From the NCBI GenBank assembly GCA_017430225.1, contig JAFRNK010000003.1, positions 32,099 through 96,098 of the forward strand: a stretch of 64,000 nucleotides of DNA, read 5' to 3'. The stretch is from Clostridia bacterium (lineage in GTDB: Bacteria > Bacillota > Clostridia > Christensenellales > Aristaeellaceae). A program made the translations under genes and the position numbers. Every line of letters begins with the position of its first letter. Position 1 is the first letter of the stretch. The notes under the pieces were generated by a model, which had not been told where the DNA came from, ran no database searches, and worked only from the letters and a program-made list of their open reading frames with translations. Below are positions 1 to 64,000 of this stretch, one piece after another.

Positions 1-1973
1 CTACATTCTGAAAAAGCATATTTTTCGATACTTGTCACACCATTAGATATTTTTATACTTTTCAAATTACTACAACCTGAAAATGTTTCTTGGCATATAC
101 AGTCTACACCAGATGGAATCATAATGCTTTCTAAAGCATTACATGCATAAAAAGCACCTTTATCAATGTTAGTGACACTTTCTGGAATCACTAAATTTTT
201 TAAGTTGATGCAATTATAAAAAGCATATTCACCAATACTCACTATACCATTTGGTAAAACCACGTTTTCCAAACTTTCACAACGATAAAAAGTCTCTCTC
301 CCTATTTCTGTAACCCTTAATGGAATGACAATCTCCTTTAGACTATTACAACGCATAAAAGCATATTCACCAATACTAATCACATTTTCCGGAATTGCTA
401 TGCTCAATAAACTACTACAACCATTGAATGTACCGTTTTCAATTCTCGTTATTCTGGATGAAAGAGTTATGCTAACCAAACCACTACATCCACTAAAAGC
501 ACTTTCCTTAATAGTATATACTGTATTTGGAATTATTATACTTGTTAATCCACTACACTTAGCAAATGCTGAAGAATCAATCATTGTAACACTACTTGGT
601 ATAGTTACTTGTGTAAAACCACCAAAGTTATAGAATGCATACGAGCTTATTGTTGCAAAAGTATCTGGAATTATAAGATTTGTAATTTCTGTATCATCGA
701 TATACAAGAAACTTGATGCTACATATGGATTGTAATTTGGACGACTTTCCAAATTTCCAAAATTAATTGATAACCATGACTCAATACTTGAAACATGAAT
801 CTCGGTAAGATTAGAACAATGACTAAATGCAAAGTCACCAATATATGTGATGTTGTCTGGAACTAAAATACTTCTTAGATTAGTACAATCACTAAAAGTG
901 TATGAACTTATACGTGTAATACCTCTTGGTATTACAATATCTGTTAAACCTTTACAATTGCGAAACGCATATGAATTAATTCTTGTTACACTATCAGGTA
1001 TTTCAATAGTTGTTAAATTAGTACAACCATCAAAGGCATAATCACTAATAAATGTTACACCATCCGGAATTGTTATGCTTATCAGACTACTACAGTTTTG
1101 AAATGCTGAATACCCAATTGACGTTATAGTATTGGGTAATACAACAGATCTTAGTTTCTTACAGCCATTAAATAAAAAGTTTTCTATGCTACTAATACCA
1201 TTCGGAATTATAATATCTGTCAGTCCAGTACAACCATAAAACGCAAAATACCCTATTTCGGATACAGTTTCTGGTATTATTATGCTTACAATATTAGAAA
1301 ACCCATAAAATGCTAAATCGCAAATACTTGTTATGTTATCTGGTATTATAATACTTGTTAATGGTTCATTACCAATATATAATCCGCAAACTTTATTATA
1401 ATTAGGATGGCTTTCAAAGCTATCATCATATTCTATCGATAACCAAGAATCTATACTTGATATATGTATTTGGTTTAAGCTATCACACTCTTCAAAAGCA
1501 TATGGACCAATTGTGTTAAGGCTTTCAGGCAATGTAATACTAACTAAACTAGTACATCCACTGAAAGCATAACTACCAATACTATTAATACTGTCAGGTA
1601 ACAAAACACTTTTCAAACAGGTGCATCCATTGAAAGCACTTCCACCAATGTCGGTAACACTATTTGGAATCGTAATATGTGTTAAATTAGGACAGTTAAA
1701 TGCCCTTTGACTAATATTTGTTATTCCTTGGCCAATTGTTACCGTTTTAATGGAAGATTTATACTTGTTCCATGCTTCACCAGAATCCGTAAATCCCTCC
1801 ATTTGTCCATTCCCAGTGATAACTAACTCCCCATTATCATCTAATACCCAATATAAGTCACCCCAATAACTTTTATATTCAGCGTAAGCTGATGTACCAA
1901 GTAATAATGCAATTAACAAAACTATTGCCATAAACCACTTAACAATAATTGAATGATTGAATTCTTTTTTCAT
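1..1973 (-). CDS. BspA-like leucine-rich repeat surface protein, 3' end outside window
   Basis: Reading the minus strand from ATG at 1973 gives an open frame of at least 657 codons that leaves the window without a stop. It starts after a GAAGGAG ribosome site. The N-terminus (MKKEFNHSIIVKWFMAIVLL, then ...GTSAYA) is a signal peptide. From about residue 75 the protein is a run of more than twenty LRR_5/BspA repeats of about 23 residues of the type 'I.IPDSVT.I...AF..C..L'. Two spacers carry a 'SIESWLSI' segment. Proteins of this family are secreted or surface-attached and often bind host or glycan ligands. The gene is strikingly AT-rich against its GC-rich neighbours, which suggests horizontal origin. 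The anchor domain, if any, lies beyond position 1. Confidence 0.9.
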   Translation of the reverse strand, partial: MKKEFNHSIIVKWFMAIVLLIALLLGTSAYAEYKSYWGDLYWVLDDNGELVITGNGQMEGFTDSGEAWNKYKSSIKTVTIGQGITNISQRAFNCPNLTHITIPNSVTDIGGSAFNGCTCLKSVLLPDSINSIGSYAFSGCTSLVSITLPESLNTIGPYAFEECDSLNQIHISSIDSWLSIEYDDSFESHPNYNKVCGLYIGNEPLTSIIIPDNITSICDLAFYGFSNIVSIIIPETVSEIGYFAFYGCTGLTDIIIPNGISSIENFLFNGCKKLRSVVLPNTITSIGYSAFQNCSSLISITIPDGVTFISDYAFDGCTNLTTIEIPDSVTRINSYAFRNCKGLTDIVIPRGITRISSYTFSDCTNLRSILVPDNITYIGDFAFSHCSNLTEIHVSSIESWLSINFGNLESRPNYNPYVASSFLYIDDTEITNLIIPDTFATISSYAFYNFGGFTQVTIPSSVTMIDSSAFAKCSGLTSIIIPNTVYTIKESAFSGCSGLVSITLSSRITRIENGTFNGCSSLLSIAIPENVISIGEYAFMRCNSLKEIVIPLRVTEIGRETFYRCESLENVVLPNGIVSIGEYAFYNCINLKNLVIPESVTNIDKGAFYACNALESIMIPSGVDCICQETFSGCSNLKSIKISNGVTSIEKYAFSEC

Positions 1974-2269
1974 TCTTCTCCTTCTTTCTCAACAACGCGT
2001 TATAGTTATATTGATTTGTGATATGTTATATGTTTCGTCAATTATATATATCCTATATATTTTCAATTTTATTATAAATGATTTATCACGGAATTTCAAT
2101 GAAAAAGTCGATAAAACCAGCTCATGATATAAACACAATGAAGATTCTAAATAAAAAGAAATGTGTATAACAACTCTGTCTACCACATACATGCCAACCA
2201 AAGGTGTTCGCTTATGTTGCTCAGGATGACAGTTGTTCCGCGCGTTGTGGAGTATAACCCTCGTTTTCC

Positions 2270-2308
2270 TGCGTACGTGCGTGTAACGATTCTACACGCT
2301 CGTACGCA
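2270..2308. repeat. 16-bp inverted repeat (hairpin)
   Basis: The arms 2270-2285 (TGCGTACGTGCGTGTA) and 2293-2308 are complementary with one mismatch around a 7-nt loop. No T-run follows, so it is not an ordinary terminator. Confidence 0.6.
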
Positions 2309-2349
2309 GCATTTTCAATTCGCTCACGCTTTGGGAATTGTACCGGATC

Positions 2350-2534
2350 GGCACGCACGGCACGATCTAAATCGCGCTTTTTCTCTACAAGATATTCTTC
2401 CGCTTTTCTCCGTGATGGCGGGAAAGGATGTTTTTCCTCTGTGGGATAAGCTGTTTTTGAAATGCATAACAACGTATGGACAAAGGAATAAAATTTTAGC
2501 GAAAAACCCAAAAAACAAGCGTGCCGTGCGTGCC
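2350..2534. repeat. 15-bp perfect inverted repeat, arms 155 bp apart
   Basis: GGCACGCACGGCACG at 2350-2364 is the exact reverse complement of 2520-2534. A further GCCGGCACG/CGTGCCGGC pair lies at 2597-2605 and 2624-2632. The repeats bracket an unassigned segment. Confidence 0.6.
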
Positions 2535-2790
2535 AAAATTTCAGACTTGTCAAAACCATTGTGGTATCAGTAAAAAGAAAAAGCGTACCGACAGCGGCCG
2601 GCACGCGAGACATCGTGCGTATCCGTGCCGGCACGTTTGGCACGCACCGCACGCTTTATTTTTCAGTTATTCTCCATACAATCAGAATAGTGTTTGTTGA
2701 CTGTCGAACAGCAAAACAGATCCTTCACATTCCTCAGTTCGCAAATGGGTTCTAAGGCGCTGCCGCGCCTGATAACCCAATGCTCACCGG

Positions 2791-2821
2791 AACTCCTAAC
2801 TCCGCATTCCGCACTCCTCAC
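2791..2821. repeat. Degenerate heptamer repeat, locus 1
   Basis: Successive 7-mers AACTCCT, AACTCCG, CATTCCG and CACTCCT lie directly before the queT stop. The same kind of 7-nt-period array recurs near 14.1, 34.2 and 39.9 kb. Confidence 0.55.
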
Positions 2822-3351
2822 TAAGGATTCTTCTTCCCTTTCCCCGCCAGCAGCTCCTTCAGGCTGTTGTGCTTCAGCAGCACGGAAGCGAAGAGCTCGC
2901 CCAGGATATAGCAGCCGACGATCTCGCCGACGGCGATATAGAGGGCCAGCAGGTACAGCGGGATGTCGACGCCGTAGCCGTAGCGGAGCACCAGCGGCAC
3001 GATCACCGTATTGGCGGCGACGGCCGGGATGGGCACCAGCCAGCGGTTCTTCCGGAGCATATAGCCGAAGACCGCGCCGATCAGGGTGGCGAGGCTGCCG
3101 AACACGACGTCCCACACGATGGCGCCGCCCAGCAGGTTCGCCAGTATGCAGCCGAAGAACAGGCCCGGGATGGCGGCCGAAGTGAACAGGGGCATGATCG
3201 TCATGATCTCGGCGACGCGCACCTGGGCCGCCCCGAAGGAGATCGGGGCGAAGAGCATGGTCAGGACTACATACAGCGCGGCGATGACCGCGCCTTGCGC
3301 GACCTTGGTCGCGGTTGGATTTCTGTTGAGCATGGCCGGGGGATACCTCAT
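2821..3351 (-). CDS. queT: QueT-type ECF transporter substrate-binding (S) component
   Basis: This 176-aa membrane protein has about five hydrophobic segments. The sequence from residue 15 (KVAQGAVIAALYVVLTML, then FGAAQVRVAE) matches the QueT family, the S component of energy-coupling-factor transporters for queuosine precursors. The positively charged C-terminus ends in GKKNP. The ATG overlaps the histidine kinase stop by four bases (ATGA), so translation is coupled; an alternative ATG is at 3333. The shared ATPase/EcfT module is not in the window. Placement behind a two-component system is probably operonic. Substrate specificity is inferred from family resemblance only. Confidence 0.8.
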   Translation of the reverse strand: MRYPPAMLNRNPTATKVAQGAVIAALYVVLTMLFAPISFGAAQVRVAEIMTIMPLFTSAAIPGLFFGCILANLLGGAIVWDVVFGSLATLIGAVFGYMLRKNRWLVPIPAVAANTVIVPLVLRYGYGVDIPLYLLALYIAVGEIVGCYILGELFASVLLKHNSLKELLAGKGKKNP

Positions 3352-4757
3352 TCCTGTACCTGGGTGATCGGGATCTCGGCGATGAAGGTCGATCCCTTGC
3401 CCTCTTCGCTCTCCGCGCGGATGCTGCCGCCGTGCAGGGTCAGCAGCTGCTTGACGATGGAGAGGCCGAGGCCGGTGCCGCCGGTCTCACGGGAGCGCGC
3501 CTTGTCGACGCGGTAGAAGCGCTCGAAGATGTGCGGCAGGGCGTCCTTGGGGATGCCGGGGCCGTTGTCCTCCACGGTCAGCATGGCATTTGCGCCTTCC
3601 CGGGCCAGGGTCACGTGGATGGTGCCGCCGTCCTGCGTATATTTGATCGCGTTTTCCATCAGGTTGTAGATGATCTGGTTCAGCTTGCCGCGGTCGCCGG
3701 AAGTCTCGCAGTCGTCCTGCACGTCGATCTCGAGGGTCTGATTGCGCTTGCGGGCCATGGTGTTCAGGCGGTGCGCGTTTTCCTCGACGAGGTCGCCCAC
3801 GAAGAGCGGCTCCAGGTGCAGCTGCAGGGAGCCCGCGTCCATGCGCACGAGGGTCAGCAGGTCGCTGACGATGGCGCTCAGGCGGTCGATCTCCTTGTTG
3901 ACGTCCTGCAGGAACTCGATGCGCAGCGTCTTATCCATATCCGGCTGGTAGACCAGGGACTCGATGAGCACCTTCATGGCCGCCAGCGGGGTCTTCAATT
4001 CGTGGGAGGCGTTGGCGACGAACTGGTTGCGCGTTTCGTCCAGGGCCTCGAGCTTCTCTGACATGCTGTTGAACGCGGCGGCGAGGTGCCGGACTTCGCC
4101 CGCGCCTTTCTCAGGCAAGCGGAGCTTGAAGTTGCCCTTGCTCATGCGCTGGATGACCTTCGTCATGTCGGAGACGGGCTTGGTCAGCACGCTCGCGAAG
4201 AGGAAGCCCACCGCGACCGCGGCCAGGGCGACCAGCAGGAAGATGAGCAGCATCTGCCTGCGCAGGCTGAACAGGCCGGTCATCATGTCGGTGACCGGGG
4301 AAATCAGCAGCAGCACCCCGATAACTTCGTCCCGGGAGACCAGGCGCGCCGAGCAGTAGCTGTTCCACGCGCCGGAGGGATTCAGGGTAAAGAGGATGCT
4401 CTGGGTATTCACCATGCGGCCGGTTTCGCTTTCGTGCACGCCGAAAGAGACGCTTTGTCCGCGCCGGACGATCGCGTCCACCTCTTCGGATTCGAAAAGC
4501 GTGCCGGTCAGGTCGTGCTCCGTGTCCAGGTGCACCTTCCCGGCGGTGTCGAGCACGAGCAGCCGGCCCGTGATATCGCGGCCGTGCTCGCTGATCAGGG
4601 TATACAGCGCTTCCGTGTCCGCGCGGTCAAACAAGGGCGCGGCAGACTCGCCGAGCTTTTCCAGCTCGGCGCGCTGGGCGCGCACCCGCTCGTCAAATAA
4701 AAAATCGCCTACCATCCCATTCAGGCTGCCGGCTGTGATCACAAAGCTCAAGCCCAC
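3348..4757 (-). CDS. Two-component sensor histidine kinase (PhoR/WalK type)
   Basis: The protein is a membrane sensor kinase: extracytoplasmic sensor of about 130 residues, second membrane helix (MLLIFLLVALAAVAVGFLF), HAMP linker, HisKA with the phosphorylated His in NASHELKTPLAAM, and HATPase_c with N box (NLMENAIKYT) and G boxes (DNGPGIPKD, GGTGLGLSIV). It lies directly downstream of its OmpR-type regulator and ends overlapping queT. The listed GTG start falls inside the first membrane helix. The in-frame codons upstream encode the rest of that helix (VRISLTILLIVGLSF), but no ATG, GTG or TTG occurs between the regulator's stop and the helix. True initiation may use a rare codon, for example ATT at 4829. 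Confidence 0.9.
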   Translation of the reverse strand: MGLSFVITAGSLNGMVGDFLFDERVRAQRAELEKLGESAAPLFDRADTEALYTLISEHGRDITGRLLVLDTAGKVHLDTEHDLTGTLFESEEVDAIVRRGQSVSFGVHESETGRMVNTQSILFTLNPSGAWNSYCSARLVSRDEVIGVLLLISPVTDMMTGLFSLRRQMLLIFLLVALAAVAVGFLFASVLTKPVSDMTKVIQRMSKGNFKLRLPEKGAGEVRHLAAAFNSMSEKLEALDETRNQFVANASHELKTPLAAMKVLIESLVYQPDMDKTLRIEFLQDVNKEIDRLSAIVSDLLTLVRMDAGSLQLHLEPLFVGDLVEENAHRLNTMARKRNQTLEIDVQDDCETSGDRGKLNQIIYNLMENAIKYTQDGGTIHVTLAREGANAMLTVEDNGPGIPKDALPHIFERFYRVDKARSRETGGTGLGLSIVKQLLTLHGGSIRAESEEGKGSTFIAEIPITQVQE

Positions 4758-4809
4758 GATGAGCAGGATGGTCAGCGATATGCGGACGCGGAAGCCTGAA
4801 AAGAAACCG

Positions 4810-5502
4810 TCAGTCCTTGTCCGTGAAATAGTAGCCCACTCCCCACTTGGTAAAGATGAATTCCGGCTGGGAGGGCACGCGCTCGATCTTTTCGCGCAGG
4901 CGGCGGATATGCACGTCTACTGTACGGGCGTCGCCCATGTAATCGTACTTCCAGACCGTTTCAAGCATCGATTCGCGGCTGAACACCTTGCCGCGGTTCT
5001 GGATGAACAGCTGCAGCAGGTCGAACTCCTTGGCGGTCAGGCGGATATCCTTGCCGCCGAGCGTCACGGAACGGTTGACCAGGTTGACCTCCATGTCGTG
5101 CACGCGGACGGTCTTTTTCTCCTCCACGCGGACGGGCTGGGTGGTGCGGCGGAAGATGGACTTGATGCGCGCCTTGACCTCGAGCACGTTGAAGGGCTTG
5201 GTCATATAGTCGTCCGCGCCGTATTCCAGGCCCAGGATCTTGTCCATGTCCTCGCCCTTGGCGGTCAGCATGATGATCGGCACGTTGCTCTGCTCGCGGA
5301 TGCGCTGGCAGACCTGGATGCCGTCCATCTTGGGCAGCATGACGTCCAGCAGCACCAGATCGACCTCGTTGTCAAAGAAAACGCTCAGCGCTTCCTCGCC
5401 GTCCTGGGCTGTCAGTATTTCATATCCGTCCTGTTCGAGGGAGTATTTGAGCCCCTTGAGCATCGTCGGCTCGTCGTCAACCAGCAATATCCTCTTCGCC
5501 AT
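4810..5502 (-). CDS. OmpR/PhoB-family response regulator
   Basis: The protein has 230 aa. The receiver domain (residues 3-120) has the acidic pair D9/D10, phosphoacceptor D53 (LVLLDVMLPKMDG) and K102 in DDYMTKPF. The C-terminal winged helix (about 130-228) contains the RTVDVHIRRLREKIE recognition helix and the WGVGYYF beta hairpin. It is the cognate partner of the kinase that starts just downstream on the same strand. The target genes are unknown; queT is in the same transcription unit. The AT-rich gap upstream carries a DnaA-box cluster as well as the likely promoter. Confidence 0.93.
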   Translation of the reverse strand: MAKRILLVDDEPTMLKGLKYSLEQDGYEILTAQDGEEALSVFFDNEVDLVLLDVMLPKMDGIQVCQRIREQSNVPIIMLTAKGEDMDKILGLEYGADDYMTKPFNVLEVKARIKSIFRRTTQPVRVEEKKTVRVHDMEVNLVNRSVTLGGKDIRLTAKEFDLLQLFIQNRGKVFSRESMLETVWKYDYMGDARTVDVHIRRLREKIERVPSQPEFIFTKWGVGYYFTDKD

Positions 5503-5835
5503 CGTTCAGCGCTTCCTTCCGTCATTCGATGTACCCATAATGAGTGCTTTACTATTTTACAACACATTCGTCATAAAAATCAAGTATTTTCGCAATAATT
5601 TTTAACAATTCTGAAATAAAGTTATCCACAGTTTCCTCCCGCACGAACTGTGGATAACTTTGTTACGAAGCTGTTTCTTTCCGCTGATTGTGGCAAAATC
5701 GCGTTATTTAAGCGGTTTTTTGGCTCAAAATTGTGGATAACCCTGTGGATAATGTGGAAAAAGTCGATGTCAAGAAAAAAGTCATCAATATATTTTTACG
5801 GAAATATGAATTCAAAATTAAATCCCCGTAATGAT
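5503..5835. other. AT-rich gap with a cluster of consensus DnaA boxes
   Basis: Exact TTATCCACA boxes lie at 5622-5630 (plus) and, on the minus strand, at 5649-5657, 5732-5740 and 5744-5752. A one-mismatch box (TTTTCCACA) abuts the last at 5753-5761. The first two form a perfect 13-bp inverted repeat (5621-5633 and 5646-5658). AT-rich stretches flank the boxes on both sides (5540-5620 and 5761-5835) in an otherwise GC-rich region. No dnaA, dnaN or rpmH is adjacent, so this may be a DnaA-titrating or regulatory cluster rather than the origin. Confidence 0.65.
5554..5583 (-). promoter_or_regulatory. Candidate promoter of the response regulator operon
   Basis: On the minus strand TTGATT (5583-5578), an 18-bp spacer and TAAAAT (5559-5554) precede the regulator start by about 50 bp. 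This is a moderate match to sigma-A. Confidence 0.35.
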
Positions 5836-6690
5836 TTAAACCTGCATGGCGTGTTTGGCATTCCATACGTTATAAATGACTATGGACCCGACCACGATGA
5901 CCGCGCCGACCGCGGAAAGCACGGTGAAGGGTTCGCCGTAGAAGATCATGACCCAGAGCGGGTTCAGGATCGGCTCCAGGCCGGTGATCAGGCTGGCGGT
6001 CACGGGCGGGGTGTTCCTGATGCCCAGGGAGAAAAGGATGTACGCGCCGCCCACCTGGATCACGCCCAGGGCCAGCACCGCCAGCAGGGTCGGGGCGGAG
6101 AAATCCGTCTCCCGGAGGCACAGCGGGGTCAGCAGCACGCCGGCGGCCAGCTCGCCCCAGAAGCTGGAGGAGAGCGCGTCCGCGCCTTTGCCGGTGTTCA
6201 TCATGAACACGCCGGCGTAGCAGATGCCGGACAGTACCGCGACCAGGTTGCCGGCGAGGTTGCCCGCGCGGATGCCGTCGATGAAGAAGAGGACGACGCC
6301 CAGCAGCACCGCGGCGCAGGTCAGGATGTCCGCCTTCCGCGGCCTGCTGTGATAGAGGAGCGCCATCAGCAGGATCACGAACACCGGCGCGGTGAACTGC
6401 AGTACGATCGCGTTCGCGGCGGTGGTCATCTTGTTGGCCAGCGCGAAGGTCGTGGTCACGCTCATCAGGGACAGAGCGCCGATGGCCACCGTCCGGTTGA
6501 ATACGGGGCGGTGCTTCGTGACCAGCATGAACAGCCCGATCACGCAGGCGCCGATCAGGTTCCTCGCCCCGTTGATGGCCAGGGCCGACCAGGGGATCAG
6601 TTTCATAAACAGCCCGCCCGTACTGAAGCATACGGACGCGGCGATCACGCACATGACCGACGGCCAGGTGCGGCGGTTCGTGTTTTGCAT
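5836..6690 (-). CDS. EamA/DMT-family transporter
   Basis: This 284-aa integral membrane protein has ten predicted helices in two EamA halves. The first half starts at SVMCVIAASVCFSTGGLFMK. The second ends in the ITGLEPILNPLWVMIFYGE motif typical of drug/metabolite transporters. I chose ATG 6690, which follows CCGGAGGCACC; a 43-residue upstream extension is open but polar and unlikely. Family members export amino acids or metabolites, and the substrate cannot be told here. It stands alone between the DnaA-box gap and the LytTR operon terminator. Confidence 0.88.
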   Translation of the reverse strand: MQNTNRRTWPSVMCVIAASVCFSTGGLFMKLIPWSALAINGARNLIGACVIGLFMLVTKHRPVFNRTVAIGALSLMSVTTTFALANKMTTAANAIVLQFTAPVFVILLMALLYHSRPRKADILTCAAVLLGVVLFFIDGIRAGNLAGNLVAVLSGICYAGVFMMNTGKGADALSSSFWGELAAGVLLTPLCLRETDFSAPTLLAVLALGVIQVGGAYILFSLGIRNTPPVTASLITGLEPILNPLWVMIFYGEPFTVLSAVGAVIVVGSIVIYNVWNAKHAMQV

Positions 6691-6820
6691 GGTGCCTCCG
6701 GGTCTTTCATCAGAGTGCCGCATCGCGGCAACGGAATCATTCTCCGCAAAGGCGGCTTTTCCTGCCGGAATACGGAATTCGTACAATGGGAAAAGGTTGT
6801 GATGCTGCTGTTCCGGCAAG

Positions 6821-6865
6821 AAAAAAACCCGAAGGGCGCTTCGTGGAACAGCACCTTTCTTCGGG
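6821..6865 (-). terminator. Rho-independent terminator of the LytTR/DUF3021 operon
   Basis: On the minus strand a hairpin with CCCGAAG/CTTCGGG arms (6828-6865) is followed by seven T (6827-6821). Confidence 0.75.
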
Positions 6866-6904
6866 CTTTGGTCGTACGGTATATCCTTGGCGGAGGGGAA
6901 CGCT

Positions 6905-7348
6905 TCAGCCGCGCCTCTGTTCCAGTTCCCGGTTGATCCTGTCCGCCAGCTTCTTTTGCCGGCGGTACGTCAAAACCGCGATGACCAGGGCGGTCAGGAG
7001 CATGGAGAGGATGGCCAGCAGGGCAGGCAGCAGGCCCTTGTCCGTCGGGATCCAGCCGACGAGGAACGCGATCGCCAGCATGACGGCGCAGCCCGCCGCC
7101 ATGTGGATCGCAATCTGCACGGGACGGCTCAGCTTTTCGCTGGTGTAAATGATGCAGGTGAGGCCGAAGCCGAGCCCGATCCCCAGACTGCCGAGGGCCA
7201 TCTTGGTGACGGAATAACCGGTCGTGGACCAGGCGCCGCCCATGTTCAGATCAGAGATCAGGGAGCTGAGCAGGAACAGGAACGAGGAGATCGCCACGGT
7301 CGTTTTGGTGCGATTGAGCACAAAAGCCATATTATCTTGCTTCATCAT
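6905..7348 (-). CDS. DUF3021 family membrane protein
   Basis: This 147-aa protein has four hydrophobic segments (around residues 17-33, 50-68, 80-98 and 105-125) and a basic cytoplasmic tail (YRRQKKLADRINRELEQRRG). Start ATG follows GGAGGAAATATC. It sits 11 bp behind a small LytTR DNA-binding protein. That pairing matches LytTR regulatory systems, in which the membrane protein holds the transcription factor inactive. That role here is inferred from the arrangement. Confidence 0.75.
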   Translation of the reverse strand: MMKQDNMAFVLNRTKTTVAISSFLFLLSSLISDLNMGGAWSTTGYSVTKMALGSLGIGLGFGLTCIIYTSEKLSRPVQIAIHMAAGCAVMLAIAFLVGWIPTDKGLLPALLAILSMLLTALVIAVLTYRRQKKLADRINRELEQRRG

Positions 7349-7359
7349 GATATTTCCTC

Positions 7360-7794
7360 CTATATGCCCAGATAGTTTTTGAGGCCGGGCAGGTACTTGC
7401 GGGAAACATAATCGGACAGCCCGTTTTTCATTTTCAGGAGCAGACTCCCGCCAAAGCCGGCTTCCACGCTCTCCGCATAGGAGAGGTTGACGGCGCAGGA
7501 TTTGGAGATCTGCATAAAGCTGCCGCCCAACTGGTCCAATAATTCATACAGGCGCTTTCGCGTGGTGAACTCTTCCTTTTTCGTGTAGAGCTTCGTTTTG
7601 CCGTCCTCTACCCGGACCATGCAGATATCCTGCGCGGCCAGCAGGAACGTGCGCCCGTTGCGCTCCGCCAGGACAGGCGCGTCTTTTGCCTGCAGCATGT
7701 CCAGAGCCCGTTGTATCTCCGGCGTGATCCGGTCCGTATAAATGACCGCCCGCGGAGGCGTATGCTCCGGCGAAACTTCGATCTTGACCTGCAT
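7360..7794 (-). CDS. LytTR DNA-binding transcriptional regulator without receiver domain
   Basis: This 144-aa protein has a short N-terminal region followed by a LytTR domain (about residues 45-142; ...GGSFMQISKSCAVNLSYAESVE... and SRKYLPGLKNYLGI). There is no receiver domain. I chose ATG 7794 behind AAGGGGGA rather than the longer frame at 7869, whose extra residues overlap the promoter. It is the first gene of an operon with a DUF3021 membrane partner. By analogy with LytTR regulatory systems it probably activates its own promoter; an 11-bp dyad GTCAGCCTGAC lies at 7823-7833. Confidence 0.82.
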   Translation of the reverse strand: MQVKIEVSPEHTPPRAVIYTDRITPEIQRALDMLQAKDAPVLAERNGRTFLLAAQDICMVRVEDGKTKLYTKKEEFTTRKRLYELLDQLGGSFMQISKSCAVNLSYAESVEAGFGGSLLLKMKNGLSDYVSRKYLPGLKNYLGI

Positions 7795-7840
7795 AGGAGA
7801 TCCCCCTTCCTGCTGAGTGTACGTCAGCCTGACTGAGGAC

Positions 7841-7869
7841 AGTATAATCGGGAACGCCTTTTTTGTCAT
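7841..7869 (-). promoter_or_regulatory. Promoter of the LytTR/DUF3021 operon
   Basis: Minus-strand ATGACA (7869-7864), 17-bp spacer and TATACT (7846-7841) lie about 50 bp before the chosen LytTR start. Confidence 0.5.
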
Positions 7870-7929
7870 CTGTTTTGCGCCAAGAGGCAGAAAATCGAGG
7901 GTAAGATGCAGGAAAGGCCCTTCTAAAGC

Positions 7930-7960
7930 AAAACAGGCGTGACCGCTTTGGCCGCGCCTG
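7930..7960 (-). terminator. Terminator after the IlvD/Edd gene
   Basis: Minus-strand hairpin with CAGGCG/CGCCTG arms followed by TTTT, 34 bp beyond the stop. Confidence 0.6.
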
Positions 7961-7993
7961 AGTTCATTTCTTATTTTGTTGTAGGCATTCGGA

Positions 7994-9745
7994 TCATTCC
8001 GCGTCGTAATCCAGGTAGGCGCCTTTCATGGGGGAGGCTGCCAGCTTGGAGAACAGGCGCAGGACGCCCTTTTTGTATTTGGGCGGCTTCGGCTGCCAAT
8101 TCTTTTTGCGCTCGGCGAGCACTTGGCCGACTTCTTCGGGAGACATGCGTTTCCCCGCGATGCCGACGATCTCGAGCTTGCGCTCCATCACGTTCAGGTA
8201 GATCAGGTCGCCTTCCTCGACGAGGGCGATGGGGCCGCCGGCCTGCGCCTCGGGGCTGCAGTGGCCGATGACCGGACCTGTGGACGCGCCGGAGAAGCGG
8301 CCGTCGGTAATCAGGGCGATGGATTTGCCCAGCTCCTGATCGGAAGAGATCGCCTCGGAGGTATAGAACATTTCGGGCATGCCGCTCCCCTTGGGGCCTT
8401 CGTAGCGGATGAACACGGCGTCGCCCGGCTGTACCCGGTGGTGCAGCACGGCATCGATGCATTCCTCTTCGCTGTCGAAGGGGCGGGCGGTAAGCACGGC
8501 TTCGAACATTTCCTTGGGGCAGGCCGTATGCTTGATGACCGCGCCTTCCGGGGCCAGGTTGCCTTTAAGCACGGCGACGGAGCCTTCGGTGCCGATGGCC
8601 CGGTCGTAGGGACGGATGATGTCTTCCTTGCGCACGGTGAGCCCGCGGCGGGCGTTGGACTGGTCCAGCCAGTACTGGCAGCGCTCATAGAATCCGTTCT
8701 TTTTGAGCTCTTCCAGGTTTTCGCCCAGGGTCTTGCCGGTGACCGTCATGGCGTCCAGATGCAGGCAGGATTTGATCTCCTCCATGATGGCGGGTACGCC
8801 GCCGGCATAGTAGAAGAACTCTGCGGGCCAGCGTCCAGCCGGGCGCAGGTCGAGCAGGTAATGCGCGCTCCTGTGCAGGCGATCGAAGGTTTCGCCGGTG
8901 ATTTCGATGCCGAACTCGTGGGCGATGGCCGGGATGTGCAAAAGCGCGTTGGAGGAGCCGGAAATGGCGGCGTGCACCATGATGGCGTTCTCAAAGCTCT
9001 CTTTGGTGACGATGTCCCGCGGCTTCATGCCTTCCGTCTGCGCCAGGCGGACTGCCTGCGCGCCGGCTTTGCGGGCATATTCCAGCAGGTCGGGGCTGGT
9101 GGCGGGCAGCAGCGCGCTGCCGGGCAGCGCCAGGCCCAGGGCTTCGGACATGATCTGCATGGTGGAAGCCGTGCCGATAAAGCTGCATGCGCCACAGCTG
9201 GGGCAGGCGTTGTGCTTGGCCCAGTCCAGCTTCTCTTTGTCGATTTCCCCGCGCTCATACTTGGCGCTGTACATGCCCAGCTGTTCGAGGGTCAGCAGGT
9301 CGGGGCCGGCGGCCATGGTGCCGCCCGGGACGACCACCGAGGGGATGTTCAGCCTTGCCAGGCCCATCAGGTTGCCGGGCATGCCCTTGTCGCAGCTGGC
9401 GATGAACACGCCCGCGTCGAAGGGGGTGGCGTTCGCCTGGATCTCGATCATGTTGGCGATCGTCTCACGGCTGGCCAGGGAGAAGTTGATGCCGTCATGG
9501 CCCTGGCTTTCGCCGTCGCACATGTCGGTGCAGAAGTACCGCGCGCCGTATCCGCCGGCCTCGGCCACGCCCTGGCGCGCCTTTTCCACCAGCCTGTCCA
9601 GGTGGCAGGAGCCGGGATGGCTGTCGCCGAAGGTGCTTTCGATGAAGACCTGCACCTTGTCCAGGTCTTCCGGTTTCCAGCCGCAGCCGATGCGCAGGGG
9701 ATCCACTTCGGGAGCCAGTTTTCTCAATTCTTGACTTGGAAGCAT
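7994..9745 (-). CDS. IlvD/Edd family dehydratase (dihydroxy-acid or sugar-acid dehydratase)
   Basis: The protein has 583 aa, the usual length. Iron-sulfur ligand motifs are intact: CTDMCDGESQGHDG, ASCDKGMPG and CPSCGACSFIGTASTM. The C-terminal domain carries ITDGRFSG and GHCSPEA. Such enzymes remove water from 2,3-dihydroxy acids; members act in branched-chain amino acid synthesis or on aldonic acids such as xylonate and gluconate. I favour a sugar-acid substrate because the upstream genes are a MerR regulator and a Gfo-type oxidoreductase, with no other ilv genes present. ATG 9745 follows GAGGTGAACGCA; a 20-residue upstream extension is open but less likely. Confidence 0.88.
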   Translation of the reverse strand: MLPSQELRKLAPEVDPLRIGCGWKPEDLDKVQVFIESTFGDSHPGSCHLDRLVEKARQGVAEAGGYGARYFCTDMCDGESQGHDGINFSLASRETIANMIEIQANATPFDAGVFIASCDKGMPGNLMGLARLNIPSVVVPGGTMAAGPDLLTLEQLGMYSAKYERGEIDKEKLDWAKHNACPSCGACSFIGTASTMQIMSEALGLALPGSALLPATSPDLLEYARKAGAQAVRLAQTEGMKPRDIVTKESFENAIMVHAAISGSSNALLHIPAIAHEFGIEITGETFDRLHRSAHYLLDLRPAGRWPAEFFYYAGGVPAIMEEIKSCLHLDAMTVTGKTLGENLEELKKNGFYERCQYWLDQSNARRGLTVRKEDIIRPYDRAIGTEGSVAVLKGNLAPEGAVIKHTACPKEMFEAVLTARPFDSEEECIDAVLHHRVQPGDAVFIRYEGPKGSGMPEMFYTSEAISSDQELGKSIALITDGRFSGASTGPVIGHCSPEAQAGGPIALVEEGDLIYLNVMERKLEIVGIAGKRMSPEEVGQVLAERKKNWQPKPPKYKKGVLRLFSKLAASPMKGAYLDYDAE

Positions 9746-9806
9746 TGCGTTCACCTCAGGTTGCGTTCGAAAATGCGTCATTGTCAGACCGGATGGCAGC
9801 AACAAA

Positions 9807-10817
9807 TCAGCCGTTCAGTTTCTGCAGTTCCAGCCAGAACCGCGCGTCGTCGAGGGCCTCCCACAGGGGATAGGGCGGCTCTCCGCCGCGGACGTAATCG
9901 CCCATGTCCAGAAGCATGGCGGCGATGGCGAACTCGTCCTGGACGGTATCGGGAGCGAGCTCCGCGGTCCAGTTCCGCCTTCTGTCGCGCAGCAGCTGGC
10001 TGTCCAGGCAGCGGTAACGCTCCGGGATTTCGCCGGTCAGCATCTTCCGGCGCGGTTGATTATTCTCGTCCAGGTAGGTGACCATCGTATCCGTCCATTC
10101 GCCCCGGGTGCCGCGCACCGTGATGTGCCGGGAGCGGATGTAGGACCGGTACTGGACGGTCGCAAAATCGTACACGGCCGTTTTGCCGGACGAGAACTGA
10201 ATCAGGGCCGTCGTGCGTTCCGCGTCGGCCAGGGCCCCGTCGTAAAACGCGCCTATTCTCGAATCTGTCCGTGCCACCGGGCTGTTCCGGACACACCCGG
10301 TTACGGTATACGTGTCGCCCCGTTCCAGGCGCAATGCTCTCCGGATGAGGCTGGGGGCGTGGTAATCGTGCACGAGGGAGATGTACATGGAGGAAGGCTC
10401 GCCGATGGTCCCCGCCGCGATCTCGGCGAGTCCCGCGGCGAGAATGGGCTGGCGGTGATACTGCTCGCAGCAGACGATTTTCGCGCCCCGGCGGGCCAGT
10501 TCTTCGATCCGCGCGATCTGCTCCCATGTCGAAGCCACCGGCGTCTCCGCCAGGACGGGAACGCCCCTCCGGACCCATTCCTCCGCCACGTCGGCGGTAT
10601 GACTCCGGTCCACGCTGATGACGGCGAAGTCCGGTTCAAACGCCAGGCATTCCTCCGGGCTGGTAGTCGCATCGACGCCTGTCGCCCGGGTGAGATGCGC
10701 GGCCTTCTCCTCTGACCGGCACAGGTACTTTGCTCTGAACAAAGTTGGATAAGCGGCGGCGATCCGCCCGAAGTATTCGGCCCTGTAACCGGAACCTACG
10801 ATGACGTATGAGAGCAT
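9807..10817 (-). CDS. Gfo/Idh/MocA-family oxidoreductase lacking the usual EKP lysine
   Basis: The protein has 336 aa. The N-terminal Rossmann fold (MLSYVIVGSGYRAEYFG) and C-terminal Gfo/Idh/MocA sheet domain indicate an NAD(P)-dependent sugar or cyclitol dehydrogenase. The catalytic 'EKP' motif reads ETP (VPVLAETPVAS), so the conserved lysine is missing and the reaction may differ from the classic dehydrogenases. Start ATG 10817 follows GAAAGGAGCCCGCC. It lies 23 bp downstream of the MerR gene and 61 bp upstream of the IlvD/Edd dehydratase. A three-gene sugar-acid operon is likely. Confidence 0.82.
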   Translation of the reverse strand: MLSYVIVGSGYRAEYFGRIAAAYPTLFRAKYLCRSEEKAAHLTRATGVDATTSPEECLAFEPDFAVISVDRSHTADVAEEWVRRGVPVLAETPVASTWEQIARIEELARRGAKIVCCEQYHRQPILAAGLAEIAAGTIGEPSSMYISLVHDYHAPSLIRRALRLERGDTYTVTGCVRNSPVARTDSRIGAFYDGALADAERTTALIQFSSGKTAVYDFATVQYRSYIRSRHITVRGTRGEWTDTMVTYLDENNQPRRKMLTGEIPERYRCLDSQLLRDRRRNWTAELAPDTVQDEFAIAAMLLDMGDYVRGGEPPYPLWEALDDARFWLELQKLNG

Positions 10818-10840
10818 GGCGGGCTCCTTTCTGATAGAAC

Positions 10841-11644
10841 TCAGTGCACCCCGACCCGGAGCGAGATCCGGAAGGGTTCCGCCTGGCGGTCGGCAGGGGT
10901 GTAGACGACCCAGCCGTACATATCGCCCAGCGGGATCAGGGCGTGGGCCTCGATGTACTGCCGGAACGGCTCGAGCGCGGCGCGTGGGATCGCGGAAAGG
11001 TCGTGGGTTTCGATCATGCCGCCGATGCAGCGGCAGGGCGGGGTGTATTCGATCGGGGGCTCGTACGTCTCGTTGAAACGCTTGAAGGCGCCGCTGAGCA
11101 GGCCGATGCCGGTATCTGCCGCGCAGGATTCGTCCTTGGGCAGCAGCATCGCCTTCTGGGGAATGCGGATCGCGGAATAGGTCTCCGGCACGTGGTTCAT
11201 CCAGCGGCGGAAGATCTCGGCGGTTCGGGGATGGTCGTTTTTCGGCGTACTGTAATAGATGCGGTACGCGCCGGGCATCCGGCCCTCTTCGATCACGGTC
11301 CCGCTGCCGGCGCAGCGCTGGTAGGCGTCCACGTGCAGCCGCAGGCGCGACAGCTTCTGGTACAGGTCTTCGATTTCTTCTTCGATGGACTGCTCCTGCG
11401 CAACCAAAGCGCCGAGGACGTCGGCGCACCGGCGGCGGTTGCGGCTGCCGGGGAGCTCCGAAAGGCCGACGCCGAGGGCGTTCAGCTGCCTGATCTGCAC
11501 GAGGCTCATCACGTCTTCGCCGCAGTACGCGCGGTAGCCGTTCTCCAGGCGCTCGGGCTCGATCAGCCCTTCCGTATCGTAATACCGCAGCGCGGTGCGG
11601 CTCAGGCCGGTCAGTTTTTCAAGTTCACCGATGGAAATTTTCAT
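10841..11644 (-). CDS. MerR-family transcriptional regulator with C-terminal effector domain
   Basis: The protein has 267 aa. The MerR winged helix-turn-helix is at residues 2-70 (ISIGELEKLTGLSRTALRYY, then DTEGLIEP), followed by a dimerisation coiled coil (about 75-110). The C-terminal region of about 150 residues resembles GyrI/SOUL-type small-molecule-binding domains. Start ATG follows CAGGAGAG. It is first in the operon with the Gfo-like and IlvD/Edd genes and divergent from the flavoprotein reductase at 11976. That gene's promoter has the 19-bp spacer with a central dyad expected for a MerR target. Confidence 0.88.
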   Translation of the reverse strand: MKISIGELEKLTGLSRTALRYYDTEGLIEPERLENGYRAYCGEDVMSLVQIRQLNALGVGLSELPGSRNRRRCADVLGALVAQEQSIEEEIEDLYQKLSRLRLHVDAYQRCAGSGTVIEEGRMPGAYRIYYSTPKNDHPRTAEIFRRWMNHVPETYSAIRIPQKAMLLPKDESCAADTGIGLLSGAFKRFNETYEPPIEYTPPCRCIGGMIETHDLSAIPRAALEPFRQYIEAHALIPLGDMYGWVVYTPADRQAEPFRISLRVGVH

Positions 11645-11975
11645 GGCACTCTCCTGATTTCTTACGGACTGCCGAACTATGCAGTTTGCTGGAAGGTTTA
11701 ATATTCGGCAAATATAGGGCCGGTTGGCAACCTGGCTTTATTATACAGAAGAATCGTCCGTTTTTCCAGTTGATTTTTTGTATATCCGTCTAAAAATGGT
11801 AAAAACGGCGCGTAACCGACCCGTCAGGAAAGGGTTGGAACGCCGAAGCGGTTGATATTTTTTATAGCCAACGCCGCGCTTGACACTCCAGTTGGCTGGA
11901 AGCATATAATATCTGATGGATTTAAAACTGCTCCGCGGAATCGCGGAGCTGCAAATCAACAAGGAGGAGCATTGT
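11645..11975. other. Divergent regulatory region between the merR-like gene and flavoprotein
   Basis: No gene is seen in these 331 bp. A sequence close to CAGTT(G/T)GCTGGAAG occurs next to the MerR gene (11682-11695) and again inside the flavoprotein promoter spacer (11889-11902), 13 of 14 bases identical. A third partial CCAGTTGA lies near 11766. These look like operators of the adjacent regulator. Confidence 0.5.
11880..11910 (+). promoter_or_regulatory. MerR-type promoter of the flavoprotein gene
   Basis: TTGACA (11880-11885) and TATAAT (11905-11910) are both consensus but separated by 19 bp, longer than optimal. The spacer contains the dyad TCCAG-TTGG-CTGGA (11887-11900). Elongated spacers with a central dyad are the hallmark of promoters activated by MerR proteins through DNA distortion. 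Confidence 0.65.
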
Positions 11976-13997
11976 ATGAAGAAAACACTGTGTCTCTTGC
12001 TGGCCCTGTCCCTCGTCATCGCGGCGCTTGTGCCCGCCATGGCGGAAGGGAACGTCTTCACCGGCACCGCCCGCGGCATGCAGGGCGACGTGGTGGTCAA
12101 CGTGACCATTGAAGACGGCAAAATCACCGACATCCAGTACGAAAAGTATCCCGAGACGGAAAACATCACCTATGTTGCCCGCGACAGGATCCCCGCTCAG
12201 ATCATTGAGCACCAGACCCTGGCTGTGGATTCCGTGACCGGCGCGACCTTCGCGAGCTACGCGATCGTCGGCGCGGTCAAGAACGCCGTCAAGGCCTCTG
12301 GGCAGGAAATTGCGGCCCTGACCGCTGAAGCGTGGCATGAGCCTGCCGGCCCCGACGAGACCTGGGACGCCGACGTGCTGGTCATGGGCGGCGGCGGCGC
12401 CGGCCTGGCGGCCGCGATCACCGCGGCGCAGAACGGCGCGAAGGTCATCCTGATCGAAAAGAGCAGCGTCATGGGCGGCAACACCATGGTCGCCGGCGCG
12501 GCTTACAACTGCGTGGACCCTGAAGCGCAGAGCACCGCGATCCTGACCCCCGCCCAGAAGAGCACCATGGACAGCTACCTGGCGCTCTCTGAGGATGACC
12601 CGTCTCTCAGCTTCGACGTCTATCCCGAGTGGAAGGAAGTCCTGGCCCAGCTGAAGGAGGACATCAACGCTTTCTATGCTGCCAACGAAGGCAAGACCCC
12701 CGGCGTCGACATGCCCGGCTTTGACTCCATCGCGCTGCATATGTGGCACTGCTACACCGGCGGCAAGCGTGAAATGCTGGACGGCAGCCTCATCGCCCCG
12801 AAGATCGAGCTGGCCCGCACGCTGGCTGAAAGCGCCCTCGGTTCCTTCGAATGGATGGGCTCCATCGGCCTGAACGCCGGTTACGGCGCGGGCGCCCGCC
12901 TGAGCACCGTGCTCGGCGCGATGTGGCCGCGTACCCACAGCTTCATGAGCGGCGCGGACCGCATCCCGCAGCTGGTGAAGGTCGCTGAGGAAACTGGCGT
13001 CAAGATCTACACCGAAACCCGCGGCACCGAGCTGCTGGTCAGCGACAACCGCGTTGTCGGCGCGAAAGCCGAGACCGTGAACGGCACAAAGATCACCATC
13101 AACACCGCGAAGGGCGTCATCCTGGCGACCGGCGGCTACTGCGCGAATCCCAAGATGGTCAAGCAGTACGACAAGTACTGGGGCGACGACCTGACCGAAT
13201 ACACCCTCTCCACCAACCTCGGCACCAACGAGGGCGACGGCATCATCATGGCGACTGCCATCGGCGCCGACACCTTCGGCATGGGCGTGGCCCAGATGAT
13301 GCCCTCCTCCTCTCCGGTCAAGGGCACCATGACCGACGGCATCTGGGGCGACGCGGCCGAGCAGATCTGGATCGACGGCAACGGCGACCGCTTCGTCAAC
13401 GAATACGCCGAGCGCGACGTGCTGGCCAAGGCCTCCCTGGCGCTCGACAAGGGTATCTTCTACATCATCTATGCCGGCCGCGGCGATATCACCAAGCCGG
13501 ACGTGAAACTGACCGGCGTGGCCTATGACCCGCGCACCGCTTCCATGGTCGAAGGCGGCCACATCTGGTACGCCCCGACCCTGAAGGACATGGCGGAAGC
13601 CACCAAGACCGCGGCCGCCGGCTGCGCGCCTGCATTCACGGAGGAGAAACTCCGCGAGACCATCGAAAAGTACAACCAGTATGTCGCCAACCAGAAGGAC
13701 GACGACTTCGGCAAGGAAGTCCTCGCCGGCGCGATCGATATCGAGGCGCTGGAAGCGGATCCCAACCTCGGCTTCTGCATCAGCCCGCGCAAGGCGTCCC
13801 TGCACCACACCATGGGCGGTATCTGCATCGACACCCATGCCCGCGTCCTGCGTGAAGACGGCAGCGTGATCGAAGGCCTGTGGGCGGCCGGCGAAGTCAC
13901 CGGCGGCATCCACGCCGGCAACCGCCTGGGCGGCAACGCCATCGCGGATATCTTTACCTTCGGCCGCATCGCCGGCAACGAGGCGACGGCTAAGTAA
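11976..13997 (+). CDS. Exported FMN/FAD flavoprotein reductase (fumarate/urocanate reductase family)
   Basis: The protein has 673 aa. A signal peptide (residues 1-23) is followed by an FMN_bind domain with the VTGAT motif at 87-91, T91 being the expected covalent FMN site. The FAD_binding_2 domain has a Rossmann GGGGAG at 138-143 and ends with HHTMGG and GEVTGGIHAGNRLGGNAIAD. The family reduces fumarate, urocanate, cinnamates or other enoates outside the membrane as electron sinks. The substrate is not deducible; the active-site region differs from the second copy at 40189. Start ATG lies behind AAGGAGGAG. FMN attachment needs ApbE, which is not in the window. Confidence 0.88.
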   Translation: MKKTLCLLLALSLVIAALVPAMAEGNVFTGTARGMQGDVVVNVTIEDGKITDIQYEKYPETENITYVARDRIPAQIIEHQTLAVDSVTGATFASYAIVGAVKNAVKASGQEIAALTAEAWHEPAGPDETWDADVLVMGGGGAGLAAAITAAQNGAKVILIEKSSVMGGNTMVAGAAYNCVDPEAQSTAILTPAQKSTMDSYLALSEDDPSLSFDVYPEWKEVLAQLKEDINAFYAANEGKTPGVDMPGFDSIALHMWHCYTGGKREMLDGSLIAPKIELARTLAESALGSFEWMGSIGLNAGYGAGARLSTVLGAMWPRTHSFMSGADRIPQLVKVAEETGVKIYTETRGTELLVSDNRVVGAKAETVNGTKITINTAKGVILATGGYCANPKMVKQYDKYWGDDLTEYTLSTNLGTNEGDGIIMATAIGADTFGMGVAQMMPSSSPVKGTMTDGIWGDAAEQIWIDGNGDRFVNEYAERDVLAKASLALDKGIFYIIYAGRGDITKPDVKLTGVAYDPRTASMVEGGHIWYAPTLKDMAEATKTAAAGCAPAFTEEKLRETIEKYNQYVANQKDDDFGKEVLAGAIDIEALEADPNLGFCISPRKASLHHTMGGICIDTHARVLREDGSVIEGLWAAGEVTGGIHAGNRLGGNAIADIFTFGRIAGNEATAK

Positions 13998-14016
13998 TTC
14001 CAACTTCAAACAGCGC

Positions 14017-14047
14017 ACCGGCACGGCGGGAGCCGTGCCGGTTTCTT
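14017..14047 (+). terminator. Rho-independent terminator
   Basis: A perfect 11-bp stem (ACCGGCACGGC and its complement, loop GGGA) is followed by TTCTTT, 20 bp after the flavoprotein stop. Confidence 0.85.
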
Positions 14048-14080
14048 TGTGCAGATATACAGGGAAATAATGCTATACCT

Positions 14081-14150
14081 GGAGTAAAGTTAGGAGTTAG
14101 GAAGTATCATAAACAAGCTCTGCTTATGCCTATAGCTTTATTGCTTATCC
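14081..14150. repeat. Degenerate heptamer repeat, locus 2 (two arms)
   Basis: Left arm 14081-14108 reads GGAGTAA, AGTTAGG, AGTTAGG, AAGTATC. Right arm 14123-14150 reads CTTATGC, CTATAGC, TTTATTG, CTTATCC. Both keep a strict 7-nt period in a non-coding gap. Confidence 0.6.
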
Positions 14151-14170
14151 CTTTCCGCCGACAATCGGAC

Positions 14171-15850
14171 TCACTCTCCGGCCGGGAACTCCTTCCTCAC
14201 GACCATCCGGACTTCGCCGCCGATGATGGCGATGCGGACGTCGTCCGCGAGCTTGAACAGGATCGAACGCTCGAAGCCGTCCCACTCGTTCTGGGACTTC
14301 CGGTCTTCGCCGGAAGGCAGCGCAAAGCATACCCGGTCGGAATCGGAGACCATCGCACGTTCGAACGCGCTGCGGAGCTTCGACAGGAAACCGCCCGATT
14401 TGCCGCCCAGTTCGGCAGCGACCGCTTTCTTCATTTTTGCGCGCGTCTTCCTGTCCATGTCCGTCTGGGCCGAAATATGCAGCTCGTATTGCCGGTTGAC
14501 GCGCTCGATCCAGAAGTCGGCCTTCACTTCGCCGGTGACGATGTTGGTCATGCTCAGAATTTCTTCGGTGAACAGGGTCAGGCGAAGGCTATCCTCGCGG
14601 CTCAGGCCGCCGGCTTCCGCCATTCGCTGGGTCTCTTCCACCGCGGCGTGGAAGCCGTTTCCGTGATTGTCGATGGCGATGACCTCGGATTTGACCAGGC
14701 CGCCCTGGATCGATTTCAGCTTCTGCCGGATGTCGTCCGCCGTCTGCACGAGGGGCTTCAGGACGTTCGTATCCCAGGAGATCCCGGCGTGGAGGGCGAT
14801 CAGCTTGTTGATCAGGGACAGGATCATCTGTTTGACGTTGTCGTCCGCTTTTTTCAGCAGCTCGGCGTTGTCGGGCTGCTTCTTGTCCAGCAGGGCGAAA
14901 ATGGTCGTGACGAAGATCTCCCGTTGTTCGGCGGTACACGATTTGAGCCATTCGTGGATGGTCTGGTCCAGGATCTGGGCGCCGGTGGAGACGTTCTCTT
15001 CTTCCAGGAAGTGCCTGCCGACCAGCTTCCAGCTGAACGGGTCGTGCTGGAGGATGGAGTGCGCGCCGGACTGCACGACGCGGTACTTGGGATAGTAGTT
15101 CATCAGCATGCCCACGATGGATCCGGAGGGCACGACGGACCGGATCAGGGGCTCTATGCGCCTGTAGCCTTCGGAGGCGATGGTCGCGTCGTCCAGGCCG
15201 GGGCCGTCAAAGGAAAAGAGCATCTTCAGCCGCGCCTGGATGGCGGGATCCGCGTACGAGGCGGAATACAGGGCGAGATTGCCGCCCTTGCTGTGCCCGG
15301 CCAGGTACAGGGGTCCCTCAGTGTTGGCGGCCGCCTTCTCCAGATAGGCGAGGGCGGCGGTCTGGGCCGGGACGGGCGTCACATAGCTCATCATGAAGTC
15401 TTCCTTCCAGCCCACGGGCGAAGGGTCGGTGCCGCGGTAGGCGATCACGGTGCCGACGCCGGGCACGTCCAGGGTGAGCGCTGAAAACTGGATATTGCGG
15501 GCGGGATCCACGTCGTTGACCTGGTCCAGGACGGTGACGTCTTCAAAGCGTTTGCTCTGCGCCAGGGCAATGAGGAACTGGTTGCGGATCCTGACCGAAT
15601 CGCCGATCCCTTCCTGCGGGAGGCGCGTCAGCAGGTCCGTCGTGGCGAGGTCGGCCAGCCGGAGCGTCTGCCCGCTCCCGAAGACGAGCTCGTTCTCGCC
15701 CAGGTTCGCGTAGGCAATCATGGTGGCGATCACGCTGTCGATCTCGCCCCAGGGGGAATGCTCAAAGGTCAGGTCCCCGCGCCAGGCGACGTAATCGATG
15801 ATCGTACCGCTGGTGATCTTTTTCGGGAGTTTCTCTTTCTGGTCTGCCAT
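14171..15850 (-). CDS. DUF2974 (Mbeg1-like) hydrolase fused to an ATPase-like C-terminal region
   Basis: The protein has 559 aa. Residues about 10-300 match the Mbeg1-like/DUF2974 alpha/beta-hydrolase family, with nucleophile elbow GHSKGG (S187) and an upstream AYRGTD strand. After a helical linker, residues about 400-500 (LRLTLFTEEILSM, ELHISAQTDM, then MRMVVRKEF-like end) resemble the serine-kinase ATPase fold of anti-sigma factors, with degenerate motifs. No signal peptide is present, so it should be cytoplasmic. Its promoter is divergent from the beta-propeller gene. The fusion is unusual, and the function of the second half is uncertain. Confidence 0.75.
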   Translation of the reverse strand: MADQKEKLPKKITSGTIIDYVAWRGDLTFEHSPWGEIDSVIATMIAYANLGENELVFGSGQTLRLADLATTDLLTRLPQEGIGDSVRIRNQFLIALAQSKRFEDVTVLDQVNDVDPARNIQFSALTLDVPGVGTVIAYRGTDPSPVGWKEDFMMSYVTPVPAQTAALAYLEKAAANTEGPLYLAGHSKGGNLALYSASYADPAIQARLKMLFSFDGPGLDDATIASEGYRRIEPLIRSVVPSGSIVGMLMNYYPKYRVVQSGAHSILQHDPFSWKLVGRHFLEEENVSTGAQILDQTIHEWLKSCTAEQREIFVTTIFALLDKKQPDNAELLKKADDNVKQMILSLINKLIALHAGISWDTNVLKPLVQTADDIRQKLKSIQGGLVKSEVIAIDNHGNGFHAAVEETQRMAEAGGLSREDSLRLTLFTEEILSMTNIVTGEVKADFWIERVNRQYELHISAQTDMDRKTRAKMKKAVAAELGGKSGGFLSKLRSAFERAMVSDSDRVCFALPSGEDRKSQNEWDGFERSILFKLADDVRIAIIGGEVRMVVRKEFPAGE

Positions 15851-15895
15851 AACACGACCGCCTCTCTGCAGATGTATACTGATTGCTTCGGGGGT

Positions 15896-15924
15896 ATTAT
15901 ACTATGTTTTTTGTTCGGGAACAA
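15896..15924 (-). promoter_or_regulatory. Promoter of the DUF2974 gene
   Basis: Minus-strand TTGTTC (15924-15919), 17-bp spacer, TATAAT (15901-15896). Confidence 0.55.
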
Positions 15925-15948
15925 GGGAAAAAGCCGCGAATAATGGTC

Positions 15949-15977
15949 TTTCAACAACCGGACGCCTGTGTTATAAT
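15949..15977 (+). promoter_or_regulatory. Promoter of the beta-propeller/SplB/kinase operon
   Basis: TTTCAA (15949-15954), 17-bp spacer, TATAAT (15972-15977), 58 bp upstream of the first ATG. Confidence 0.6.
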
Positions 15978-16034
15978 GTCAGATGAAAAATCTGTCGAGA
16001 GAATCCTCATAAACAAAGATTACGGGAGGCGCTT

Positions 16035-17489
16035 ATGAGTTATTCAGTCTGGCTGACAGTCTTATTGCTGATTGCCGCGTTCAATTCGCCTTTGCCGCTC
16101 ACGCCGGCGCCGCAGGCGGCTGAGGGAAACACGATCCAGCAAGCGGCAGCGGAAGCGTCCGGTTACTGGCTCGGCTCCTTTTCGGAGGAGACGGTCGGCC
16201 GATACGACACGTCCGCGCTCCGTACCGACGGCGCAAATCTGACCACGGTTTCCGTATCCCCTTCCGGGAAATATATCGCCGCGGTCGACCGGACGAGTAT
16301 GTCGCTGGAGAAAAGGCACGCTGCCGGCGTCGGCAATCCGATGGGACGGCTCCCGGAGGCGATCTGTCTGTTTGCCCGCCAGGACGACGGCTACAGCCTC
16401 AGCCGCACGATCCCTGTCGACGCTGAAACTCAGCTGGAGCTGAGCAGCATCCTGGGCGGCGGCGCCGCAATGGCGTGGAACGGGGATGAGACCCGCTGCG
16501 TCATCAGCTATCAATGGGGCGCGGGCAGTGAGACCAACGCTTATATCAACAATTTTCACAGCAACCTGTACCTGCTTGATCTTTCCGACGGCTCTCTCCG
16601 CCGCCTGACCGATAACAGCGAAGCCTGCGAGCATTGTGTGCTGCCGGCCTGGTCAGGCCCGGACACGGTGCGCTATGTCCGCCTGTCCAACCGCGGCGGA
16701 TTTATGAACGTCCTCTGTGAGATCGATCTCAATACGGGGCGGGAGACGAAGCTCGCCGACCTGTACAGCGCCGGCGGATCCATTTCCGTCGTCTATGACT
16801 GGCAGGCGGTCGGGGAGCGGATCTATTACATCGTCGACGCTTATACCGGCGGCACCGGGTTTTACGTATCTCCCTTCGGCGGGCGGGAAGCGAACGCGCG
16901 CTGCCTCGTCAACCTGATGAAAGAGCTGCGGGAAACGAACCGGCACCCCTACTGCAAGACGTTCTCGCAGATGGAAATCTCTGACGACGGCCGCTGGGCG
17001 TGCCTGACGGTCACCGACCAGCGGGTGTTCACGAGGGACTTTCCCACCGCCGACAACCCGAAGAATCCCCAGAGCGATCCCGCGCACGCGATTTCCGTGA
17101 TGACCGGCCTGCCCTGGGTGCCCTGCCACAATGTGCTGCTGTATGACCTCAGCCGGATGAGCCTCGTCGATCCGTTCAGGGACAGCGCGCTGGCGCCTGA
17201 GAAGGCGGTCGTGACCGCCGCCTGCCTCGCGCCGGACGGGCAGTCGATGCTGTGCGCCGTGTACGGGGACGGGCGCCCGTGGTCGATCGCGGAAGAGACC
17301 CGGACGACCTTTTACCAGATCGATCTCGGGGACGGCCGTTTTACGGCGAACCGCGTCTTCGAAACGGAACTGGCGTCCAGCCTCTGGTTCCCGGAGGGGA
17401 TCTGGTGGACAGCGGACAACTGCCTGCATATCCCGACGGGCAAAGCGCCGGCGAACCCTGTCCAGATCCTGGACCTGGGAGGGCGCTGA
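16035..17489 (+). CDS. Secreted beta-propeller-like protein of unknown function
   Basis: This 484-aa protein has an N-terminal hydrophobic segment (SVWLTVLLLIAAFNSPLPL) acting as signal or anchor. The rest is repeated beta-rich blades of TolB/WD40-like form, for example 'VSVSPSGKYIAAVD', 'YLLDLSDGSLRRLTDNS', 'MEISDDGRWACLTV' and 'CLAPDGQSMLCAVYG'. Start ATG follows ACGGGAGGCGCTT. Its stop overlaps the radical SAM start (TGATG). No catalytic motif is visible; it may bind a ligand or protein partner. Coupling to cytoplasmic SplB-type and kinase genes is odd for an exported protein. Confidence 0.75.
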   Translation: MSYSVWLTVLLLIAAFNSPLPLTPAPQAAEGNTIQQAAAEASGYWLGSFSEETVGRYDTSALRTDGANLTTVSVSPSGKYIAAVDRTSMSLEKRHAAGVGNPMGRLPEAICLFARQDDGYSLSRTIPVDAETQLELSSILGGGAAMAWNGDETRCVISYQWGAGSETNAYINNFHSNLYLLDLSDGSLRRLTDNSEACEHCVLPAWSGPDTVRYVRLSNRGGFMNVLCEIDLNTGRETKLADLYSAGGSISVVYDWQAVGERIYYIVDAYTGGTGFYVSPFGGREANARCLVNLMKELRETNRHPYCKTFSQMEISDDGRWACLTVTDQRVFTRDFPTADNPKNPQSDPAHAISVMTGLPWVPCHNVLLYDLSRMSLVDPFRDSALAPEKAVVTAACLAPDGQSMLCAVYGDGRPWSIAEETRTTFYQIDLGDGRFTANRVFETELASSLWFPEGIWWTADNCLHIPTGKAPANPVQILDLGGR

Positions 17490-18367
17490 TGCATTTCGTC
17501 GACGCGAAGGGCATCCTGACCGGCGGGAAAGGCCGTTACGGGATGAACATCTACCGCGGCTGCTCCCACGGGTGCGTTTACTGCGACAGCCGCAGCAAAT
17601 GCTATCAGTTCACCCATCCGTTCGAGGATATCGAGGTCAAACGGAACGCCCCGGAGTTACTGGAAAAAGCGCTGAAGTCCAAACGGCAGAAGTGCATGAT
17701 CGGGACCGGCTCCATGTCGGACCCCTATATGCACTGCGAGGAGAAGCTCGGCCTGACCCGGAGATGCCTGGAAGTCATCTGTGAAAACGGGTTCGGCGCG
17801 GCGATCCAGACGAAGTCCGACCGGATCCTGCGGGACGTCGATCTGCTGGAGGCCATCAACCGGAACGCGAAATGCGTCGTGCAGATGACGCTGACAACCT
17901 GGGACGACCGGCTGTGCGGGATTCTGGAGCCCAATGTGTGCAACACGAAGCGGCGCGTCGAGGTCCTGGAAGAGATGCGGAAGCGGGGCATCCCCACCGT
18001 CGTCTGGCTGACGCCGATCCTGCCGTTCATCAACGATACGGAAGAGAACGTGCTGGCGATCCTCGAGGCCTGCGCGCGGGCGGAAGTCAGGGGCATCATT
18101 TGCTTTGACATGGGGCTCACCCTCCGCGACGGGGACCGGGAATACTATTACGCTGCGCTCGACCGGCATTTCCCGGGCCTGAAGGAACGCTATATCAGGA
18201 TTTACGGCAGCGCTTACGAGGTGCCCAGCCCGCGCAGCGGACCGCTCATGACCCTGTTCCGCGATTTCTGCCGGGAACACGGTATCCTGTATAAGCCGGA
18301 GGAATGCTTTGATTATATGAGCCGCCTGCCCGAGAAATATCATCAGATGTCACTGCTGGAGGGATGA
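17489..18367 (+). CDS. SplB-type radical SAM protein
   Basis: The protein has 292 aa. The radical SAM iron-sulfur motif is C25-x3-C29-x2-C32 (GCSHGCVYC), near the N-terminus as in the SPL/COG1533 family, whose founder repairs spore photoproduct in DNA. IGTGSMSDPY and the TIM-barrel strands are also family-like. It is shorter than Bacillus SplB (about 340 aa) and many relatives have unknown substrates, so DNA repair is not certain. ATG 17489 overlaps the preceding stop, and its end overlaps the kinase start by four bases. Confidence 0.82.
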   Translation: MHFVDAKGILTGGKGRYGMNIYRGCSHGCVYCDSRSKCYQFTHPFEDIEVKRNAPELLEKALKSKRQKCMIGTGSMSDPYMHCEEKLGLTRRCLEVICENGFGAAIQTKSDRILRDVDLLEAINRNAKCVVQMTLTTWDDRLCGILEPNVCNTKRRVEVLEEMRKRGIPTVVWLTPILPFINDTEENVLAILEACARAEVRGIICFDMGLTLRDGDREYYYAALDRHFPGLKERYIRIYGSAYEVPSPRSGPLMTLFRDFCREHGILYKPEECFDYMSRLPEKYHQMSLLEG

Positions 18368-18855
18368 ACATGGCGCCTAAAGTCTATTTGATGTGCGGAA
18401 AGATCTGCAGCGGGAAATCCACCCACGCCCGGGAACTGAGGAAAGAACACAGGGCGGTCGTGCTGTCCGTGGACGAGATCACCCTCGCTCTGTTCGGACA
18501 GGACGCCGGGGAGAAGCACGACGACTATGTGGCGCGGGCCGAAGCCTATCTCTACCGGAAATCCCTGGAGATCGTCGAATCGGGCATCAGCGTGATCCTG
18601 GACTGGGGATTCTGGACGAAAGAGGAGCGGGATTACGCGAGGCAGTTCTACGGGTCGAGAAACATCCCCTACGAGTTCCATTATATCGACGTCGACGACG
18701 CGGAATGGCACCGCCGCCTGGAGAAACGCAACGCCGCCATCACCCGCGGCGAGCTGGACGCCTACTACGTGGACGACGGGCTCGCGGCCAAATTCGCGGC
18801 GATCTTTGAAAAGCCGGAGCCGGGGGAAATAGAGATCATCATCAGGAGCCGCTGA
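18364..18855 (+). CDS. P-loop (AAA_33-type) kinase
   Basis: The protein has 163 aa. The Walker A motif GKICSGKST (residues 12-20), DE after the first strand (VLSVDEITLALF) and an LDWGFWTKEER segment are typical of small zeta-toxin/AAA_33 kinases that phosphorylate nucleosides, sugars or antibiotics. ATG 18364 overlaps the radical SAM stop (ATGA); a second ATG at 18370 is possible. It is the last gene of the trio, with a terminator hairpin overlapping its stop. The substrate is unknown. Confidence 0.78.
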   Translation: MNMAPKVYLMCGKICSGKSTHARELRKEHRAVVLSVDEITLALFGQDAGEKHDDYVARAEAYLYRKSLEIVESGISVILDWGFWTKEERDYARQFYGSRNIPYEFHYIDVDDAEWHRRLEKRNAAITRGELDAYYVDDGLAAKFAAIFEKPEPGEIEIIIRSR

Positions 18856-18869
18856 GGGGCGGTTCCTTT
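18845..18869 (+). terminator. Terminator overlapping the kinase stop
   Basis: GGAGCCGC (18845-18852) pairs with GCGGTTCC (18859-18866, one G-T pair), followed by TTT. Confidence 0.5.
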
Positions 18870-18918
18870 AGCTTATGATGATGTCAGTTTTAACGCAGTA
18901 TGCTGCTGTAAGGCCTGA

Positions 18919-18976
18919 CCATGTCAAACATGGCGCGGTTTCTTGCATTGTTTTTCCCGGCACCGGATGATATAAT
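18919..18976 (+). promoter_or_regulatory. Promoter and upstream palindrome of the GH13 operon
   Basis: TTGTTT (18948-18953), 17-bp spacer, TATAAT (18971-18976). Just upstream a perfect dyad CCATGT-CAA-ACATGG (18919-18933) is a candidate operator for a carbohydrate-responsive regulator. Confidence 0.55.
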
Positions 18977-19034
18977 AAAACGGCGTATGGATCGTAAGAG
19001 AACTGCATCATCATAAATCACGGAGGTCTGGACC

Positions 19035-20894
19035 ATGAAAGCCAAGTGGAAAACCGAATTCGCGAACCGTTTCCGCCGCCACGAGGACGAGCTGAAATGG
19101 CTGTACTGCGAGCTGTATCACAACGATATGAAAGCGTACGGCTATTTCACGGACATGCTCTATCGTCTGTGGGAAGAGCGGCCGGAAAAGCTGAAGCAGA
19201 TAGACCGGACGCGGGAGGAGAACCCGGACTGGTACAAAGGCCACGAGCTGGTGGGCATGCTCATGTATGTGAACGCCTTCGCGGGCACCCTGAAGGGCGT
19301 CAAAAAGAAGCTGGATTACATCGCGGACTGCGGCGTCAATTACCTGCACCTGATGCCCCTCCTGGAGAGCCCGAAGGGCCGCAGCGACGGCGGGTACGCG
19401 GTCAGCAATTTCCGCAAGGTGCAGCCGGAGCTGGGCACCATGGAAGACCTGGCGGACCTGGCGGACGCCTGCCATGATAAGGGCATCGCGGTCTGTCTGG
19501 ACTTCGTCATGAACCACACCAGCGAGGACCATGAATGGGCGCGCCGCGCCAAGGCGGGGGAGAAGGAGTACCAGAACCGGTATTTCTTCTATGACGACTG
19601 GACCATCCCCAACGCTTTCGAGCAGACCGTGCCCCAGGTATTCCCGACCACCGCGCCGGGCAATTTCACCTGGTGCGAAGAGGTCCAAAAAGTGGTCATG
19701 ACCACCTTCTATCCCTACCAGTGGGACCTGAATTACGCCAACCCGGTCGTGTTCAACGATATGACGGACGACATGCTCAACCTGTGCAACCACGGCGTGG
19801 ACATCGTCCGCCTGGACGCGACGCCCTATATCTGGAAAGCCCTGGGTACGACCTGCCGTAACCTGCTGCAGGTGCACACCCTGGTGCGCATGATACGCAT
19901 GGTGTGCGAGATCGTGTGCCCCGGCACGCTGCTGCTGGGCGAAGTGGTCATGGAGCCCAGCAAGGTCGTGCCCTATTTCGGCACGGTGGAAAAGCCGGAG
20001 TGCCACATGCTGTACAACGTGACCACCATGGCCACCGTCTGGCATACCGTAGCGACCCGCGACGTGCGGCTGCTCGAACACCAGCTGCGCCAGGTGTTTG
20101 CCCTCCCCAGCGTTTATACGTTCCTTAATTACCTGCGCTGCCACGATGATATCGGCTGGGGCCTGGATTACGGCTTTCTCAGCCAGTTCGGGCAGCAGGA
20201 AGTGCCGCACAAGAAATACCTGAACGACTACCTGACTGGCAAATGGCCCGGCAGTCCCGCCCGCGGCGAGCTGTACAACGATGATCCGCGGCTCGGCGAT
20301 GCCCGGCTCTGCGGCACGACGGCTTCCCTCTGCGGTGTGGAAACGGCACGAGCGAACGGCGACCAGCAGGCGATGGACCGGGCCCTGCGGCTGGATGAAA
20401 TGCTGCACGCGTTCATCTTCACGCTGAGCGGCGTGCCGGTATTGTACAGCGGCGACGAGATCGCACAGGAAAACGACAACGCCTACCACGACGATCCGCT
20501 GAAGCGGGAGGACAGCCGCTACCTGCACCGCGGCGACATGGACTGGAAGAAAGCCGCCCTGCGCAGGCGCAAGACGCTGCCGGAGGGCAGGATCTTCAAT
20601 GCCATCCGGCGGATCGAAGCCCTGCATGCCGAACATCCTGTGTTCGATACCAAAGCGGATACCTGGCTGTTGGACACGGGCAGTGACCAGGTGCTGGGCA
20701 TCGGGCGCTATTACAAGGGCGAACAGCTGCTGGCGCTGTTCAATTTTGCCGATCAGGATCGCACCGCCTGGATCATGGATACGAAGAGCTATACCGACCT
20801 GATCGACGGCAAGGAAGGCGACGCCGGCGCGGTCAAAGTCCCCGCGGGCGGATTCCGCTGGCTGCTGCATACGTTTGAAGAGAACGCGCAATGA
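19035..20894 (+). CDS. GH13 amylosucrase-like alpha-glucosyl hydrolase/transferase
   Basis: The protein has 619 aa with the GH13_4 layout: N-terminal helical part (1-75), TIM barrel and C-terminal beta domain. Conserved regions are DFVMNHTSEDHEWA, GVDIVRLDATPYIWK (nucleophile D261), LLGEVV (acid/base E303) and LRCHDDIGW (D371). 'IWKALGTTCRNLLQ' and 'MATVWHTVATRDVRLL' resemble amylosucrase and sucrose hydrolase more than plain amylases. It lacks a signal peptide, so a cytoplasmic substrate such as sucrose or an alpha-glucoside is expected. The four-base overlap with the HAD gene indicates one transcript. Hydrolysis versus polymer synthesis cannot be decided. Confidence 0.87.
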   Translation: MKAKWKTEFANRFRRHEDELKWLYCELYHNDMKAYGYFTDMLYRLWEERPEKLKQIDRTREENPDWYKGHELVGMLMYVNAFAGTLKGVKKKLDYIADCGVNYLHLMPLLESPKGRSDGGYAVSNFRKVQPELGTMEDLADLADACHDKGIAVCLDFVMNHTSEDHEWARRAKAGEKEYQNRYFFYDDWTIPNAFEQTVPQVFPTTAPGNFTWCEEVQKVVMTTFYPYQWDLNYANPVVFNDMTDDMLNLCNHGVDIVRLDATPYIWKALGTTCRNLLQVHTLVRMIRMVCEIVCPGTLLLGEVVMEPSKVVPYFGTVEKPECHMLYNVTTMATVWHTVATRDVRLLEHQLRQVFALPSVYTFLNYLRCHDDIGWGLDYGFLSQFGQQEVPHKKYLNDYLTGKWPGSPARGELYNDDPRLGDARLCGTTASLCGVETARANGDQQAMDRALRLDEMLHAFIFTLSGVPVLYSGDEIAQENDNAYHDDPLKREDSRYLHRGDMDWKKAALRRRKTLPEGRIFNAIRRIEALHAEHPVFDTKADTWLLDTGSDQVLGIGRYYKGEQLLALFNFADQDRTAWIMDTKSYTDLIDGKEGDAGAVKVPAGGFRWLLHTFEENAQ

Positions 20895-21715
20895 GCCGTA
20901 AACTGATCTTCCTGGATATCGACGGTACCCTGACCCCCGCCGGCAGCAACGTACCGCCGGCCAGTGCCATGGACGCGATCCGCAAGGCGCAGGCGAACGG
21001 GCACTGGGTCTTCCTCTGCACGGGCCGCAACCCCGCCATGCTGGCCCCGGTGCTGGCCCTCGGCTTTGAGGGCGCCGTGGCCAACGCGGGCGGCTATGTC
21101 TTCGCGGGCGATAAGGTACTCTTCGACTGCCCCATGGCGCCGGAAGACTTTGAGACCGGCATGCGCCTGCTCAGGGAGAACGGTGTGTTCCGCACCATCG
21201 AGGCGAAGGACGCCACCTGGGGTGACGAGGATCTCGGCGATTTCCTGGCCCGGGCCGGCGAAGGGAACAGCGAGCTGGTGCGCTGGCGCAAGGCGCTGGC
21301 GGAGCAGCTCAACATCCGCCCCATGAGCGAGTATGACGGGCGGCCCGTCTACAAGATCGTCTTCATGTGCAAGACCGCGGACCAGCTGGCGCCTGCGCGT
21401 CAGGCGCTGGAAAAGGATTATAACTTCGTGATGCAGGAAGTGAAGGCACACCAGTGCCTGAACGGCGAACTCATCAACCGGAAGTTCGATAAAGGCCGGG
21501 GTGTCAGGATCGTGGCGGACGCCTTCGGCATGGGGATTGAGGATACCATCGGGTTCGGCGACAGCATGAACGACCTGGAAATGATCGAGACGGTAGGTTA
21601 TTCCGTCTGCATGGCCAACGGCAGCCCCGCCCTGAAGGAAAAGAGCGACCTGGTCTGCCCCGCGGTGGAGGAAGACGGTCTGGCCTGGGCGTTTGAAAAG
21701 CTGGGCCTGATATGA
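20891..21715 (+). CDS. Cof-type HAD-IIB phosphatase
   Basis: The protein has 274 aa. HAD motif I is DIDGT (D9, D11), motif II is in LCTGRN, the cap-domain lysine lies in NRKFDKGRG, and motif IV is GFGDSMNDLEM. These features are complete and typical of Cof/YbiV sugar-phosphate phosphatases. It overlaps the GH13 stop (ATGA) and precedes the DUF218 gene by 12 bp. A role in dephosphorylating a sugar phosphate from the same pathway is inferred. Confidence 0.9.
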   Translation: MSRKLIFLDIDGTLTPAGSNVPPASAMDAIRKAQANGHWVFLCTGRNPAMLAPVLALGFEGAVANAGGYVFAGDKVLFDCPMAPEDFETGMRLLRENGVFRTIEAKDATWGDEDLGDFLARAGEGNSELVRWRKALAEQLNIRPMSEYDGRPVYKIVFMCKTADQLAPARQALEKDYNFVMQEVKAHQCLNGELINRKFDKGRGVRIVADAFGMGIEDTIGFGDSMNDLEMIETVGYSVCMANGSPALKEKSDLVCPAVEEDGLAWAFEKLGLI

Positions 21716-21727
21716 CGGGTAATAACG

Positions 21728-22348
21728 ATGAAAATGTCTGAATTGACGCCGGAAGTTGTGCAGCGGCTGACCCCGGAACAGAAGTGGGAGATCTGCTGCT
21801 CCGGCATCCGGGACGAGGGAGAATCCGCGGAAACAGCGCTGCTGCTGGGCAGCAGGCCCGACCGGGCGGTGGAGCGCGCGCTGGCGGCCGCGGAACTGTA
21901 CCGGCAGGGCCGCGTCAGGACCATCATTCCCACCGGCGGCCCGAAGTGGGAGTACCGGGGCGAACTGCTCTCCGAAGCGGAGATCATGTCGCTCGTCCTC
22001 CGGAAAAACGGCGTGCCGGACGAGGCGATCGTGCCGGAAAACGAGGCGCGGACGACCGCGGAGAACATGATCTGCGGTACGCTGCAGATGCTCCGGCATT
22101 ATCACCGGATCCCGGACAGCGTGATCATCGTGACCTCCGTGACGCATATGAAGCGCAGCATGGCGCTGGCGAAAGCGCTGCTGCCCCGGAAAATCAGGGC
22201 CTCCATGTACCCTTCGTATCCGGCCATGGATCGGGATGAATGGCTCAGGCTGGAGGACAGCCGGACCCACCTGGACGACAGCATCCGGTATCACCGGGAG
22301 CTGATCGAAAACGGGGACACCGAAGACTTCGAGGTGGAATTACAGTGA
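21728..22348 (+). CDS. DUF218/YdcF-family protein
   Basis: The 206-aa protein has the DUF218 core: ALLLGSRPDRAVERALAAAELY, then IIPTGG, ENEARTTAENM and IIVTSVTHMKRSM. Family members (YdcF, SanA, ElyC) are nucleotide-binding or envelope-related proteins of unclear activity. No membrane segment is present, unlike the larger DUF218 protein at 42039. No strong ribosome site is visible before ATG 21728; ATG 21734 is an alternative. It probably belongs to the GH13-HAD transcript. Confidence 0.8.
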   Translation: MKMSELTPEVVQRLTPEQKWEICCSGIRDEGESAETALLLGSRPDRAVERALAAAELYRQGRVRTIIPTGGPKWEYRGELLSEAEIMSLVLRKNGVPDEAIVPENEARTTAENMICGTLQMLRHYHRIPDSVIIVTSVTHMKRSMALAKALLPRKIRASMYPSYPAMDRDEWLRLEDSRTHLDDSIRYHRELIENGDTEDFEVELQ

Positions 22349-22366
22349 CCGCCGCACCGGCGCGCG

Positions 22367-22395
22367 TTGACACGAAAACTGAAAGACGGTATAAT
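22367..22395 (+). promoter_or_regulatory. Consensus sigma-A promoter of the glycerate kinase gene
   Basis: TTGACA (22367-22372), 17-bp spacer, TATAAT (22390-22395): an exact match to consensus, 30 bp before the ATG. Confidence 0.85.
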
Positions 22396-22424
22396 TGAAC
22401 CATCATCAATACGGGAGGAAAAGC

Positions 22425-23657
22425 ATGAATCAGGTATTAAGGAAACATGCGGATCAGATCATCAGTGAAGCGATTGCTGCCGTGCAGCCCGACGCCGCGG
22501 TAGAACGCGCACTGAAAAACATGGATTTCCCCGGCAGGGTGCTGCTGGTGGCCGCTGGCAAAGCTGCCTGGCAGATGGCGAAAGCGGCTTCTGACTGCCT
22601 GGGCAGCCGCATCGAGAACGGCGTCGTGGTCACGAAGTACGACCACGTCAAAGGGCCCATCGCCAACTTCGCGTGTTTTGAGGCGGGACATCCCGTGCCG
22701 GACGAAAACTCCTTCAAGGGGACGCAGGCGGCGCTGGACCTCGTATCCGGCCTGACCGAGAAGGATACGGTGCTCTTCCTCCTCTCCGGCGGCGGCAGCG
22801 CCTTGTTTGAAAAGCCGCTGGTTGCGCCCGAGGAACTGCAGGACGTCACCGGCCAGCTGCTGGCCTGCGGCGCGGACATCGTGGAGATCAACACCATCCG
22901 CAAGCGCCTGAGCCAGGTCAAGGGCGGGCGTTTCGCGCAGCTGTGCTGGCCCGCGCACGTGGAAGCCGTGGTGCTTTCCGATATCCTGGGCGACCCCCTG
23001 GATATGATCGCCTCCGGCCCGGCCTGCCCCGATACCGCTACGGCCGAGGACGCCTGGCGCATCCAGAAGAAGTATAACCTCAAAATGTCGGAAGCGGCGA
23101 TGAAGCTCCTGGACGTGGAAACGCCCAAGTCCCTGGACAACGTGCATACCCAGATCAACGGCAGCGTGCGTGAGCTGTGCGCTGCTGCGGGCAAGACCTG
23201 CCTGGCGCTGGGCTATGACCCGATCCTGCTGACCGACCAGCTGTGCTGCCAGGCGCGCGAGGCCGGGAGCTTCCTCGCGTCCATCCTGAAGACCCACGCA
23301 TCCGACGGCAAGCCGCTCGCCTTCATCGCCGGCGGCGAGACCGTGGTGAAGCTGACGGGCCACGGCCTGGGCGGCCGCAACCAGGAGATCGCTCTGGCTG
23401 CTGCCGCGGACATCAGCGGCATGAAAAATGCTGCCGTATTCTCCGTGGGCAGCGACGGCACCGACGGCCCCACCGACGCGGCCGGCGGCTATGTGGACGG
23501 CGATACCTGTGCGGAACTGAAGGCGCAGGGCATCAGTATCGACGCCGTGCTGCAGGACAACGACGCCTACCACGCGCTGGAAAAGACGGGCGGCCTGATC
23601 ATGACCGGCCCGACCGGCACCAACGTCAACGACGTGGCGGTGGCGCTGCTCAAATAA
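22425..23657 (+). CDS. Type-2 glycerate kinase (MOFRL family)
   Basis: This 410-aa protein has an N-terminal GckA/DUF4147 domain (VLLVAAGKAAWQMAKAA, LFLLSGGGSALF, RLSQVKGGR, IASGPACPD) and a C-terminal MOFRL domain (GGRNQEIALAAA, SDGTDGPTDAAGG). The enzyme phosphorylates D-glycerate to 2-phosphoglycerate, feeding glycolysis from glycerate or from hydroxypyruvate and tartronate semialdehyde in sugar-acid breakdown. ATG 22425 follows GGGAGGAAAAGC. It has its own consensus promoter and a strong terminator, so it is monocistronic and apparently highly expressed. Confidence 0.92.
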   Translation: MNQVLRKHADQIISEAIAAVQPDAAVERALKNMDFPGRVLLVAAGKAAWQMAKAASDCLGSRIENGVVVTKYDHVKGPIANFACFEAGHPVPDENSFKGTQAALDLVSGLTEKDTVLFLLSGGGSALFEKPLVAPEELQDVTGQLLACGADIVEINTIRKRLSQVKGGRFAQLCWPAHVEAVVLSDILGDPLDMIASGPACPDTATAEDAWRIQKKYNLKMSEAAMKLLDVETPKSLDNVHTQINGSVRELCAAAGKTCLALGYDPILLTDQLCCQAREAGSFLASILKTHASDGKPLAFIAGGETVVKLTGHGLGGRNQEIALAAAADISGMKNAAVFSVGSDGTDGPTDAAGGYVDGDTCAELKAQGISIDAVLQDNDAYHALEKTGGLIMTGPTGTNVNDVAVALLK

Positions 23658-23675
23658 TTCTAAATAAAATCAATG

Positions 23676-23706
23676 AAACCGCTGATATTTTCAGCGGTTT
23701 TTTTGT
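23676..23706 (+). terminator. Rho-independent terminator
   Basis: A perfect 10-bp stem AAACCGCTGA/TCAGCGGTTT with loop TATTT, followed by a T-run. Confidence 0.9.
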
Positions 23707-23751
23707 TTGCCGGCGCGCATGAGAATGGCGTCCTGGCGGGCTGTTGATATG

Positions 23752-23781
23752 AAAAGAGAGAGGACAAGGTTGCCCTCTCTC
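23752..23781 (-). terminator. Terminator of the tct/aldolase operon
   Basis: GAGAGAGG (23756-23763) pairs with CCTCTCTC (23774-23781). On the minus strand it is followed by TTTT, just beyond the RraA-like stop; it may also work on the plus strand. Confidence 0.75.
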
Positions 23782-23785
23782 GGTT

Positions 23786-24484
23786 TTATTGGTTGAGCAT
23801 ATCCAGGACCCATTGAGGCGCTAACTGCGGCAATTCGCCGCCCGTCGCCTTCGCTTTGCGATAGGCGGCTATGCTTTCACGCCGCTTTTGCTCATATGCC
23901 TGCTTCTTTTCGGCTTCTTCCAGCACAGGTTCTATATACTCCTTGGGTATCACGCATACACCGTCGCTGTCTCCCATGACCAGATCACCGGGAGCAACCC
24001 GGACGCCGCCGCACTCAATGATGGTATTGATGTTGCCTTCTTCTTTTTTGATGGGGCCGCGCGGCATGAATCCCCTGCTATATACCGGGAATCCCAGTTC
24101 GATGTTGCCATCCCGGTCGCGGGTGTATCCGTCGATGACCATTCCGGCAAAACCCGCGGCCTGGCATGCTCCCATGATCAGGTCGCCGAAGTAGGCGCGT
24201 CCGTCATAGCCCTTTCCGTCAATGACCATGACATAGCCATCATCTTTTACGCTGTAGCTGGCTACGTGAATCGGGAAATTATCTCCATTGGCGGTTTCTA
24301 CCGTCATGGCGGTACCGATGACGGTCATACCCTGTGCTACTGGATTAATTGCAGCACACATACAGCCGTCATTCCGGATAGGCAGCTTGGCTGCCTTGAC
24401 GCCGTCAAGAAGCAGGGCAACGCCAAGTTTTCCGGCGCGCTCAATGATTTCTGCGGGCAGCAGAGGCGCACAGGGATTGATCAT
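23786..24484 (-). CDS. RraA/GalC-type aldolase-like protein
   Basis: This 232-aa protein of the RraA-like superfamily has the conserved GDLIMGACQAAGFAGMVIDG segment ending in YTRD; the RD pair binds metal and pyruvate in 4-hydroxy-4-methyl-2-oxoglutarate / 4-carboxy-4-hydroxy-2-oxoadipate aldolases. DLVMGDSDGVCVIP is also family-typical. ATG 24484 is preferred because the GGGGGA site is too close to ATG 24490. It is last in the minus-strand operon with a tricarboxylate transporter and a GalB-like protein, which favours a pyruvate-releasing aldolase over the RNase E inhibitor RraA. Confidence 0.82.
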   Translation of the reverse strand: MINPCAPLLPAEIIERAGKLGVALLLDGVKAAKLPIRNDGCMCAAINPVAQGMTVIGTAMTVETANGDNFPIHVASYSVKDDGYVMVIDGKGYDGRAYFGDLIMGACQAAGFAGMVIDGYTRDRDGNIELGFPVYSRGFMPRGPIKKEEGNINTIIECGGVRVAPGDLVMGDSDGVCVIPKEYIEPVLEEAEKKQAYEQKRRESIAAYRKAKATGGELPQLAPQWVLDMLNQ

Positions 24485-24496
24485 ATTCATTCCCCC

Positions 24497-25987
24497 TTAT
24501 GATTTGACCGCAGCGGTCTTGTTCTTGCGGGCATTGCTCACCAGGCGCCATATCATGGAAGCAATACCGATAACGATGAATACAGCGCTGATCGGGCGCC
24601 TGAAGAAAACAGACATGTCTCCGGCATAAGTCGCCATCGCGCGGCGGAAATAGGTTTCGAAGTAGTTTTCAAGCACAAAGCCCAGCATAAAAGGGGCTGC
24701 GGGTATCTTCAGCTTGCGGAACAGGAAACCGATCGCGCCGAACAGAAGGATCGCATATACATCAAAGATGCGGCTGTTATTGGTGAACGCGCCGACTACA
24801 CACAGGCAGGCGACGATGGAAAGCAGGACGTTTTTGGGCAGCCCCAGCATTTTTACGAAGAATTTGGTCGCACCAAGCTGTAGCACAAAGATCAGGATAC
24901 TGGCGACAAACAGTGCAGCGATCATTGCGTTGATCAGGTCACCGTTGTTCTGGAACATCAGAGGTCCGGGAACAACGCCGTGGATCATCAGGCCGCCCAG
25001 CAGGATCGCCGTACAGGCGTCACCGGGAATACCAAGCGAAATCAGTGGAATCAGCGTGCCTCCGCAGCAGGCGTTATTGGATGCCTCGGAAGCGATTATG
25101 CCTTCCATGCAGCCTGTGCCATAGCGTTCCGGATGCCGGGAGGCCGATTTGCAGGTGACATAGGCGATGATGTTTGCGGAAGATGCGCCGATGCCGGGTA
25201 GAATGCCAATGCCAAGGCCGACTACACAGGCAATCAGGGTTGTCGGCAGAGTCTGAACGAATTCTTTGGCCGTGAACCCCAAGCCCTTGATTCGGCCCGC
25301 CAGCGTTGCCTCTTTCTGGTTCCCCTTCCTTGCGTCCACCGCGCCGGAAATAACTTCTGTGATGGCAAAAAAGCCGATCATCATGGAAATCAGGGCAAAT
25401 CCGCTGTTCAGATTCGGGTTGCCGAAGGTAAACCGTTTTACATTATCCATAGGCGCTACGCCGACCATTGCGAACAGAAGGCCAGCACAGCCGGAAATCA
25501 GCGCCTTCAGCATATCGCCGTCGGAAAGACTGGAAATAAGCGTCAGGGCAAAAAAGATAACCGCCGCGTATTCACAGGGCCCGAACTTACGTGCGAAGGA
25601 TGCAATCTGCGGAGCAATGAACGCCATACAGGCAACACCGAAAAGATTGCCGACCATCGAATAAGTGATGCCGATTCCCAAGGCGCGGTGAGGCTGCCCG
25701 TTTTCAGCCATTTTACCGCCGTCCCAGATGGTGGCAACAGACCCTGGTGTACCGGGAATGCGCAGCAGTACCGCCGCGATAAGACCGCCGGACACACCGC
25801 CGAAATACAGCGCCAGCAACATGGAAATGCTGTCCACGCTGGTCATGGAATAAGTGAAAGGCAGGCATAACGCTACCGCCATAGTGCCGCTGAGACCCGG
25901 AATTGCGCCGAATATGATGCCGATAACAACACCGATCAGGATCAGCGCCAGTGTTCCGGGATTAAAGATAGCTAGAAAACCGGACAT
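24497..25987 (-). CDS. tctA: Tripartite tricarboxylate transporter, large membrane subunit TctA
   Basis: The protein has 496 aa and about 12 helices. The family glycine-rich motif GAIPGLSGTMAVALCLPFTY is near the N-terminus, and a second similar motif GILPGIGASSANIIAYV is in mid-protein, as expected from the internal repeat. It is followed by SEASNNACCGGTLIPLISLGIPG, another TctA signature. Start ATG follows GAAAGGAG. It forms the Na+/H+-coupled channel of the TTT system with TctB and the binding protein TctC encoded just upstream. Confidence 0.95.
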   Translation of the reverse strand: MSGFLAIFNPGTLALILIGVVIGIIFGAIPGLSGTMAVALCLPFTYSMTSVDSISMLLALYFGGVSGGLIAAVLLRIPGTPGSVATIWDGGKMAENGQPHRALGIGITYSMVGNLFGVACMAFIAPQIASFARKFGPCEYAAVIFFALTLISSLSDGDMLKALISGCAGLLFAMVGVAPMDNVKRFTFGNPNLNSGFALISMMIGFFAITEVISGAVDARKGNQKEATLAGRIKGLGFTAKEFVQTLPTTLIACVVGLGIGILPGIGASSANIIAYVTCKSASRHPERYGTGCMEGIIASEASNNACCGGTLIPLISLGIPGDACTAILLGGLMIHGVVPGPLMFQNNGDLINAMIAALFVASILIFVLQLGATKFFVKMLGLPKNVLLSIVACLCVVGAFTNNSRIFDVYAILLFGAIGFLFRKLKIPAAPFMLGFVLENYFETYFRRAMATYAGDMSVFFRRPISAVFIVIGIASMIWRLVSNARKNKTAAVKS

Positions 25988-26011
25988 AAGATTGCTCCTT
26001 TCAGGATATTG

Positions 26012-26509
26012 TTACAGGCTCAGGATTCCTTTGGGCAGCGGCATGCTGAATGCCTTGGTGAACAGGAAATAGATCGCCAGGGTTGTAATCACTGCAATCA
26101 GTACCCAGATGCCTGCCTGTTTCAGGCTCGGCTTTCTGACCGGACTCATGATCCACATCTGTGCAACAAGGAAGATGAAAGTACTGATGATAAAGCCAAC
26201 GGGTTTGAAGATGAGTACATATACAATGATATTGGCAAAGCTTAGCAGTGTGGGTATCCATTCCTTGCCGCCGTCTTTTTCTTCTTTCGGAGCCTGACTG
26301 GTTTCCCTGCGCAGCTTGAGGAACGTGCTGATGAACAGCAATATGCCCAGACCAATCATAATACCGGCTATCAACTGAGGCAGGAAGGCCGAGCCGATGT
26401 CGCCGCCCTTGCGTTTGACAACGATACTGCCGCTCATGATATACACAAATATACCAAAGGCAATGGCAATACCAGCAGATATAAAATCATTTCTCATCTG
26501 CTTTTTCAT
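26012..26509 (-). CDS. tctB: Tripartite tricarboxylate transporter, small membrane subunit TctB
   Basis: This 165-aa protein has four helices (about residues 8-26, 38-57, 85-115 and 130-150), the TctB layout. ATG 26509 follows AGAAAGGAAAGAACTTT; a 13-residue upstream extension is open but lacks a ribosome site. It lies between tctC and tctA as in classical tctCBA operons. Confidence 0.88.
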   Translation of the reverse strand: MKKQMRNDFISAGIAIAFGIFVYIMSGSIVVKRKGGDIGSAFLPQLIAGIMIGLGILLFISTFLKLRRETSQAPKEEKDGGKEWIPTLLSFANIIVYVLIFKPVGFIISTFIFLVAQMWIMSPVRKPSLKQAGIWVLIAVITTLAIYFLFTKAFSMPLPKGILSL

Positions 26510-26578
26510 AAAGTTCTTTCCTTTCTGAAAAAACTGCGGGCAAACCATGGTCCGCCCGCAGAAGATGGGATTTTAGGA

Positions 26579-27511
26579 TCAGAAGTCCAGGCCTTCACAC
26601 TTCTCGGCTACGCTGTTCAGGATCGCATAAGCTTCCTCGCCGCGGGCAAAGAACGGGATCTGGGAATAGGTGTTGAGCAGGAGGTTTTTGTATTCTTCGG
26701 ATTCGTAGATCTGCTGGCATGCGTCGGCGAAAGTTTCCACAATTTCATCGGGAGTGTCGCCGGGGAAGGCGAAGAAGTAATAGGTGGGCAGCGCCACGTC
26801 ATAGCCCTGCTCGATGCAGGTAGGAACATCCGGGAAACAGCTGTTGCGCTCATACTCGGTCAGGCCCAGCGGGATGAAGTCACCGCTCTGGACATAGGGC
26901 CAGGCAGTCAGGATCGGGATGACGGAAGCAGCGATGTCGCCGCTCAGTACACCAGCTACCTTGTTGGTCGCACTGCCGTAGTCGACCACGTTCAGGTTCG
27001 CACCTTTCTGGTTCAGCATTTCACCGATCGCTGAACCGGAAGCGCCGGTGGAACCGCCGAAAGCAAGGGGTTTTTCATTGGAGATCTTGACCAGGTCTTC
27101 AAGTGTATTGATACCGGAATCTTTGGCGCTGATAATCAGCCAGCCGCTGCTGCCGCCGGCAACACAGGCCAGTTTGAACGCCTCGATGCCGTAGTCCGTC
27201 ATGCCGGAAAGTCCATTCAGCACGAAAGATGTCTGGGTGAACAGAACAGTATAGCCGTTCGCAGGAGCGTTCTTCACTTCTTCGGAAGCGATAGCGCCGT
27301 TGCTTCCGGTTACGTTGTTGGCGATGACAGGAACGCCCAGAATAGCGCTCAGGCGGTCAACATAAGCACGGGCATTGTAGTCGGTATCGCCGCCGGCGGC
27401 AAACGCTACGTCTACGACGATGGTGTCAGTAGGCTTCCAGGCATCGGCAAAAGCAGTAACACCGACGAGCAGCATGCTGAGAACCAGCAGGATGGAAACG
27501 AGCTTTTTCAT
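26579..27511 (-). CDS. tctC: Tripartite tricarboxylate transporter, binding protein TctC/BugT-like
   Basis: This 310-aa protein has a signal peptide (MKKLVSILLVLSMLLVGVTA, then FA) and the Bug/TctC solute-binding fold. Family segments include VVDVAFAAGGDTDYNARAY, ANNVTGSNGAIASEEV and KPLAFGGSTGASGSAIGEML. It captures a carboxylate outside the cell for TctAB. Start ATG lies behind AAGGAGGACCCCCCT. Bug proteins bind di- and tricarboxylates or aromatic acids, and the ligand is unknown. The neighbouring GalB/GalC-like enzymes suggest an oxo-tricarboxylate or related acid. Confidence 0.9.
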   Translation of the reverse strand: MKKLVSILLVLSMLLVGVTAFADAWKPTDTIVVDVAFAAGGDTDYNARAYVDRLSAILGVPVIANNVTGSNGAIASEEVKNAPANGYTVLFTQTSFVLNGLSGMTDYGIEAFKLACVAGGSSGWLIISAKDSGINTLEDLVKISNEKPLAFGGSTGASGSAIGEMLNQKGANLNVVDYGSATNKVAGVLSGDIAASVIPILTAWPYVQSGDFIPLGLTEYERNSCFPDVPTCIEQGYDVALPTYYFFAFPGDTPDEIVETFADACQQIYESEEYKNLLLNTYSQIPFFARGEEAYAILNSVAEKCEGLDF

Positions 27512-27558
27512 AGGGGGGTCCTCCTTTTTATTTTCAGTCGCAGTTTTACGACTGTGAA

Positions 27559-28287
27559 TCAATGGAATTCCGTATCGACAACGGGAAAGAAATTGGCGAA
27601 ACTTTCCGCATACTGGATATCCGCATTGCCGGAGAGTCTGCGTGCATGGTTGCCGCGCAGGGCCGCGCGGTCGGTATAGTACTTGATCAAATGTTTTTGT
27701 GCCTGGAAACACTGCATCGCAGCGATCTTCTGGTCATAAACGTCCGTGATGTCAATGAAACTGCCGGGGATGAAACCACTCAGTTCGGTCTGGTGCGGCT
27801 CAAAACCATAAAGCCGCATCTGTTTTGTAGCAGGATATTCTTCCGTCCGCACACCGCTGGAATTGCTCATAATACTGACTTGCCAGACAAAGTCATGCAC
27901 ATGGTTATGATCCGGGTTTAATACGTCGTGTTTGTCGTGCGTGAGGATGATATCCGGCCGGAAAGAACGGATAATGCCAAGCAGGCGCTCCTGCTCCTCA
28001 AAGCCCAGGTTCATCGGGTAATCCTGCAGGCCCCAATACTCAATATCCGTAACGCCCAGCAGGGATGCTGCCTTTTTACTTTCGCCGGTGCGGATCTCCG
28101 CTACCTTTTCGGCGGTCTGCCCGGGCTGTTTCCACAGGTCGTTGCTTTCTCCCCGCACACCCACACTCAGGCAGATCACCTTGACATCAGCGCCGTGCTT
28201 GAGGTAATGAGCGATCGTGCCGCCGCTTCGCCAGACATAATCCGCGGCGTGAGCACTTACAACTAACAACTTTTTCCCTTCGATCAT
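27559..28287 (-). CDS. PIG-L superfamily hydrolase/hydratase, GalB-like
   Basis: The protein has 242 aa. The metal site of the PIG-L family is present as AHAADYVWRSGGTIAHY, with the usual AHPDD changed to AHAAD, and a DHNHVHD histidine cluster. The AHAAD variant plus the C-terminal 'FIDITDVYDQKIAAMQCF' and RGNHARR segments resemble 4-oxalomesaconate hydratase GalB rather than GlcNAc deacetylases. It is first in the operon with tctCBA and the RraA/GalC-like aldolase, so hydratase and aldolase could act in sequence on an imported acid. ATG 28287 follows GAGAGGAGCAATCAA. The exact reaction is inferred. Confidence 0.8.
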   Translation of the reverse strand: MIEGKKLLVVSAHAADYVWRSGGTIAHYLKHGADVKVICLSVGVRGESNDLWKQPGQTAEKVAEIRTGESKKAASLLGVTDIEYWGLQDYPMNLGFEEQERLLGIIRSFRPDIILTHDKHDVLNPDHNHVHDFVWQVSIMSNSSGVRTEEYPATKQMRLYGFEPHQTELSGFIPGSFIDITDVYDQKIAAMQCFQAQKHLIKYYTDRAALRGNHARRLSGNADIQYAESFANFFPVVDTEFH

Positions 28288-28304
28288 TTGATTGCTCCTC
28301 TCTT

Positions 28305-28444
28305 TTGATAAACATAATTGATGAACAATCTTGCTTTTCAATCGCATTATACTCGACTCATAAATGTTTGTCAATACTAAAAAACAAAAAAATAACTTTT
28401 TTGATGAACAATTTTGTTGCAAATAATATAAATGCGAGTATAAT
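28305..28444. promoter_or_regulatory. Divergent promoters with repeated GntR operator candidates
   Basis: On the minus strand TTGACA (28374-28369), 17 bp and TATAAT (28351-28346) form an exact sigma-A promoter for the GalB/tct operon. On the plus strand TTGCAA (28417-28422), 16 bp and TATAAT (28439-28444) drive the GntR gene. An identical 12-mer TTGATGAACAAT occurs at 28318-28329 (just downstream of the operon start point) and at 28401-28412 (just upstream of the gntR -35). A variant TTGATAAACA is at 28305-28314. These are probable binding sites of the adjacent regulator. Confidence 0.7.
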
Positions 28445-28477
28445 ATTGCTGAAGCAACTTACAAGGAGAGGGTAGTC

Positions 28478-29125
28478 ATGTCGGAAGAACGACCTGTGGA
28501 CCGTGTATATCGCACACTGAAAGAACAAATCACCAGCCGCACGCTTTCTCCCAACGAAAGTCTGATTGAGCAGCAGATTGCCCAGGAATGCGGCGTCAGC
28601 CGTGCTACGGTAAAAAAGGCTATTTTGATGCTTGAGCAGGATGGTCTTGTAGTGGTTGAAGCGAATAAAAGCGCGAGAGTACGTGCTTTTTCAAAGGCAG
28701 AAGTTCATGATTTTCTGGAGTTCCGGCAGGAACTGGAAGGCTATATTGCCCGGATGGCAACCCCGTATTTTACAGAGCAGGATATAGCTGATCTGGAAAG
28801 AATCATCGAGGAAATGCGGGTTTTCAAAGAAGCCGGCCAGCTGATGGAATACTCGAAAAACAATCAGGTGTTTCATAACAAGATTATGGAAAAGTGTCCA
28901 AACCGCCTGGCGGTTGAGATCACCCAAACGCTCAAAACGCGGATGCGCAAGTACAACACCCGTACCATTCTGGTTCCCGGCCGGGCGGATCATTCCTTTG
29001 CGGAGCACAACGCCATTCTCGAAGCCATTCGCAACCATTCTCCCGAAGATGCTGAGAAGGCGATGCGATATCACATTGCACAGGTTCAGAAAGAGTTCGA
29101 AGACAATTTTGAATTGTTTATGTAA
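28478..29125 (+). CDS. GntR-family (FCD/FadR subfamily) transcriptional regulator
   Basis: The 215-aa protein has a winged helix (residues 5-72; LIEQQIAQECGVSRATVKKA, then ILMLEQDGLVVV) and an all-helical FCD effector domain (78-212) with histidines in VFHNKIM, FAEHNAIL and MRYHI that usually hold a metal and carboxylate ligand. Start ATG follows AAGGAGAGGGTAGTC. It is divergent from the GalB/tct/aldolase operon, sharing a region with repeated operator candidates. Carboxylate-induced derepression is the natural model. Confidence 0.92.
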   Translation: MSEERPVDRVYRTLKEQITSRTLSPNESLIEQQIAQECGVSRATVKKAILMLEQDGLVVVEANKSARVRAFSKAEVHDFLEFRQELEGYIARMATPYFTEQDIADLERIIEEMRVFKEAGQLMEYSKNNQVFHNKIMEKCPNRLAVEITQTLKTRMRKYNTRTILVPGRADHSFAEHNAILEAIRNHSPEDAEKAMRYHIAQVQKEFEDNFELFM

Positions 29126-29459
29126 TTCTCCAAAGCCGGCACATTGAACGGATTGTTAAAAACGATTTCGAACTCGGAAGAGCTTACAGTGAATAAAGCG
29201 AAGGGCAGCGCCGTGGATATGCGAAAAACACTGATGCGGTTGAAAAAGGCAGCCGCACATTCATATTGCGCATACAAATATCAGCGCGGTTTCCGTAAAT
29301 CCGGACGAGAAAAACTTCTGAGCGGACGCACGAAAAAATCTGCCTTCGTGTTTTATTCCCGGCACGTCCCGTTCTTGCGGGAAAGCGCAAATTGTGCTAT
29401 GCTATCGGTGTTCGGCGCGGAGGCGCCTAAAATTGCGTTAATCTCTGAGAGGTCAGATC
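29126..29459. other. 334-bp gap without a convincing gene
   Basis: Short open frames on both strands have no domain or ribosome site. A weak hairpin CACGAA/TTCGTG followed by TTTT (29329-29354) may terminate the GntR transcript, and the next operon's promoter lies near the right end. Confidence 0.5.
29375..29403 (+). promoter_or_regulatory. Promoter of the membrane redox operon
   Basis: TTGCGG (29375-29380), 17-bp spacer, TATGCT (29398-29403). Confidence 0.45.
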
Positions 29460-30053
29460 ATGGATAAAAAGAACTGGTGGGTCATTCTGGGACTGCTGGC
29501 GGTGATCGCGATCGTGGCGGCGATCGGGTTCCTGATGCCCAGGCCGGACAGGACGCCGGTCATCACCGTGACAGATCCCGGCGGCGTGGTGACGACCGTC
29601 GCGCCGGATGAAGAGCTCCGGGTCGAACCGCAGCCGACGGACAGCGCTGCGGAAACCGCGCCGGAAGCGACCGCCGCACCGGAGCAGACTGCAGAGGCTG
29701 AACAGACCCGGGAGCCCGGGGAATCCGAAGAAACATCGAAGACGCCCCGCGGGTGGCTGCTGATTTCCGTGGACAACAAGACCTACGCGCCTTATCCCCT
29801 GACCAAGACCGGCGATTATACCGTCAACCAGAAGAAAAAGAACGCGAAAAATGTGATCCATGTAACGGAAGACAGCATCGAGATGGCCTTTTCCACCTGC
29901 GACAACCAGCTTTGCGTTTCGGAAGGCGTCGTGACGCTGGAGAACAAGGCGGACCGCATCCTCGGCAACTATATCGTGTGCCTTCCCAACGGGGTGACCC
30001 TGGAACTGCTGAACCAGGCTGAATACCTGGCGCTGATGAGCGCGCAGCAGTAA
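29460..30053 (+). CDS. Membrane-anchored NusG domain II-containing protein
   Basis: The 197-aa protein has a single N-terminal membrane helix (residues 6-26). A low-complexity Glu/Thr/Ala/Pro-rich stalk (about 35-98) leads to a small NusG_II beta domain (100-190) with a C-x4-C pair (TCDNQLCVSEG). Such proteins sit outside the membrane and are regularly found beside Gx transporters, FMN-binding proteins and polyferredoxins in Firmicutes, suggesting a redox role. Start ATG follows GAGAGGTCAGATC. It is the first gene of a four-gene operon. Confidence 0.82.
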   Translation: MDKKNWWVILGLLAVIAIVAAIGFLMPRPDRTPVITVTDPGGVVTTVAPDEELRVEPQPTDSAAETAPEATAAPEQTAEAEQTREPGESEETSKTPRGWLLISVDNKTYAPYPLTKTGDYTVNQKKKNAKNVIHVTEDSIEMAFSTCDNQLCVSEGVVTLENKADRILGNYIVCLPNGVTLELLNQAEYLALMSAQQ

Positions 30054-30070
30054 CGGAGGCTGGCAGTGCT

Positions 30071-30613
30071 ATGAAGAGGACGAACACCAACCTCGGCTAC
30101 CGGGTCGCCTTGGGCGGCCTGCTGGTCGCCATGATGCTGATACTGGGATATATCGAAACGCTCCTGCAGGGGCTGGTGCCGACGCCGGTGCCCGGCATCA
30201 AGCTGGGCATCAGCAACGGGGTGCTGCTGTTCGCGCTGTACCTGATGGACATCCAGTCGGCCCTGATCCTGATGGTGCTGAAGGTCGCGCTGTCCGGGCT
30301 GCTGTTCGGCAACCCGATGACCATGCTGTTCGCCTTCTGCGGCGGCGTCCTGAGCCTCACGGGCATGATCCCGCTGAGCCGCGTGAAGGGACTCAACATC
30401 ATCACTGTCAGCATGGTCGGTGCCGTGCTGCACAACGTGGGCCAGATTCTCGCGGCGATGTTCGTCATGAGCGAGGTTTCCCCGGTCATCCTGATGCGCT
30501 ATTTAGCCATCCTGATGGTGGCCGCGCTGATCACCGGCGCCGCGACGGGCATCCTCGCGCGGGAGGTCATCAACCGTCTGGGGCACATGGTCAAAAAGAA
30601 AATGGGGAATTAA
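30071..30613 (+). CDS. Gx transporter family protein (heptaprenyl diphosphate synthase component I-like)
   Basis: The 180-aa protein has about five helices. VPTPVPGIKLGISNGVLLFALYL and LFGNPMTMLFAFCGGVLSL match the Gx/HepS-I family, an S-component-like membrane protein often annotated as heptaprenyl diphosphate synthase subunit I but structurally related to ECF transporters. The start lies 17 bp after the NusG-II stop. The substrate is unknown; location with redox proteins suggests a cofactor or its precursor. Confidence 0.82.
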   Translation: MKRTNTNLGYRVALGGLLVAMMLILGYIETLLQGLVPTPVPGIKLGISNGVLLFALYLMDIQSALILMVLKVALSGLLFGNPMTMLFAFCGGVLSLTGMIPLSRVKGLNIITVSMVGAVLHNVGQILAAMFVMSEVSPVILMRYLAILMVAALITGAATGILAREVINRLGHMVKKKMGN

Positions 30614-30671
30614 TTTCATTAACGGACGAAACGAACGGATGACCCGGAACGACGTTTTCAAAGGAGCAGGC

Positions 30672-31112
30672 GTGAGTAAGAAAAAGCTTTTTCTGGCGGT
30701 CCTGTCCGTCCTCTGCGCTGTGCTGACGGTGCTGATGATCGCAGCGGCGGTCGGCATTTACCGGGAAGGCGCGGCGATCAGGGCCGAACAGCCCCTGAGC
30801 TGGATCTACAGCCGTGAAAAGGCGGCGTCGGGGCTTGCCCCGCTCCTGCCTCTTTTCGTGGTCATCCTGGTGCTGACGGCAGCCGGGCTGGTCCTGGGGA
30901 TCCGCGATGACGGGAAAAGACCGGCGAAGTCACAAACCATGACGGACGTAAAAGCCAAAAACCGGGAGCCGGGCGCCAAGGACCGGGTGCTGCGGCTTTC
31001 TCTGCTTGTGCTGGCGGTGCTGCTGATCGTCGCGGGTGTGCTCAACGGCAGCGCGCTGGACGTTCTGGGCAAAGCGATCAAAATCTGTACGGAGTGTGTC
31101 GGCCTTGGATAA
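30672..31112 (+). CDS. CD1871A-like CXXC membrane protein with N-terminal extension
   Basis: In this 146-aa protein the C-terminal 45 residues (helix LRLSLLVLAVLLIVAGVLNG, then KAICTEC-type motif read as KICTECVGLG) match the CD1871A family of tiny CXXC proteins. The first 100 residues add two more helices, which is unusual for the family. GTG 30672 is preferred because it follows AAAGGAGCAGGC; ATG 30639 is in frame upstream. The stop overlaps the next gene. The CXXC pair may pass electrons or hold a metal next to the polyferredoxin. Confidence 0.72.
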   Translation: MSKKKLFLAVLSVLCAVLTVLMIAAAVGIYREGAAIRAEQPLSWIYSREKAASGLAPLLPLFVVILVLTAAGLVLGIRDDGKRPAKSQTMTDVKAKNREPGAKDRVLRLSLLVLAVLLIVAGVLNGSALDVLGKAIKICTECVGLG

Positions 31113-32595
31113 TCGGAAAACGAACCGGCTTCAGGCGCTTCGCCCGTCGACCAGGAGGCTGGTCCAGCTTTACAGCGCGCTGCTGCACAACGCGCACCTG
31201 AAGGGCTTTATCGACGGGGAGATCTACCAGGGAAAAGCGAAATACGCCTGTGTTCCCGGATTAAACTGCTATTCCTGCCCCGGCGCGGCAGGCGCCTGCC
31301 CCCTGGGCGCGCTCCAGAACGCGCTGGCTTCGACGGGCCATCGTGCAGGGTGGTACATGCTGGGTATCCTCCTGCTCTTCGGGGTGATGCTCGGGCGCAC
31401 GATCTGCGGCTGGATCTGCCCATTCGGGCTGATCCAGGAGCTGCTGAACAGGATCCCGACCTTCAAGCTCAGGAAAAGCCGCGTGACGAGGGCCCTGTCC
31501 TGGCTGAAATACGCGGTGCTCGCGGTGTTCGTCTTAGCGATCCCGCTGTGGTACGGTCTGCAGCACGACCTGCCCCTCCCAGCTTTCTGCAAATATATCT
31601 GTCCTGCCGGGACCTTTGAAGGCGCGGTGGGGCTGCTCTCGAACCCGAACAACGACGGGCTGTTCGGCATGCTCGGCGCGCTTTTTACCAACAAGCTCGT
31701 CATCATGCTGGTGATCGGCCTCGCCTGTATCTTCTGTTATCGCGCCTTCTGCCGCTTCCTCTGCCCGCTCGGCGCGATCTACGGGCTATTCAACCGCTTC
31801 TGCCTGGTCGGCGTGCGGGTGGACGCCGGGCGCTGCAACGGCTGCGGCGCCTGTGTGCGTCATTGCGGCATGGATGTGCGGCACGTGGGCGATCACGAAT
31901 GCATCCACTGCGCCAAATGTATGGACGTCTGCGCGCAGAAGGCCATCAGCCTGAAGGCCGGGCGCCTGACGCTGAAAGCCCCCGCCGGCGCTGAAGCACC
32001 GGAAATCCAGAAAAAACGGAAAAAGGCCGGACGCGTTGCTTGGGGCGCCGCGCTGGCGGTGCTGTGCTTTGCGCTAGCCTGGTTCAACTTCCTCGATCCT
32101 GCGGTCCGTGCGGAGAAGGGAACGGGCGCGGCGCTCCCTGCTGAACAGAGCGCGGAGGAGATACCGGTCGGATACGAGCCCGGGATGCGCCTCAAGGACT
32201 TCTCGATTGCCTGTCTCGACGGCAGTGAGTTCCGCTTGGCGGACACGCGGGGCAAAGTCGTTTTTATCAATCTCTGGGCGACCTACTGTACGCCATGCAT
32301 AAAGGAACTGCCGTACTTCGACGCCCTGTACAGGGAGCACGAAGGCGACATCGCGATGCTGGCGGTGCATCCTTCCATGGTGCTCGACGACCCGGCGGCT
32401 TTCCTGGCCGACAAGGGTTATGCCTTTCCCTTCGCGGTCGACACGGAGGACGATGCGGTCTGGGGAATTGTCAAAGGTACGTCGACCCTGCCGCAGACCA
32501 TCGTGCTCGACCGGAACGGTGTGGTGACCTACAACCAGATCAAATCTGTCACGCCAGAGATGCTCGATGCGCTTTATGCGCAAGCTGCAGAATAA
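31105..32595 (+). CDS. NapH-like membrane polyferredoxin fused to a TlpA-type thioredoxin
   Basis: The protein has 496 aa. In order: N-terminal cysteine cluster (CYSCPGAAGACPLGAL), membrane helices with two NapH-type CxxxCP motifs (CGWICPFGLIQEL and CRFLCPLGAIYGLF), two 4Fe-4S ferredoxin motifs (CNGCGACVRHC and CIHCAKCMDVC), a further helix (VAWGAALAVLCFALAWF), and a C-terminal TlpA/redoxin domain with WATYCTPCIKELP. This can move electrons from the inside through iron-sulfur centres to an external CXXC thioredoxin. TTG 31105 is the likely start, overlapping the upstream stop by 8 bases. The fused arrangement is a striking alternative to CcdA/DsbD. Confidence 0.87.
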   Translation: MDNRKTNRLQALRPSTRRLVQLYSALLHNAHLKGFIDGEIYQGKAKYACVPGLNCYSCPGAAGACPLGALQNALASTGHRAGWYMLGILLLFGVMLGRTICGWICPFGLIQELLNRIPTFKLRKSRVTRALSWLKYAVLAVFVLAIPLWYGLQHDLPLPAFCKYICPAGTFEGAVGLLSNPNNDGLFGMLGALFTNKLVIMLVIGLACIFCYRAFCRFLCPLGAIYGLFNRFCLVGVRVDAGRCNGCGACVRHCGMDVRHVGDHECIHCAKCMDVCAQKAISLKAGRLTLKAPAGAEAPEIQKKRKKAGRVAWGAALAVLCFALAWFNFLDPAVRAEKGTGAALPAEQSAEEIPVGYEPGMRLKDFSIACLDGSEFRLADTRGKVVFINLWATYCTPCIKELPYFDALYREHEGDIAMLAVHPSMVLDDPAAFLADKGYAFPFAVDTEDDAVWGIVKGTSTLPQTIVLDRNGVVTYNQIKSVTPEMLDALYAQAAE

Positions 32596-32711
32596 TCCGT
32601 ACCGTTCGCTTGGGCGACACAGTGACGGCTCGTCGCGGTCGTCTTCGTGAAGAAGGGCGTCTTTCCTGAATAGTTATCGATACTTTAGGTTTTTCCGGGC
32701 GTGTTTATAAC

Positions 32712-32828
32712 GAAAAAAGGGGATGCTGCAGAATAAAATCTACAGCATCCCTACTCTTTACAGGTGTTTTGTCGATCAAATGGAGTATCCATTTGATCGA
32801 AGGGGTTGTGCAATAACCCCCTTTATTT
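32712..32828. terminator. Three consecutive hairpins between convergent operons
   Basis: Hairpin 1, 32720-32751 (GGGATGCTG/CAGCATCCC), is followed on the minus strand by TTTTTT and ends the ATP-grasp transcript. Hairpin 2, 32773-32799, is a perfect 11-bp stem (CGATCAAATGG, loop AGTAT) of unknown role. Hairpin 3, 32802-32820 (GGGGTT/AACCCC), is followed on the plus strand by CTTTATTTTT and ends the redox operon. Confidence 0.75.
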
Positions 32829-34013
32829 TTCTCGAATGGAATCAGCGTAGAAGGCGTTCATTTCTTCTTCCGTGGGGAAGGTGGCCAGGTACATCTGGTT
32901 GCCCATGGCGCCGGACAGGGCGTCCGGGATGCGCTCGACCATGCGCAGCTTGTCGGAATATTTCCAGCAGAGCTCTTCGTGGGAGAGGGCGAACGGCTTG
33001 CCGTCGCGGCGGCCGGCAAAGGCGCAGAAGTAATGCTCGCCCAGGGGCTTGGTGGACCGGTCGAAGGCGATCATGTCCGCCCAGATCTTGTAGACGTCCG
33101 TGGAATTGGCGAAGTTCATCATGTCCGGGGAATAGCCGCCGCTCGGGCGCATGTTGACCTCGAGGGCCACCACCTGCCCGGCCTTGCCGATGTGCTGGTC
33201 GCAGGTCAGGCGGAAGAACTCGAAGTGCACGAAACGGCTGTGCACGCCGAAGCTCTTGGCCGTTGCGCGGCCCGCGGCGCGGACGTCCGGCGCGAGATCC
33301 CTGACGATATAGTACAGGGAGTTGTCGTTGTTGTTGACGATATCCATGATGGAGTTCGGCGTGACGTTGCCAGTCTCGAACAGCGGATTGCCGTTGCTGT
33401 CGATGATCGCGTCGTAGCTCGTGACCACCGCGGAGATGAACTCCTCCATGATGTAATCGACGCCGGGGTGCTTTTCGCCCAGGAACCAGCGCAGCTCGTC
33501 TTCGTTGTCGAGCTTGTGCGTATCCGAGGCGCCGACGCCGTCGTCAGGCTTGACGATGACCGGCCAGCCGACCTCTTTAATGAAGGCCATGCAGCCGTCG
33601 AAATCGTCCACGATGTGCCAGCGTGCGGTGGGGATGCCGACTTTCTGGTAGTATTCCTTCATGCCGCTCTTGTAGCGGATGCGGTGCAGGTCGCTCTCCT
33701 GCCAGCCGCTGGTGATATGGAAGTCCGTACGCAGCATCGCGTCGTGGGTGAGCCAGTACTCGTTGTTGCTCTCCAGCCAGTCAATGCGCCCGTACTTGCT
33801 GATGAAGAACGCCACGGCGCGGTAAACTTCGTCATAGTTCTCCAGCGACCCGACCTTGTAATACTCGTCCAGGCTGCCGCGCAGTTCCGGCATCAGATCG
33901 TTATAGGGGCAGTCCCCGATGCCCAGCACGCGCAGGCCGTTGTTCTTCAGTTCACGGCAGAACATCCAGTAGTTGGTGGGGAAATTGGGGGAGATGAAGA
34001 TGAAGTTTTTCAT
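32823..34013 (-). CDS. ATP-grasp family carboxylate ligase
   Basis: In this 396-aa protein the ATP-grasp fold is shown by GWPVIVKPDDGVGASDTHKL (nucleotide-binding strands), the YIMEEFI hinge and the metal-binding EVNMRPSGGYSPDMMNFA. The N-terminal PreATP domain opens with FIFISPNFPTNYWMFCREL. Family enzymes join a carboxylate to an amine or thiol using ATP. Start ATG 34013 follows GAGGAGGCCCAGT. Upstream lies a pair of identical palindromic operators, and upstream of those two esterase genes on the same strand. The product is unknown; a small peptide or modified amino acid is a reasonable guess. Confidence 0.82.
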   Translation of the reverse strand: MKNFIFISPNFPTNYWMFCRELKNNGLRVLGIGDCPYNDLMPELRGSLDEYYKVGSLENYDEVYRAVAFFISKYGRIDWLESNNEYWLTHDAMLRTDFHITSGWQESDLHRIRYKSGMKEYYQKVGIPTARWHIVDDFDGCMAFIKEVGWPVIVKPDDGVGASDTHKLDNEDELRWFLGEKHPGVDYIMEEFISAVVTSYDAIIDSNGNPLFETGNVTPNSIMDIVNNNDNSLYYIVRDLAPDVRAAGRATAKSFGVHSRFVHFEFFRLTCDQHIGKAGQVVALEVNMRPSGGYSPDMMNFANSTDVYKIWADMIAFDRSTKPLGEHYFCAFAGRRDGKPFALSHEELCWKYSDKLRMVERIPDALSGAMGNQMYLATFPTEEEMNAFYADSIREK

Positions 34014-34042
34014 ACTGGGCCTCCTCAGCAAATAATGTTGTT

Positions 34043-34110
34043 TTGCACCATGGAACTGATACGAAAGTGCAAAATTTGCACTTTGTGTTTTTAAGGTGCA
34101 ATTCTTGCAC
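34043..34110 (-). promoter_or_regulatory. Tandem palindromic operators GTGCAA-N3-TTGCAC
   Basis: The exact pattern GTGCAA-N3-TTGCAC occurs at 34067-34081 (arms extended to 10 bp, AAAGTGCAAA) and at 34096-34110, with centres 29 bp apart. A lone half-site TTGCAC is at 34043-34048. Their place just before the ATP-grasp gene points to a dimeric repressor or activator. No regulator gene is adjacent. Confidence 0.6.
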
Positions 34111-34153
34111 CACGGCTCATCGGAAATGTTGAGAGTGGGGAATAGAACTGTCA

Positions 34154-34239
34154 GAAGTCAGTAAGGAGGAAGGAGAAAGCAGGGAGTTAATATTTTCATA
34201 AGCAGAAGTACTTCCTGATTCCTGACTCCTGCTTCTTTA
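34154..34239. repeat. Degenerate heptamer repeat, locus 3 (two arms)
   Basis: Left arm 34154-34188 reads GAAGTCA, GTAAGGA, GGAAGGA, GAAAGCA, GGGAGTT. Right arm 34212-34239 reads TTCCTGA, TTCCTGA, CTCCTGC, TTCTTTA and runs into the esterase stop. The purine arm and pyrimidine arm could pair imperfectly. Confidence 0.6.
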
Positions 34240-34989
34240 CTAATCCAACAGGTGTGGCACGTGGTATTCCACCTGCCTGTACCACCAGTCCCAGTCGTGC
34301 GCGACGTCGTGGCCCCAGATGTCGACCCACACGTCGATGCCCTTCTCGCGGAAGATGTCGCGCAGGCGGAAGGTGGTGTCCTTCTCCTCCCAGGGGCCCT
34401 GGCCGACCACGATGATGCCGCGGTGGCGGCTGTATTCCTGCGCGAAGGGATGGTCGGCGGGCATGTTGGCCAGGTAGTCCACCGGGCTGTTCAGGTAGAC
34501 GAGCTCGTCCGAGTAATTGCCGAATCCGTAGCTGGCAGTATAGATGCCGCTCAGGGCGAGCAGGCCGTCGAAAAGGTCCGGACGGCGGAAGAAGCAGTTG
34601 GCGGCGTGCGTCGCGCCGAGCGAGCAGCCGAAGGCGATCACGCCGGGATAGCCCGTCCAGCCGTTGCGCGCGTTGACCATGTCGCGGGCGAAGGGCACGA
34701 CCTCGTTGAAAATATAGGACATCCACTGCTCGTGCCGGCGGATGCGCCAGTAGGGGTCGTAATCGGCGCTCCAGGTCTCGCGGTCCATCGTGTCGATGGA
34801 GAAGACCATCACTCTCCCCGCGTCGATCCAGGGCCGCCACACGTCCGTCATGTGGAAGTTCTCAAAGTCGAAGAAGCGCCCGTCCTGGCAGGGGATGAAA
34901 AGCACCGGCCGTCCGGCGTGGCCGTAGACCTTCATCTCCATGTCGCGGTTCAGGGAAGGGCTGTATTGCTTGAAATACTGTGTTTCCAT
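34240..34989 (-). CDS. Alpha/beta-hydrolase (putative esterase)
   Basis: The protein has 249 aa with the esterase-D-like alpha/beta-hydrolase fold. The nucleophile elbow is GCSLGA (S123), and a likely catalytic His lies in DIWGHDVAHDWDWW near the C-terminus. No signal peptide, so cytoplasmic. It starts 12 bp after the upstream esterase stop and is followed, after a repeat, by the ATP-grasp gene on the same strand. It may hydrolyse an acyl or peptide ester. Its sequence is only distantly like its neighbour at 35002, so this is not a recent duplication. Confidence 0.8.
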   Translation of the reverse strand: METQYFKQYSPSLNRDMEMKVYGHAGRPVLFIPCQDGRFFDFENFHMTDVWRPWIDAGRVMVFSIDTMDRETWSADYDPYWRIRRHEQWMSYIFNEVVPFARDMVNARNGWTGYPGVIAFGCSLGATHAANCFFRRPDLFDGLLALSGIYTASYGFGNYSDELVYLNSPVDYLANMPADHPFAQEYSRHRGIIVVGQGPWEEKDTTFRLRDIFREKGIDVWVDIWGHDVAHDWDWWYRQVEYHVPHLLD

Positions 34990-35001
34990 AGGCAGGACCT
35001 C

Positions 35002-35760
35002 TCAATATAGCAGAGTCGGCAGGAAGATGGGGATCTGGCGCTCCCAGCTGGCCTCGCAGTGCTCGCCGCCGGGAACGACGCGCGTGGTCACGTACGCGCC
35101 TTTGCGGTCCAAGGCGTCCGCACAGCGGCAGAAATAGCCGCGCATGTACTCCTGGCCTTTAAGCTCTTCTGAACCGTAATCCATGTACACGACCGTATCC
35201 GGGCCGATGTGCGCCTTGCGGATGGTCTCGGCCATCCGGCAGTCCGACGCCCAGACGGAGGGGGAGAGCGCCGCCGCGCGGGAAAAGACGTGGTTGTATT
35301 CGCTGACGGCGAAGAGGCTCATCAGCCCGCCCATCGAGGAGCCGGCGATCCAGGTGGTTTCCCGCTCCGGCAGGGTGGGGTAGCGCTCGTCGATCATCGG
35401 CTTCAGCGTCTCGACCATCCAGCGCATGTAGCGCCGTCCGTAGCCGGTGATGTGCCCGAAGCGCTCGTCGTCGAAGGTGTAGGGGGAATACTCGTTCAGC
35501 CGCCCGTGCGGGGGACGGTGGTTGCAGTCCACCGCGACCACGATCAGGCCGGTGCGCGTCCTGTCCAGGTATTTGCCCATGCCCCAACTCTTGCCGTAGG
35601 TGGCGTCCTCATCGAAAAAAACGTTGTGCCCGTCGAACATGTACAGGACGGGGTGGCGGCTTTCGCGGTTCTTTTTCGTCTGTGTGGGCAGATAAACGTA
35701 AACTTTTCTCGGCTTCCGGCCGGTTACCGGCCAGACCGGGGTTTTCCATGTCTCGATCAA
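35002..35760 (-). CDS. Alpha/beta-hydrolase (esterase D / enterochelin-esterase-like)
   Basis: The protein has 252 aa. Family features: VYLPTQ near the N-terminus, LYMFDGHNVF, nucleophile elbow GSSMGG (S142), and VPGGEHCEASW carrying the catalytic His. This set is typical of IroE/Fes-like and S-formylglutathione-hydrolase-like esterases. No signal peptide. It is first in the minus-strand group esterase-esterase-ATP-grasp. A siderophore esterase is possible, but no siderophore synthesis or uptake gene is nearby. Confidence 0.83.
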   Translation of the reverse strand: MIETWKTPVWPVTGRKPRKVYVYLPTQTKKNRESRHPVLYMFDGHNVFFDEDATYGKSWGMGKYLDRTRTGLIVVAVDCNHRPPHGRLNEYSPYTFDDERFGHITGYGRRYMRWMVETLKPMIDERYPTLPERETTWIAGSSMGGLMSLFAVSEYNHVFSRAAALSPSVWASDCRMAETIRKAHIGPDTVVYMDYGSEELKGQEYMRGYFCRCADALDRKGAYVTTRVVPGGEHCEASWERQIPIFLPTLLY

Positions 35761-35901
35761 ACCCGGACCTCCTGTGCGCGGCGGAATTCCGTGCCGCGGA
35801 ACGGGATAAGTATATTACATTGAAGAAAGGATGTCAAAGCAATTCGGTATTCGTATTGTATAAAAAACCGGCTGCCGGGCCGGTCACAGCGCCTAAAGGG
35901 C

Positions 35902-35930
35902 TTGACACCGGTCCGTCAAATCAGTACTAT
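35902..35930 (+). promoter_or_regulatory. Promoter of the binding-protein/sensor-phosphatase operon
   Basis: TTGACA (35902-35907), 17-bp spacer, TACTAT (35925-35930). Confidence 0.65.
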
Positions 35931-36012
35931 AACTGTAGTGCTGTTTCCCGCGGGACGCTGCACGCATGACGGATAAAACTCTTTGGAACATATATGACGA
36001 AAGTGGGAGAAT

Positions 36013-37689
36013 ATGTGCGGAAATAGATTATCCATGACAGCGCTGCTGCTGGCAGTGCTGATTCTGCTGACAGGCTGCGCCGGCACGCAGCCCGCGACGG
36101 CGCCGGAGAAGCAGGCCGGCGAATCCGCATCTGTGACGAAAGCGCCTGTGGAACAGGGGCTGGTGCGGCTTGCCCTGTCCGAGCCGATCAGCACCATGGA
36201 TGTGCATAAGAACACGGCGGACTACATGCTCCCGCTCAATATTTATGAGCGCCTGTTTGATATCCGGGTCAATGAAGACGGCTCTACGAGACTGGAAAAC
36301 GGACTCGCGGATGACTGGTCCGTCTCCGAAGACGGCCTGACCTATCACTTTACCCTGCGCGGCGACGCTTTCTTTTCTGACGGCACGCCGGTGAAGGCGT
36401 CGGACGTGGCGTTCACCTTTACGCGCATGCTGGCGCTGCCCGACAGCCGGCAGACGGACTTCGCGGACATGATCCGCGGCGCTGCCGCGGTGATGGCGGG
36501 GGAGACGGACACGCTGGAAGGCGTCCGGGTCCTGGACGACAGAAGTCTGGAAATCACGCTGTCCGAGCCCTTTGCGGGCTACCTGTACCAGCTGGCGACA
36601 CCGTCCTGCAGCATCCTGAGCGAGAAATGCGTCACGGAGGCGGGAAATGATTTCGGCCATACGGCTGAGCACACGATTGGCTCCGGGCCGTACCGGCTGA
36701 CAGAATACACGAATAACCGGATCACGCTGGAGAAGAATCCGTATTACCACTGCCGCGAAGGCGAAGAACTGACCGTCAGCCGTGCGGAATATCAGGTGCT
36801 TGCCCCTGCCCTGATCGACCGTATGTTCCGCGACGGCGATCTGGACCTGATGGATCTGAGCCGTGTGAATCCGGAAGTGGTGAAGGAAGTCTACAAGACG
36901 CCCGAGTGGGCGGCCCGCACGATCGCCTACAGCCGCGTGGAGGTCCAGTACCTGATGCTGAACGTGGAAACGCCGCCCCTCAACGACGTGCGCGTCCGCA
37001 AAGCGGTGCAGATGGCCATCAACCGGCAGAAGATCCTGGACGAGCTGTACAACGGGGACGGGAAACTGCTGGACGGTATCTACCCGAGGGGCCTGATCGG
37101 ATTCACCGAGGAAAACCAAGGCTGGCTGAAATACGACCCGGAAGAAGCCGCAAGGCTGATCAGCGAGGTGCCGGGGGTCAAGGACGTTCGTCTGGAGCTG
37201 GCCGCGAATTCGGAGAGCGAGATCCGGACTTTGCGCATGCTGGAAATGATCCGGCAGGATCTGAGCGCGGTGGGGCTGAACGTCTCGATGGTGGGCTATG
37301 ACGACGAAAGCCGCATGTACCTGCGCAGGGCAGGCAGGCTGATGGCCTACACCGGCGAATGGAGCGCGGATTTCAACGACCCGGACAATTTCATTTACAC
37401 GTTCTTCGGCAGCCGCGCGAAGACGCTTTCCCGCTCCGGCAACTACAGCAACGCGGAAGTGATCGCCCGCATCGCGGCAGCGCGGACGATGCAGGACGAG
37501 GCGGAGCGAATGCGGGAATACGCCGATCTTGAGAAGATCCTGATCCGGGACGAGGCCGTTTGGGTGCCGCTCTTCTCCTCCGAGCATCTGTTTATTCCGG
37601 GCGACCGGGTGGAAAGTTTTACTCCCTTCTGGGCGGGCTGGGGCTCGCTGTACCTGAAGGATATCGTCCTGAAACCCGAAGCGCGGTAA
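36013..37689 (+). CDS. Family 5 extracellular solute-binding lipoprotein (peptide-type)
   Basis: The protein has 558 aa. A lipoprotein signal with LTGC lipobox (C22) is followed by an SBP_bac_5 fold. Family-typical segments: LYERL-like NIYERLFDI, LADDWSVSEDGLTYHFTLR, VAFTFTRML, GSGPYRLTEY, and VRKAVQMAINRQKILDELYNG. It binds peptides, oligosaccharides or metals for an ABC importer. No permease or ATPase gene follows; instead a sensor phosphatase starts 28 bp downstream. It may therefore be an orphan receptor that presents its ligand to the sensor. Start ATG follows GTGGGAGAAT. Confidence 0.9.
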   Translation: MCGNRLSMTALLLAVLILLTGCAGTQPATAPEKQAGESASVTKAPVEQGLVRLALSEPISTMDVHKNTADYMLPLNIYERLFDIRVNEDGSTRLENGLADDWSVSEDGLTYHFTLRGDAFFSDGTPVKASDVAFTFTRMLALPDSRQTDFADMIRGAAAVMAGETDTLEGVRVLDDRSLEITLSEPFAGYLYQLATPSCSILSEKCVTEAGNDFGHTAEHTIGSGPYRLTEYTNNRITLEKNPYYHCREGEELTVSRAEYQVLAPALIDRMFRDGDLDLMDLSRVNPEVVKEVYKTPEWAARTIAYSRVEVQYLMLNVETPPLNDVRVRKAVQMAINRQKILDELYNGDGKLLDGIYPRGLIGFTEENQGWLKYDPEEAARLISEVPGVKDVRLELAANSESEIRTLRMLEMIRQDLSAVGLNVSMVGYDDESRMYLRRAGRLMAYTGEWSADFNDPDNFIYTFFGSRAKTLSRSGNYSNAEVIARIAAARTMQDEAERMREYADLEKILIRDEAVWVPLFSSEHLFIPGDRVESFTPFWAGWGSLYLKDIVLKPEAR

Positions 37690-37717
37690 TGCGCGGCGCA
37701 GGATACAGGGGGTTCGC

Positions 37718-39913
37718 ATGAAAGAAAGCCTTCGCGTAAAAATATTCAGAATGAACATCATGCTGATCACCGTGGCGCTTTTGCTGTTCACGGCGGTCGG
37801 CGTATATCAGATCCGACGTTATTCCCAGCTGATGGAAGAAACCAACAGGAACCAGAACACGGTGATCGTGGATACCCTGTCGGACTCTATGCGGGACATG
37901 GCGACGGAGAGCTTCCAGAAGTACGTGGTGTCCGAGGCCAAGATCATCGACGGAGAATTCTGGACGATGCGCCACGATCTGGAGATCCTGGCCATGCAGG
38001 TGCAGATGGTGCTGGAGGAACCCTCAGCTTATTCACCCGTGGAAGTGCCGCGGCCTTCGAAAGCGGACGCGGGTCAGCTGACGATGCAGCTGGTCTATTC
38101 CGATACCGCCGATCAAAGCGACGCGGCGATGAACGAGCAGATCATGCGCATCGGCGCTCTCAGGAACATGATGCTGGAGATGGTGGAGGGCAGCGATACC
38201 CTGTTCGACTGCATGGTCTCCCTGCCCGGCGGCGCCAGCATTATCGTGGACAGGTATCCCGAAGACAAGGTCGGCCCGGACGGCGAGGTCCAGTGTTACA
38301 ACGCGGACAGGCGCCCCTGGTATGTCGGCGCGCTCGTGCATGGGAAGACGTATTTCACGCCCGTGAACGTGGATAACTATCTGAATTCGTATGAAGTGAT
38401 GGTAGGCATTCCGGTGTATGTGGACGGAGAGCTGGCCGCGGTATGCGGCGGCTCCATCCTGCTGGATTCGCTGGAAGGCGTCATCACCAACGCGAAGCTG
38501 GGCGAATACACCGATACCTGCCTGATCAACGAGAACGGGACGCTCATCTATTCCTCGAGGACGAACGGCGAAATGGGCATGTCCGGGTTCGAGCTGAAGA
38601 GCCTGCTGGAGGGCAACAACGCGGACCTTGTAACGCTGGTGGACAAGGCGCTGAAGGGCGACGTCGGCTTCTCGCTGCTGGAAGTGGACGGAAAGCAGAC
38701 CTATATCGCCTATGCGCCGATAGAGACCCTCGGCTGGACGCAGCTGCTCAGTATTTCCCAGGATGATCTGAATGCCACGGCTTATCTGCTCGCGGAGCAG
38801 ACGGACGCCGTCATGGAGGAATCGATCGCCAGCATGCGCAGCAGCGGAGGCAGGACGGTGATCACGATCCTGATCATCGCCGCCTTGCTGCTCCTCCTCG
38901 CGGGCGTGCTTTCCCTGGTCTTTTCAAAACGCCTGGTCAATCCCATCAAGAAGATGACCCTGCGCGTATCCGAGATGCAGGGCGACGACATGAGCTTCAA
39001 GGTGGAGGACGTGCTGCTCACGGGCGACGAGATCGAGGTCTTGGCCCGGGCGTTCGCCAACATGTCGCAAAAAATGGAAGGCTATGTCAATGAGATCGTT
39101 GAAATCACTTCCGAGAAGCAGCGCCTGGATACGGAGCTGTCCGTCGCCGCGGATATCCAGCTGGACATGCTGCCGACGCGGTTCCCCGCTTTCCCGGACC
39201 GGAACGAGTTTGACCTGTACGCGGTCATGGACCCGGCCAAGGAAGTGGGCGGCGACTTCTACGATTTCTTCCTGATCGACGATGACCATCTGGGGCTGGT
39301 GATTGCGGACGTGTCCGGCAAAGGCGTCCCGGCGTCGCTGTTTATGGTCATTTCCAAGACGTTGATCAAGAACGTGGCAATCTCCGGCCGCTACGACAGC
39401 CCTGCGGATATCCTGAAAGACGTCAACGATCGCCTTTGCGAGGGCAATGAAGAGAACATGTTCGTCACGGCCTGGCTGGGCATCCTGACGATCTCTACGG
39501 GCGAACTGGTTTCCGCCAGCGCGGGCCACGAGTACCCGGTGTTCTATCGGAAGAATAGCGGGTTCGAGCTTGGGCGCGATCTGCACGGGATGGCCATGGG
39601 CGCGATGGAAGGCATGAAGTATCGCAACACGCACTGGCATCTTGATCCCGGTGACATGCTCTTCGTGTACACGGACGGCGTACCTGAGGCCAACAACAGC
39701 AGCGAGGAGCTCTTCGGCGTAGAGCGGATGCTTGAGGCGCTGGAAAAGAGCAAGCAGGAATCCGGCAGCAGTGCCGGGGAAAAGACGGACCTGAAGCTCT
39801 TCCTCAATACTTTGCGGGGACATATCGACGAATTCGTGGGCAATACCCCGCAGTTTGACGACCTGACCATGATGTGCGTGGAATATCAAGGCAGCACAAA
39901 AGCGGAAGAATAA
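37718..39913 (+). CDS. Membrane sensor serine phosphatase (dCache-like, HAMP, PP2C/SpoIIE)
   Basis: In this 731-aa protein a helix at about 13-31 precedes a large extracytoplasmic Cache-type sensor (about 35-370; NADRRPWYVGALVHGKTYFTP is typical). Then come a second helix (VITILIIAALLLLLAGVLSLVF), a HAMP linker, and a SpoIIE/RsbU PP2C domain from about 480 (AADIQLDMLPTRFP, AKEVGGDFYDFF, ADVSGKGVPASLFM, DDLTMM). The phosphatase normally activates an anti-anti-sigma factor. Its partner is not in the window. Position directly behind an orphan binding lipoprotein suggests ligand sensing through that protein. Confidence 0.9.
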   Translation: MKESLRVKIFRMNIMLITVALLLFTAVGVYQIRRYSQLMEETNRNQNTVIVDTLSDSMRDMATESFQKYVVSEAKIIDGEFWTMRHDLEILAMQVQMVLEEPSAYSPVEVPRPSKADAGQLTMQLVYSDTADQSDAAMNEQIMRIGALRNMMLEMVEGSDTLFDCMVSLPGGASIIVDRYPEDKVGPDGEVQCYNADRRPWYVGALVHGKTYFTPVNVDNYLNSYEVMVGIPVYVDGELAAVCGGSILLDSLEGVITNAKLGEYTDTCLINENGTLIYSSRTNGEMGMSGFELKSLLEGNNADLVTLVDKALKGDVGFSLLEVDGKQTYIAYAPIETLGWTQLLSISQDDLNATAYLLAEQTDAVMEESIASMRSSGGRTVITILIIAALLLLLAGVLSLVFSKRLVNPIKKMTLRVSEMQGDDMSFKVEDVLLTGDEIEVLARAFANMSQKMEGYVNEIVEITSEKQRLDTELSVAADIQLDMLPTRFPAFPDRNEFDLYAVMDPAKEVGGDFYDFFLIDDDHLGLVIADVSGKGVPASLFMVISKTLIKNVAISGRYDSPADILKDVNDRLCEGNEENMFVTAWLGILTISTGELVSASAGHEYPVFYRKNSGFELGRDLHGMAMGAMEGMKYRNTHWHLDPGDMLFVYTDGVPEANNSSEELFGVERMLEALEKSKQESGSSAGEKTDLKLFLNTLRGHIDEFVGNTPQFDDLTMMCVEYQGSTKAEE

Positions 39914-39937
39914 AAAACCGGTCTGCCATACAGGAAA

Positions 39938-40016
39938 AGGCATAAGGGTTAAGGTACAGTGAATCAATCATTGATGATTTCCTTGACACTTATGCCTTAT
40001 GCTTTATACCTTCTCA
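39938..40016. repeat. Degenerate heptamer repeat, locus 4 (two arms)
   Basis: Left arm 39938-39958 reads AGGCATA, AGGGTTA, AGGTACA. Right arm 39989-40016 reads CTTATGC, CTTATGC, TTTATAC, CTTCTCA. The arms are largely complementary and would fold around a 30-nt loop. Same 7-nt period as the three other loci. Confidence 0.6.
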
Positions 40017-40068
40017 TTTGGACGTGTTTCACAGTGTGCTGCTTTCTTAATGGTTGCACGCGCAATTA

Positions 40069-40098
40069 TTGACACTGCCGTCTGCCGCATGGTATTAT
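40069..40098 (+). promoter_or_regulatory. Promoter of the second flavoprotein gene
   Basis: TTGACA (40069-40074), 18-bp spacer, TATTAT (40093-40098). The leader is about 85 nt and includes a short CCCC/GGGG hairpin near 40149. Confidence 0.55.
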
Positions 40099-40188
40099 TT
40101 GGGAGAAAGATTTCCGTGCGCACTTCAAGTTTTTTACAGACGATGATGCCCCGACGGGGTATGATCAAATATATTTGGAGGTATCCCC

Positions 40189-41943
40189 ATGAGAAAACTG
40201 TTCTGCCTGATCCTGTCGCTCATGATGATGTTCAGCGCGGCTGCCCTCGGCGAGGCACTGCCGGCTGAGACGCTGTTTACCCCCGGTACCTATGAGGCTG
40301 AAGCCCAGGGTTTCGGCGGCATGGTGCAGGTAGCCGTAACGGTCACCGAAAATGAAATCACCGACGTCGCCATTACCGGCGACAAAGAAACGCCCGCGCT
40401 GGGTGGCGTGGCTGTCGCCAATATGGGTGAAGCCATTGTCAAGGCGCAGACCCCGAACGTGGACGGCGTTTCCGGTGCGACCGTGACCAGTTCTGCGATC
40501 ATTGCGGCAGCTACCGAAGCGCTGAAGGCGGCCGGCGCGGACATCGCCGTGCTGGACGAATATCGCCGCGATACGCAGGACGAAGGCCCGAAGGAAGAAA
40601 AGACTCTCGAAACCGAGATCGTTATCGTCGGCGCGGGCGGCGCGGGCATGGCTGCGGCCATCATGGCGCAGCAGGCTGGCAAGAATTTCGTGATCCTTGA
40701 AAAAATGCCCTATGTCGGCGGCAACACCACCAAGGCAACCGGCGGTATGAACGCCGCGGAAACGCATTACCAGAAAGAGCAGGGCATTGACGACTCTGCG
40801 GCTCTGTTCGCTGCGGACACCATGAAGGGCGGCCATGCGCTGAACGACGCCAAGCTGGTCGCTACGCTGGCAAACAGCTCCGCTGCCGCCATCGACTGGC
40901 TGGATACCATCGGCGCGGACCTGCCGAAGATCTCCTTCTCCGGCGGCGCTTCCGTCAACCGCATCCACGCTCCTGCTGACGGCAGCGCCGTGGGCAACTA
41001 CCTGGTAGACAAATTCTCTGAGAAGCTCAAGGAGCTGGGCGTCGACGTGATGCTGAACACCCAGGCCACCGAACTGATCATGGAAGACGGCAAGATCGCC
41101 GGCGTCAAGGCTGAAGGCGCTGACGCGTACTACACCATCAAAGCCAAGGCTGTTATCCTGGCTTGCGGCGGCTTCGGCGCGAACCTGGACATGATCGCTG
41201 GTTTCCGGCCTGACCTGCAGGGCACTGTGACCACCAACGCGCCTGGCGCGACCGGCGACGGTATCGTGATGGCGCAGGCTGTCGGCGCGGCGCTGGTCGA
41301 TATCGAGCAGATCCAGCTGCACCCCACCGTAGAGCAGACCACCTCCATGCTGATCACCGAATCCGTCCGCGGCGACGGCGCCATCCTGGTCAACCAGAAG
41401 GGCGAACGCTTCACCAACGAACTGCTGACCCGCGATGCGGTTTCCGCTGCTGAACTGGCGCAGGAAGGCCAGTATGCCTACATTATCTTTGATCAGCATC
41501 TGCGTGAGAACCTGAAAGCCATCGAAAAGTACGTCACCAACGGCCTGACTGTGCAGGGCGAAACCATCGAAGAACTGGCCGGCAAGCTCAGCATCGATCC
41601 CGCCACCCTGGCCAAGACCCTGGCAGACTGGAACGAGATCGTGAAGAACCAGTACGACGGGCAGTTCGGCCGTACCACCGGCATGAACGCCGACCTGTCT
41701 GTGGCACCGTATTACGCCATCCAGATCGCCCCCGGCATCCATCACACCATGGGCGGTGTAAAGATCGACACGGCGGCGGAAGTCATCGACACTAAGGGCA
41801 ATCCCATCCCCGGCCTCTTCGCCGCGGGTGAAGTCACCGGCGGCGTCCACGGCGGCAACCGCCTGGGCGGCAACGCGGTGGCGGATATCGTCATCTTCGG
41901 CCGCATCGCCGCGGAAAGCGCGATCGCGTACGTGGCGGAATGA
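40189..41943 (+). CDS. Exported FMN/FAD fumarate-reductase-like flavoprotein
   Basis: In this 584-aa protein a signal peptide (1-22) is followed by an FMN_bind domain with SGAT at 95-98 (T98 the expected covalent FMN site) and FAD_binding_2 with GAGGAG at 148-153. The active-site region is more canonical than in the copy at 11976: TTKATGGMNAAETHYQ, IQLHPTVE, SVRGDGAILVN, GERFTNELLTRDAVS, and HHTMGGVKID. This supports a true fumarate reductase or close enoate reductase acting as electron sink at the outer face. Start ATG follows TTGGAGGTATCCCC. It has its own promoter and terminator. Confidence 0.92.
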   Translation: MRKLFCLILSLMMMFSAAALGEALPAETLFTPGTYEAEAQGFGGMVQVAVTVTENEITDVAITGDKETPALGGVAVANMGEAIVKAQTPNVDGVSGATVTSSAIIAAATEALKAAGADIAVLDEYRRDTQDEGPKEEKTLETEIVIVGAGGAGMAAAIMAQQAGKNFVILEKMPYVGGNTTKATGGMNAAETHYQKEQGIDDSAALFAADTMKGGHALNDAKLVATLANSSAAAIDWLDTIGADLPKISFSGGASVNRIHAPADGSAVGNYLVDKFSEKLKELGVDVMLNTQATELIMEDGKIAGVKAEGADAYYTIKAKAVILACGGFGANLDMIAGFRPDLQGTVTTNAPGATGDGIVMAQAVGAALVDIEQIQLHPTVEQTTSMLITESVRGDGAILVNQKGERFTNELLTRDAVSAAELAQEGQYAYIIFDQHLRENLKAIEKYVTNGLTVQGETIEELAGKLSIDPATLAKTLADWNEIVKNQYDGQFGRTTGMNADLSVAPYYAIQIAPGIHHTMGGVKIDTAAEVIDTKGNPIPGLFAAGEVTGGVHGGNRLGGNAVADIVIFGRIAAESAIAYVAE

Positions 41944-41994
41944 TCGTTTCTGATCAAATCTTTATAAACTGCTCCCGACAGCAGTAAAATGAAG

Positions 41995-42024
41995 CGCCGC
42001 TCCCGGCAACGGGGGCGGCGTTTT
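41995..42024 (+). terminator. Rho-independent terminator
   Basis: CGCCGCTCCC (41995-42004) pairs with GGGGGCGGCG (42011-42020), followed by TTTT. Confidence 0.8.
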
Positions 42025-42038
42025 AGTATGTTATTGAA

Positions 42039-43487
42039 TTACAATACCAGCGTCAGCAGAGCGAAGAAAGCGATCAGCACGACCAGGAACAGGGCTTCCT
42101 GCTTCCAGCGGTTCTGCAGCAGGCCGACGGTCTCGCGCATGAAGGCGTTGGGCCAGAACCACCATTTGGTTTTGCTGCCGATGCCCTCGGCGGGCAGGCC
42201 GGCCAGCGACGCCCACACGCCGCTGCGGAAGACGTGGTAGTTGGTCGTGGAGAATACGATCTTGGCGTCCGGTTGCTTTGCCTGGATGATTTCTCTGGAA
42301 AAGGCCATGTTCTGGTAGGTGTTCGCGGAACGGGCTTCGGGCAGGATCAGGTGTTCCGGGACGTTCTGTTCCAGCAGGTAGCGCCGCATGGCCTCAGCCT
42401 CGGGCATGCTTTCGTTTTTGCCCTGGCCGCCGGAAGGGATGAAGGTCGCTTCCTTGCCGCTCTCTTCCTTTTGCCGGTGCCAGAAGGCGAGCGCCTTGTC
42501 CACGCGTCCGCGCAGGAGCGGCGGCAGGGAGCCGTCTTTGCGGAACCAGCAGCCGAGGATGAGGATGAAGTCCTTGTCGGGAGCCGGCCGGTGTTTTGCC
42601 GCTTTGACGCCGCAGATCCCGGCGCCGACCAGCATGCATTCAAAGTACACGAACACCGTGGCATAAGTGTTCTGCAGCGTGCTGTCGACCCGGCTTTGCC
42701 ATTCCGAGCCCGAGAAATCGCGCGTAAAGATATAGAAGCCCACGATCTCGCCCGCGACCAGCAGCACGCTCACCAGGATGCCCAGGCCGTTTTGCAGCCG
42801 GGGCCGCTCGTGCCGCAGCAGGAAAATATTGCTGAGCGCCATGGCGGCGGCAAAGACGAGCATGAAAGGCATGGTCAGCATCATGTACTGCTTTCCGGCG
42901 CTGTTGATGCGGGAGTAAGCCGCATACATGGAGTAATTCGCGGGATTGGCGATATGCATGAAGGACATTTGCAGCATGGTCACGCCGGTGACCAGGGCGA
43001 ACAGGGAGAACCCCGCGTAATAGATCGTGGCATAACTGTAAAAGGCCACGCCTTTCGCCTGGAAGAAATGCCACAGCATGACCGCGCTCACCAGCAGCCA
43101 GAAGATAGATATGGCCAGGAGTACGGTGGCGTCGCCGGTGAAATTGCTGTTGGCGAGATCGTATACCACGAGATTCTTCCCGACCCGCAGGATATGGAAG
43201 GATCTCAGACTGCCGTCCGCGGAGACAATCGACAGGCTTGTCTCGCCCGCCTGTTCCGGACGGACGCGGATGCGCACGTGCTCGCCGGTGATTTCCGGCT
43301 CGCCGAGGCTGAGCACTTCAGGATGCTCGATTTCAGTCCGGACGCCCTGCTGCCAGGCCGACGCGTCCTGCGCCGAAGATAGCGGAATATAGATACTGAA
43401 GGTCCTGAAAAAAACAAGCTGGCACACAAAACAGAGCGCAGTCAGGGCGACGGCGCATACGGCAATCTGTTTTCCTGCTTTGAACAT
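42039..43487 (-). CDS. DUF218/YdcF-family multi-spanning membrane protein
   Basis: The 482-aa protein has a first helix at 7-28, an extracytoplasmic beta-rich part (about 30-118), then six or so helices (120-300). The C-terminal DUF218 domain (about 308-445; FILILGCWFRKDGSLPPLLRGRVDKA, IPSGGQG, EARSANTYQNMAFS, VFSTTNYHVFRSG) is followed by a closing helix. ElyC/SanA relatives influence envelope and undecaprenyl-carrier metabolism. It lies 16 bp after the YgjV-like gene on the same strand and ends facing the flavoprotein terminator. The activity is unknown. Confidence 0.8.
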   Translation of the reverse strand: MFKAGKQIAVCAVALTALCFVCQLVFFRTFSIYIPLSSAQDASAWQQGVRTEIEHPEVLSLGEPEITGEHVRIRVRPEQAGETSLSIVSADGSLRSFHILRVGKNLVVYDLANSNFTGDATVLLAISIFWLLVSAVMLWHFFQAKGVAFYSYATIYYAGFSLFALVTGVTMLQMSFMHIANPANYSMYAAYSRINSAGKQYMMLTMPFMLVFAAAMALSNIFLLRHERPRLQNGLGILVSVLLVAGEIVGFYIFTRDFSGSEWQSRVDSTLQNTYATVFVYFECMLVGAGICGVKAAKHRPAPDKDFILILGCWFRKDGSLPPLLRGRVDKALAFWHRQKEESGKEATFIPSGGQGKNESMPEAEAMRRYLLEQNVPEHLILPEARSANTYQNMAFSREIIQAKQPDAKIVFSTTNYHVFRSGVWASLAGLPAEGIGSKTKWWFWPNAFMRETVGLLQNRWKQEALFLVVLIAFFALLTLVL

Positions 43488-43503
43488 GGGCGATACCTCG
43501 GTT

Positions 43504-44034
43504 TTACACGGACGGCTGCGTCCCGGCTTCAGCCGGGCCGGGGGACTGCGCGTTCCTCAGCCGCCAGATGCCGATCAGGCTGGAAATGATGGTGAAAATG
43601 TCGAAAGCGAACGCGGAATAGTTCATCAGGCTGATATCGAAGACCGACCAGAGCACCTGGCCGAAAATGATGGCGCCCTTCAGCACCCGCGCGTCCTTCG
43701 CGTTCAGGAACAGGGTGAAGGCGACCGCGGCGATGGTGGGCAGCCAGCCCAGCAGGCCGAGCGTGTTGAAGGGGATGGACAGGGCGATCTGCAGCGCGAT
43801 GAAAATCAGGATGACCGGGCGGGTCAGTTCGCGTTTCAGGCTCCAGAGATTCCGGACGACGCTGACCAGGTTCGAGATCAGGCCGGTCACCCCGCCCAGC
43901 ATCAGGTTGGCGATGCCCATGATGACCCACTGGAAGCACTGCGCTTTGAGAATGCGGTCGCGTTCCTTGATAAACCCGATCGCGACCATGATGACCGCGC
44001 CGGTGAATGAAATAACGTTGGCAATAAGAACCAC
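43504..44034 (-). CDS. YgjV-family inner membrane protein
   Basis: The 176-aa protein has five or six helices. GGVTGLISNLVSVVRNLWSLKRE and LGLLGWLPTIAAVAFTLFL are typical of the YgjV family, whose function is unknown. ATG 44034 follows AAAGGAGTTCTCCGTG. Translationally close to the DUF218 membrane protein downstream. Confidence 0.75.
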   Translation of the reverse strand: MVLIANVISFTGAVIMVAIGFIKERDRILKAQCFQWVIMGIANLMLGGVTGLISNLVSVVRNLWSLKRELTRPVILIFIALQIALSIPFNTLGLLGWLPTIAAVAFTLFLNAKDARVLKGAIIFGQVLWSVFDISLMNYSAFAFDIFTIISSLIGIWRLRNAQSPGPAEAGTQPSV

Positions 44035-44148
44035 GGAGAACTCCTTTCGGATGAGACGACATATGTCATCAGCAAACCATTATATCACGCAAACCGGGGA
44101 ATAGGAAGCCCGGAACGGAGATATCCGATTTACTTTTCCAGGGCAGGC

Positions 44149-44187
44149 AAAAGGGGCTGTTGAGACGTGCAACAGCCCCGGGTTTTT
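44149..44187. terminator. Bidirectional terminator
   Basis: GGGGCTGTTG (44153-44162) pairs with CAACAGCCCC (44170-44179). TTTTT follows on the plus strand and TTTT on the minus strand, so it can end the AgrC/AgrA-like operon. Confidence 0.8.
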
Positions 44188-44200
44188 CATTGAAGTATTT

Positions 44201-45520
44201 TCAGTTTGATTGCAGGCCTGCCGGGAACACGATATTCATGCTGAATATTTGATCCTCGGTACTGATGGAGTAGCGCCCGTTATATTTATGGACGATTTTC
44301 TCGATGCTTCTGATGCCGAAGCCGTGATTCCGCTTGTCGGATTTGGAAGTGGTAAGACGCCCTTCTGACCATACCAGTTCTCCGGTATAGCTGTTTTCGA
44401 TCGTTACGATGACAAAACCGCGGTCACGGCGAACGTTGACCTGGATATTCTTCGTTTCACCGTCTGGCAGTTTGGATACGGCCTCGATGGCGTTGTCGAT
44501 CAGGTTGCCAAAGAGAACATACAGATCGGTGGTGCCCATGAAGTCCAGCGCTTTGCCGTCAATGATGCATGTAAACTGGATGCCCAGTTTCCGGCATTGA
44601 AAATTCTTTTCCTGGAAGACGACGTCCAGTACCTCGTTGTTCGTCTGGATCTCGGCGCCGTAGCTGTTGATCATTTCCATGATCTCGTTGTATTCCCGGG
44701 GATCGAACACGTTCTTTACCGCCAGCAGCTGATGCTTCAGGTCGTGGCATTTGATGTTGATGGCATCGATGTTTTCCTTGCTGATGCGGTATTGGGCCTT
44801 GGCCTGTTCACGCAGGAGGCTTTCCACCTGCAGCTGGGCGCGCATCCGGTTTTCACGCACCATGGCAAATTGGCAGAACAAAAGCAGCAGGGAAATCAGG
44901 ATATTCATCAGATATACGAAAAAAGACATCCAATATGTTTTGTCCGGCACCAGATTGGAGAAGACAAGATTAAGATACAGATTGATGATCAGTGAAACGA
45001 TCATGATCATAAAAGTCGGGGCAAAACCGATAGCATCCGTATCAAGATCCCGGTTTTTCTTGATCAGCAGATAATCCGTCAGGGCATAAACCAGGAGCCT
45101 GCAGCCGATATAGTTGACGATAATCGGTATGCTCATAAATCCGGTATCGACGTAATTCAACAGCTCCGGAAAGTTCAAAGCGTTGATGGAATCCAGCATG
45201 CTCGCAATATGGTCTACAGCGAAAGCCGCGGCACCGACGAAGCATACGGTGGACCAGCCGGCTTTATGGCAGAAACGAACGGCCAACAGCGTCATGATAT
45301 AGCTGATCAGGAACATGGAAGAAACAAAAAGCAGGCCGTCGTCCAGCAGAGGAATCGCTGCAGACAGCACAATGCTGGCCAGAGACCAGGTAATCAGCCG
45401 CCGGACGTAGTGATCCCGGCGGGGCAGGCTGTGAGAGAACATGAACGCAGCCAGCAGAAGCCATACAGTGTTGATGATCTTGATCGGCAGGAGGCTGTTG
45501 ATCCATAGTCCGGTATTCAT
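44201..45520 (-). CDS. GHKL-type sensor histidine kinase (AgrC-like)
   Basis: The protein has 439 aa. Six or seven N-terminal helices (1-225) lead through a coiled coil to the H box (CHDLKHQLLAV) and a GHKL ATPase with N box LFGNLIDNAIEAV and G box GFGIRSIEKIV. This is the AgrC/peptide-pheromone receptor layout. Its ATG overlaps the regulator stop (TGATG). No AgrB/AgrD-like genes are in the window, so the signal is unknown. The next genes upstream encode a small secreted protein and a GH3 enzyme. Confidence 0.88.
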   Translation of the reverse strand: MNTGLWINSLLPIKIINTVWLLLAAFMFSHSLPRRDHYVRRLITWSLASIVLSAAIPLLDDGLLFVSSMFLISYIMTLLAVRFCHKAGWSTVCFVGAAAFAVDHIASMLDSINALNFPELLNYVDTGFMSIPIIVNYIGCRLLVYALTDYLLIKKNRDLDTDAIGFAPTFMIMIVSLIINLYLNLVFSNLVPDKTYWMSFFVYLMNILISLLLLFCQFAMVRENRMRAQLQVESLLREQAKAQYRISKENIDAINIKCHDLKHQLLAVKNVFDPREYNEIMEMINSYGAEIQTNNEVLDVVFQEKNFQCRKLGIQFTCIIDGKALDFMGTTDLYVLFGNLIDNAIEAVSKLPDGETKNIQVNVRRDRGFVIVTIENSYTGELVWSEGRLTTSKSDKRNHGFGIRSIEKIVHKYNGRYSISTEDQIFSMNIVFPAGLQSN

Positions 45521-46248
45521 CAGAATCTCCCCATATTGATTTTCTGGTTGCCGTAATAGTTCGCGATCTGCTGCATGAATTCCGTTTTGCGCGGACGGCT
45601 GATGGACAGGCGTTCACCGCCGGTAATCACGACTTCATTGCTGTCTATCATTTGAATGTGCCGCATGTTCACGACACAGGATTTATTGCACATGGCAAAG
45701 GTTGAACTGTCCAGCGTTTCCTGCACGTCTTTCATGGTTCCGCGGGTGCTGATGACTTCCTTTTCCGTGTGGAAGGACAGGACGTGGTTGAAAATGTCCA
45801 CATAGATGATTTCATCCGCGTAGATGCGGATGGACCTGTCCCCGGATTTGATCAGCAGCTTCGTGCGCTGCTCGGAGTCGAGCTTTTTCAGGGCGCGGCG
45901 TATTTTTGCGTTGAAAAAGTTTTCCTGAATCGGTTTCACGATGAAATCGAACGCGTCCACTTCATAGCCGTTCAGGGCAAAACGTGCCAGCGCGGTCACA
46001 AAAATCAGCATGACGTGCTGGTCGATCTTGCGCAGGCTCCGGGCGGCTTCCATGCCGCTCATCATCGGCATGTCGATGTCCATGAAGACGATATCGTAAT
46101 CACCCTTGTAACCGTGCAGGAATAACAGGGGATTTTCGAAGCGGGTGATTTCGATCTCCAGATTGTTCTGCTGCGCAAATTTCTGCAAAAACGCGGTCAG
46201 TTGTTCTGCGTCGCGGTCGGTATCTTCCACCAGAGCCACATGCAGCAT
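45520..46248 (-). CDS. LytTR-type response regulator (AgrA-like)
   Basis: The 242-aa protein has a receiver domain (1-120) with phosphoacceptor D57 (VFMDIDMPMMSGMEA), and a LytTR DNA-binding domain (about 135-238; YADEIIYVDIFNHVLSFHT ... MCNKSCVVNMRHIQMID). ATG 46248 follows GGAGGCCGACTG; the upstream extension is open but carries that ribosome site. First gene of the operon with the GHKL kinase. Confidence 0.9.
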   Translation of the reverse strand: MLHVALVEDTDRDAEQLTAFLQKFAQQNNLEIEITRFENPLLFLHGYKGDYDIVFMDIDMPMMSGMEAARSLRKIDQHVMLIFVTALARFALNGYEVDAFDFIVKPIQENFFNAKIRRALKKLDSEQRTKLLIKSGDRSIRIYADEIIYVDIFNHVLSFHTEKEVISTRGTMKDVQETLDSSTFAMCNKSCVVNMRHIQMIDSNEVVITGGERLSISRPRKTEFMQQIANYYGNQKINMGRF

Positions 46249-46279
46249 CAGTCGGCCTCCATTCAATCACTTGTCGATT

Positions 46280-46308
46280 ATTATAAACTGAATATTTGAA
46301 TGATGCAA
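46280..46308 (-). promoter_or_regulatory. Promoter of the AgrA/AgrC-like operon
   Basis: Minus-strand TTGCAT (46308-46303), 17-bp spacer, TATAAT (46285-46280). Confidence 0.65.
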
Positions 46309-46392
46309 GTAACCGGACAGCCCCTCACTGGCAGAGGCTGCCCGGATACATTTGGCACTGATCTGGTCAGACCAGACCAGCTGATCCGTTAA

Positions 46393-46815
46393 TCAGATCT
46401 CCTTCAGGGAGAAGGATTCGCCGTCGCACTCGAACTTCAGCTCGGCATAGTCTTCGAGCAGTTCGGCGTCTTCTTCGGAGGTGGTGACCGAGCCGTTCAT
46501 GATATAAGTCACACGGGTGCCGGTCAGGGTGACTTCCTTGGTGCCCTCTTCATCGGAATCGACCACGTAGGTGCCGGTGACGATGTAAGCCCAGTTGGTC
46601 ACGACTACATAGGAGTTGTGGATGATGGAAGTGTTGTCCACGAGCTCGAAAGTGCCGTCTTCATACAGGTGCAGGACTTTGGCGACGCCGTTGTAAACGT
46701 CATTTTCATAACCGGCTTCGCAGTACACAGAGTTGCCGAAGTATGTTTCGGCCAGGGCAGAAACGCAGGACAGGGCCAGTACCAGGGCCAGAACCAGAGC
46801 AGCGATCTTTTTCAT
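46393..46815 (-). CDS. Small secreted protein of unknown function
   Basis: The 140-aa protein has a clear signal peptide (MKKIAALVLALVLALSCVSALA). The mature part is acidic and beta-rich (EDGTFELVDNTSIIHNSYVVVTNW, SDEEGTKEVTLTGTRVTYI), rather like a lipocalin or 'DUF' secreted barrel. No catalytic motif. ATG follows CAGGAGGATTTAATT and it has its own promoter. It sits between the AgrA/AgrC-like system and the GH3 gene and could be a target of that system. Confidence 0.75.
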   Translation of the reverse strand: MKKIAALVLALVLALSCVSALAETYFGNSVYCEAGYENDVYNGVAKVLHLYEDGTFELVDNTSIIHNSYVVVTNWAYIVTGTYVVDSDEEGTKEVTLTGTRVTYIMNGSVTTSEEDAELLEDYAELKFECDGESFSLKEI

Positions 46816-46842
46816 AATTAAATCCTCCTGAATATTGATTGG

Positions 46843-46871
46843 ATTATATTTGTGCTTTGCAGCACCGCCAA
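46843..46871 (-). promoter_or_regulatory. Promoter of the small secreted protein gene, with spacer dyad
   Basis: Minus-strand TTGGCG (46871-46866), 17-bp spacer, TATAAT (46848-46843). The spacer contains the dyad GTGCT-GCAA-AGCAC. Confidence 0.5.
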
Positions 46872-46918
46872 AGGGAGGGTCCAGTGTCCTCCCTGTGACG
46901 GGACATACCGGATGGGAA

Positions 46919-49900
46919 TCAGGCTTCGATTTCGATGTTCTTCTTTTTCCTGCTCTTGAGGACCGTCAGCAGGATCAGGCCGGCGATGATCACGCCCAGG
47001 CCGATGTTGGCATAGTTGAGCCAGGCGCGCCAGGGAGCGGTGCCGTAGGTGATGACGGTGGCGTCGGAAGTCTTGTTGACGGTGGCGGAGTTGACCTGGG
47101 TGTAGAAGATGTTTTTGCAGGCTTCGCGCATGATGCGCAGTGTGCTGGGATGCTTGGTGCTGGCAAACTTGGTGGGCAGGGTCATTTCGTTGGCGAGCAT
47201 CAGGTCGTTGCCGTTGTTAACGCCGTCTTCCACGTGCATGTATTTGTTGCCGTTGTAGTCGGTGATGACGGTGCCCAGGAAACCCCATTCATCACGAAGC
47301 ACGTTCTTGAGCAGCGGGCTGGAAGCGCCGCACCATACGTCGCCGATACGGTTGAAGGAGCTCATCAGAGCAGTGCAGGCCCGCATGGTCTTATGCCTGG
47401 TTTCGCCGTTGTCCAGGTATTCGATATCCATGGTAGGTTCTTTGACAAGGATTTCATAAGCCCGGGCATAGATTTCGCGCAGCGCCTGCTCGTTGCACCA
47501 GGTGACCGGGCCGTTTTCGATGCGGTAACGGTCCATATCATTCAGGACAAAGTGCTTGGAGTAGCAGGTCAGGCCCATGGAGGCGGCGCCTTTGACCGTA
47601 TAGGCGCAGACCGAACCGCTGATCAGGGGATCTTCGGAGTAGTATTCGAAGCTGCGTCCGCCGAAGGGTCCGCGGTGAATGTCGCAACCCGGGGCGTACC
47701 AGCCGGTCATGTTGCTGCCGGCCAGCATGGCTTCATTGCCGACAGAGCGGCCGAATTCTTCTGCCAGATCTACATTCCAGGTGGCGGCAGTCAGCACGGA
47801 GGAGCAATGGAAGTTGCCGCTGGTGCCGAAGCCCAGGCCGCCGTACTGCTTGAGGCCCGCGGGGCCGTCGGTGGCGCCTGATGCAGGCAGTCCGACATTT
47901 TTGACAGCGGCAACGCCCTGGTTGCCGGAGTAGATCAGTTTGGACATGGACTTGCCGGTCATCTGATCCAGGAGCATATCCCAACGGGGATCATCATAGG
48001 TAGCGCCGCGAAGAGCGACAGCGGTCCAGGTCTGGTCAGCGCCTGTCGTGGGAGCTGTTTCGCTTTCGTCATAGTAGTCTGGCTCATAAGCGCCTAGCTT
48101 TTTGATGGTGGTTTCGGAAGCGGTCAGGTCCGCTTCAGTCGGCGCGATGGGGAAGGAAGCTTCAAAGTTCTCACGGGTGAGCATCACGGCTTTTCCGTCC
48201 TGAGGCTGTGTGTAGGGGACGAACTGGGCGTTCATATCCTCAAACCGGTTGGTCGCAGCCACGACGGTGAGCTTGTCTTTGGCTTCCTGGGAGAGGTTCC
48301 GGGTTTCGCCCTTCTGGGCATCGATTTCGCTCTGGCGGGGATTGCCGGCATTGTAAACGACCTTGGAAGCTACCTTGTGGACGTATTCGCAGCCATCCCC
48401 ATAAGTCTCGTGTACGTTCTTATTGACAGTGATGCGGTAATCGCCGGCTTCCAGCACGTAGCACTTTTCGTTCAGGAAGTCATAGGAAGCCATGTCTTCC
48501 ACGGCGAAGGAGAGAGTGTAGTCGGCGGAAGCACCGGGCTGCAGGATCGCAGTCTTCTTATAAGCCGCGAGGTTGACGGCTGACTTTTCGATGCCGCCCT
48601 TGGTATACGGAGCATGGTAGTAAATCTGCACGACGTCCCGGCCGGCGGCTGCGCCGGTATTGGTGACGGTTACAGTCATGCTGACCCGGCCGTTCTGAAC
48701 CTTGGTGTCCTTGATCTTCTGCTCAAAGGTCGTGTAGGAGAGGCCGTAACCGAAGGGATAGGCCACAGCTTCTTCGTAGGATTTGCCCTTCTCGCCTTCC
48801 ACGGTGAAGGAGCCGCCGTCCGCGAAGACGGTCTCATACCAGCGGTAGCCGAAGTAAATGCCTTCCTCATACTGCAGGACATAGGAGTCTGCCAGCGCGT
48901 TGTCCTTGGATACATTCACGTATTTCCGGGCGGAAGTGTTGGGGAAGGTGGGGTCGGCAGTGAAATCCACCGCCCAGGTATCCACAGTATGGCCGGAAGG
49001 GTTGACGTTGCCGGCCAGGATGTCGGCCAGCGCAGTGCAGCCGGTAGAGCCCGGGAAAGCGATCCACAGAATAGCGTCGACCTGGGGATCGTCGCGCAGA
49101 GCGCCGATTTCCATAACGTTGGCGCTGTTGATGACGACGATGACTTTTTCAAAGTTCGCTTCCGCGTGAGCCAGCAGCTCTTTTTCTTCCTGGCTCAGTT
49201 CCAGCTGGTGCTGGCCTTCCTTATAATTGGCAGTTTCTGCGACGGAAGAGGACATGGCCTGGTTCGGGTTGTTGACATCAGCCAGAAGGTCGCTGCTGAA
49301 GTCCATGCCTTCACCGCCCTGACGTCCGAACACCACGATGGCAGCGTCTTTGTAGCTGGAGTAGGAGCCGGTGATATCGGCTGTGAACCAGCTCTGGGGG
49401 AATTCACCGATGTAATAGGTCTGCTTCTCGGCCCTGTCCATTGCAGTAGCGGGGTCAGCTACAGGCACCTTGTCCAGGTTGTTTTTGTACATATCGACAA
49501 CCTTCTGGTTGACACTGAAGCCTGCTGTAGTCAGCGCGTCAGCGATGCGGATGCACTGACCTTCGTCACCGGCACCGGACCCGGTACCGCCGAAGACAGT
49601 CTGCACGCTCCTGCGGCCCAGCAGGGTGATGGCCTTTTCGGTGGAAACATTCAGCGGCAAAGCGCCGTTTTCATTCTTCAGGAGGGTGATACCTTCTTCC
49701 GCGGTACGGCGGGTGATGTCTTTGGCGACTTTGTCCGCGGCTTCAGGGGTGGTGGAATCCTGGTCATAATAAGTGGTATCCCAGTTTTCCGCGCCTTCCT
49801 TGGTTTCGATCTTCATCTCGCCGCGGCCGATGTATGCGTCAAGGATGCCGGAGAGGGTGGAATTCGCGGCGACGTTCAGGACGATCATGACGACCGCCAG

Positions 49901-49981
49901 GAACGCGATAATCGGGATCGTTATGCGGCCGATGCCGTGTTTCTTCCTGGTTTTTTTCGCCTTGTCAGCAGGTTTGGTCAT
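46919..49981 (-). CDS. Membrane-anchored GH3 beta-glycosidase with reversed domain order
   Basis: This 1020-aa protein has an N-terminal helix (19-39), then the GH3 C-domain (about 90-400; ITLLGRRSVQTVFGGTGSG, VVFGRQGGEGMDFS), a fibronectin-III-like domain (about 440-510), then the catalytic GH3 N-domain (about 660-950; GATDGPAGLK, CYSKHFVLNDMD, MSSFNRIGDVW, nucleophile D908 in VITDYNG), and a C-terminal helix (990-1008) with a basic tail. This order is the reverse of standard GH3, as known for Ruminococcus albus and Butyrivibrio enzymes. Two helices would hold it at the outer face. ATG 49981 follows GGAGGCCATCACCTT. Confidence 0.9.
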   Translation of the reverse strand: MTKPADKAKKTRKKHGIGRITIPIIAFLAVVMIVLNVAANSTLSGILDAYIGRGEMKIETKEGAENWDTTYYDQDSTTPEAADKVAKDITRRTAEEGITLLKNENGALPLNVSTEKAITLLGRRSVQTVFGGTGSGAGDEGQCIRIADALTTAGFSVNQKVVDMYKNNLDKVPVADPATAMDRAEKQTYYIGEFPQSWFTADITGSYSSYKDAAIVVFGRQGGEGMDFSSDLLADVNNPNQAMSSSVAETANYKEGQHQLELSQEEKELLAHAEANFEKVIVVINSANVMEIGALRDDPQVDAILWIAFPGSTGCTALADILAGNVNPSGHTVDTWAVDFTADPTFPNTSARKYVNVSKDNALADSYVLQYEEGIYFGYRWYETVFADGGSFTVEGEKGKSYEEAVAYPFGYGLSYTTFEQKIKDTKVQNGRVSMTVTVTNTGAAAGRDVVQIYYHAPYTKGGIEKSAVNLAAYKKTAILQPGASADYTLSFAVEDMASYDFLNEKCYVLEAGDYRITVNKNVHETYGDGCEYVHKVASKVVYNAGNPRQSEIDAQKGETRNLSQEAKDKLTVVAATNRFEDMNAQFVPYTQPQDGKAVMLTRENFEASFPIAPTEADLTASETTIKKLGAYEPDYYDESETAPTTGADQTWTAVALRGATYDDPRWDMLLDQMTGKSMSKLIYSGNQGVAAVKNVGLPASGATDGPAGLKQYGGLGFGTSGNFHCSSVLTAATWNVDLAEEFGRSVGNEAMLAGSNMTGWYAPGCDIHRGPFGGRSFEYYSEDPLISGSVCAYTVKGAASMGLTCYSKHFVLNDMDRYRIENGPVTWCNEQALREIYARAYEILVKEPTMDIEYLDNGETRHKTMRACTALMSSFNRIGDVWCGASSPLLKNVLRDEWGFLGTVITDYNGNKYMHVEDGVNNGNDLMLANEMTLPTKFASTKHPSTLRIMREACKNIFYTQVNSATVNKTSDATVITYGTAPWRAWLNYANIGLGVIIAGLILLTVLKSRKKKNIEIEA

Positions 49982-50055
49982 AAGGTGATGGCCTCCTTCG
50001 TGAATCGTTGGCCAAATCTTAACAGGCAGGCCGGCGGCGTTCAATGAAAATGTCC

Positions 50056-50161
50056 GCAATTGTCGTTTTTTTGACCGGAATTGCCGACATCGTCAAAAAA
50101 AGCGGGAAAACGGGCAATTGCGGGCAAATGCGTTGCGCAGGGGGAGAAAATCTTCTATAAA
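50056..50161. promoter_or_regulatory. Divergent GH3/esterase control region
   Basis: A 10-bp inverted repeat TTTTTTTGAC/GTCAAAAAAA (50066-50075 and 50092-50101) is centred between the divergent genes. AATTG dyads recur at 50056-50062, 50077-50085 and about 50113-50121. For the esterases, TTGCGC (50133-50138), 17 bp and TATAAA (50156-50161) form the promoter. Confidence 0.5.
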
Positions 50162-50207
50162 TGAGTCAATCGACGCGGTGCAACCGCTGTAAGAAAGGAT
50201 GAGGCCC

Positions 50208-51251
50208 ATGAAGAAAACGATTGCTGTTATACTGGCTGTTCTGACCCTTTTTGCCTGTGCTGCCGCAGTAGCGGAGAGCGCTTTCAAACCGGCAGACTAT
50301 GAGTGGAAGTTCATCAAGAAGATTCCGATGAAACCCAAGTACACTGAAGAAGTGGAACACAAGGGTACTGTGGAGCACCTCACGTATACCACACATTCCT
50401 ATGCCCTGGAAGCCGTGGCGGCAGGGACTGCGGTCAAGGCGGCAGACGACAACGATACGACGCCTGACATCGACAAGGAGAAACTCTGCGGCGATCAGAC
50501 AGAATTCCTGATGGAAAAAGATTTGTACGTCTATCTTCCCTACGGCTACGATCCGGCGAAGAAATACAATGTAGTATATGCCCTGCACGGCACTGACGCG
50601 CTGGCGGACTACTGGATCGGCGACAACTCCATGGGCCGGACGACCAGAAAGCTTCTGGACCGGATGATCGACAAGGGTGAATGCGAGCCCTGTATCGTTG
50701 TAACTCCTACCTATTATTCGATTCCCGAAGACAAGAAAGATCTTTTCCCGGACTTCTGGGACGGCGATGCCCTGGCCAACGTATGGCCCATGTATTTCTG
50801 GCAGGAAATGCGCAATGAGATCATCCCCATGATCGACGAGAAATATTCCACTTACGGTGCCGACGCCGATGCCCGTGATCACCGCGCGTTTGCCGGCCTC
50901 TCCCGCGGCTCCATGACTACTGTCAACTCCATCATGATGCATTGCCTGGATCAGTTTGCCTACTTCGGGGACTTCTCCGGTATCTGGGCTGATTTCGACG
51001 CTTTCAAGGCTACCCTTGAATCTGACGAATACAAAGACCTGGATATCAAATTCTGGTACAACGCCAACGGCACGGCCGACTTCTCCCTGGAAAACCACGA
51101 AGCATTCCGCGACCGCTGCCTGAATGAGATGCCCGACCGCTTTGTAGACGGCGAAAACTACGCCTGGGTCAATTTCAAGGGCGGCGCGCATGCCTATAAT
51201 TGCTGGCTGCCAGACCTGTACAACTCCCTTCTGGTGTTCTTCACCAGGTAA
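50208..51251 (+). CDS. Secreted alpha/beta-hydrolase esterase (feruloyl/acetyl-xylan esterase-like), copy 1
   Basis: In this 347-aa protein a signal peptide (MKKTIAVILAVLTLFACAAA, then VAES) precedes an esterase-D/XynZ-type fold: VYLPYGYD, VVYALHGT, nucleophile elbow GLSRGS (S232), and a catalytic-His segment GGAHAYNCWL at the C-terminus. The second position after the nucleophile is Arg, unlike the paralogue. ATG 50208 is chosen over 50199 because the signal peptide starts there. It is divergent from the GH3 gene and 99 bp upstream of its paralogue. It probably removes acyl groups from plant polysaccharide. Confidence 0.87.
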   Translation: MKKTIAVILAVLTLFACAAAVAESAFKPADYEWKFIKKIPMKPKYTEEVEHKGTVEHLTYTTHSYALEAVAAGTAVKAADDNDTTPDIDKEKLCGDQTEFLMEKDLYVYLPYGYDPAKKYNVVYALHGTDALADYWIGDNSMGRTTRKLLDRMIDKGECEPCIVVTPTYYSIPEDKKDLFPDFWDGDALANVWPMYFWQEMRNEIIPMIDEKYSTYGADADARDHRAFAGLSRGSMTTVNSIMMHCLDQFAYFGDFSGIWADFDAFKATLESDEYKDLDIKFWYNANGTADFSLENHEAFRDRCLNEMPDRFVDGENYAWVNFKGGAHAYNCWLPDLYNSLLVFFTR

Positions 51252-51350
51252 TGCGGGAAGTTCCGGAAGCTGTACCATATGATGAATTGTCGGAAGGTCT
51301 GCTGATCGTAAGCGGCCTTATGACGAAATAAAAAAAGGAGAAATGCTATT

Positions 51351-52382
51351 ATGAAAAAAATGACGGCTCTGTTTCTCGCCCTGATCCTGTGTCTGTCTGT
51401 CGCCTCCGCGCTGGCGGATGTCTACTCCGACGCCGGCTTCATCAAGAAGATCCCCATGAAGCCCAAGTACACCGAAGCTGTTGATAACAAGGGCACTGTG
51501 GTTACATTGAATTACACCACTCATTCCTATGCGCTGGAAGCTATCGCCACCGGAAACTTTGAGATTTCTGAAAACGCCAACGGCAATACGACCCTGCCCG
51601 AAGTGCCTGCCGGCCTGCTGCCTGCACCAGGTACAGACATCATGGTGGAAAAGAAACTTCTGGTCTATCTGCCCTACGGCTATGACGAGAGCAAGGACTA
51701 CAATGTACTCTACCTGATGCACGGCGGCGGCGAGGACGAGAACTACTGGCTCAGCACCGAGCGCATGGGCAAGGGGACGCTGGCTCTGCTGGACCGCATG
51801 ATGGATAAGGGCGAGATGGAGCCCACCATCATCGTGTGCCCCACTTTCTATTCCTTTGAAGGCGACGGACAGCAGTACGTATTTGCCAGCGGTGCCTGGC
51901 CGGTCTATTTCTGGCAGGAGCTGCGCAGCGATGTGATTCCGCTCATTGAGACAACGTACCACACCTATGCACACGGTGATGTGAGTGAAGAAAACCTGAA
52001 AGCGACCCGTGAACACCGCGGCTTTGCGGGATTCTCCATGGGTTCGGCCACTTCGCTGCAGTCTGCTTTCATCCACTGCTTTGATATCATGGCTTATATC
52101 GGCTCCTATTCCGGATCCCTGACGCTGCCGGAGAAGCTGGAAGCGGCGCTCAATTCCGATGAGTACAAAGATCTGCCTGTGAAATTCTGGTACAACGGCA
52201 GCGGCAGCGCTGACATGGCTCACGATGAACACCAGATCATGGCGCAGAAAGTGCTGGCGGACATGCCTGAACGCTTTACCGACGGTGTGAACTACTGCTG
52301 GGTAGAGTTCAAGGGCGGCACCCACGCCTACAACTGCTGGCTGCCCCACCTGTACAACTGCCTGCGGGTATTCTTCAAATAA
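51351..52382 (+). CDS. Secreted alpha/beta-hydrolase esterase, copy 2
   Basis: This 343-aa protein has a signal peptide (1-22). Same fold as copy 1: the shared FIKKIPMKPKYTE and LPYGYD segments, nucleophile elbow GFSMGS (S229), HGGGEDENYW oxyanion region, and C-terminal GGTHAYNCWLPHLYN. It is a tandem duplicate of the gene at 50208 that has diverged, with a different insert at residues 75-95. ATG follows AAAGGAGAAATGCTATT. A strong terminator follows. Confidence 0.88.
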   Translation: MKKMTALFLALILCLSVASALADVYSDAGFIKKIPMKPKYTEAVDNKGTVVTLNYTTHSYALEAIATGNFEISENANGNTTLPEVPAGLLPAPGTDIMVEKKLLVYLPYGYDESKDYNVLYLMHGGGEDENYWLSTERMGKGTLALLDRMMDKGEMEPTIIVCPTFYSFEGDGQQYVFASGAWPVYFWQELRSDVIPLIETTYHTYAHGDVSEENLKATREHRGFAGFSMGSATSLQSAFIHCFDIMAYIGSYSGSLTLPEKLEAALNSDEYKDLPVKFWYNGSGSADMAHDEHQIMAQKVLADMPERFTDGVNYCWVEFKGGTHAYNCWLPHLYNCLRVFFK

Positions 52383-52400
52383 TCATCACTAAATAGAACA

Positions 52401-52440
52401 AAGCGAACGCCTTCCGAAAGGGGAACGGCGTTCGCTTTTT
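52401..52440 (+). terminator. Rho-independent terminator of the esterase pair
   Basis: AAGCGAACGCC (52401-52411) pairs with GGCGTTCGCTT (52427-52437), followed by TTT. Confidence 0.9.
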
Positions 52441-52483
52441 CTTGTATGTATGCTTCCTGCGGTGTTTTCAGTTGGCAGGCCAG

Positions 52484-52592
52484 CTGGAATATCGTCGGGC
52501 CCAGGCCCCATTTCTTGACCGCGGCGCAGGTGTCGGTCAGGCCCACGTAATAGGCGTCGACCTCGGAGAATTCCACCGTGACGATGTCAAAC
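52484..52592 (-). pseudogene. Duplicated 3' fragment of the SH3-metalloprotease gene
   Basis: These 109 bp match 53781-53889, the 3' end of the gene at 53760, with only four mismatches. In frame they encode the same C-terminal segment (VEFSEVDAYYVGLTDTCAAV, then KKWGLGPTIFQ). No start or upstream domain is attached. The two copies are direct repeats flanking the AT-rich gene at 52654. Confidence 0.85.
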
Positions 52593-52653
52593 TTGTAGAT
52601 TTTTGCGAAACCTCGATCAGTTTATATAATGGTTTTTTCTATGAGAACTTCAA

Positions 52654-53679
52654 TTAATTGATTGCATTACTAACAAGCTTTTCTTTTGCTGCATCATATA
52701 TGGGGAATTCATCTATTTTCATTTTGAATTCGACCCGGCTTCTGAGATAGTTGTCATTATCCATAAGAACCCAGAAATTAAATTCATATTCCTCAAGTTG
52801 AGATAAATCGGTGATTTCTGCCTTCTCGAGATCAATTTGTTGATTACCCCTCATACGTTTGCCTATAAGCACTTCGTTATTACAAAAGTTTCCAATTGTT
52901 CCTATGGACCAACCGTTAGCATAGTCATTATTAAAGCCCGCATTTATGACTTTTTCTGACTTATTTTCAATAGCAAAATCAAATCGAATAGCTGGACCAT
53001 ACCATTCTTGTGATAAACCATAGTTAATGCAGTATATTTTTACACCGTCCTTTGAAAACCAGAGTCCCTGCATTTTCATATCCGACTCTGCTTCGCCATT
53101 TGCTACAAGCTCTGGCCAATCTGTTGGTGGAGTTGCCAGTACGGCTTCGTCAAGGGCTATCACATCTACTTTTTTGTCGTTATTCTCATCATATGAGAGA
53201 AAGGAGCGCATAACGATTCTCTGTCTGATTCTCTCATCATCATAGCTATCGTCGTTCAAATCAATCCATAAAACACATTCAAACTCTTCCAATTCTTCAA
53301 TAGTTTTCATTCCTGCTTCGCTTAAATCAAGCTTTACTGAGCCCTTGCACTTTTTACCTGAATCCAAGCCGCCATCAGTAAAGTCTCCGTAGTTCTTTGT
53401 TGCCCAACCATTTGCGAAATCAGCATCTATACCTATTCGTATTGGTTTTTCTGATCCATTCTCTACGGTGAAGTCAAATTGGAGTAAAGGTACTTTGGTG
53501 GGACTGTGTAGAGCATAGTACCTTAACCCATAATTGGTACAATAAACCCTTATACCATTCTGGTCATACCACAGTCCTTGAAATGGCATGTCGCATCCTA
53601 ATTCAGCAAATGAGAAAGGAATGGTGAGGGTAAACAATACTAGTACCAGAATAATCGCCAAGAATTTATTCATGTTCAT
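52654..53679 (-). CDS. Secreted two-repeat protein of unknown function, AT-rich
   Basis: The 341-aa protein has a signal peptide (about 1-26). The mature part consists of two similar halves, each opening with '(M)QGLW(Y/F)..(D/N)G(I/V)(R/K)(V/I)YC.NYGL' and containing 'FDF..EN.SEK.I..G...D(F/Y)ANGW'. Each half is probably one beta-sandwich domain. No catalytic motif. ATG 53679 lies four bases behind AGGAG. Its base composition is clearly lower in GC than the flanks, and it is bounded by 109-bp direct repeats, so it appears to be a recent arrival. Confidence 0.78.
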   Translation of the reverse strand: MNMNKFLAIILVLVLFTLTIPFSFAELGCDMPFQGLWYDQNGIRVYCTNYGLRYYALHSPTKVPLLQFDFTVENGSEKPIRIGIDADFANGWATKNYGDFTDGGLDSGKKCKGSVKLDLSEAGMKTIEELEEFECVLWIDLNDDSYDDERIRQRIVMRSFLSYDENNDKKVDVIALDEAVLATPPTDWPELVANGEAESDMKMQGLWFSKDGVKIYCINYGLSQEWYGPAIRFDFAIENKSEKVINAGFNNDYANGWSIGTIGNFCNNEVLIGKRMRGNQQIDLEKAEITDLSQLEEYEFNFWVLMDNDNYLRSRVEFKMKIDEFPIYDAAKEKLVSNAIN

Positions 53680-53759
53680 CAAACTCCTATAATACTCGGG
53701 ATGATTCTATGTGTCGCTCAGTTAAATCGTAATGTGCACAGAACTGTCTCCTGTGCGTG

Positions 53760-54860
53760 TCAGTTATTTGCCGGATGTTTCTGGAAAATCGTCGGGCCCA
53801 GGCCCCATTTTTTGACCGCGGCGCAGGTGTCGGTCAGACCTACGTAATAGGCGTCGACCTCGGAGAATTCCACCGTGACGATGTCAAACGCGCTGAAATA
53901 GCAGTGGTTCATCAGGTCGTTGGGCTTATGGTTCAGCAGATAGTTCACGTATTTCTGAGGAATCGGGCTGGACGGATTGGTTTCGTACAGGTCGTAGGCG
54001 CCGAAGCAGTGCAGCATTTCGTGCGCGAGGACGGCGGGGTTGTTTTCCCGCCCACGGCCGTAGGGCACGATCACGCAGACCTCCGGCACGTATTTGTCTG
54101 CCGGGACCTCGCTGTACAGGACGGCGTTCGTCCAGGAGCGGTAGTCCTGGCTGTTCGGCGCGTTGAGGTACAGCATATAGATGATATTGTCCGCGTTATA
54201 GGTGTCCAGCAACTTCTTCGTCGGGATATTTTCGTGGATATAGCTGTTGAAAGCGGTATTGATGGAAGGATTGCCGAACCCGTGGACGATGTCCTCTGTG
54301 AAGGCGTGCGTGTAATAGAGGTCGCCGTGCTCCCGCCAGTCCCAGACGAAGCCGCCGGGATTCGGCCGGTAGCGGCGGGCCTGTTCGGTCAGCCATGTGC
54401 AGGCGACGCTCAGGTTGAAGCGGTTGCGCAGCCGCGTGTGCTGATCGGCTTCCCTGTTGAAATTCCAGGAAGTCGTGGCGTCGTCGGCGAAAATGGCCAC
54501 GACCACGGTCCGGCCTTCGATATGCTTGGCGGTGCCGTAGTTGCCGCAGTAGACGGGGTGGCCGGAAACGGACTTCCTCGGGGTATAGGCCGTCTCCTGC
54601 CACGGCGTCAGGTACTTTTCCGGAACGTAACCGGTGCGGTCGAAATACTGGACCTTCGCCCAGCCGTTTTTCTTTTCAAGGACGGTGACCTGTTCGCCCA
54701 GGGGCATGCGGATTTCCGACTTGGCATTGGAGGAGGCAGATTTCCGCAGCGTCACGTATTCCTTGCAGTTGGCGATGACGGCCCGGCTGCCGTCGGCGAG
54801 GGCGGAGGCGGAGATCAGCAGCAGAAGGGCGAAGAGCAGGGAAAGAATGCGTGTTTTCAT
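53760..54860 (-). CDS. Secreted SH3-domain protein with metzincin-like HExxHxxGxxD motif
   Basis: In this 366-aa protein a signal peptide (1-22) precedes a bacterial SH3 domain (about 28-85; VTLRKSASSNAKSEIRMPLG ... GWAKVQYFDRTGYVPEKYL). The remaining 270 residues contain H280-E-x2-H284-x2-G287-x2-D290 (AHEMLHCFGAYD), which fits a zinc metalloprotease with Asp as third ligand as in snapalysin-type metzincins. ALMNHCYF-like DLMNHCYFSAF may be the Met-turn. Cell-wall targeting through SH3 is plausible. Its 3' end is duplicated at 52484-52592. Confidence 0.78.
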   Translation of the reverse strand: MKTRILSLLFALLLLISASALADGSRAVIANCKEYVTLRKSASSNAKSEIRMPLGEQVTVLEKKNGWAKVQYFDRTGYVPEKYLTPWQETAYTPRKSVSGHPVYCGNYGTAKHIEGRTVVVAIFADDATTSWNFNREADQHTRLRNRFNLSVACTWLTEQARRYRPNPGGFVWDWREHGDLYYTHAFTEDIVHGFGNPSINTAFNSYIHENIPTKKLLDTYNADNIIYMLYLNAPNSQDYRSWTNAVLYSEVPADKYVPEVCVIVPYGRGRENNPAVLAHEMLHCFGAYDLYETNPSSPIPQKYVNYLLNHKPNDLMNHCYFSAFDIVTVEFSEVDAYYVGLTDTCAAVKKWGLGPTIFQKHPANN

Positions 54861-54889
54861 GAGACACTCCGTGGATGGTTCGGGAAAAA

Positions 54890-55147
54890 TCAAAGGATCA
54901 CTTTCGCCTTCGACGGCTTTGCGTCGTCGTAAACGACTTTCACAGTGCTGCCCTTTTCAGGAACCGGGCGCCCGGCGTGGATCCATTTGCCCTTGCTGTA
55001 TTCCACGCCGTCCACCGTATACGCTACGGTGATGATGTACGGGAAGACGGCGCCGTCCAGGGCGTGCGTCCTGACGGGCTTGGTATTCACTTTCAGCCAC
55101 CATTGTTTCTTGGCTGCGACGACGGTTCCGGTGGTTTCTTTTTGCAT
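54890..55147 (-). CDS. Small conserved hypothetical protein
   Basis: The 85-aa protein has no signal peptide or helix. It is beta-rich and resembles a small DUF3592-like or OB-type barrel (TGTVVAAKKQWWLKVNTKPV ... FPYIITVAYTVDGVEYSKGK). ATG follows AAGGAGGCTCCCCC, a strong site, so it is likely expressed. It lies 29 bp upstream of the metalloprotease gene on the same strand and may share its transcript. Confidence 0.65.
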   Translation of the reverse strand: MQKETTGTVVAAKKQWWLKVNTKPVRTHALDGAVFPYIITVAYTVDGVEYSKGKWIHAGRPVPEKGSTVKVVYDDAKPSKAKVIL

Positions 55148-55175
55148 GGGGGAGCCTCCTTGACGGTGGGTTCAA

Positions 55176-55583
55176 TTATAACTGCGCCAGAAATTCGTCC
55201 GGTGTAACCGCCGGTATTTTGCTGGCTTTGAAATCACTCACATTACGGGTGACAATGAAATTGGCATGAATGCGTTCCGCTGCGGCGGCCTGCAAAGCGT
55301 CCTCATAATCACTCCAGCGCAGTGCGCCGGCCGCAGTCAGGTCCCCTGAGGTCAGATCAGTGAACCGGAAAATACAGGACAGTTTTTTGAGTATGTCGTA
55401 AACAGAGTCCGGCGTCAGTTCCCGTCGAAGAATGTATACGAGATTTGCGAAAGTCAGGGCGGACACCCATCCCTCTGCCTGTCCGGTTTCACAGAGTTTC
55501 CAAATGAGGGCAGACGACGGATAATGAGGTTCCCGCTTCTGCAGTACGTCCAGCAGGATATTGCCGTCAATCAGCAATTTCAT
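55176..55583 (-). CDS. PIN-domain toxin (VapC-type ribonuclease)
   Basis: The 135-aa protein has a PIN fold with acidic residues D6 (LLIDGNILLDVL), D92/D95 (SDYEDALQ) and D117 (VTRNVSDF), as expected for a Mg-dependent RNase. It overlaps the antitoxin stop by 17 bases. Family members cleave tRNA or rRNA and halt growth. Less GC-rich than most neighbours, consistent with a mobile addiction module. Confidence 0.87.
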   Translation of the reverse strand: MKLLIDGNILLDVLQKREPHYPSSALIWKLCETGQAEGWVSALTFANLVYILRRELTPDSVYDILKKLSCIFRFTDLTSGDLTAAGALRWSDYEDALQAAAAERIHANFIVTRNVSDFKASKIPAVTPDEFLAQL

Positions 55584-55809
55584 ACTTTTGTTTCAGCCCT
55601 TTCTCACGCGCTTTATCAGGATCATAGCTTCCGTGCAGGATACCTGTCAGACTGTCAGTGAGATAGGATACGGTCATATCGCGCGGTACCATACGTCCGA
55701 CTTCATTGCCGTTTTTTGTGATGATGACCTCATTTCCGTCCATGACCATGGCAAGATAACGGCCAAAATTGTTTTTGATTTCGGTTGCGGTCGCGGTTGC
55801 TCCGATCAT
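55567..55809 (-). CDS. Phd/YefM-type antitoxin
   Basis: The 80-aa protein has an N-terminal Phd/YefM DNA-binding fold (ATATEIKNNFGRYLAMVMDG, NEVIITKNGNEVGRMVP) and a charged toxin-binding tail. ATG follows CAGGAGGTGTTTTT. First gene of the toxin-antitoxin operon. It should repress its own promoter through the dyad at 55824-55862. Confidence 0.87.
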   Translation of the reverse strand: MIGATATATEIKNNFGRYLAMVMDGNEVIITKNGNEVGRMVPRDMTVSYLTDSLTGILHGSYDPDKAREKGLKQKYEIAD

Positions 55810-55823
55810 AAAAACACCTCCTG

Positions 55824-55866
55824 AAATCAGCTAATATTATTATACATAATTTTAGCTGATTTGCAA
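55824..55866 (-). promoter_or_regulatory. Autoregulated promoter of the toxin-antitoxin operon
   Basis: Minus-strand TTGCAA (55866-55861), 16-bp spacer, TATAAT (55844-55839). A perfect 11-bp dyad AAATCAGCTAA/TTAGCTGATTT (55824-55834 and 55852-55862) encloses the -10, the usual operator position for antitoxin repression. Confidence 0.7.
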
Positions 55867-55970
55867 GAGTGTTCTTGAACGGCAGATAAAATATTATTTA
55901 AGCAAAAAAATCGGGCAGCTGTGCGTGACAACGGCCCGGTCTGCTTTGTGTATAATCACATTCTTAAAAT

Positions 55971-56414
55971 CTAAAAACAGGATTTTTTCTCTTTTACTAT
56001 CAAGTAATCATTTTCCAACTTCGCTTGTTCGCCGAAAACATCTTTCATTGGTGCCATGTCCAAACTCCACGTACCAACGATTATTAAACAACCGCCGCTC
56101 TTTAGTACACGTTTGCATTCCTCTTTGATTATATCCCATTCAGTTTGAACGTGAAAAAAAGCATTATATAAAACAACAGTATCGAATTGCCAATCATGGA
56201 AACTCATTTTCGAAGCATCCATAATGCTGAAGTGAACATTATCTGGTAAATTGAGGTCGCCAAGTCTGCTTGCATCAAGGTCAATGCAATGAACGCAATG
56301 TGCCAAGCGGGACGCCGAAACAGAGAACTCTGCTCCGCCGCAGGCCACTTCAAGAACATCTTTATTTTTGATTTCTGATTCTATGAGTTTTACAAAAGTA
56401 TCAGTTTTCTTCAT
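55971..56414 (-). CDS. Short class I SAM-dependent methyltransferase
   Basis: The 147-aa protein has SAM motif I VLEVACGGAEFSVSAS, acidic motif II HCIDLDAS, a motif near FDTVVLYNAFFHV, and LKSGGCLIIVG. At 147 residues it lacks the C-terminal strands of most Methyltransf_11 proteins and may be truncated. ATG 56414 follows AGGAAGTTGCCA. More AT-rich than its neighbours, like the adjacent toxin-antitoxin pair. Substrate unknown. Confidence 0.72.
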   Translation of the reverse strand: MKKTDTFVKLIESEIKNKDVLEVACGGAEFSVSASRLAHCVHCIDLDASRLGDLNLPDNVHFSIMDASKMSFHDWQFDTVVLYNAFFHVQTEWDIIKEECKRVLKSGGCLIIVGTWSLDMAPMKDVFGEQAKLENDYLIVKEKKSCF

Positions 56415-56454
56415 TGGCAACTTCCTACTTATACATCCTTGGATGAAAAACAGA

Positions 56455-58149
56455 TTATGGCGTGCCCCATTCCTGATTCAAAAACTCCATCCTCTTTTCC
56501 ACGAAGTTCTTCAGATAGTCGATGTTCTTCTGGAAGGTCTTGCCGCAGTTGGCGATGTTGTCGCTGGCCTGGCGCATGGGCCAGAGGGTGAAGTTCATGG
56601 CGGCGCTGTCGCGGATGGCCTCGGCGTAATAATCCACGGAGCGGAGGGTGCCGGTCGGATCCTCCTCAAGGCCGCAGAGCACGCACATGGCGGGCAGGTA
56701 CTTGTCCGCCCAGCGGGCGTGCACGCCGGCGACGAAGTCCGCTTTGGCGTAGAGCTGGGGCCACCAGTAGCGGGAACTGTTGCGGGTGGTCAGGTACAGA
56801 CCAGCGGGATTCAGCAGTTCCTTGGTGCCGGTGCGGGCGTAGTCGCCGAAGCAGGTATCGTAATCCCAGGCGGGGCCTGCGAGCATCTTCGTGCTCACGC
56901 TGTCCAGGGGCTTGTAATAGTACTGGCTGGACTGGTTGCCGTCGCAGTTTTTGCAGACCTCTTCGAGCATGTATTTGAGCACGAGGGAGTCGTAATCCAT
57001 GAGGTCGGTATAGTGTTTGCCGGTGGCGGGATCGACGCCGTCGTCGGCGAAAATGGCGTTCTCGTAAGCCTGGATCAGGCCGCTGATGTAAGCCATCTGC
57101 GCCTGGGAGGCGTACTCCGGCGCTTTGAGCATGATCGCTTTTTTGCGGTCGGTGGTATAGGCGCAGGGCTCGTCCTTGTAGCGGACGGTCCAGTTTTCGT
57201 ACTCGATCAGGTAGCCGCCGGTGATGTCTTCCGGGTCGTTGGGGATGGCGAAGTACTTCATCTGGCCCGCGGTGGACTTGAGCGGGCCCATGTGGGCGTA
57301 CTCGCTGAGCGGGCGGTCGTTGACCGCTACCGTCCGTGCCTCCAGGTCGTCGATATCCACGCGGTTCGGGCCGACCTCGATCTTTTCCTGCAGGATGTAA
57401 GTGCCGTTGTACACATGGTTCAGGTAGACGTCCGCCTGGACGCAGCCCGGCGTGTATTTGAGGCCCACGTACTCCGCCATCGCGAACACCATCTGATTGC
57501 GGATCAGGGCGTGGTCGCGGGCGTTGGAGATCAGGGCGTATTTCTTGGCCTTGCCGAAACCGGCGAGGTCGGTCTTCTGGCTGAGTTTGATCGCGTAACC
57601 CTTTTTGTTGAACTGGGCGGATGTATTCCCGCGCAGCTTGACATAGTCGAGCGCGCCGTCGTACGCCACGGAGCCGTCGGGATTGAGCATCTTGAAGTCG
57701 CCGGCTTCCCTGTAGGTCTTGGTCTTGTCGATCTTCGCCATGCTGCCGGAAGCTGAGCCGACAAAGACGGCGGCGATCTCGGAACCCTGCATGACCTGGA
57801 CCTTGAAAGCCTTTTTGCCGAGCTTGACGCGTACGGACTCGCCGGGCACGAGGAGGTCTTCCGGGAGCTTGTCGCCGCTGTGGTAGGTTACGCCCTCGAT
57901 CGCGGCTTCATCCACGCCGGTGGTCCAGACGCGCAGCTTCGAATAGTCCGCAGCGCCGGGCAGGAAGAGATAGTATTTGCTGCCGACCGCGCTCATCGCC
58001 ACGGCGTCGCGGGGGAGGCCGCTATCGGGCAGGGTGCCGGCTTCCGGATCGGTTTCGGAAACGGACACGTAAAACATATTCGCGGCGGACGCGGCCAGCG
58101 GGATCAGCAGCAGCACCGCCAGAATGAACAGGAACAGGCGTCGGTTCAT
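56455..58149 (-). CDS. Secreted CotH-family protein kinase, copy 1
   Basis: This 564-aa protein has a signal peptide (1-22) and an N-terminal region of about 150 residues without a named domain. The CotH kinase fold runs from about 165: VKLRGNTSAQFNKKGYAIKL, KKYALISNARDHALIRNQM, NGTYILQEKIEVG, and the active-site DYD in GPAWDYDTCFGDY. CotH proteins phosphorylate secreted or coat proteins in Bacillus; in gut Clostridia they are often linked to cellulosome or surface proteins. It lies downstream of the second CotH gene, separated by a MITE-like repeat. Confidence 0.87.
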   Translation of the reverse strand: MNRRLFLFILAVLLLIPLAASAANMFYVSVSETDPEAGTLPDSGLPRDAVAMSAVGSKYYLFLPGAADYSKLRVWTTGVDEAAIEGVTYHSGDKLPEDLLVPGESVRVKLGKKAFKVQVMQGSEIAAVFVGSASGSMAKIDKTKTYREAGDFKMLNPDGSVAYDGALDYVKLRGNTSAQFNKKGYAIKLSQKTDLAGFGKAKKYALISNARDHALIRNQMVFAMAEYVGLKYTPGCVQADVYLNHVYNGTYILQEKIEVGPNRVDIDDLEARTVAVNDRPLSEYAHMGPLKSTAGQMKYFAIPNDPEDITGGYLIEYENWTVRYKDEPCAYTTDRKKAIMLKAPEYASQAQMAYISGLIQAYENAIFADDGVDPATGKHYTDLMDYDSLVLKYMLEEVCKNCDGNQSSQYYYKPLDSVSTKMLAGPAWDYDTCFGDYARTGTKELLNPAGLYLTTRNSSRYWWPQLYAKADFVAGVHARWADKYLPAMCVLCGLEEDPTGTLRSVDYYAEAIRDSAAMNFTLWPMRQASDNIANCGKTFQKNIDYLKNFVEKRMEFLNQEWGTP

Positions 58150-58340
58150 GGATGGTTCTCCGTTTGAAGGCAGTCAGCCAGAAATCTACAGAGCTGTACC
58201 AAACTGTATGGCGAAATGAGAATCCTAGGTTTGGTGATTTGTAAACCAGATGGACGCAGTATCGCCAGACAAAGGACTGTGATGAAACAAAGGATATGTT
58301 GAGAGGGGATCAGGAAGTGCTTTTGCGTATCAGCGAAACA
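58150..58340. other. Gap upstream of CotH copy 1
   Basis: No gene or clear promoter is recognised in these 191 bp. An open frame here (58146-58526 minus) runs into the palindromic repeat and is not credible. Confidence 0.4.
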
Positions 58341-58520
58341 GCCCTCATCCGAGCCGCTTCGCGGCCCACCTTCCCCCGATCTCGGGGGAAGGCTTTTGGC
58401 TTGTACTTTCTCCAAACTGAAGAAATGTTTGAAGAATCGGATGTTTTTGTACGGATCAAGTAAGAGCCTTCCCCCGATCTCGGGGGAAGGTGTCACGCCA
58501 TAGGCGTGACGGATGAGGGC
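58341..58520. mobile_element. MITE-like palindromic repeat element
   Basis: This 180-bp element is bounded by 11-bp terminal inverted repeats GCCCTCATCCG (58341-58351) and CGGATGAGGGC (58510-58520). Each half carries a copy of the same 24-bp perfect palindrome, CCTTCCCCCGA-TC-TCGGGGGAAGG (58369-58392 and 58467-58490). A GCCGC/GCGGC hairpin lies near the left end and GTCACGCC/GGCGTGAC near the right. No open frame or target duplication is clear. Similar short palindromic repeats are common in gut Firmicutes genomes. Confidence 0.75.
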
Positions 58521-58546
58521 ATTCAACAGCTTATAGGATAGCCCGT

Positions 58547-60526
58547 TTATTTGTTATTCTCGAGGACCTGGCCGAAATAGAAGGCTTTCATATCTTTGTC
58601 CAGCTTGAAGTAGTCCGAGATGTAATTGATCACGTACTTGTACCGCGCGCGGATGCACTTTTTGAAGGCGTTGCACTCGTACAGCCAGGAATCGACGGAA
58701 CGGGGGCTGGACTTCTTCCAGCGCGCGATCTGCTCGGCCATCAGCGGCTCGAGGGTGGCGACCCACTCGTCGACCTGGTCCAGCAGATCCTGCTTGACGT
58801 ACTTTTCGGTGAGGAGCTTCGAGCAGATGGTCAGGAACTTCTCCTTCATCAGGTCGTTCTTGATCAGGGTGATGAAGGGCTCGTGATAGAAGAGCTTGTT
58901 CTTGGCCGACGCGGATTTCAGGAAGTAGCCGAAGGGGGTGCGCTTGGTGTTCTGCATGGCGGCGTCCAAGTCGTACAGGACGTACTTCCACTTTCCGCCC
59001 GGGAACTTGTAGAAGCGCTGGTTGCCGATATCGCCGTTGCCCAGGATCACCTGGAAGGCGACCATCGTGAAATAGTTGTCCACGTCGAAACGCTCTAGCA
59101 CGTAGTTCAGGTATTCCTCTTTGCGCAGGTCGTGATTCTTCATGTAGCGGATGAGGTTGTTCCATTCGCCGATATCTCCGCGGCTGACCTCGCCGCGGCC
59201 CTTGATGATGGTCACGTTGTGGATGGTCTCCTCGTCGGTGATGCCCTCAAAGGCGGCCAGGGAATCCTTGTTGATGCGCTCGCGCAGGTTGTACTGGCCC
59301 CAGTACTGGCCGTTGATGTAGACCACACAGGTCGCGCTTTCCTGGTAGAAGAGGCCGGTGCCGTTCGCGAGGCGCGTGAGCATGGCGTCCTTGAAGCGGG
59401 TCTTGTAGCTCTCGGTGCCGCCGGCGCGCAGGGTAATGGCCTTGTATTCGGTATAGCCTTCGCGGTTGGGGAAGGGATTGAACTCGAACGAGCTTGCGCC
59501 CAGCGCGCCGCGGGCGAACAGAGAAATGGCTTTCTGCGCGTACGCGCGGGAGGTGGCGCCGGTCACACGGAAAGAGGCCTGCTGGTTGATTTCCTGCGTG
59601 TGGGCGGCGTTATAGTATTCGACGTTGATCGGGTATTCCCAGTCGGTATAGTAATTCGGCCGTTTGCCGCTGCCGGGCACCAGGAGGCCGGTCTTTTCAG
59701 CGAAGAGGTATTTATCGTCCGTGACGAGGCTGACCACGGGCACGTTGCGGTCAACCCCGACGAAGTAGGTCTGGGTGATCGTCTCGCTGGGGAGCTTGCC
59801 ATCCGCGAAAGCGCGGACGCGCAGGGTGGTGACGCCCTTTTTCAGGCCGGAGTATTCGTCGAACGAAGGCGACGCGGCGGTGGGCTCCGTGCCGTTCAGG
59901 GTATAGCGCACGATCGCGCCTTCCTCGGTCATGGCTTTCAGTTCCGGCGCGGCGTCAAAGAAGCCGCCGCTGACGCTCAGGTCCGCCCGGCGGGTGCGCG
60001 AGGCGAAGCCGGTTTCCGAGTTCGCCTTGCCGCGGCTCGGTTCGCTCAGATACAGCCATTCGCCGCCGTTCGCGACGCGGCCCCAGCTGATGTCGCAGTA
60101 TTGCGCGGCGAGCTCCGCGCGGTCAGCCAGTTCGCCGGACGCGTCGTACAGGCTGAGGGTGCCGCCCTTGCGCGAGACGTCGATCGGCGCGTACTGTGCC
60201 TTGGAGGTGTTCTCCACGTGGTCGTACCCGGTCAGGAACACGACGAGATAGCCGTTTTTATCGATCTTGCTGCCGGTCGGGAAGACATAGGTCTGGGATT
60301 CGCCCTTGCGCTCCCAAGTGATCTTCCAGTCCCGGATGCTGACGACCGACCCGGTCGGGTTGTGCAGCTCGACCCATTCGTAGGCCTTGCCGCTTTCGAA
60401 GGTCGCGGTGGACAGCATGATCTCGTTCAGCTGTACCGTTTCCTCCGCAACCGCGGGAACCAGGCAGAATACTATCGCCAGGCTGACCAGCGCCAGCCAG
60501 ATCCATCGTTTCAGGTCCTTGCTCAC
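58547..60526 (-). CDS. Secreted CotH-family protein with lamin-tail and chitobiase-type domains, copy 2
   Basis: In this 659-aa protein a signal peptide (1-27) is followed by a lamin-tail (LTD) domain (about 29-150; VQLNEIMLSTATFESGKAYE, WVELHNPTG) and a CHB_HEX_C-type sheet domain (about 185-265; VRYTLNGTEPTAASP). The CotH kinase fold follows (about 280-600; VLYDLDAAMQ with the DLD metal site, YNLRERINKDSL). The start is GTG behind CGGAGGCAAAAACA. LTD and chitobiase-like domains suggest binding to surface polymers. Only distantly similar to copy 1. Confidence 0.86.
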   Translation of the reverse strand: MSKDLKRWIWLALVSLAIVFCLVPAVAEETVQLNEIMLSTATFESGKAYEWVELHNPTGSVVSIRDWKITWERKGESQTYVFPTGSKIDKNGYLVVFLTGYDHVENTSKAQYAPIDVSRKGGTLSLYDASGELADRAELAAQYCDISWGRVANGGEWLYLSEPSRGKANSETGFASRTRRADLSVSGGFFDAAPELKAMTEEGAIVRYTLNGTEPTAASPSFDEYSGLKKGVTTLRVRAFADGKLPSETITQTYFVGVDRNVPVVSLVTDDKYLFAEKTGLLVPGSGKRPNYYTDWEYPINVEYYNAAHTQEINQQASFRVTGATSRAYAQKAISLFARGALGASSFEFNPFPNREGYTEYKAITLRAGGTESYKTRFKDAMLTRLANGTGLFYQESATCVVYINGQYWGQYNLRERINKDSLAAFEGITDEETIHNVTIIKGRGEVSRGDIGEWNNLIRYMKNHDLRKEEYLNYVLERFDVDNYFTMVAFQVILGNGDIGNQRFYKFPGGKWKYVLYDLDAAMQNTKRTPFGYFLKSASAKNKLFYHEPFITLIKNDLMKEKFLTICSKLLTEKYVKQDLLDQVDEWVATLEPLMAEQIARWKKSSPRSVDSWLYECNAFKKCIRARYKYVINYISDYFKLDKDMKAFYFGQVLENNK

Positions 60527-60561
60527 TGTTTTTGCCTCCGTGAGAACAATTTACGCGACAT

Positions 60562-60591
60562 AGTATATCATAGCAGGCGGGGTGAACGCAA
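60562..60591 (-). promoter_or_regulatory. Promoter of CotH copy 2
   Basis: Minus-strand TTGCGT (60591-60586), 18-bp spacer, TATACT (60567-60562). Confidence 0.45.
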
Positions 60592-60675
60592 ACAGGAAAC
60601 GAGTTTTGTACGAAGAGATTTACATATCGCTCCGCTTTTCCAACGCGCAGCAAATGGGAAGGAACTAAGGGGACA

Positions 60676-60720
60676 GAAAAACGGCGCGGTCCAGCACCGG
60701 ATAGTGCGAATCGCGCCGTT
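60676..60720 (-). terminator. Terminator after the degV-like gene
   Basis: AACGGCGCG (60680-60688) pairs with CGCGCCGTT (60712-60720). On the minus strand TTTT follows. Confidence 0.8.
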
Positions 60721-60737
60721 GATGATCATACGGGAAG

Positions 60738-61622
60738 TTAGGCTTCGATCGTGTTTTCCTTGCCTTCGAAGCAGATGGCGATGGTGCCGGGGCCGCAGTG
60801 GGCGCCGATGACCGGGCCGATGGCCTGGACGCGCACGGATTTGAGGCTGGGGAGATGCTGCATCAGGACTTCGCGGACACGGTTGGCCTCTTCTTCCACG
60901 TCGGCCTGCAGGATGACGATCTCCTGGTTTTCAGGCGCTTCGATGTTTTCAATGACGTTGTCGATGATGGTGCGGAGGGCTTTTTTACGGCCCTTCACCT
61001 GGCCGACGTTGACCATCAGGCCGTTCTTGCCCATGGAAACGATGGGCTTGATATCCAGCATGGAGCCGAAGAAAGCCTTGGTGGGGGAGATGCGGCCGCC
61101 GCGCTTGAGGTATTTGAGGTCGTCCACAGTCAGCCAGGTCAGGAAGTGAAAGCGGCGGTCAAGTACGTACTGCTCGATCTCTTCCATGCTGGCGCCCTGC
61201 TGATACAGATCGTGCGCCCGGAGAACCAGCAGGCTCATCGGCCCGGAAATCAGCATGGTATCCACGATCAGGAGCTTGCGCTCGGGATATTTCTTGAGCA
61301 GGATCTCCCGGGCTTCATGTGCGTTTTTGAGGGTGGCGGACATCTTGGAGGAGAAGGCGATGAACAGGATATCCTTTTCCTTCAGGATGGGCTCCCAGAT
61401 CTCCAGATAGGCTTCCGTGGGGAGCAGAGAGGTATTCGGGGTCGCGCCGTCGCGCATCTTCTGGAAGAAGGCGTGAGGATCGTTGGTGCGGCCGTTGTCG
61501 TCCATGTATTCTTTGCCGTCGATGGCATAGGGCATCCGGACTACCTGGATACCGCGGGCGTCAGCAATATCATAAGGCAGATCGCTGTCACTGTCTGTCA
61601 TAAATACATAATTCTGAGGCAT
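60738..61622 (-). CDS. DegV-family fatty-acid-binding protein
   Basis: The protein has 294 aa with a complete DegV fold: TDSDSDLPYDIA near the N-terminus, TSLLPTEAYL, FSSKMSATLKNAHEA, LTWLTVDDLKYLKRGGRISP, IKPIVSMGKNGLM, and GPVIGAHCGPGTIAI at the end. FakB-type relatives carry fatty acids for fatty acid kinase FakA, which is not in the window. ATG 61622 is preferred, since ATG 61631 abuts the ribosome site. Confidence 0.92.
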   Translation of the reverse strand: MPQNYVFMTDSDSDLPYDIADARGIQVVRMPYAIDGKEYMDDNGRTNDPHAFFQKMRDGATPNTSLLPTEAYLEIWEPILKEKDILFIAFSSKMSATLKNAHEAREILLKKYPERKLLIVDTMLISGPMSLLVLRAHDLYQQGASMEEIEQYVLDRRFHFLTWLTVDDLKYLKRGGRISPTKAFFGSMLDIKPIVSMGKNGLMVNVGQVKGRKKALRTIIDNVIENIEAPENQEIVILQADVEEEANRVREVLMQHLPSLKSVRVQAIGPVIGAHCGPGTIAICFEGKENTIEA

Positions 61623-61708
61623 GACGCACATCCTTTCTGTACCGGTACTTCCGGGTTTGACAGGTTTTTCCTGACAGATCCGAAGGGGAATTGTGTCAAG
61701 ATAAGTAC

Positions 61709-61737
61709 ATTATATGACGTGCACGGGGAAAAATCAA
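61709..61737 (-). promoter_or_regulatory. Promoter of the degV-like gene
   Basis: Minus-strand TTGATT (61737-61732), 17-bp spacer, TATAAT (61714-61709). Confidence 0.6.
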
Positions 61738-61759
61738 GCCTCAGAAGGGCTGATTATGA

Positions 61760-62296
61760 TCATTCGTTGCGCAAAGCCCTGCGGACGCGGCGTCCGACCA
61801 GGAGCGCCAGCGCGAGTTTGGCAAGGTCCGGGATGATAAACGGCCAGACGCACAGTGAAAGCGCTCGGACCAGGGTGATTTCTCCCGTATAAACACGGAT
61901 GAACCAGGCTGTGCCGAAAGCATAGCACAGGACGAGGCCGAGCAGCAGTGCAGCGGCCTGCAGCGCGAAATGATCGCGGAAAAGGCGCTCGTACGGCCAA
62001 TAGCACAGGCCGGTGAGCAGGAAGCCCAGGATGTAGCCGCCCGTCGGGCCGAACAGCGCGGCCGGGCCGCCTTTCGCGCCGGAAAACACGGGCAGGCCGA
62101 CCAGGCCAAGCAGGATATACAGCAGGACGGCCAGCGTACCCTTCTTCCAGCCGAGGATGACCAGGATCACGAAAACGCCGAAAGTCTGCAGCGTGAACGG
62201 CACCGCCGCGGGGATGGAGATCAGGGAGCAGATGACCAGTAATGCAGCCCCAAGGGCGATCTCCGTCAGCGTGCGGGTGGACCAGAAATTCTTCAT
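61760..62296 (-). CDS. bioY: BioY biotin transporter S component
   Basis: The protein has 178 aa and six helices. BioY signatures include TEIALGAALLVICSLISIP, PFTLQTFGVF, LLYILLGLVGLPVFSG, and GGPAALFGPTGGYILGFLL. It is the biotin-binding S component of an ECF importer, working with the shared energy module or alone. ATG 62296 follows AAGGAGAACTCATTCC. The promoter carries a perfect BirA operator, so biotin represses it; this also confirms the substrate. Confidence 0.95.
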   Translation of the reverse strand: MKNFWSTRTLTEIALGAALLVICSLISIPAAVPFTLQTFGVFVILVILGWKKGTLAVLLYILLGLVGLPVFSGAKGGPAALFGPTGGYILGFLLTGLCYWPYERLFRDHFALQAAALLLGLVLCYAFGTAWFIRVYTGEITLVRALSLCVWPFIIPDLAKLALALLVGRRVRRALRNE

Positions 62297-62346
62297 GGAA
62301 TGAGTTCTCCTTCTGCGGGTGATGCGCAAAGCGCCGCCAGGGCAGA

Positions 62347-62400
62347 AGTGTAGCACAAAAAAGGGGAATTGTAAACCGATATTGGATAGTTGGTTTACAA
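62347..62400 (-). promoter_or_regulatory. BirA operator overlapping the bioY promoter
   Basis: TTGTAAACC (62369-62377), N14 and GGTTTACAA (62392-62400) form a perfect 9-bp dyad matching the known BirA site. On the minus strand TTTACA (62375-62370), a 17-bp spacer and TACACT (62352-62347) make the promoter, so one operator arm covers the -35 box. Confidence 0.85.
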
Positions 62401-62486
62401 TTCCCGAGAATATACTCAAGATGATTAGGAATCAATCTGATATTGAACGGTGTTTGCACATGACAAACTGATCAGTAAAAGCATGA

Positions 62487-64000
62487 TTAATCAATCCATT
62501 CGACAGGGATACCATTTAATTCACAGCACAGTTTGACCAGATTGGAATTGGTGCGGACAATCACATGCGGACAGCCTTCAAAAGCGCTTCCTGCCAAACT
62601 CTGTATACCGCTGCGAATGACAACATAGTAAAGATTCGGACAGTTTGCAAATGCGTACTCGCCAATTACACGGCAACCGGCGGGTACATTGATAATTTCA
62701 GCATCCACACCTTCAAATGCATACTCTTCGATTTCTTTCAGGGAATTGGGAAGAGTGAGGATTTTAGTCAGAACAGGTTCTTCTTCAAAGTGCAACCAGA
62801 CGACGTGCTGCCCATTCTTCCAACCCGTATTATCTTTATAGCTTCTTACACGCAAGCGATAATCTCCTGTGGTCAGATGCAGATTGCTCAAATCAAAGGT
62901 TGCTGATTGTCCATTTACAGAACTTTGTACCAAGGTATCATAATCATACTCATTCTGATCGTACATGCTGTAATTCGAATATGTGTTGTTTTCTCCGAAA
63001 TCAACTTTACCGATGTCGAATTCACCTTCAACTTTTACAATATCATAATTGATTTTATCTGCACCGTCACAAGTGGCCTTCAAGACCATACTGTCACTAA
63101 GATAAACCGTAGGCATAGAGTGAAGAGCCAATGAGCGGCCATTCAGTGAAACTGCCGGTATTTCAAGCGAACCAAATGGCTGAATGATGACACTATCAGA
63201 ATCAATCCAATACCATACGCCATTAAATCTGCCCCAGAATTCTACCTCATATATGCCAAACTCGCAGTTGCTTGCTTCAAGATATACCGTGTCTCCCAAT
63301 GTATAAGTGTTGGGTACACCACCGCCTCTGCCTTCAAAGAATGACAGGTAAGCAATTGCCTCTGCGCCTTCAACAGTCACACTGATTTCACCAGAGTAAC
63401 CTTCTTTAGAAGAGAATTGAAGCTCATTCGGAACTGTAGAAGGCTTTTCTGCTGCAGGCAGTGTTATGTCATAATTGGCAGTTTCACCCTCAATCCATTC
63501 AGTAGTACCATCACTGCCGATCTGCTGAATCATGGGTGTCGCAGAAATACGATAAGTATTGTCTCCATAGGCAAACAACGTTCCAAGGAAAGAAATTTCG
63601 CCGCTATTTCCATCAATATAATCCCAACAGATGTCGTAAGTGTCCCCATCGCTATAAAGTGCAGACAGCATAACCTGAATCCTGTCTGTTTCTTCAGAAC
63701 CCGTGATGCTGACTTGTACGTCTGCATTTAGATATGTATATGTGACATTGATCGTCGGAGCGGGAAGCTGGGGTGTATCACCGTAATGGATAGTGGCATT
63801 AGTTAGGTCATCATTGTCGTCATCAATGGTAATAGCACCCCATTGTTCTTCAGTACCGAGATAATAGACGGTAGTTAACTCGCTGCCGCCAAATGCATAT
63901 TCACCAATAGTTTCGATGGATACAGGCAAGGTGATTGTCGATACTGCACTGTCTGCAAATGCACCTTCCCCGATTTGCTTTACACCATCGGAAAAAGTGA
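62487..64000 (-). CDS. BspA-like leucine-rich repeat protein, 5' end outside window
   Basis: The frame is open from the window edge (first complete codon at 63998) to the stop at 62487, giving the last 503 residues. It begins inside LRR_5 repeats (VKQIGEGAFADSAVSTITLP, VSIETIGEYAFGGSELTTVY). About 290 residues of beta-rich domains follow (from PAPTINVTYTYLNADVQVSI), and it ends with further LRRs (NSLKEIEEYAFEGVDAEIIN, IQSLAGSAFEGC). A TTG at 63929 in the repeats is not a real start. The protein is presumably secreted. Its composition is less GC-rich than the central window but richer than the BspA-like gene at the left edge. Confidence 0.88.
   Translation of the reverse strand, partial: TFSDGVKQIGEGAFADSAVSTITLPVSIETIGEYAFGGSELTTVYYLGTEEQWGAITIDDDNDDLTNATIHYGDTPQLPAPTINVTYTYLNADVQVSITGSEETDRIQVMLSALYSDGDTYDICWDYIDGNSGEISFLGTLFAYGDNTYRISATPMIQQIGSDGTTEWIEGETANYDITLPAAEKPSTVPNELQFSSKEGYSGEISVTVEGAEAIAYLSFFEGRGGGVPNTYTLGDTVYLEASNCEFGIYEVEFWGRFNGVWYWIDSDSVIIQPFGSLEIPAVSLNGRSLALHSMPTVYLSDSMVLKATCDGADKINYDIVKVEGEFDIGKVDFGENNTYSNYSMYDQNEYDYDTLVQSSVNGQSATFDLSNLHLTTGDYRLRVRSYKDNTGWKNGQHVVWLHFEEEPVLTKILTLPNSLKEIEEYAFEGVDAEIINVPAGCRVIGEYAFANCPNLYYVVIRSGIQSLAGSAFEGCPHVIVRTNSNLVKLCCELNGIPVEWID

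Follow-up and report, generated by a model that had tools for sequence, protein, structure and literature searches.

A conserved, probably non-origin cluster of DnaA boxes found in changing gene neighbourhoods of a Clostridia bacterium and its relatives

The window analysed here, a 64,000-nucleotide stretch from the MAG of a Clostridia bacterium (2.65 Mb in 131 contigs, 82% complete), contains a 333-bp gap (5503–5835) with an A+T content of 65%, extending from the start of a response regulator gene (5502) to the end of an EamA transporter gene (5836). Both flanking genes are on the minus strand, as the initial annotation of this DNA had stated, and its count of four exact DnaA boxes plus a near match within 140 bp (5622–5761) was reproduced by sequence matching, with four copies of TTATCCACA and one box reading TTTTCCACA, all five inside the gap. 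The core module has the order TTTTCCACA, TTATCCACA, NNN, TTATCCACA, with a fourth box following 83 bp on, and the fifth box is inverted (Table 1). An inverted pair had been described as perfect over 13 bp; the inversion is indeed perfect, with arms of 16 bp. Elsewhere in the window, positions 1–1988 (minus strand, ~ 32% GC) cover the N-terminal portion of an open reading frame of 1055 aa that contains leucine-rich repeats and, by eye, resembles BspA-like surface proteins.

Table 1 Features of the box cluster and the adjacent genes (positions refer to the window)
Feature	Positions	Strand	Basis
Sensor histidine kinase (HAMP, HisKA, HATPase_c)	3348–4757	−	Pfam
OmpR/PhoB-type response regulator (Response_reg + Trans_reg_C)	4810–5502	−	Pfam
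Promoter-like hexamers TTGATT (5578–5583) and TAAAAT (5554–5559), 18-bp spacer, ahead of regulator	5554–5583	−	By eye
Perfect inverted repeat, 16-bp arms 5618–5633 and 5646–5661	5618–5661	.	Read from sequence
Fifth box, exact TTATCCACA, inverted	5622–5630	+	Sequence match
Fourth box, exact TTATCCACA, 83 bp (~ 8 helical turns) from box 3	5649–5657	−	Sequence match, alignment
Core module, 113 bp: triplet (5732–5761) and same-strand fourth box (5649–5657)	5649–5761	−	Aligned in own genome and five congeners
Triplet box 3, exact TTATCCACA, 3 bp past box 2	5732–5740	−	Sequence match, alignment
Triplet box 2, exact TTATCCACA, abuts box 1 without gap	5744–5752	−	Sequence match, alignment
Triplet box 1, TTTTCCACA	5753–5761	−	Sequence match, alignment
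EamA-type transporter, 3′ end toward cluster	5836–6819	−	Pfam

Sixteen box matches at ≤ 1 mismatch were found in the window, the only exact ones being the four of the cluster. Across 300 dinucleotide shuffles of the window, the fullest 140-bp interval never exceeded one exact box, against the 4 observed, or two boxes at ≤ 1 mismatch, against the 5 observed, and 5000 shuffles of the gap yielded one exact box in 11 cases and more than one in none. The whole MAG contained 18 exact boxes (4 of them in the cluster) and 14 occurrences of the reversed control word, a near-equality indicating that it is the cluster, rather than the single box, that is enriched. None of the other 14 exact boxes belonged to a cluster of at least three boxes (≤ 1 mismatch, within 250 bp). 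A single intergenic gap with more DnaA boxes than chance would place there is what is expected of a non-origin DnaA-box cluster. Other kinds of element were considered and rejected. Of two Rfam matches below gathering score, mir-7445 fell on the inverted box pair with 30 of 79 bits and snoR134 reached 17.5 of 40, and both were put down to chance; positions 5600–5780 gave no match in a plasmid collection at E 1e-5; and the triplet occurred in six IMG/VR viral contig stretches (L361–L366), none of them with DnaA, DnaN or the usual neighbours in 4–10 kb, so that neither a plasmid nor a phage origin was retained as a candidate.

The triplet TTTTCCACA-TTATCCACA-NNN-TTATCCACA, searched at ≤ 3 mismatches, was present in 93 of 300 family genomes, representing 26 of 50 genera, while the reversed pattern was found in 0 of 300. 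Most of the positive genomes (82/93) carried exactly one copy and the other 11 had two or three matches. Absence of conservation in relatives, which the initial annotation had named as an argument against any role, is therefore not what was observed. The relatives are mostly fragmented assemblies, and the lack of a triplet at this threshold in 207 of the 300 genomes may reflect loss, divergence or assembly gaps; an example of divergence is G031, whose tsaD site has boxes spaced by 42 bp and lacks a triplet. Within the window's own genus, the core could be aligned in the own genome (G000) and in G001, G003, G004, G005 and G006, with similarity falling off at the outer (5′) edge of the triplet, and of these six the fifth, inverted box was detected at ≤ 1 mismatch in the own genome and G001 only. 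Two further members of the genus, G002 (68% complete) and G007 (91% complete), had neither the triplet nor a cluster at tsaD; G007 also gave no regulator match at E ≤ 1e-70.

When 84,980 species genomes were scanned for the exact pattern, 94 triplet stretches (the genome_contigs records) were obtained, with titles mostly of Clostridia. Together with 38 fetched family loci, out of 105 family places, these made up 132 loci, from which 119 distinct modules were taken for the analysis of spacing and 121 for that of neighbours. A fourth same-strand box at 30–100 bp from box 3 was found in 61 of the 119 modules, whereas 200 shuffles gave 1.3 on average and 4 at most. All but four of these distances (57/61) measured 41–45, 50–52, 72–74 or 82–86 bp, the exceptions being 36, 37, 37 and 67 bp, and the groups near 42, 52, 73 and 83 bp correspond to approximately 4, 5, 7 and 8 helical turns. 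Even in the own genus the spacing takes two values about one turn apart, 83–84 bp in four genomes and 73 bp in two. None of 20,000 uniform simulations matched the observed clustering at a 10.5-bp period, related genomes being non-independent draws in this comparison; the same test on the 19 distinct distance values alone gave p ~ 0.04, and for the 72 undeduplicated distances a 10-bp period fitted slightly better than one of 10.5 bp. A different array was seen in genus g76 (L149–L156), where several loci have extra boxes 30–75 bp away on the other side of the triplet, mostly without a fourth box.

Gene families around the modules were assigned by Pfam or family model (DnaA, DnaN, TsaD, MnmE) or by eye (DusB, MurC, DnaD, DnaI, YifB, recF, PfkB, RlmH, peptidases); TsaD we take to be the same as gcp, and MnmE the same as trmE (mnmE also being thdF). 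Neighbours within 2.5 kb of the 121 distinct modules included Amidase_3 (21), TsaD (16), DusB (11), MnmE (9) and MurC (8), and the response regulator was matched four times, once as a remote paralogue. Three neighbourhoods were distinguished in the own genus alone: in G000, G001 and G004 the regulator and kinase flank the module on one side, the opposite side having no gene common to them; G005 and G006 agree in two genes past the triplet (one RlmH-like, one for a HAD-type phosphatase, both named by eye) and in none at the other end; and G003 has no module neighbour in common with any congener. Such differences imply that one or both sides changed repeatedly right at the module.

Some of the more distant records deserve separate mention. 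In L191, L196, L202, L203, L218, L219 and L227 the triplet lies 3′ of the murC stop codon (519 bp from it in L219), and in several records of this type DnaD-like and/or DnaC/DnaI-like helicase-loader genes then follow (by eye). Triplets beside mnmE were found in L200, L206, L208, L229, L238, L243, L261, L271 and L272, which include Flavonifractor plautii and the complete genome AP025582.1; Caloramator fervidus is another cultured bacterium with a triplet record. Exact triplets also occurred in MAG records of Patescibacteria (two titled Giovannonibacteria) and Treponema (L258, L267, L268, L231, L236). DnaA or DnaN was encoded in 2 of the 94 triplet stretches (both in L194, DnaA in L276), where the triplet may belong to an origin, and the triplet is accordingly not confined to ectopic sites.

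Other Clostridia carry a cluster just 3′ of tsaD, and this flank (0.85–1.45 kb) was read in 29 of 30 family genomes, mostly picked for having the triplet, G021 being dropped with TsaD below the cut-off. Six of the 29 (G008, G018, G029, G031, G081 and G090) had at least three clustered boxes at this flank and lacked a triplet in the rest of the genome. Among the remaining 23, none had more than one box here; 21 of them carried the triplet at another place, and two (G002 and G007) had neither. Away from tsaD, the triplet was found beside an amidase in some genomes and upstream of the response regulator in the own genome and two sister species. Intermediate arrangements were seen as well: in G025 and G124 the module stands ~ 4 kb beyond tsaD on the same contig, the order is amidase-module-tsaD in G081 and module-amidase in G084 and others, and neither tsaD nor the amidase is beside the module in G000, G001, G003, G004 and G005. 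Upstream of mnmE, boxes were present in number in only two of 22 family genomes, G029 and G008, at 1.2–1.5 kb, and the own genome had no cluster there.

On a TsaD tree of 27 family rows, with Caloramator and Geosporobacter as outgroups (both picked with the module at tsaD; G021, G002 and G090 left out, the latter two having partial TsaD), the label ‘elsewhere’ required five changes, at least four of them forced by well-supported branches, and the label ‘tsaD’ four, at least three of them forced. Judging from the two selected outgroups, the other records and B. subtilis, in what is a biased sample, the element probably stood ancestrally at the 3′ end of tsaD. A likely path leads from tsaD-module-amidase through loss of one neighbour to loss of both. 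Descent is traced through the module at tsaD in other Clostridia and in the six family genomes and through the single amidase-module-tsaD case; the window's own site, which is not at tsaD, is linked to these by box layout, and on this footing the modules at different sites would belong to one lineage. Moves outside the own genus are deduced from layout and from the pattern of occupied and empty sites, without alignable sequence, and loss at tsaD with independent gain elsewhere is the alternative to them. No paper on relocation of DnaA-box clusters in Clostridia was found in our literature search.

The location of the replication origin was approached through gene positions and GC skew. As the initial annotation had observed, dnaA and dnaN are not adjacent to the cluster, both being on other contigs, and no rpmH was seen among the Pfam-named neighbours. 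The own dnaA, on contig C113 (L020), has a PfkB-like kinase gene on one side and a transporter gene on the other (both named by eye), and this context is not an assembly accident, since the kinase is also beside dnaA in G001, G004 and G007. Around dnaA (3.2 kb) there was no box at ≤ 1 mismatch. The own dnaN, on contig C106, has three one-mismatch boxes upstream between diverging genes, and GC skew here passes from −0.013 on the left (9.8 kb) to +0.061 on the right (52 kb, one 2.5-kb bin negative), while on the cluster's own contig it is 0.010 on the left and 0.041 on the right, with no switch of sign.

A similar picture was obtained in another member of the family, G031, whose 3.97-Mb contig was sampled for skew in stretches up to 20 kb. 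The samples between 2.4 Mb and 46 kb, counting across the contig's end and start, had negative skew, and those between 100 kb and 2.1 Mb had positive skew; in a stretch that was read through, cumulative skew reached its minimum at ~ 63.9 kb, in the recF-dnaN region, where boxes lie upstream of dnaN, and dnaA (contig C3; L127, L299) is ~ 46 kb from this minimum. By eye, the DNA upstream of dnaN in G031 comprises a box, a C-rich spacer and TAC-rich repeats resembling a DnaA-trio; a strict trio pattern missed this TAC-rich stretch, its one match there being a different run. The same strict search found no run of at least three TAC/TAT units in the gap 5503–5835, and was blank upstream of the own dnaN too. 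Cluster flanks were examined in 10 of the 93 triplet genomes, chosen for long contigs (genes by a plain ORF caller; flanks of 20 kb, except one side of 3.9 kb in G008 and one of 12 kb in G262). In none of the ten was skew negative on the left and positive on the right with both sides above 0.02; six (G101, G124, G008, G176, G015 and G185) had the same sign on both flanks, each at least 0.035, and the case least contrary to an origin was G262 (−0.001/+0.073).

By skew alone, then, the window cluster is placed outside the origin, with the switch at dnaN on another contig and 0 of 10 relatives showing one at the module, and it is very probably not the replication origin. The own genome's origin is probably at dnaN. 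For the initial annotation, which had offered an origin moved away from dnaA as one of two readings and had looked to the skew minimum for a decision, the minimum or switch turned out to be neither at the cluster nor at dnaA; its notion that dnaA stands apart from the origin probably holds, with dnaN in place of the cluster as the likely site. Separation of dnaA from dnaN was observed in the own genome and G031, and the gene context of dnaA varies even within the genus. A second kind of cluster occurs upstream of dnaA in some relatives (L115, L132, L133), with boxes 14 bp apart and one 70–104 bp off. These boxes were rejected as the same element, given their different layout (two boxes 14 bp apart) and their coexistence with the module in G005 and G025.

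Several explanations other than a DnaA sink or timing element were weighed. The initial annotation had raised control of the adjacent OmpR-type operon as a possibility; DnaA bound upstream could repress or activate transcription of the regulator and histidine kinase genes and thereby couple it to the cell cycle. The nearest box is 119 bp from the regulator start codon, the cluster is just upstream of promoter-like hexamers, and passages of PMC4447404 describe DnaA regulating several operons at such clusters in B. subtilis. However, when regulator upstream regions were read in the best 30 of 54 genomes with a regulator match, boxes were found in three (own, G001 and G004) and not in the other 27, despite 75–99% identity of the regulator in the 29 relatives. 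The promoter-like block (TTGATT-18-TAAAAT) is recognisable in three congeners without boxes, and the module adjoins other genes elsewhere. We consider this account unlikely; regulator control is possible, but, with the block recognisable in box-less congeners, it is an unlikely reason for conservation of the module. That the cluster is the chromosomal origin, relocated from dnaA and dnaN, has in its favour the consensus boxes, the 65% A+T gap, the position of dnaA elsewhere, the skew values on the cluster's own contig and the presence of DnaA in 2 of 94 exact-triplet stretches; it can nevertheless be given very little credence, with no origin-like skew in the ten relatives, the same sign on both sides in six, the skew change at dnaN in the own MAG and G031, and no trio-like run in the gap by a strict search that was equally blank at the own dnaN.

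The conserved array away from the origin might instead be a datA- or DARS-like element, altering the nucleotide state of DnaA beyond merely holding it. In line with this, the B. subtilis gcp/ydiF region is reported (PMC4447404) to bind 16-fold more with ATP-DnaA than with ADP-DnaA at 55 nM. Against it, datA needs IHF, which B. subtilis is without (PMC13220808, PMC5295017), and we regard the idea as improbable. A chance cluster, or a decaying relic without function, would fit the 207 family genomes that have no triplet, but the arrangement was not reproduced by shuffles, and its box order and spacing are found again from genus to genus and among other Clostridia, which makes this explanation highly implausible.

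The reading we prefer, and consider probable, is that of a relocated DnaA-box cluster outside the origin, comparable in kind to the DBCs of B. subtilis and most likely acting as a DnaA sink or timing element. DnaA binding, titration and an effect on timing are here inferred properties of the module. The suggestion of a DnaA-binding cluster controlling initiation, also made by the initial annotation, gains support as such an inferred role from conservation of the module in changing neighbourhoods and from the tsaD seat in other Clostridia and six family members. Four same-strand boxes at whole-turn spacing could accommodate several DnaA molecules next to one another, bound cooperatively, on one helix face; passage of the fork would duplicate the module, bound DnaA would increase, and less free DnaA would be left for the origin. 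Since the module has probably moved repeatedly within the family and stands in three gene neighbourhoods within the own genus, what selection maintains appears to be the element rather than its tie to any one gene. More tentatively, and with somewhat less than even confidence, we propose that the ~ 113-bp, mostly single-copy module is free-standing, position-independent and selected, having left tsaD several times and settled in three neighbourhoods of one genus with its boxes in helical register.

If this is true, a DnaA sink whose chromosomal place has been varied by evolution would provide a natural experiment on initiator titration, and one conserved cluster at different places in sister species would make titration and position effects directly testable. 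Initiation timing without Hda, Dam, SeqA and IHF is still argued over. In practical terms, many boxes packed together at a distance from dnaA do not by themselves point to an origin, and the origin in this family is to be sought at dnaN rather than at dnaA.

Among known systems, the Firmicutes oriC (dnaA-dnaN, boxes plus DnaA-trio) is similar in its closely packed boxes, C. difficile for instance having three boxes next to the trio (PMC7561715), whereas at the window cluster the strict search gave no trio-like run and there is neither dnaN nor a skew switch. The E. coli loci datA, DARS1 and DARS2 are likewise non-coding box arrays away from the origin and tune initiation, datA with a need for IHF (PMC5295017), and they keep conserved relative distances from the origin (PMC5010248); the window cluster is likened to them by kind rather than by homology. 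The B. subtilis cluster between trmE and jag finds a counterpart in 9 of 121 distinct triplet modules that are beside mnmE, all of them genome_contigs records, whereas the own genome has none upstream of mnmE.

The closest parallel is the B. subtilis cluster between gcp (tsaD) and ydiF, a strong DnaA region, which also has several boxes in a non-origin intergenic gap and whose seat is occupied in other Clostridia and six family members; unlike it, the module is away from tsaD in 21 of the family genomes examined, the own genome among them. B. subtilis has six non-origin clusters, whereas in the own MAG the window cluster was the sole one found round an exact box. Deletion of all six leads to early initiation, partly relieved by re-adding one (PMC5295017, PMC13220808), and the effect is strong only with all six removed (PMC5295017). 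One review (PMC5295017) holds that the B. subtilis data show no cluster with a significant regulatory role. B. subtilis is without Hda, Dam, SeqA and IHF, and raising its DnaA production tenfold did not cause over-initiation (PMC13220808). The overproduction result disfavours a simple sink, and the two reports together slightly lower the odds of the sink reading.
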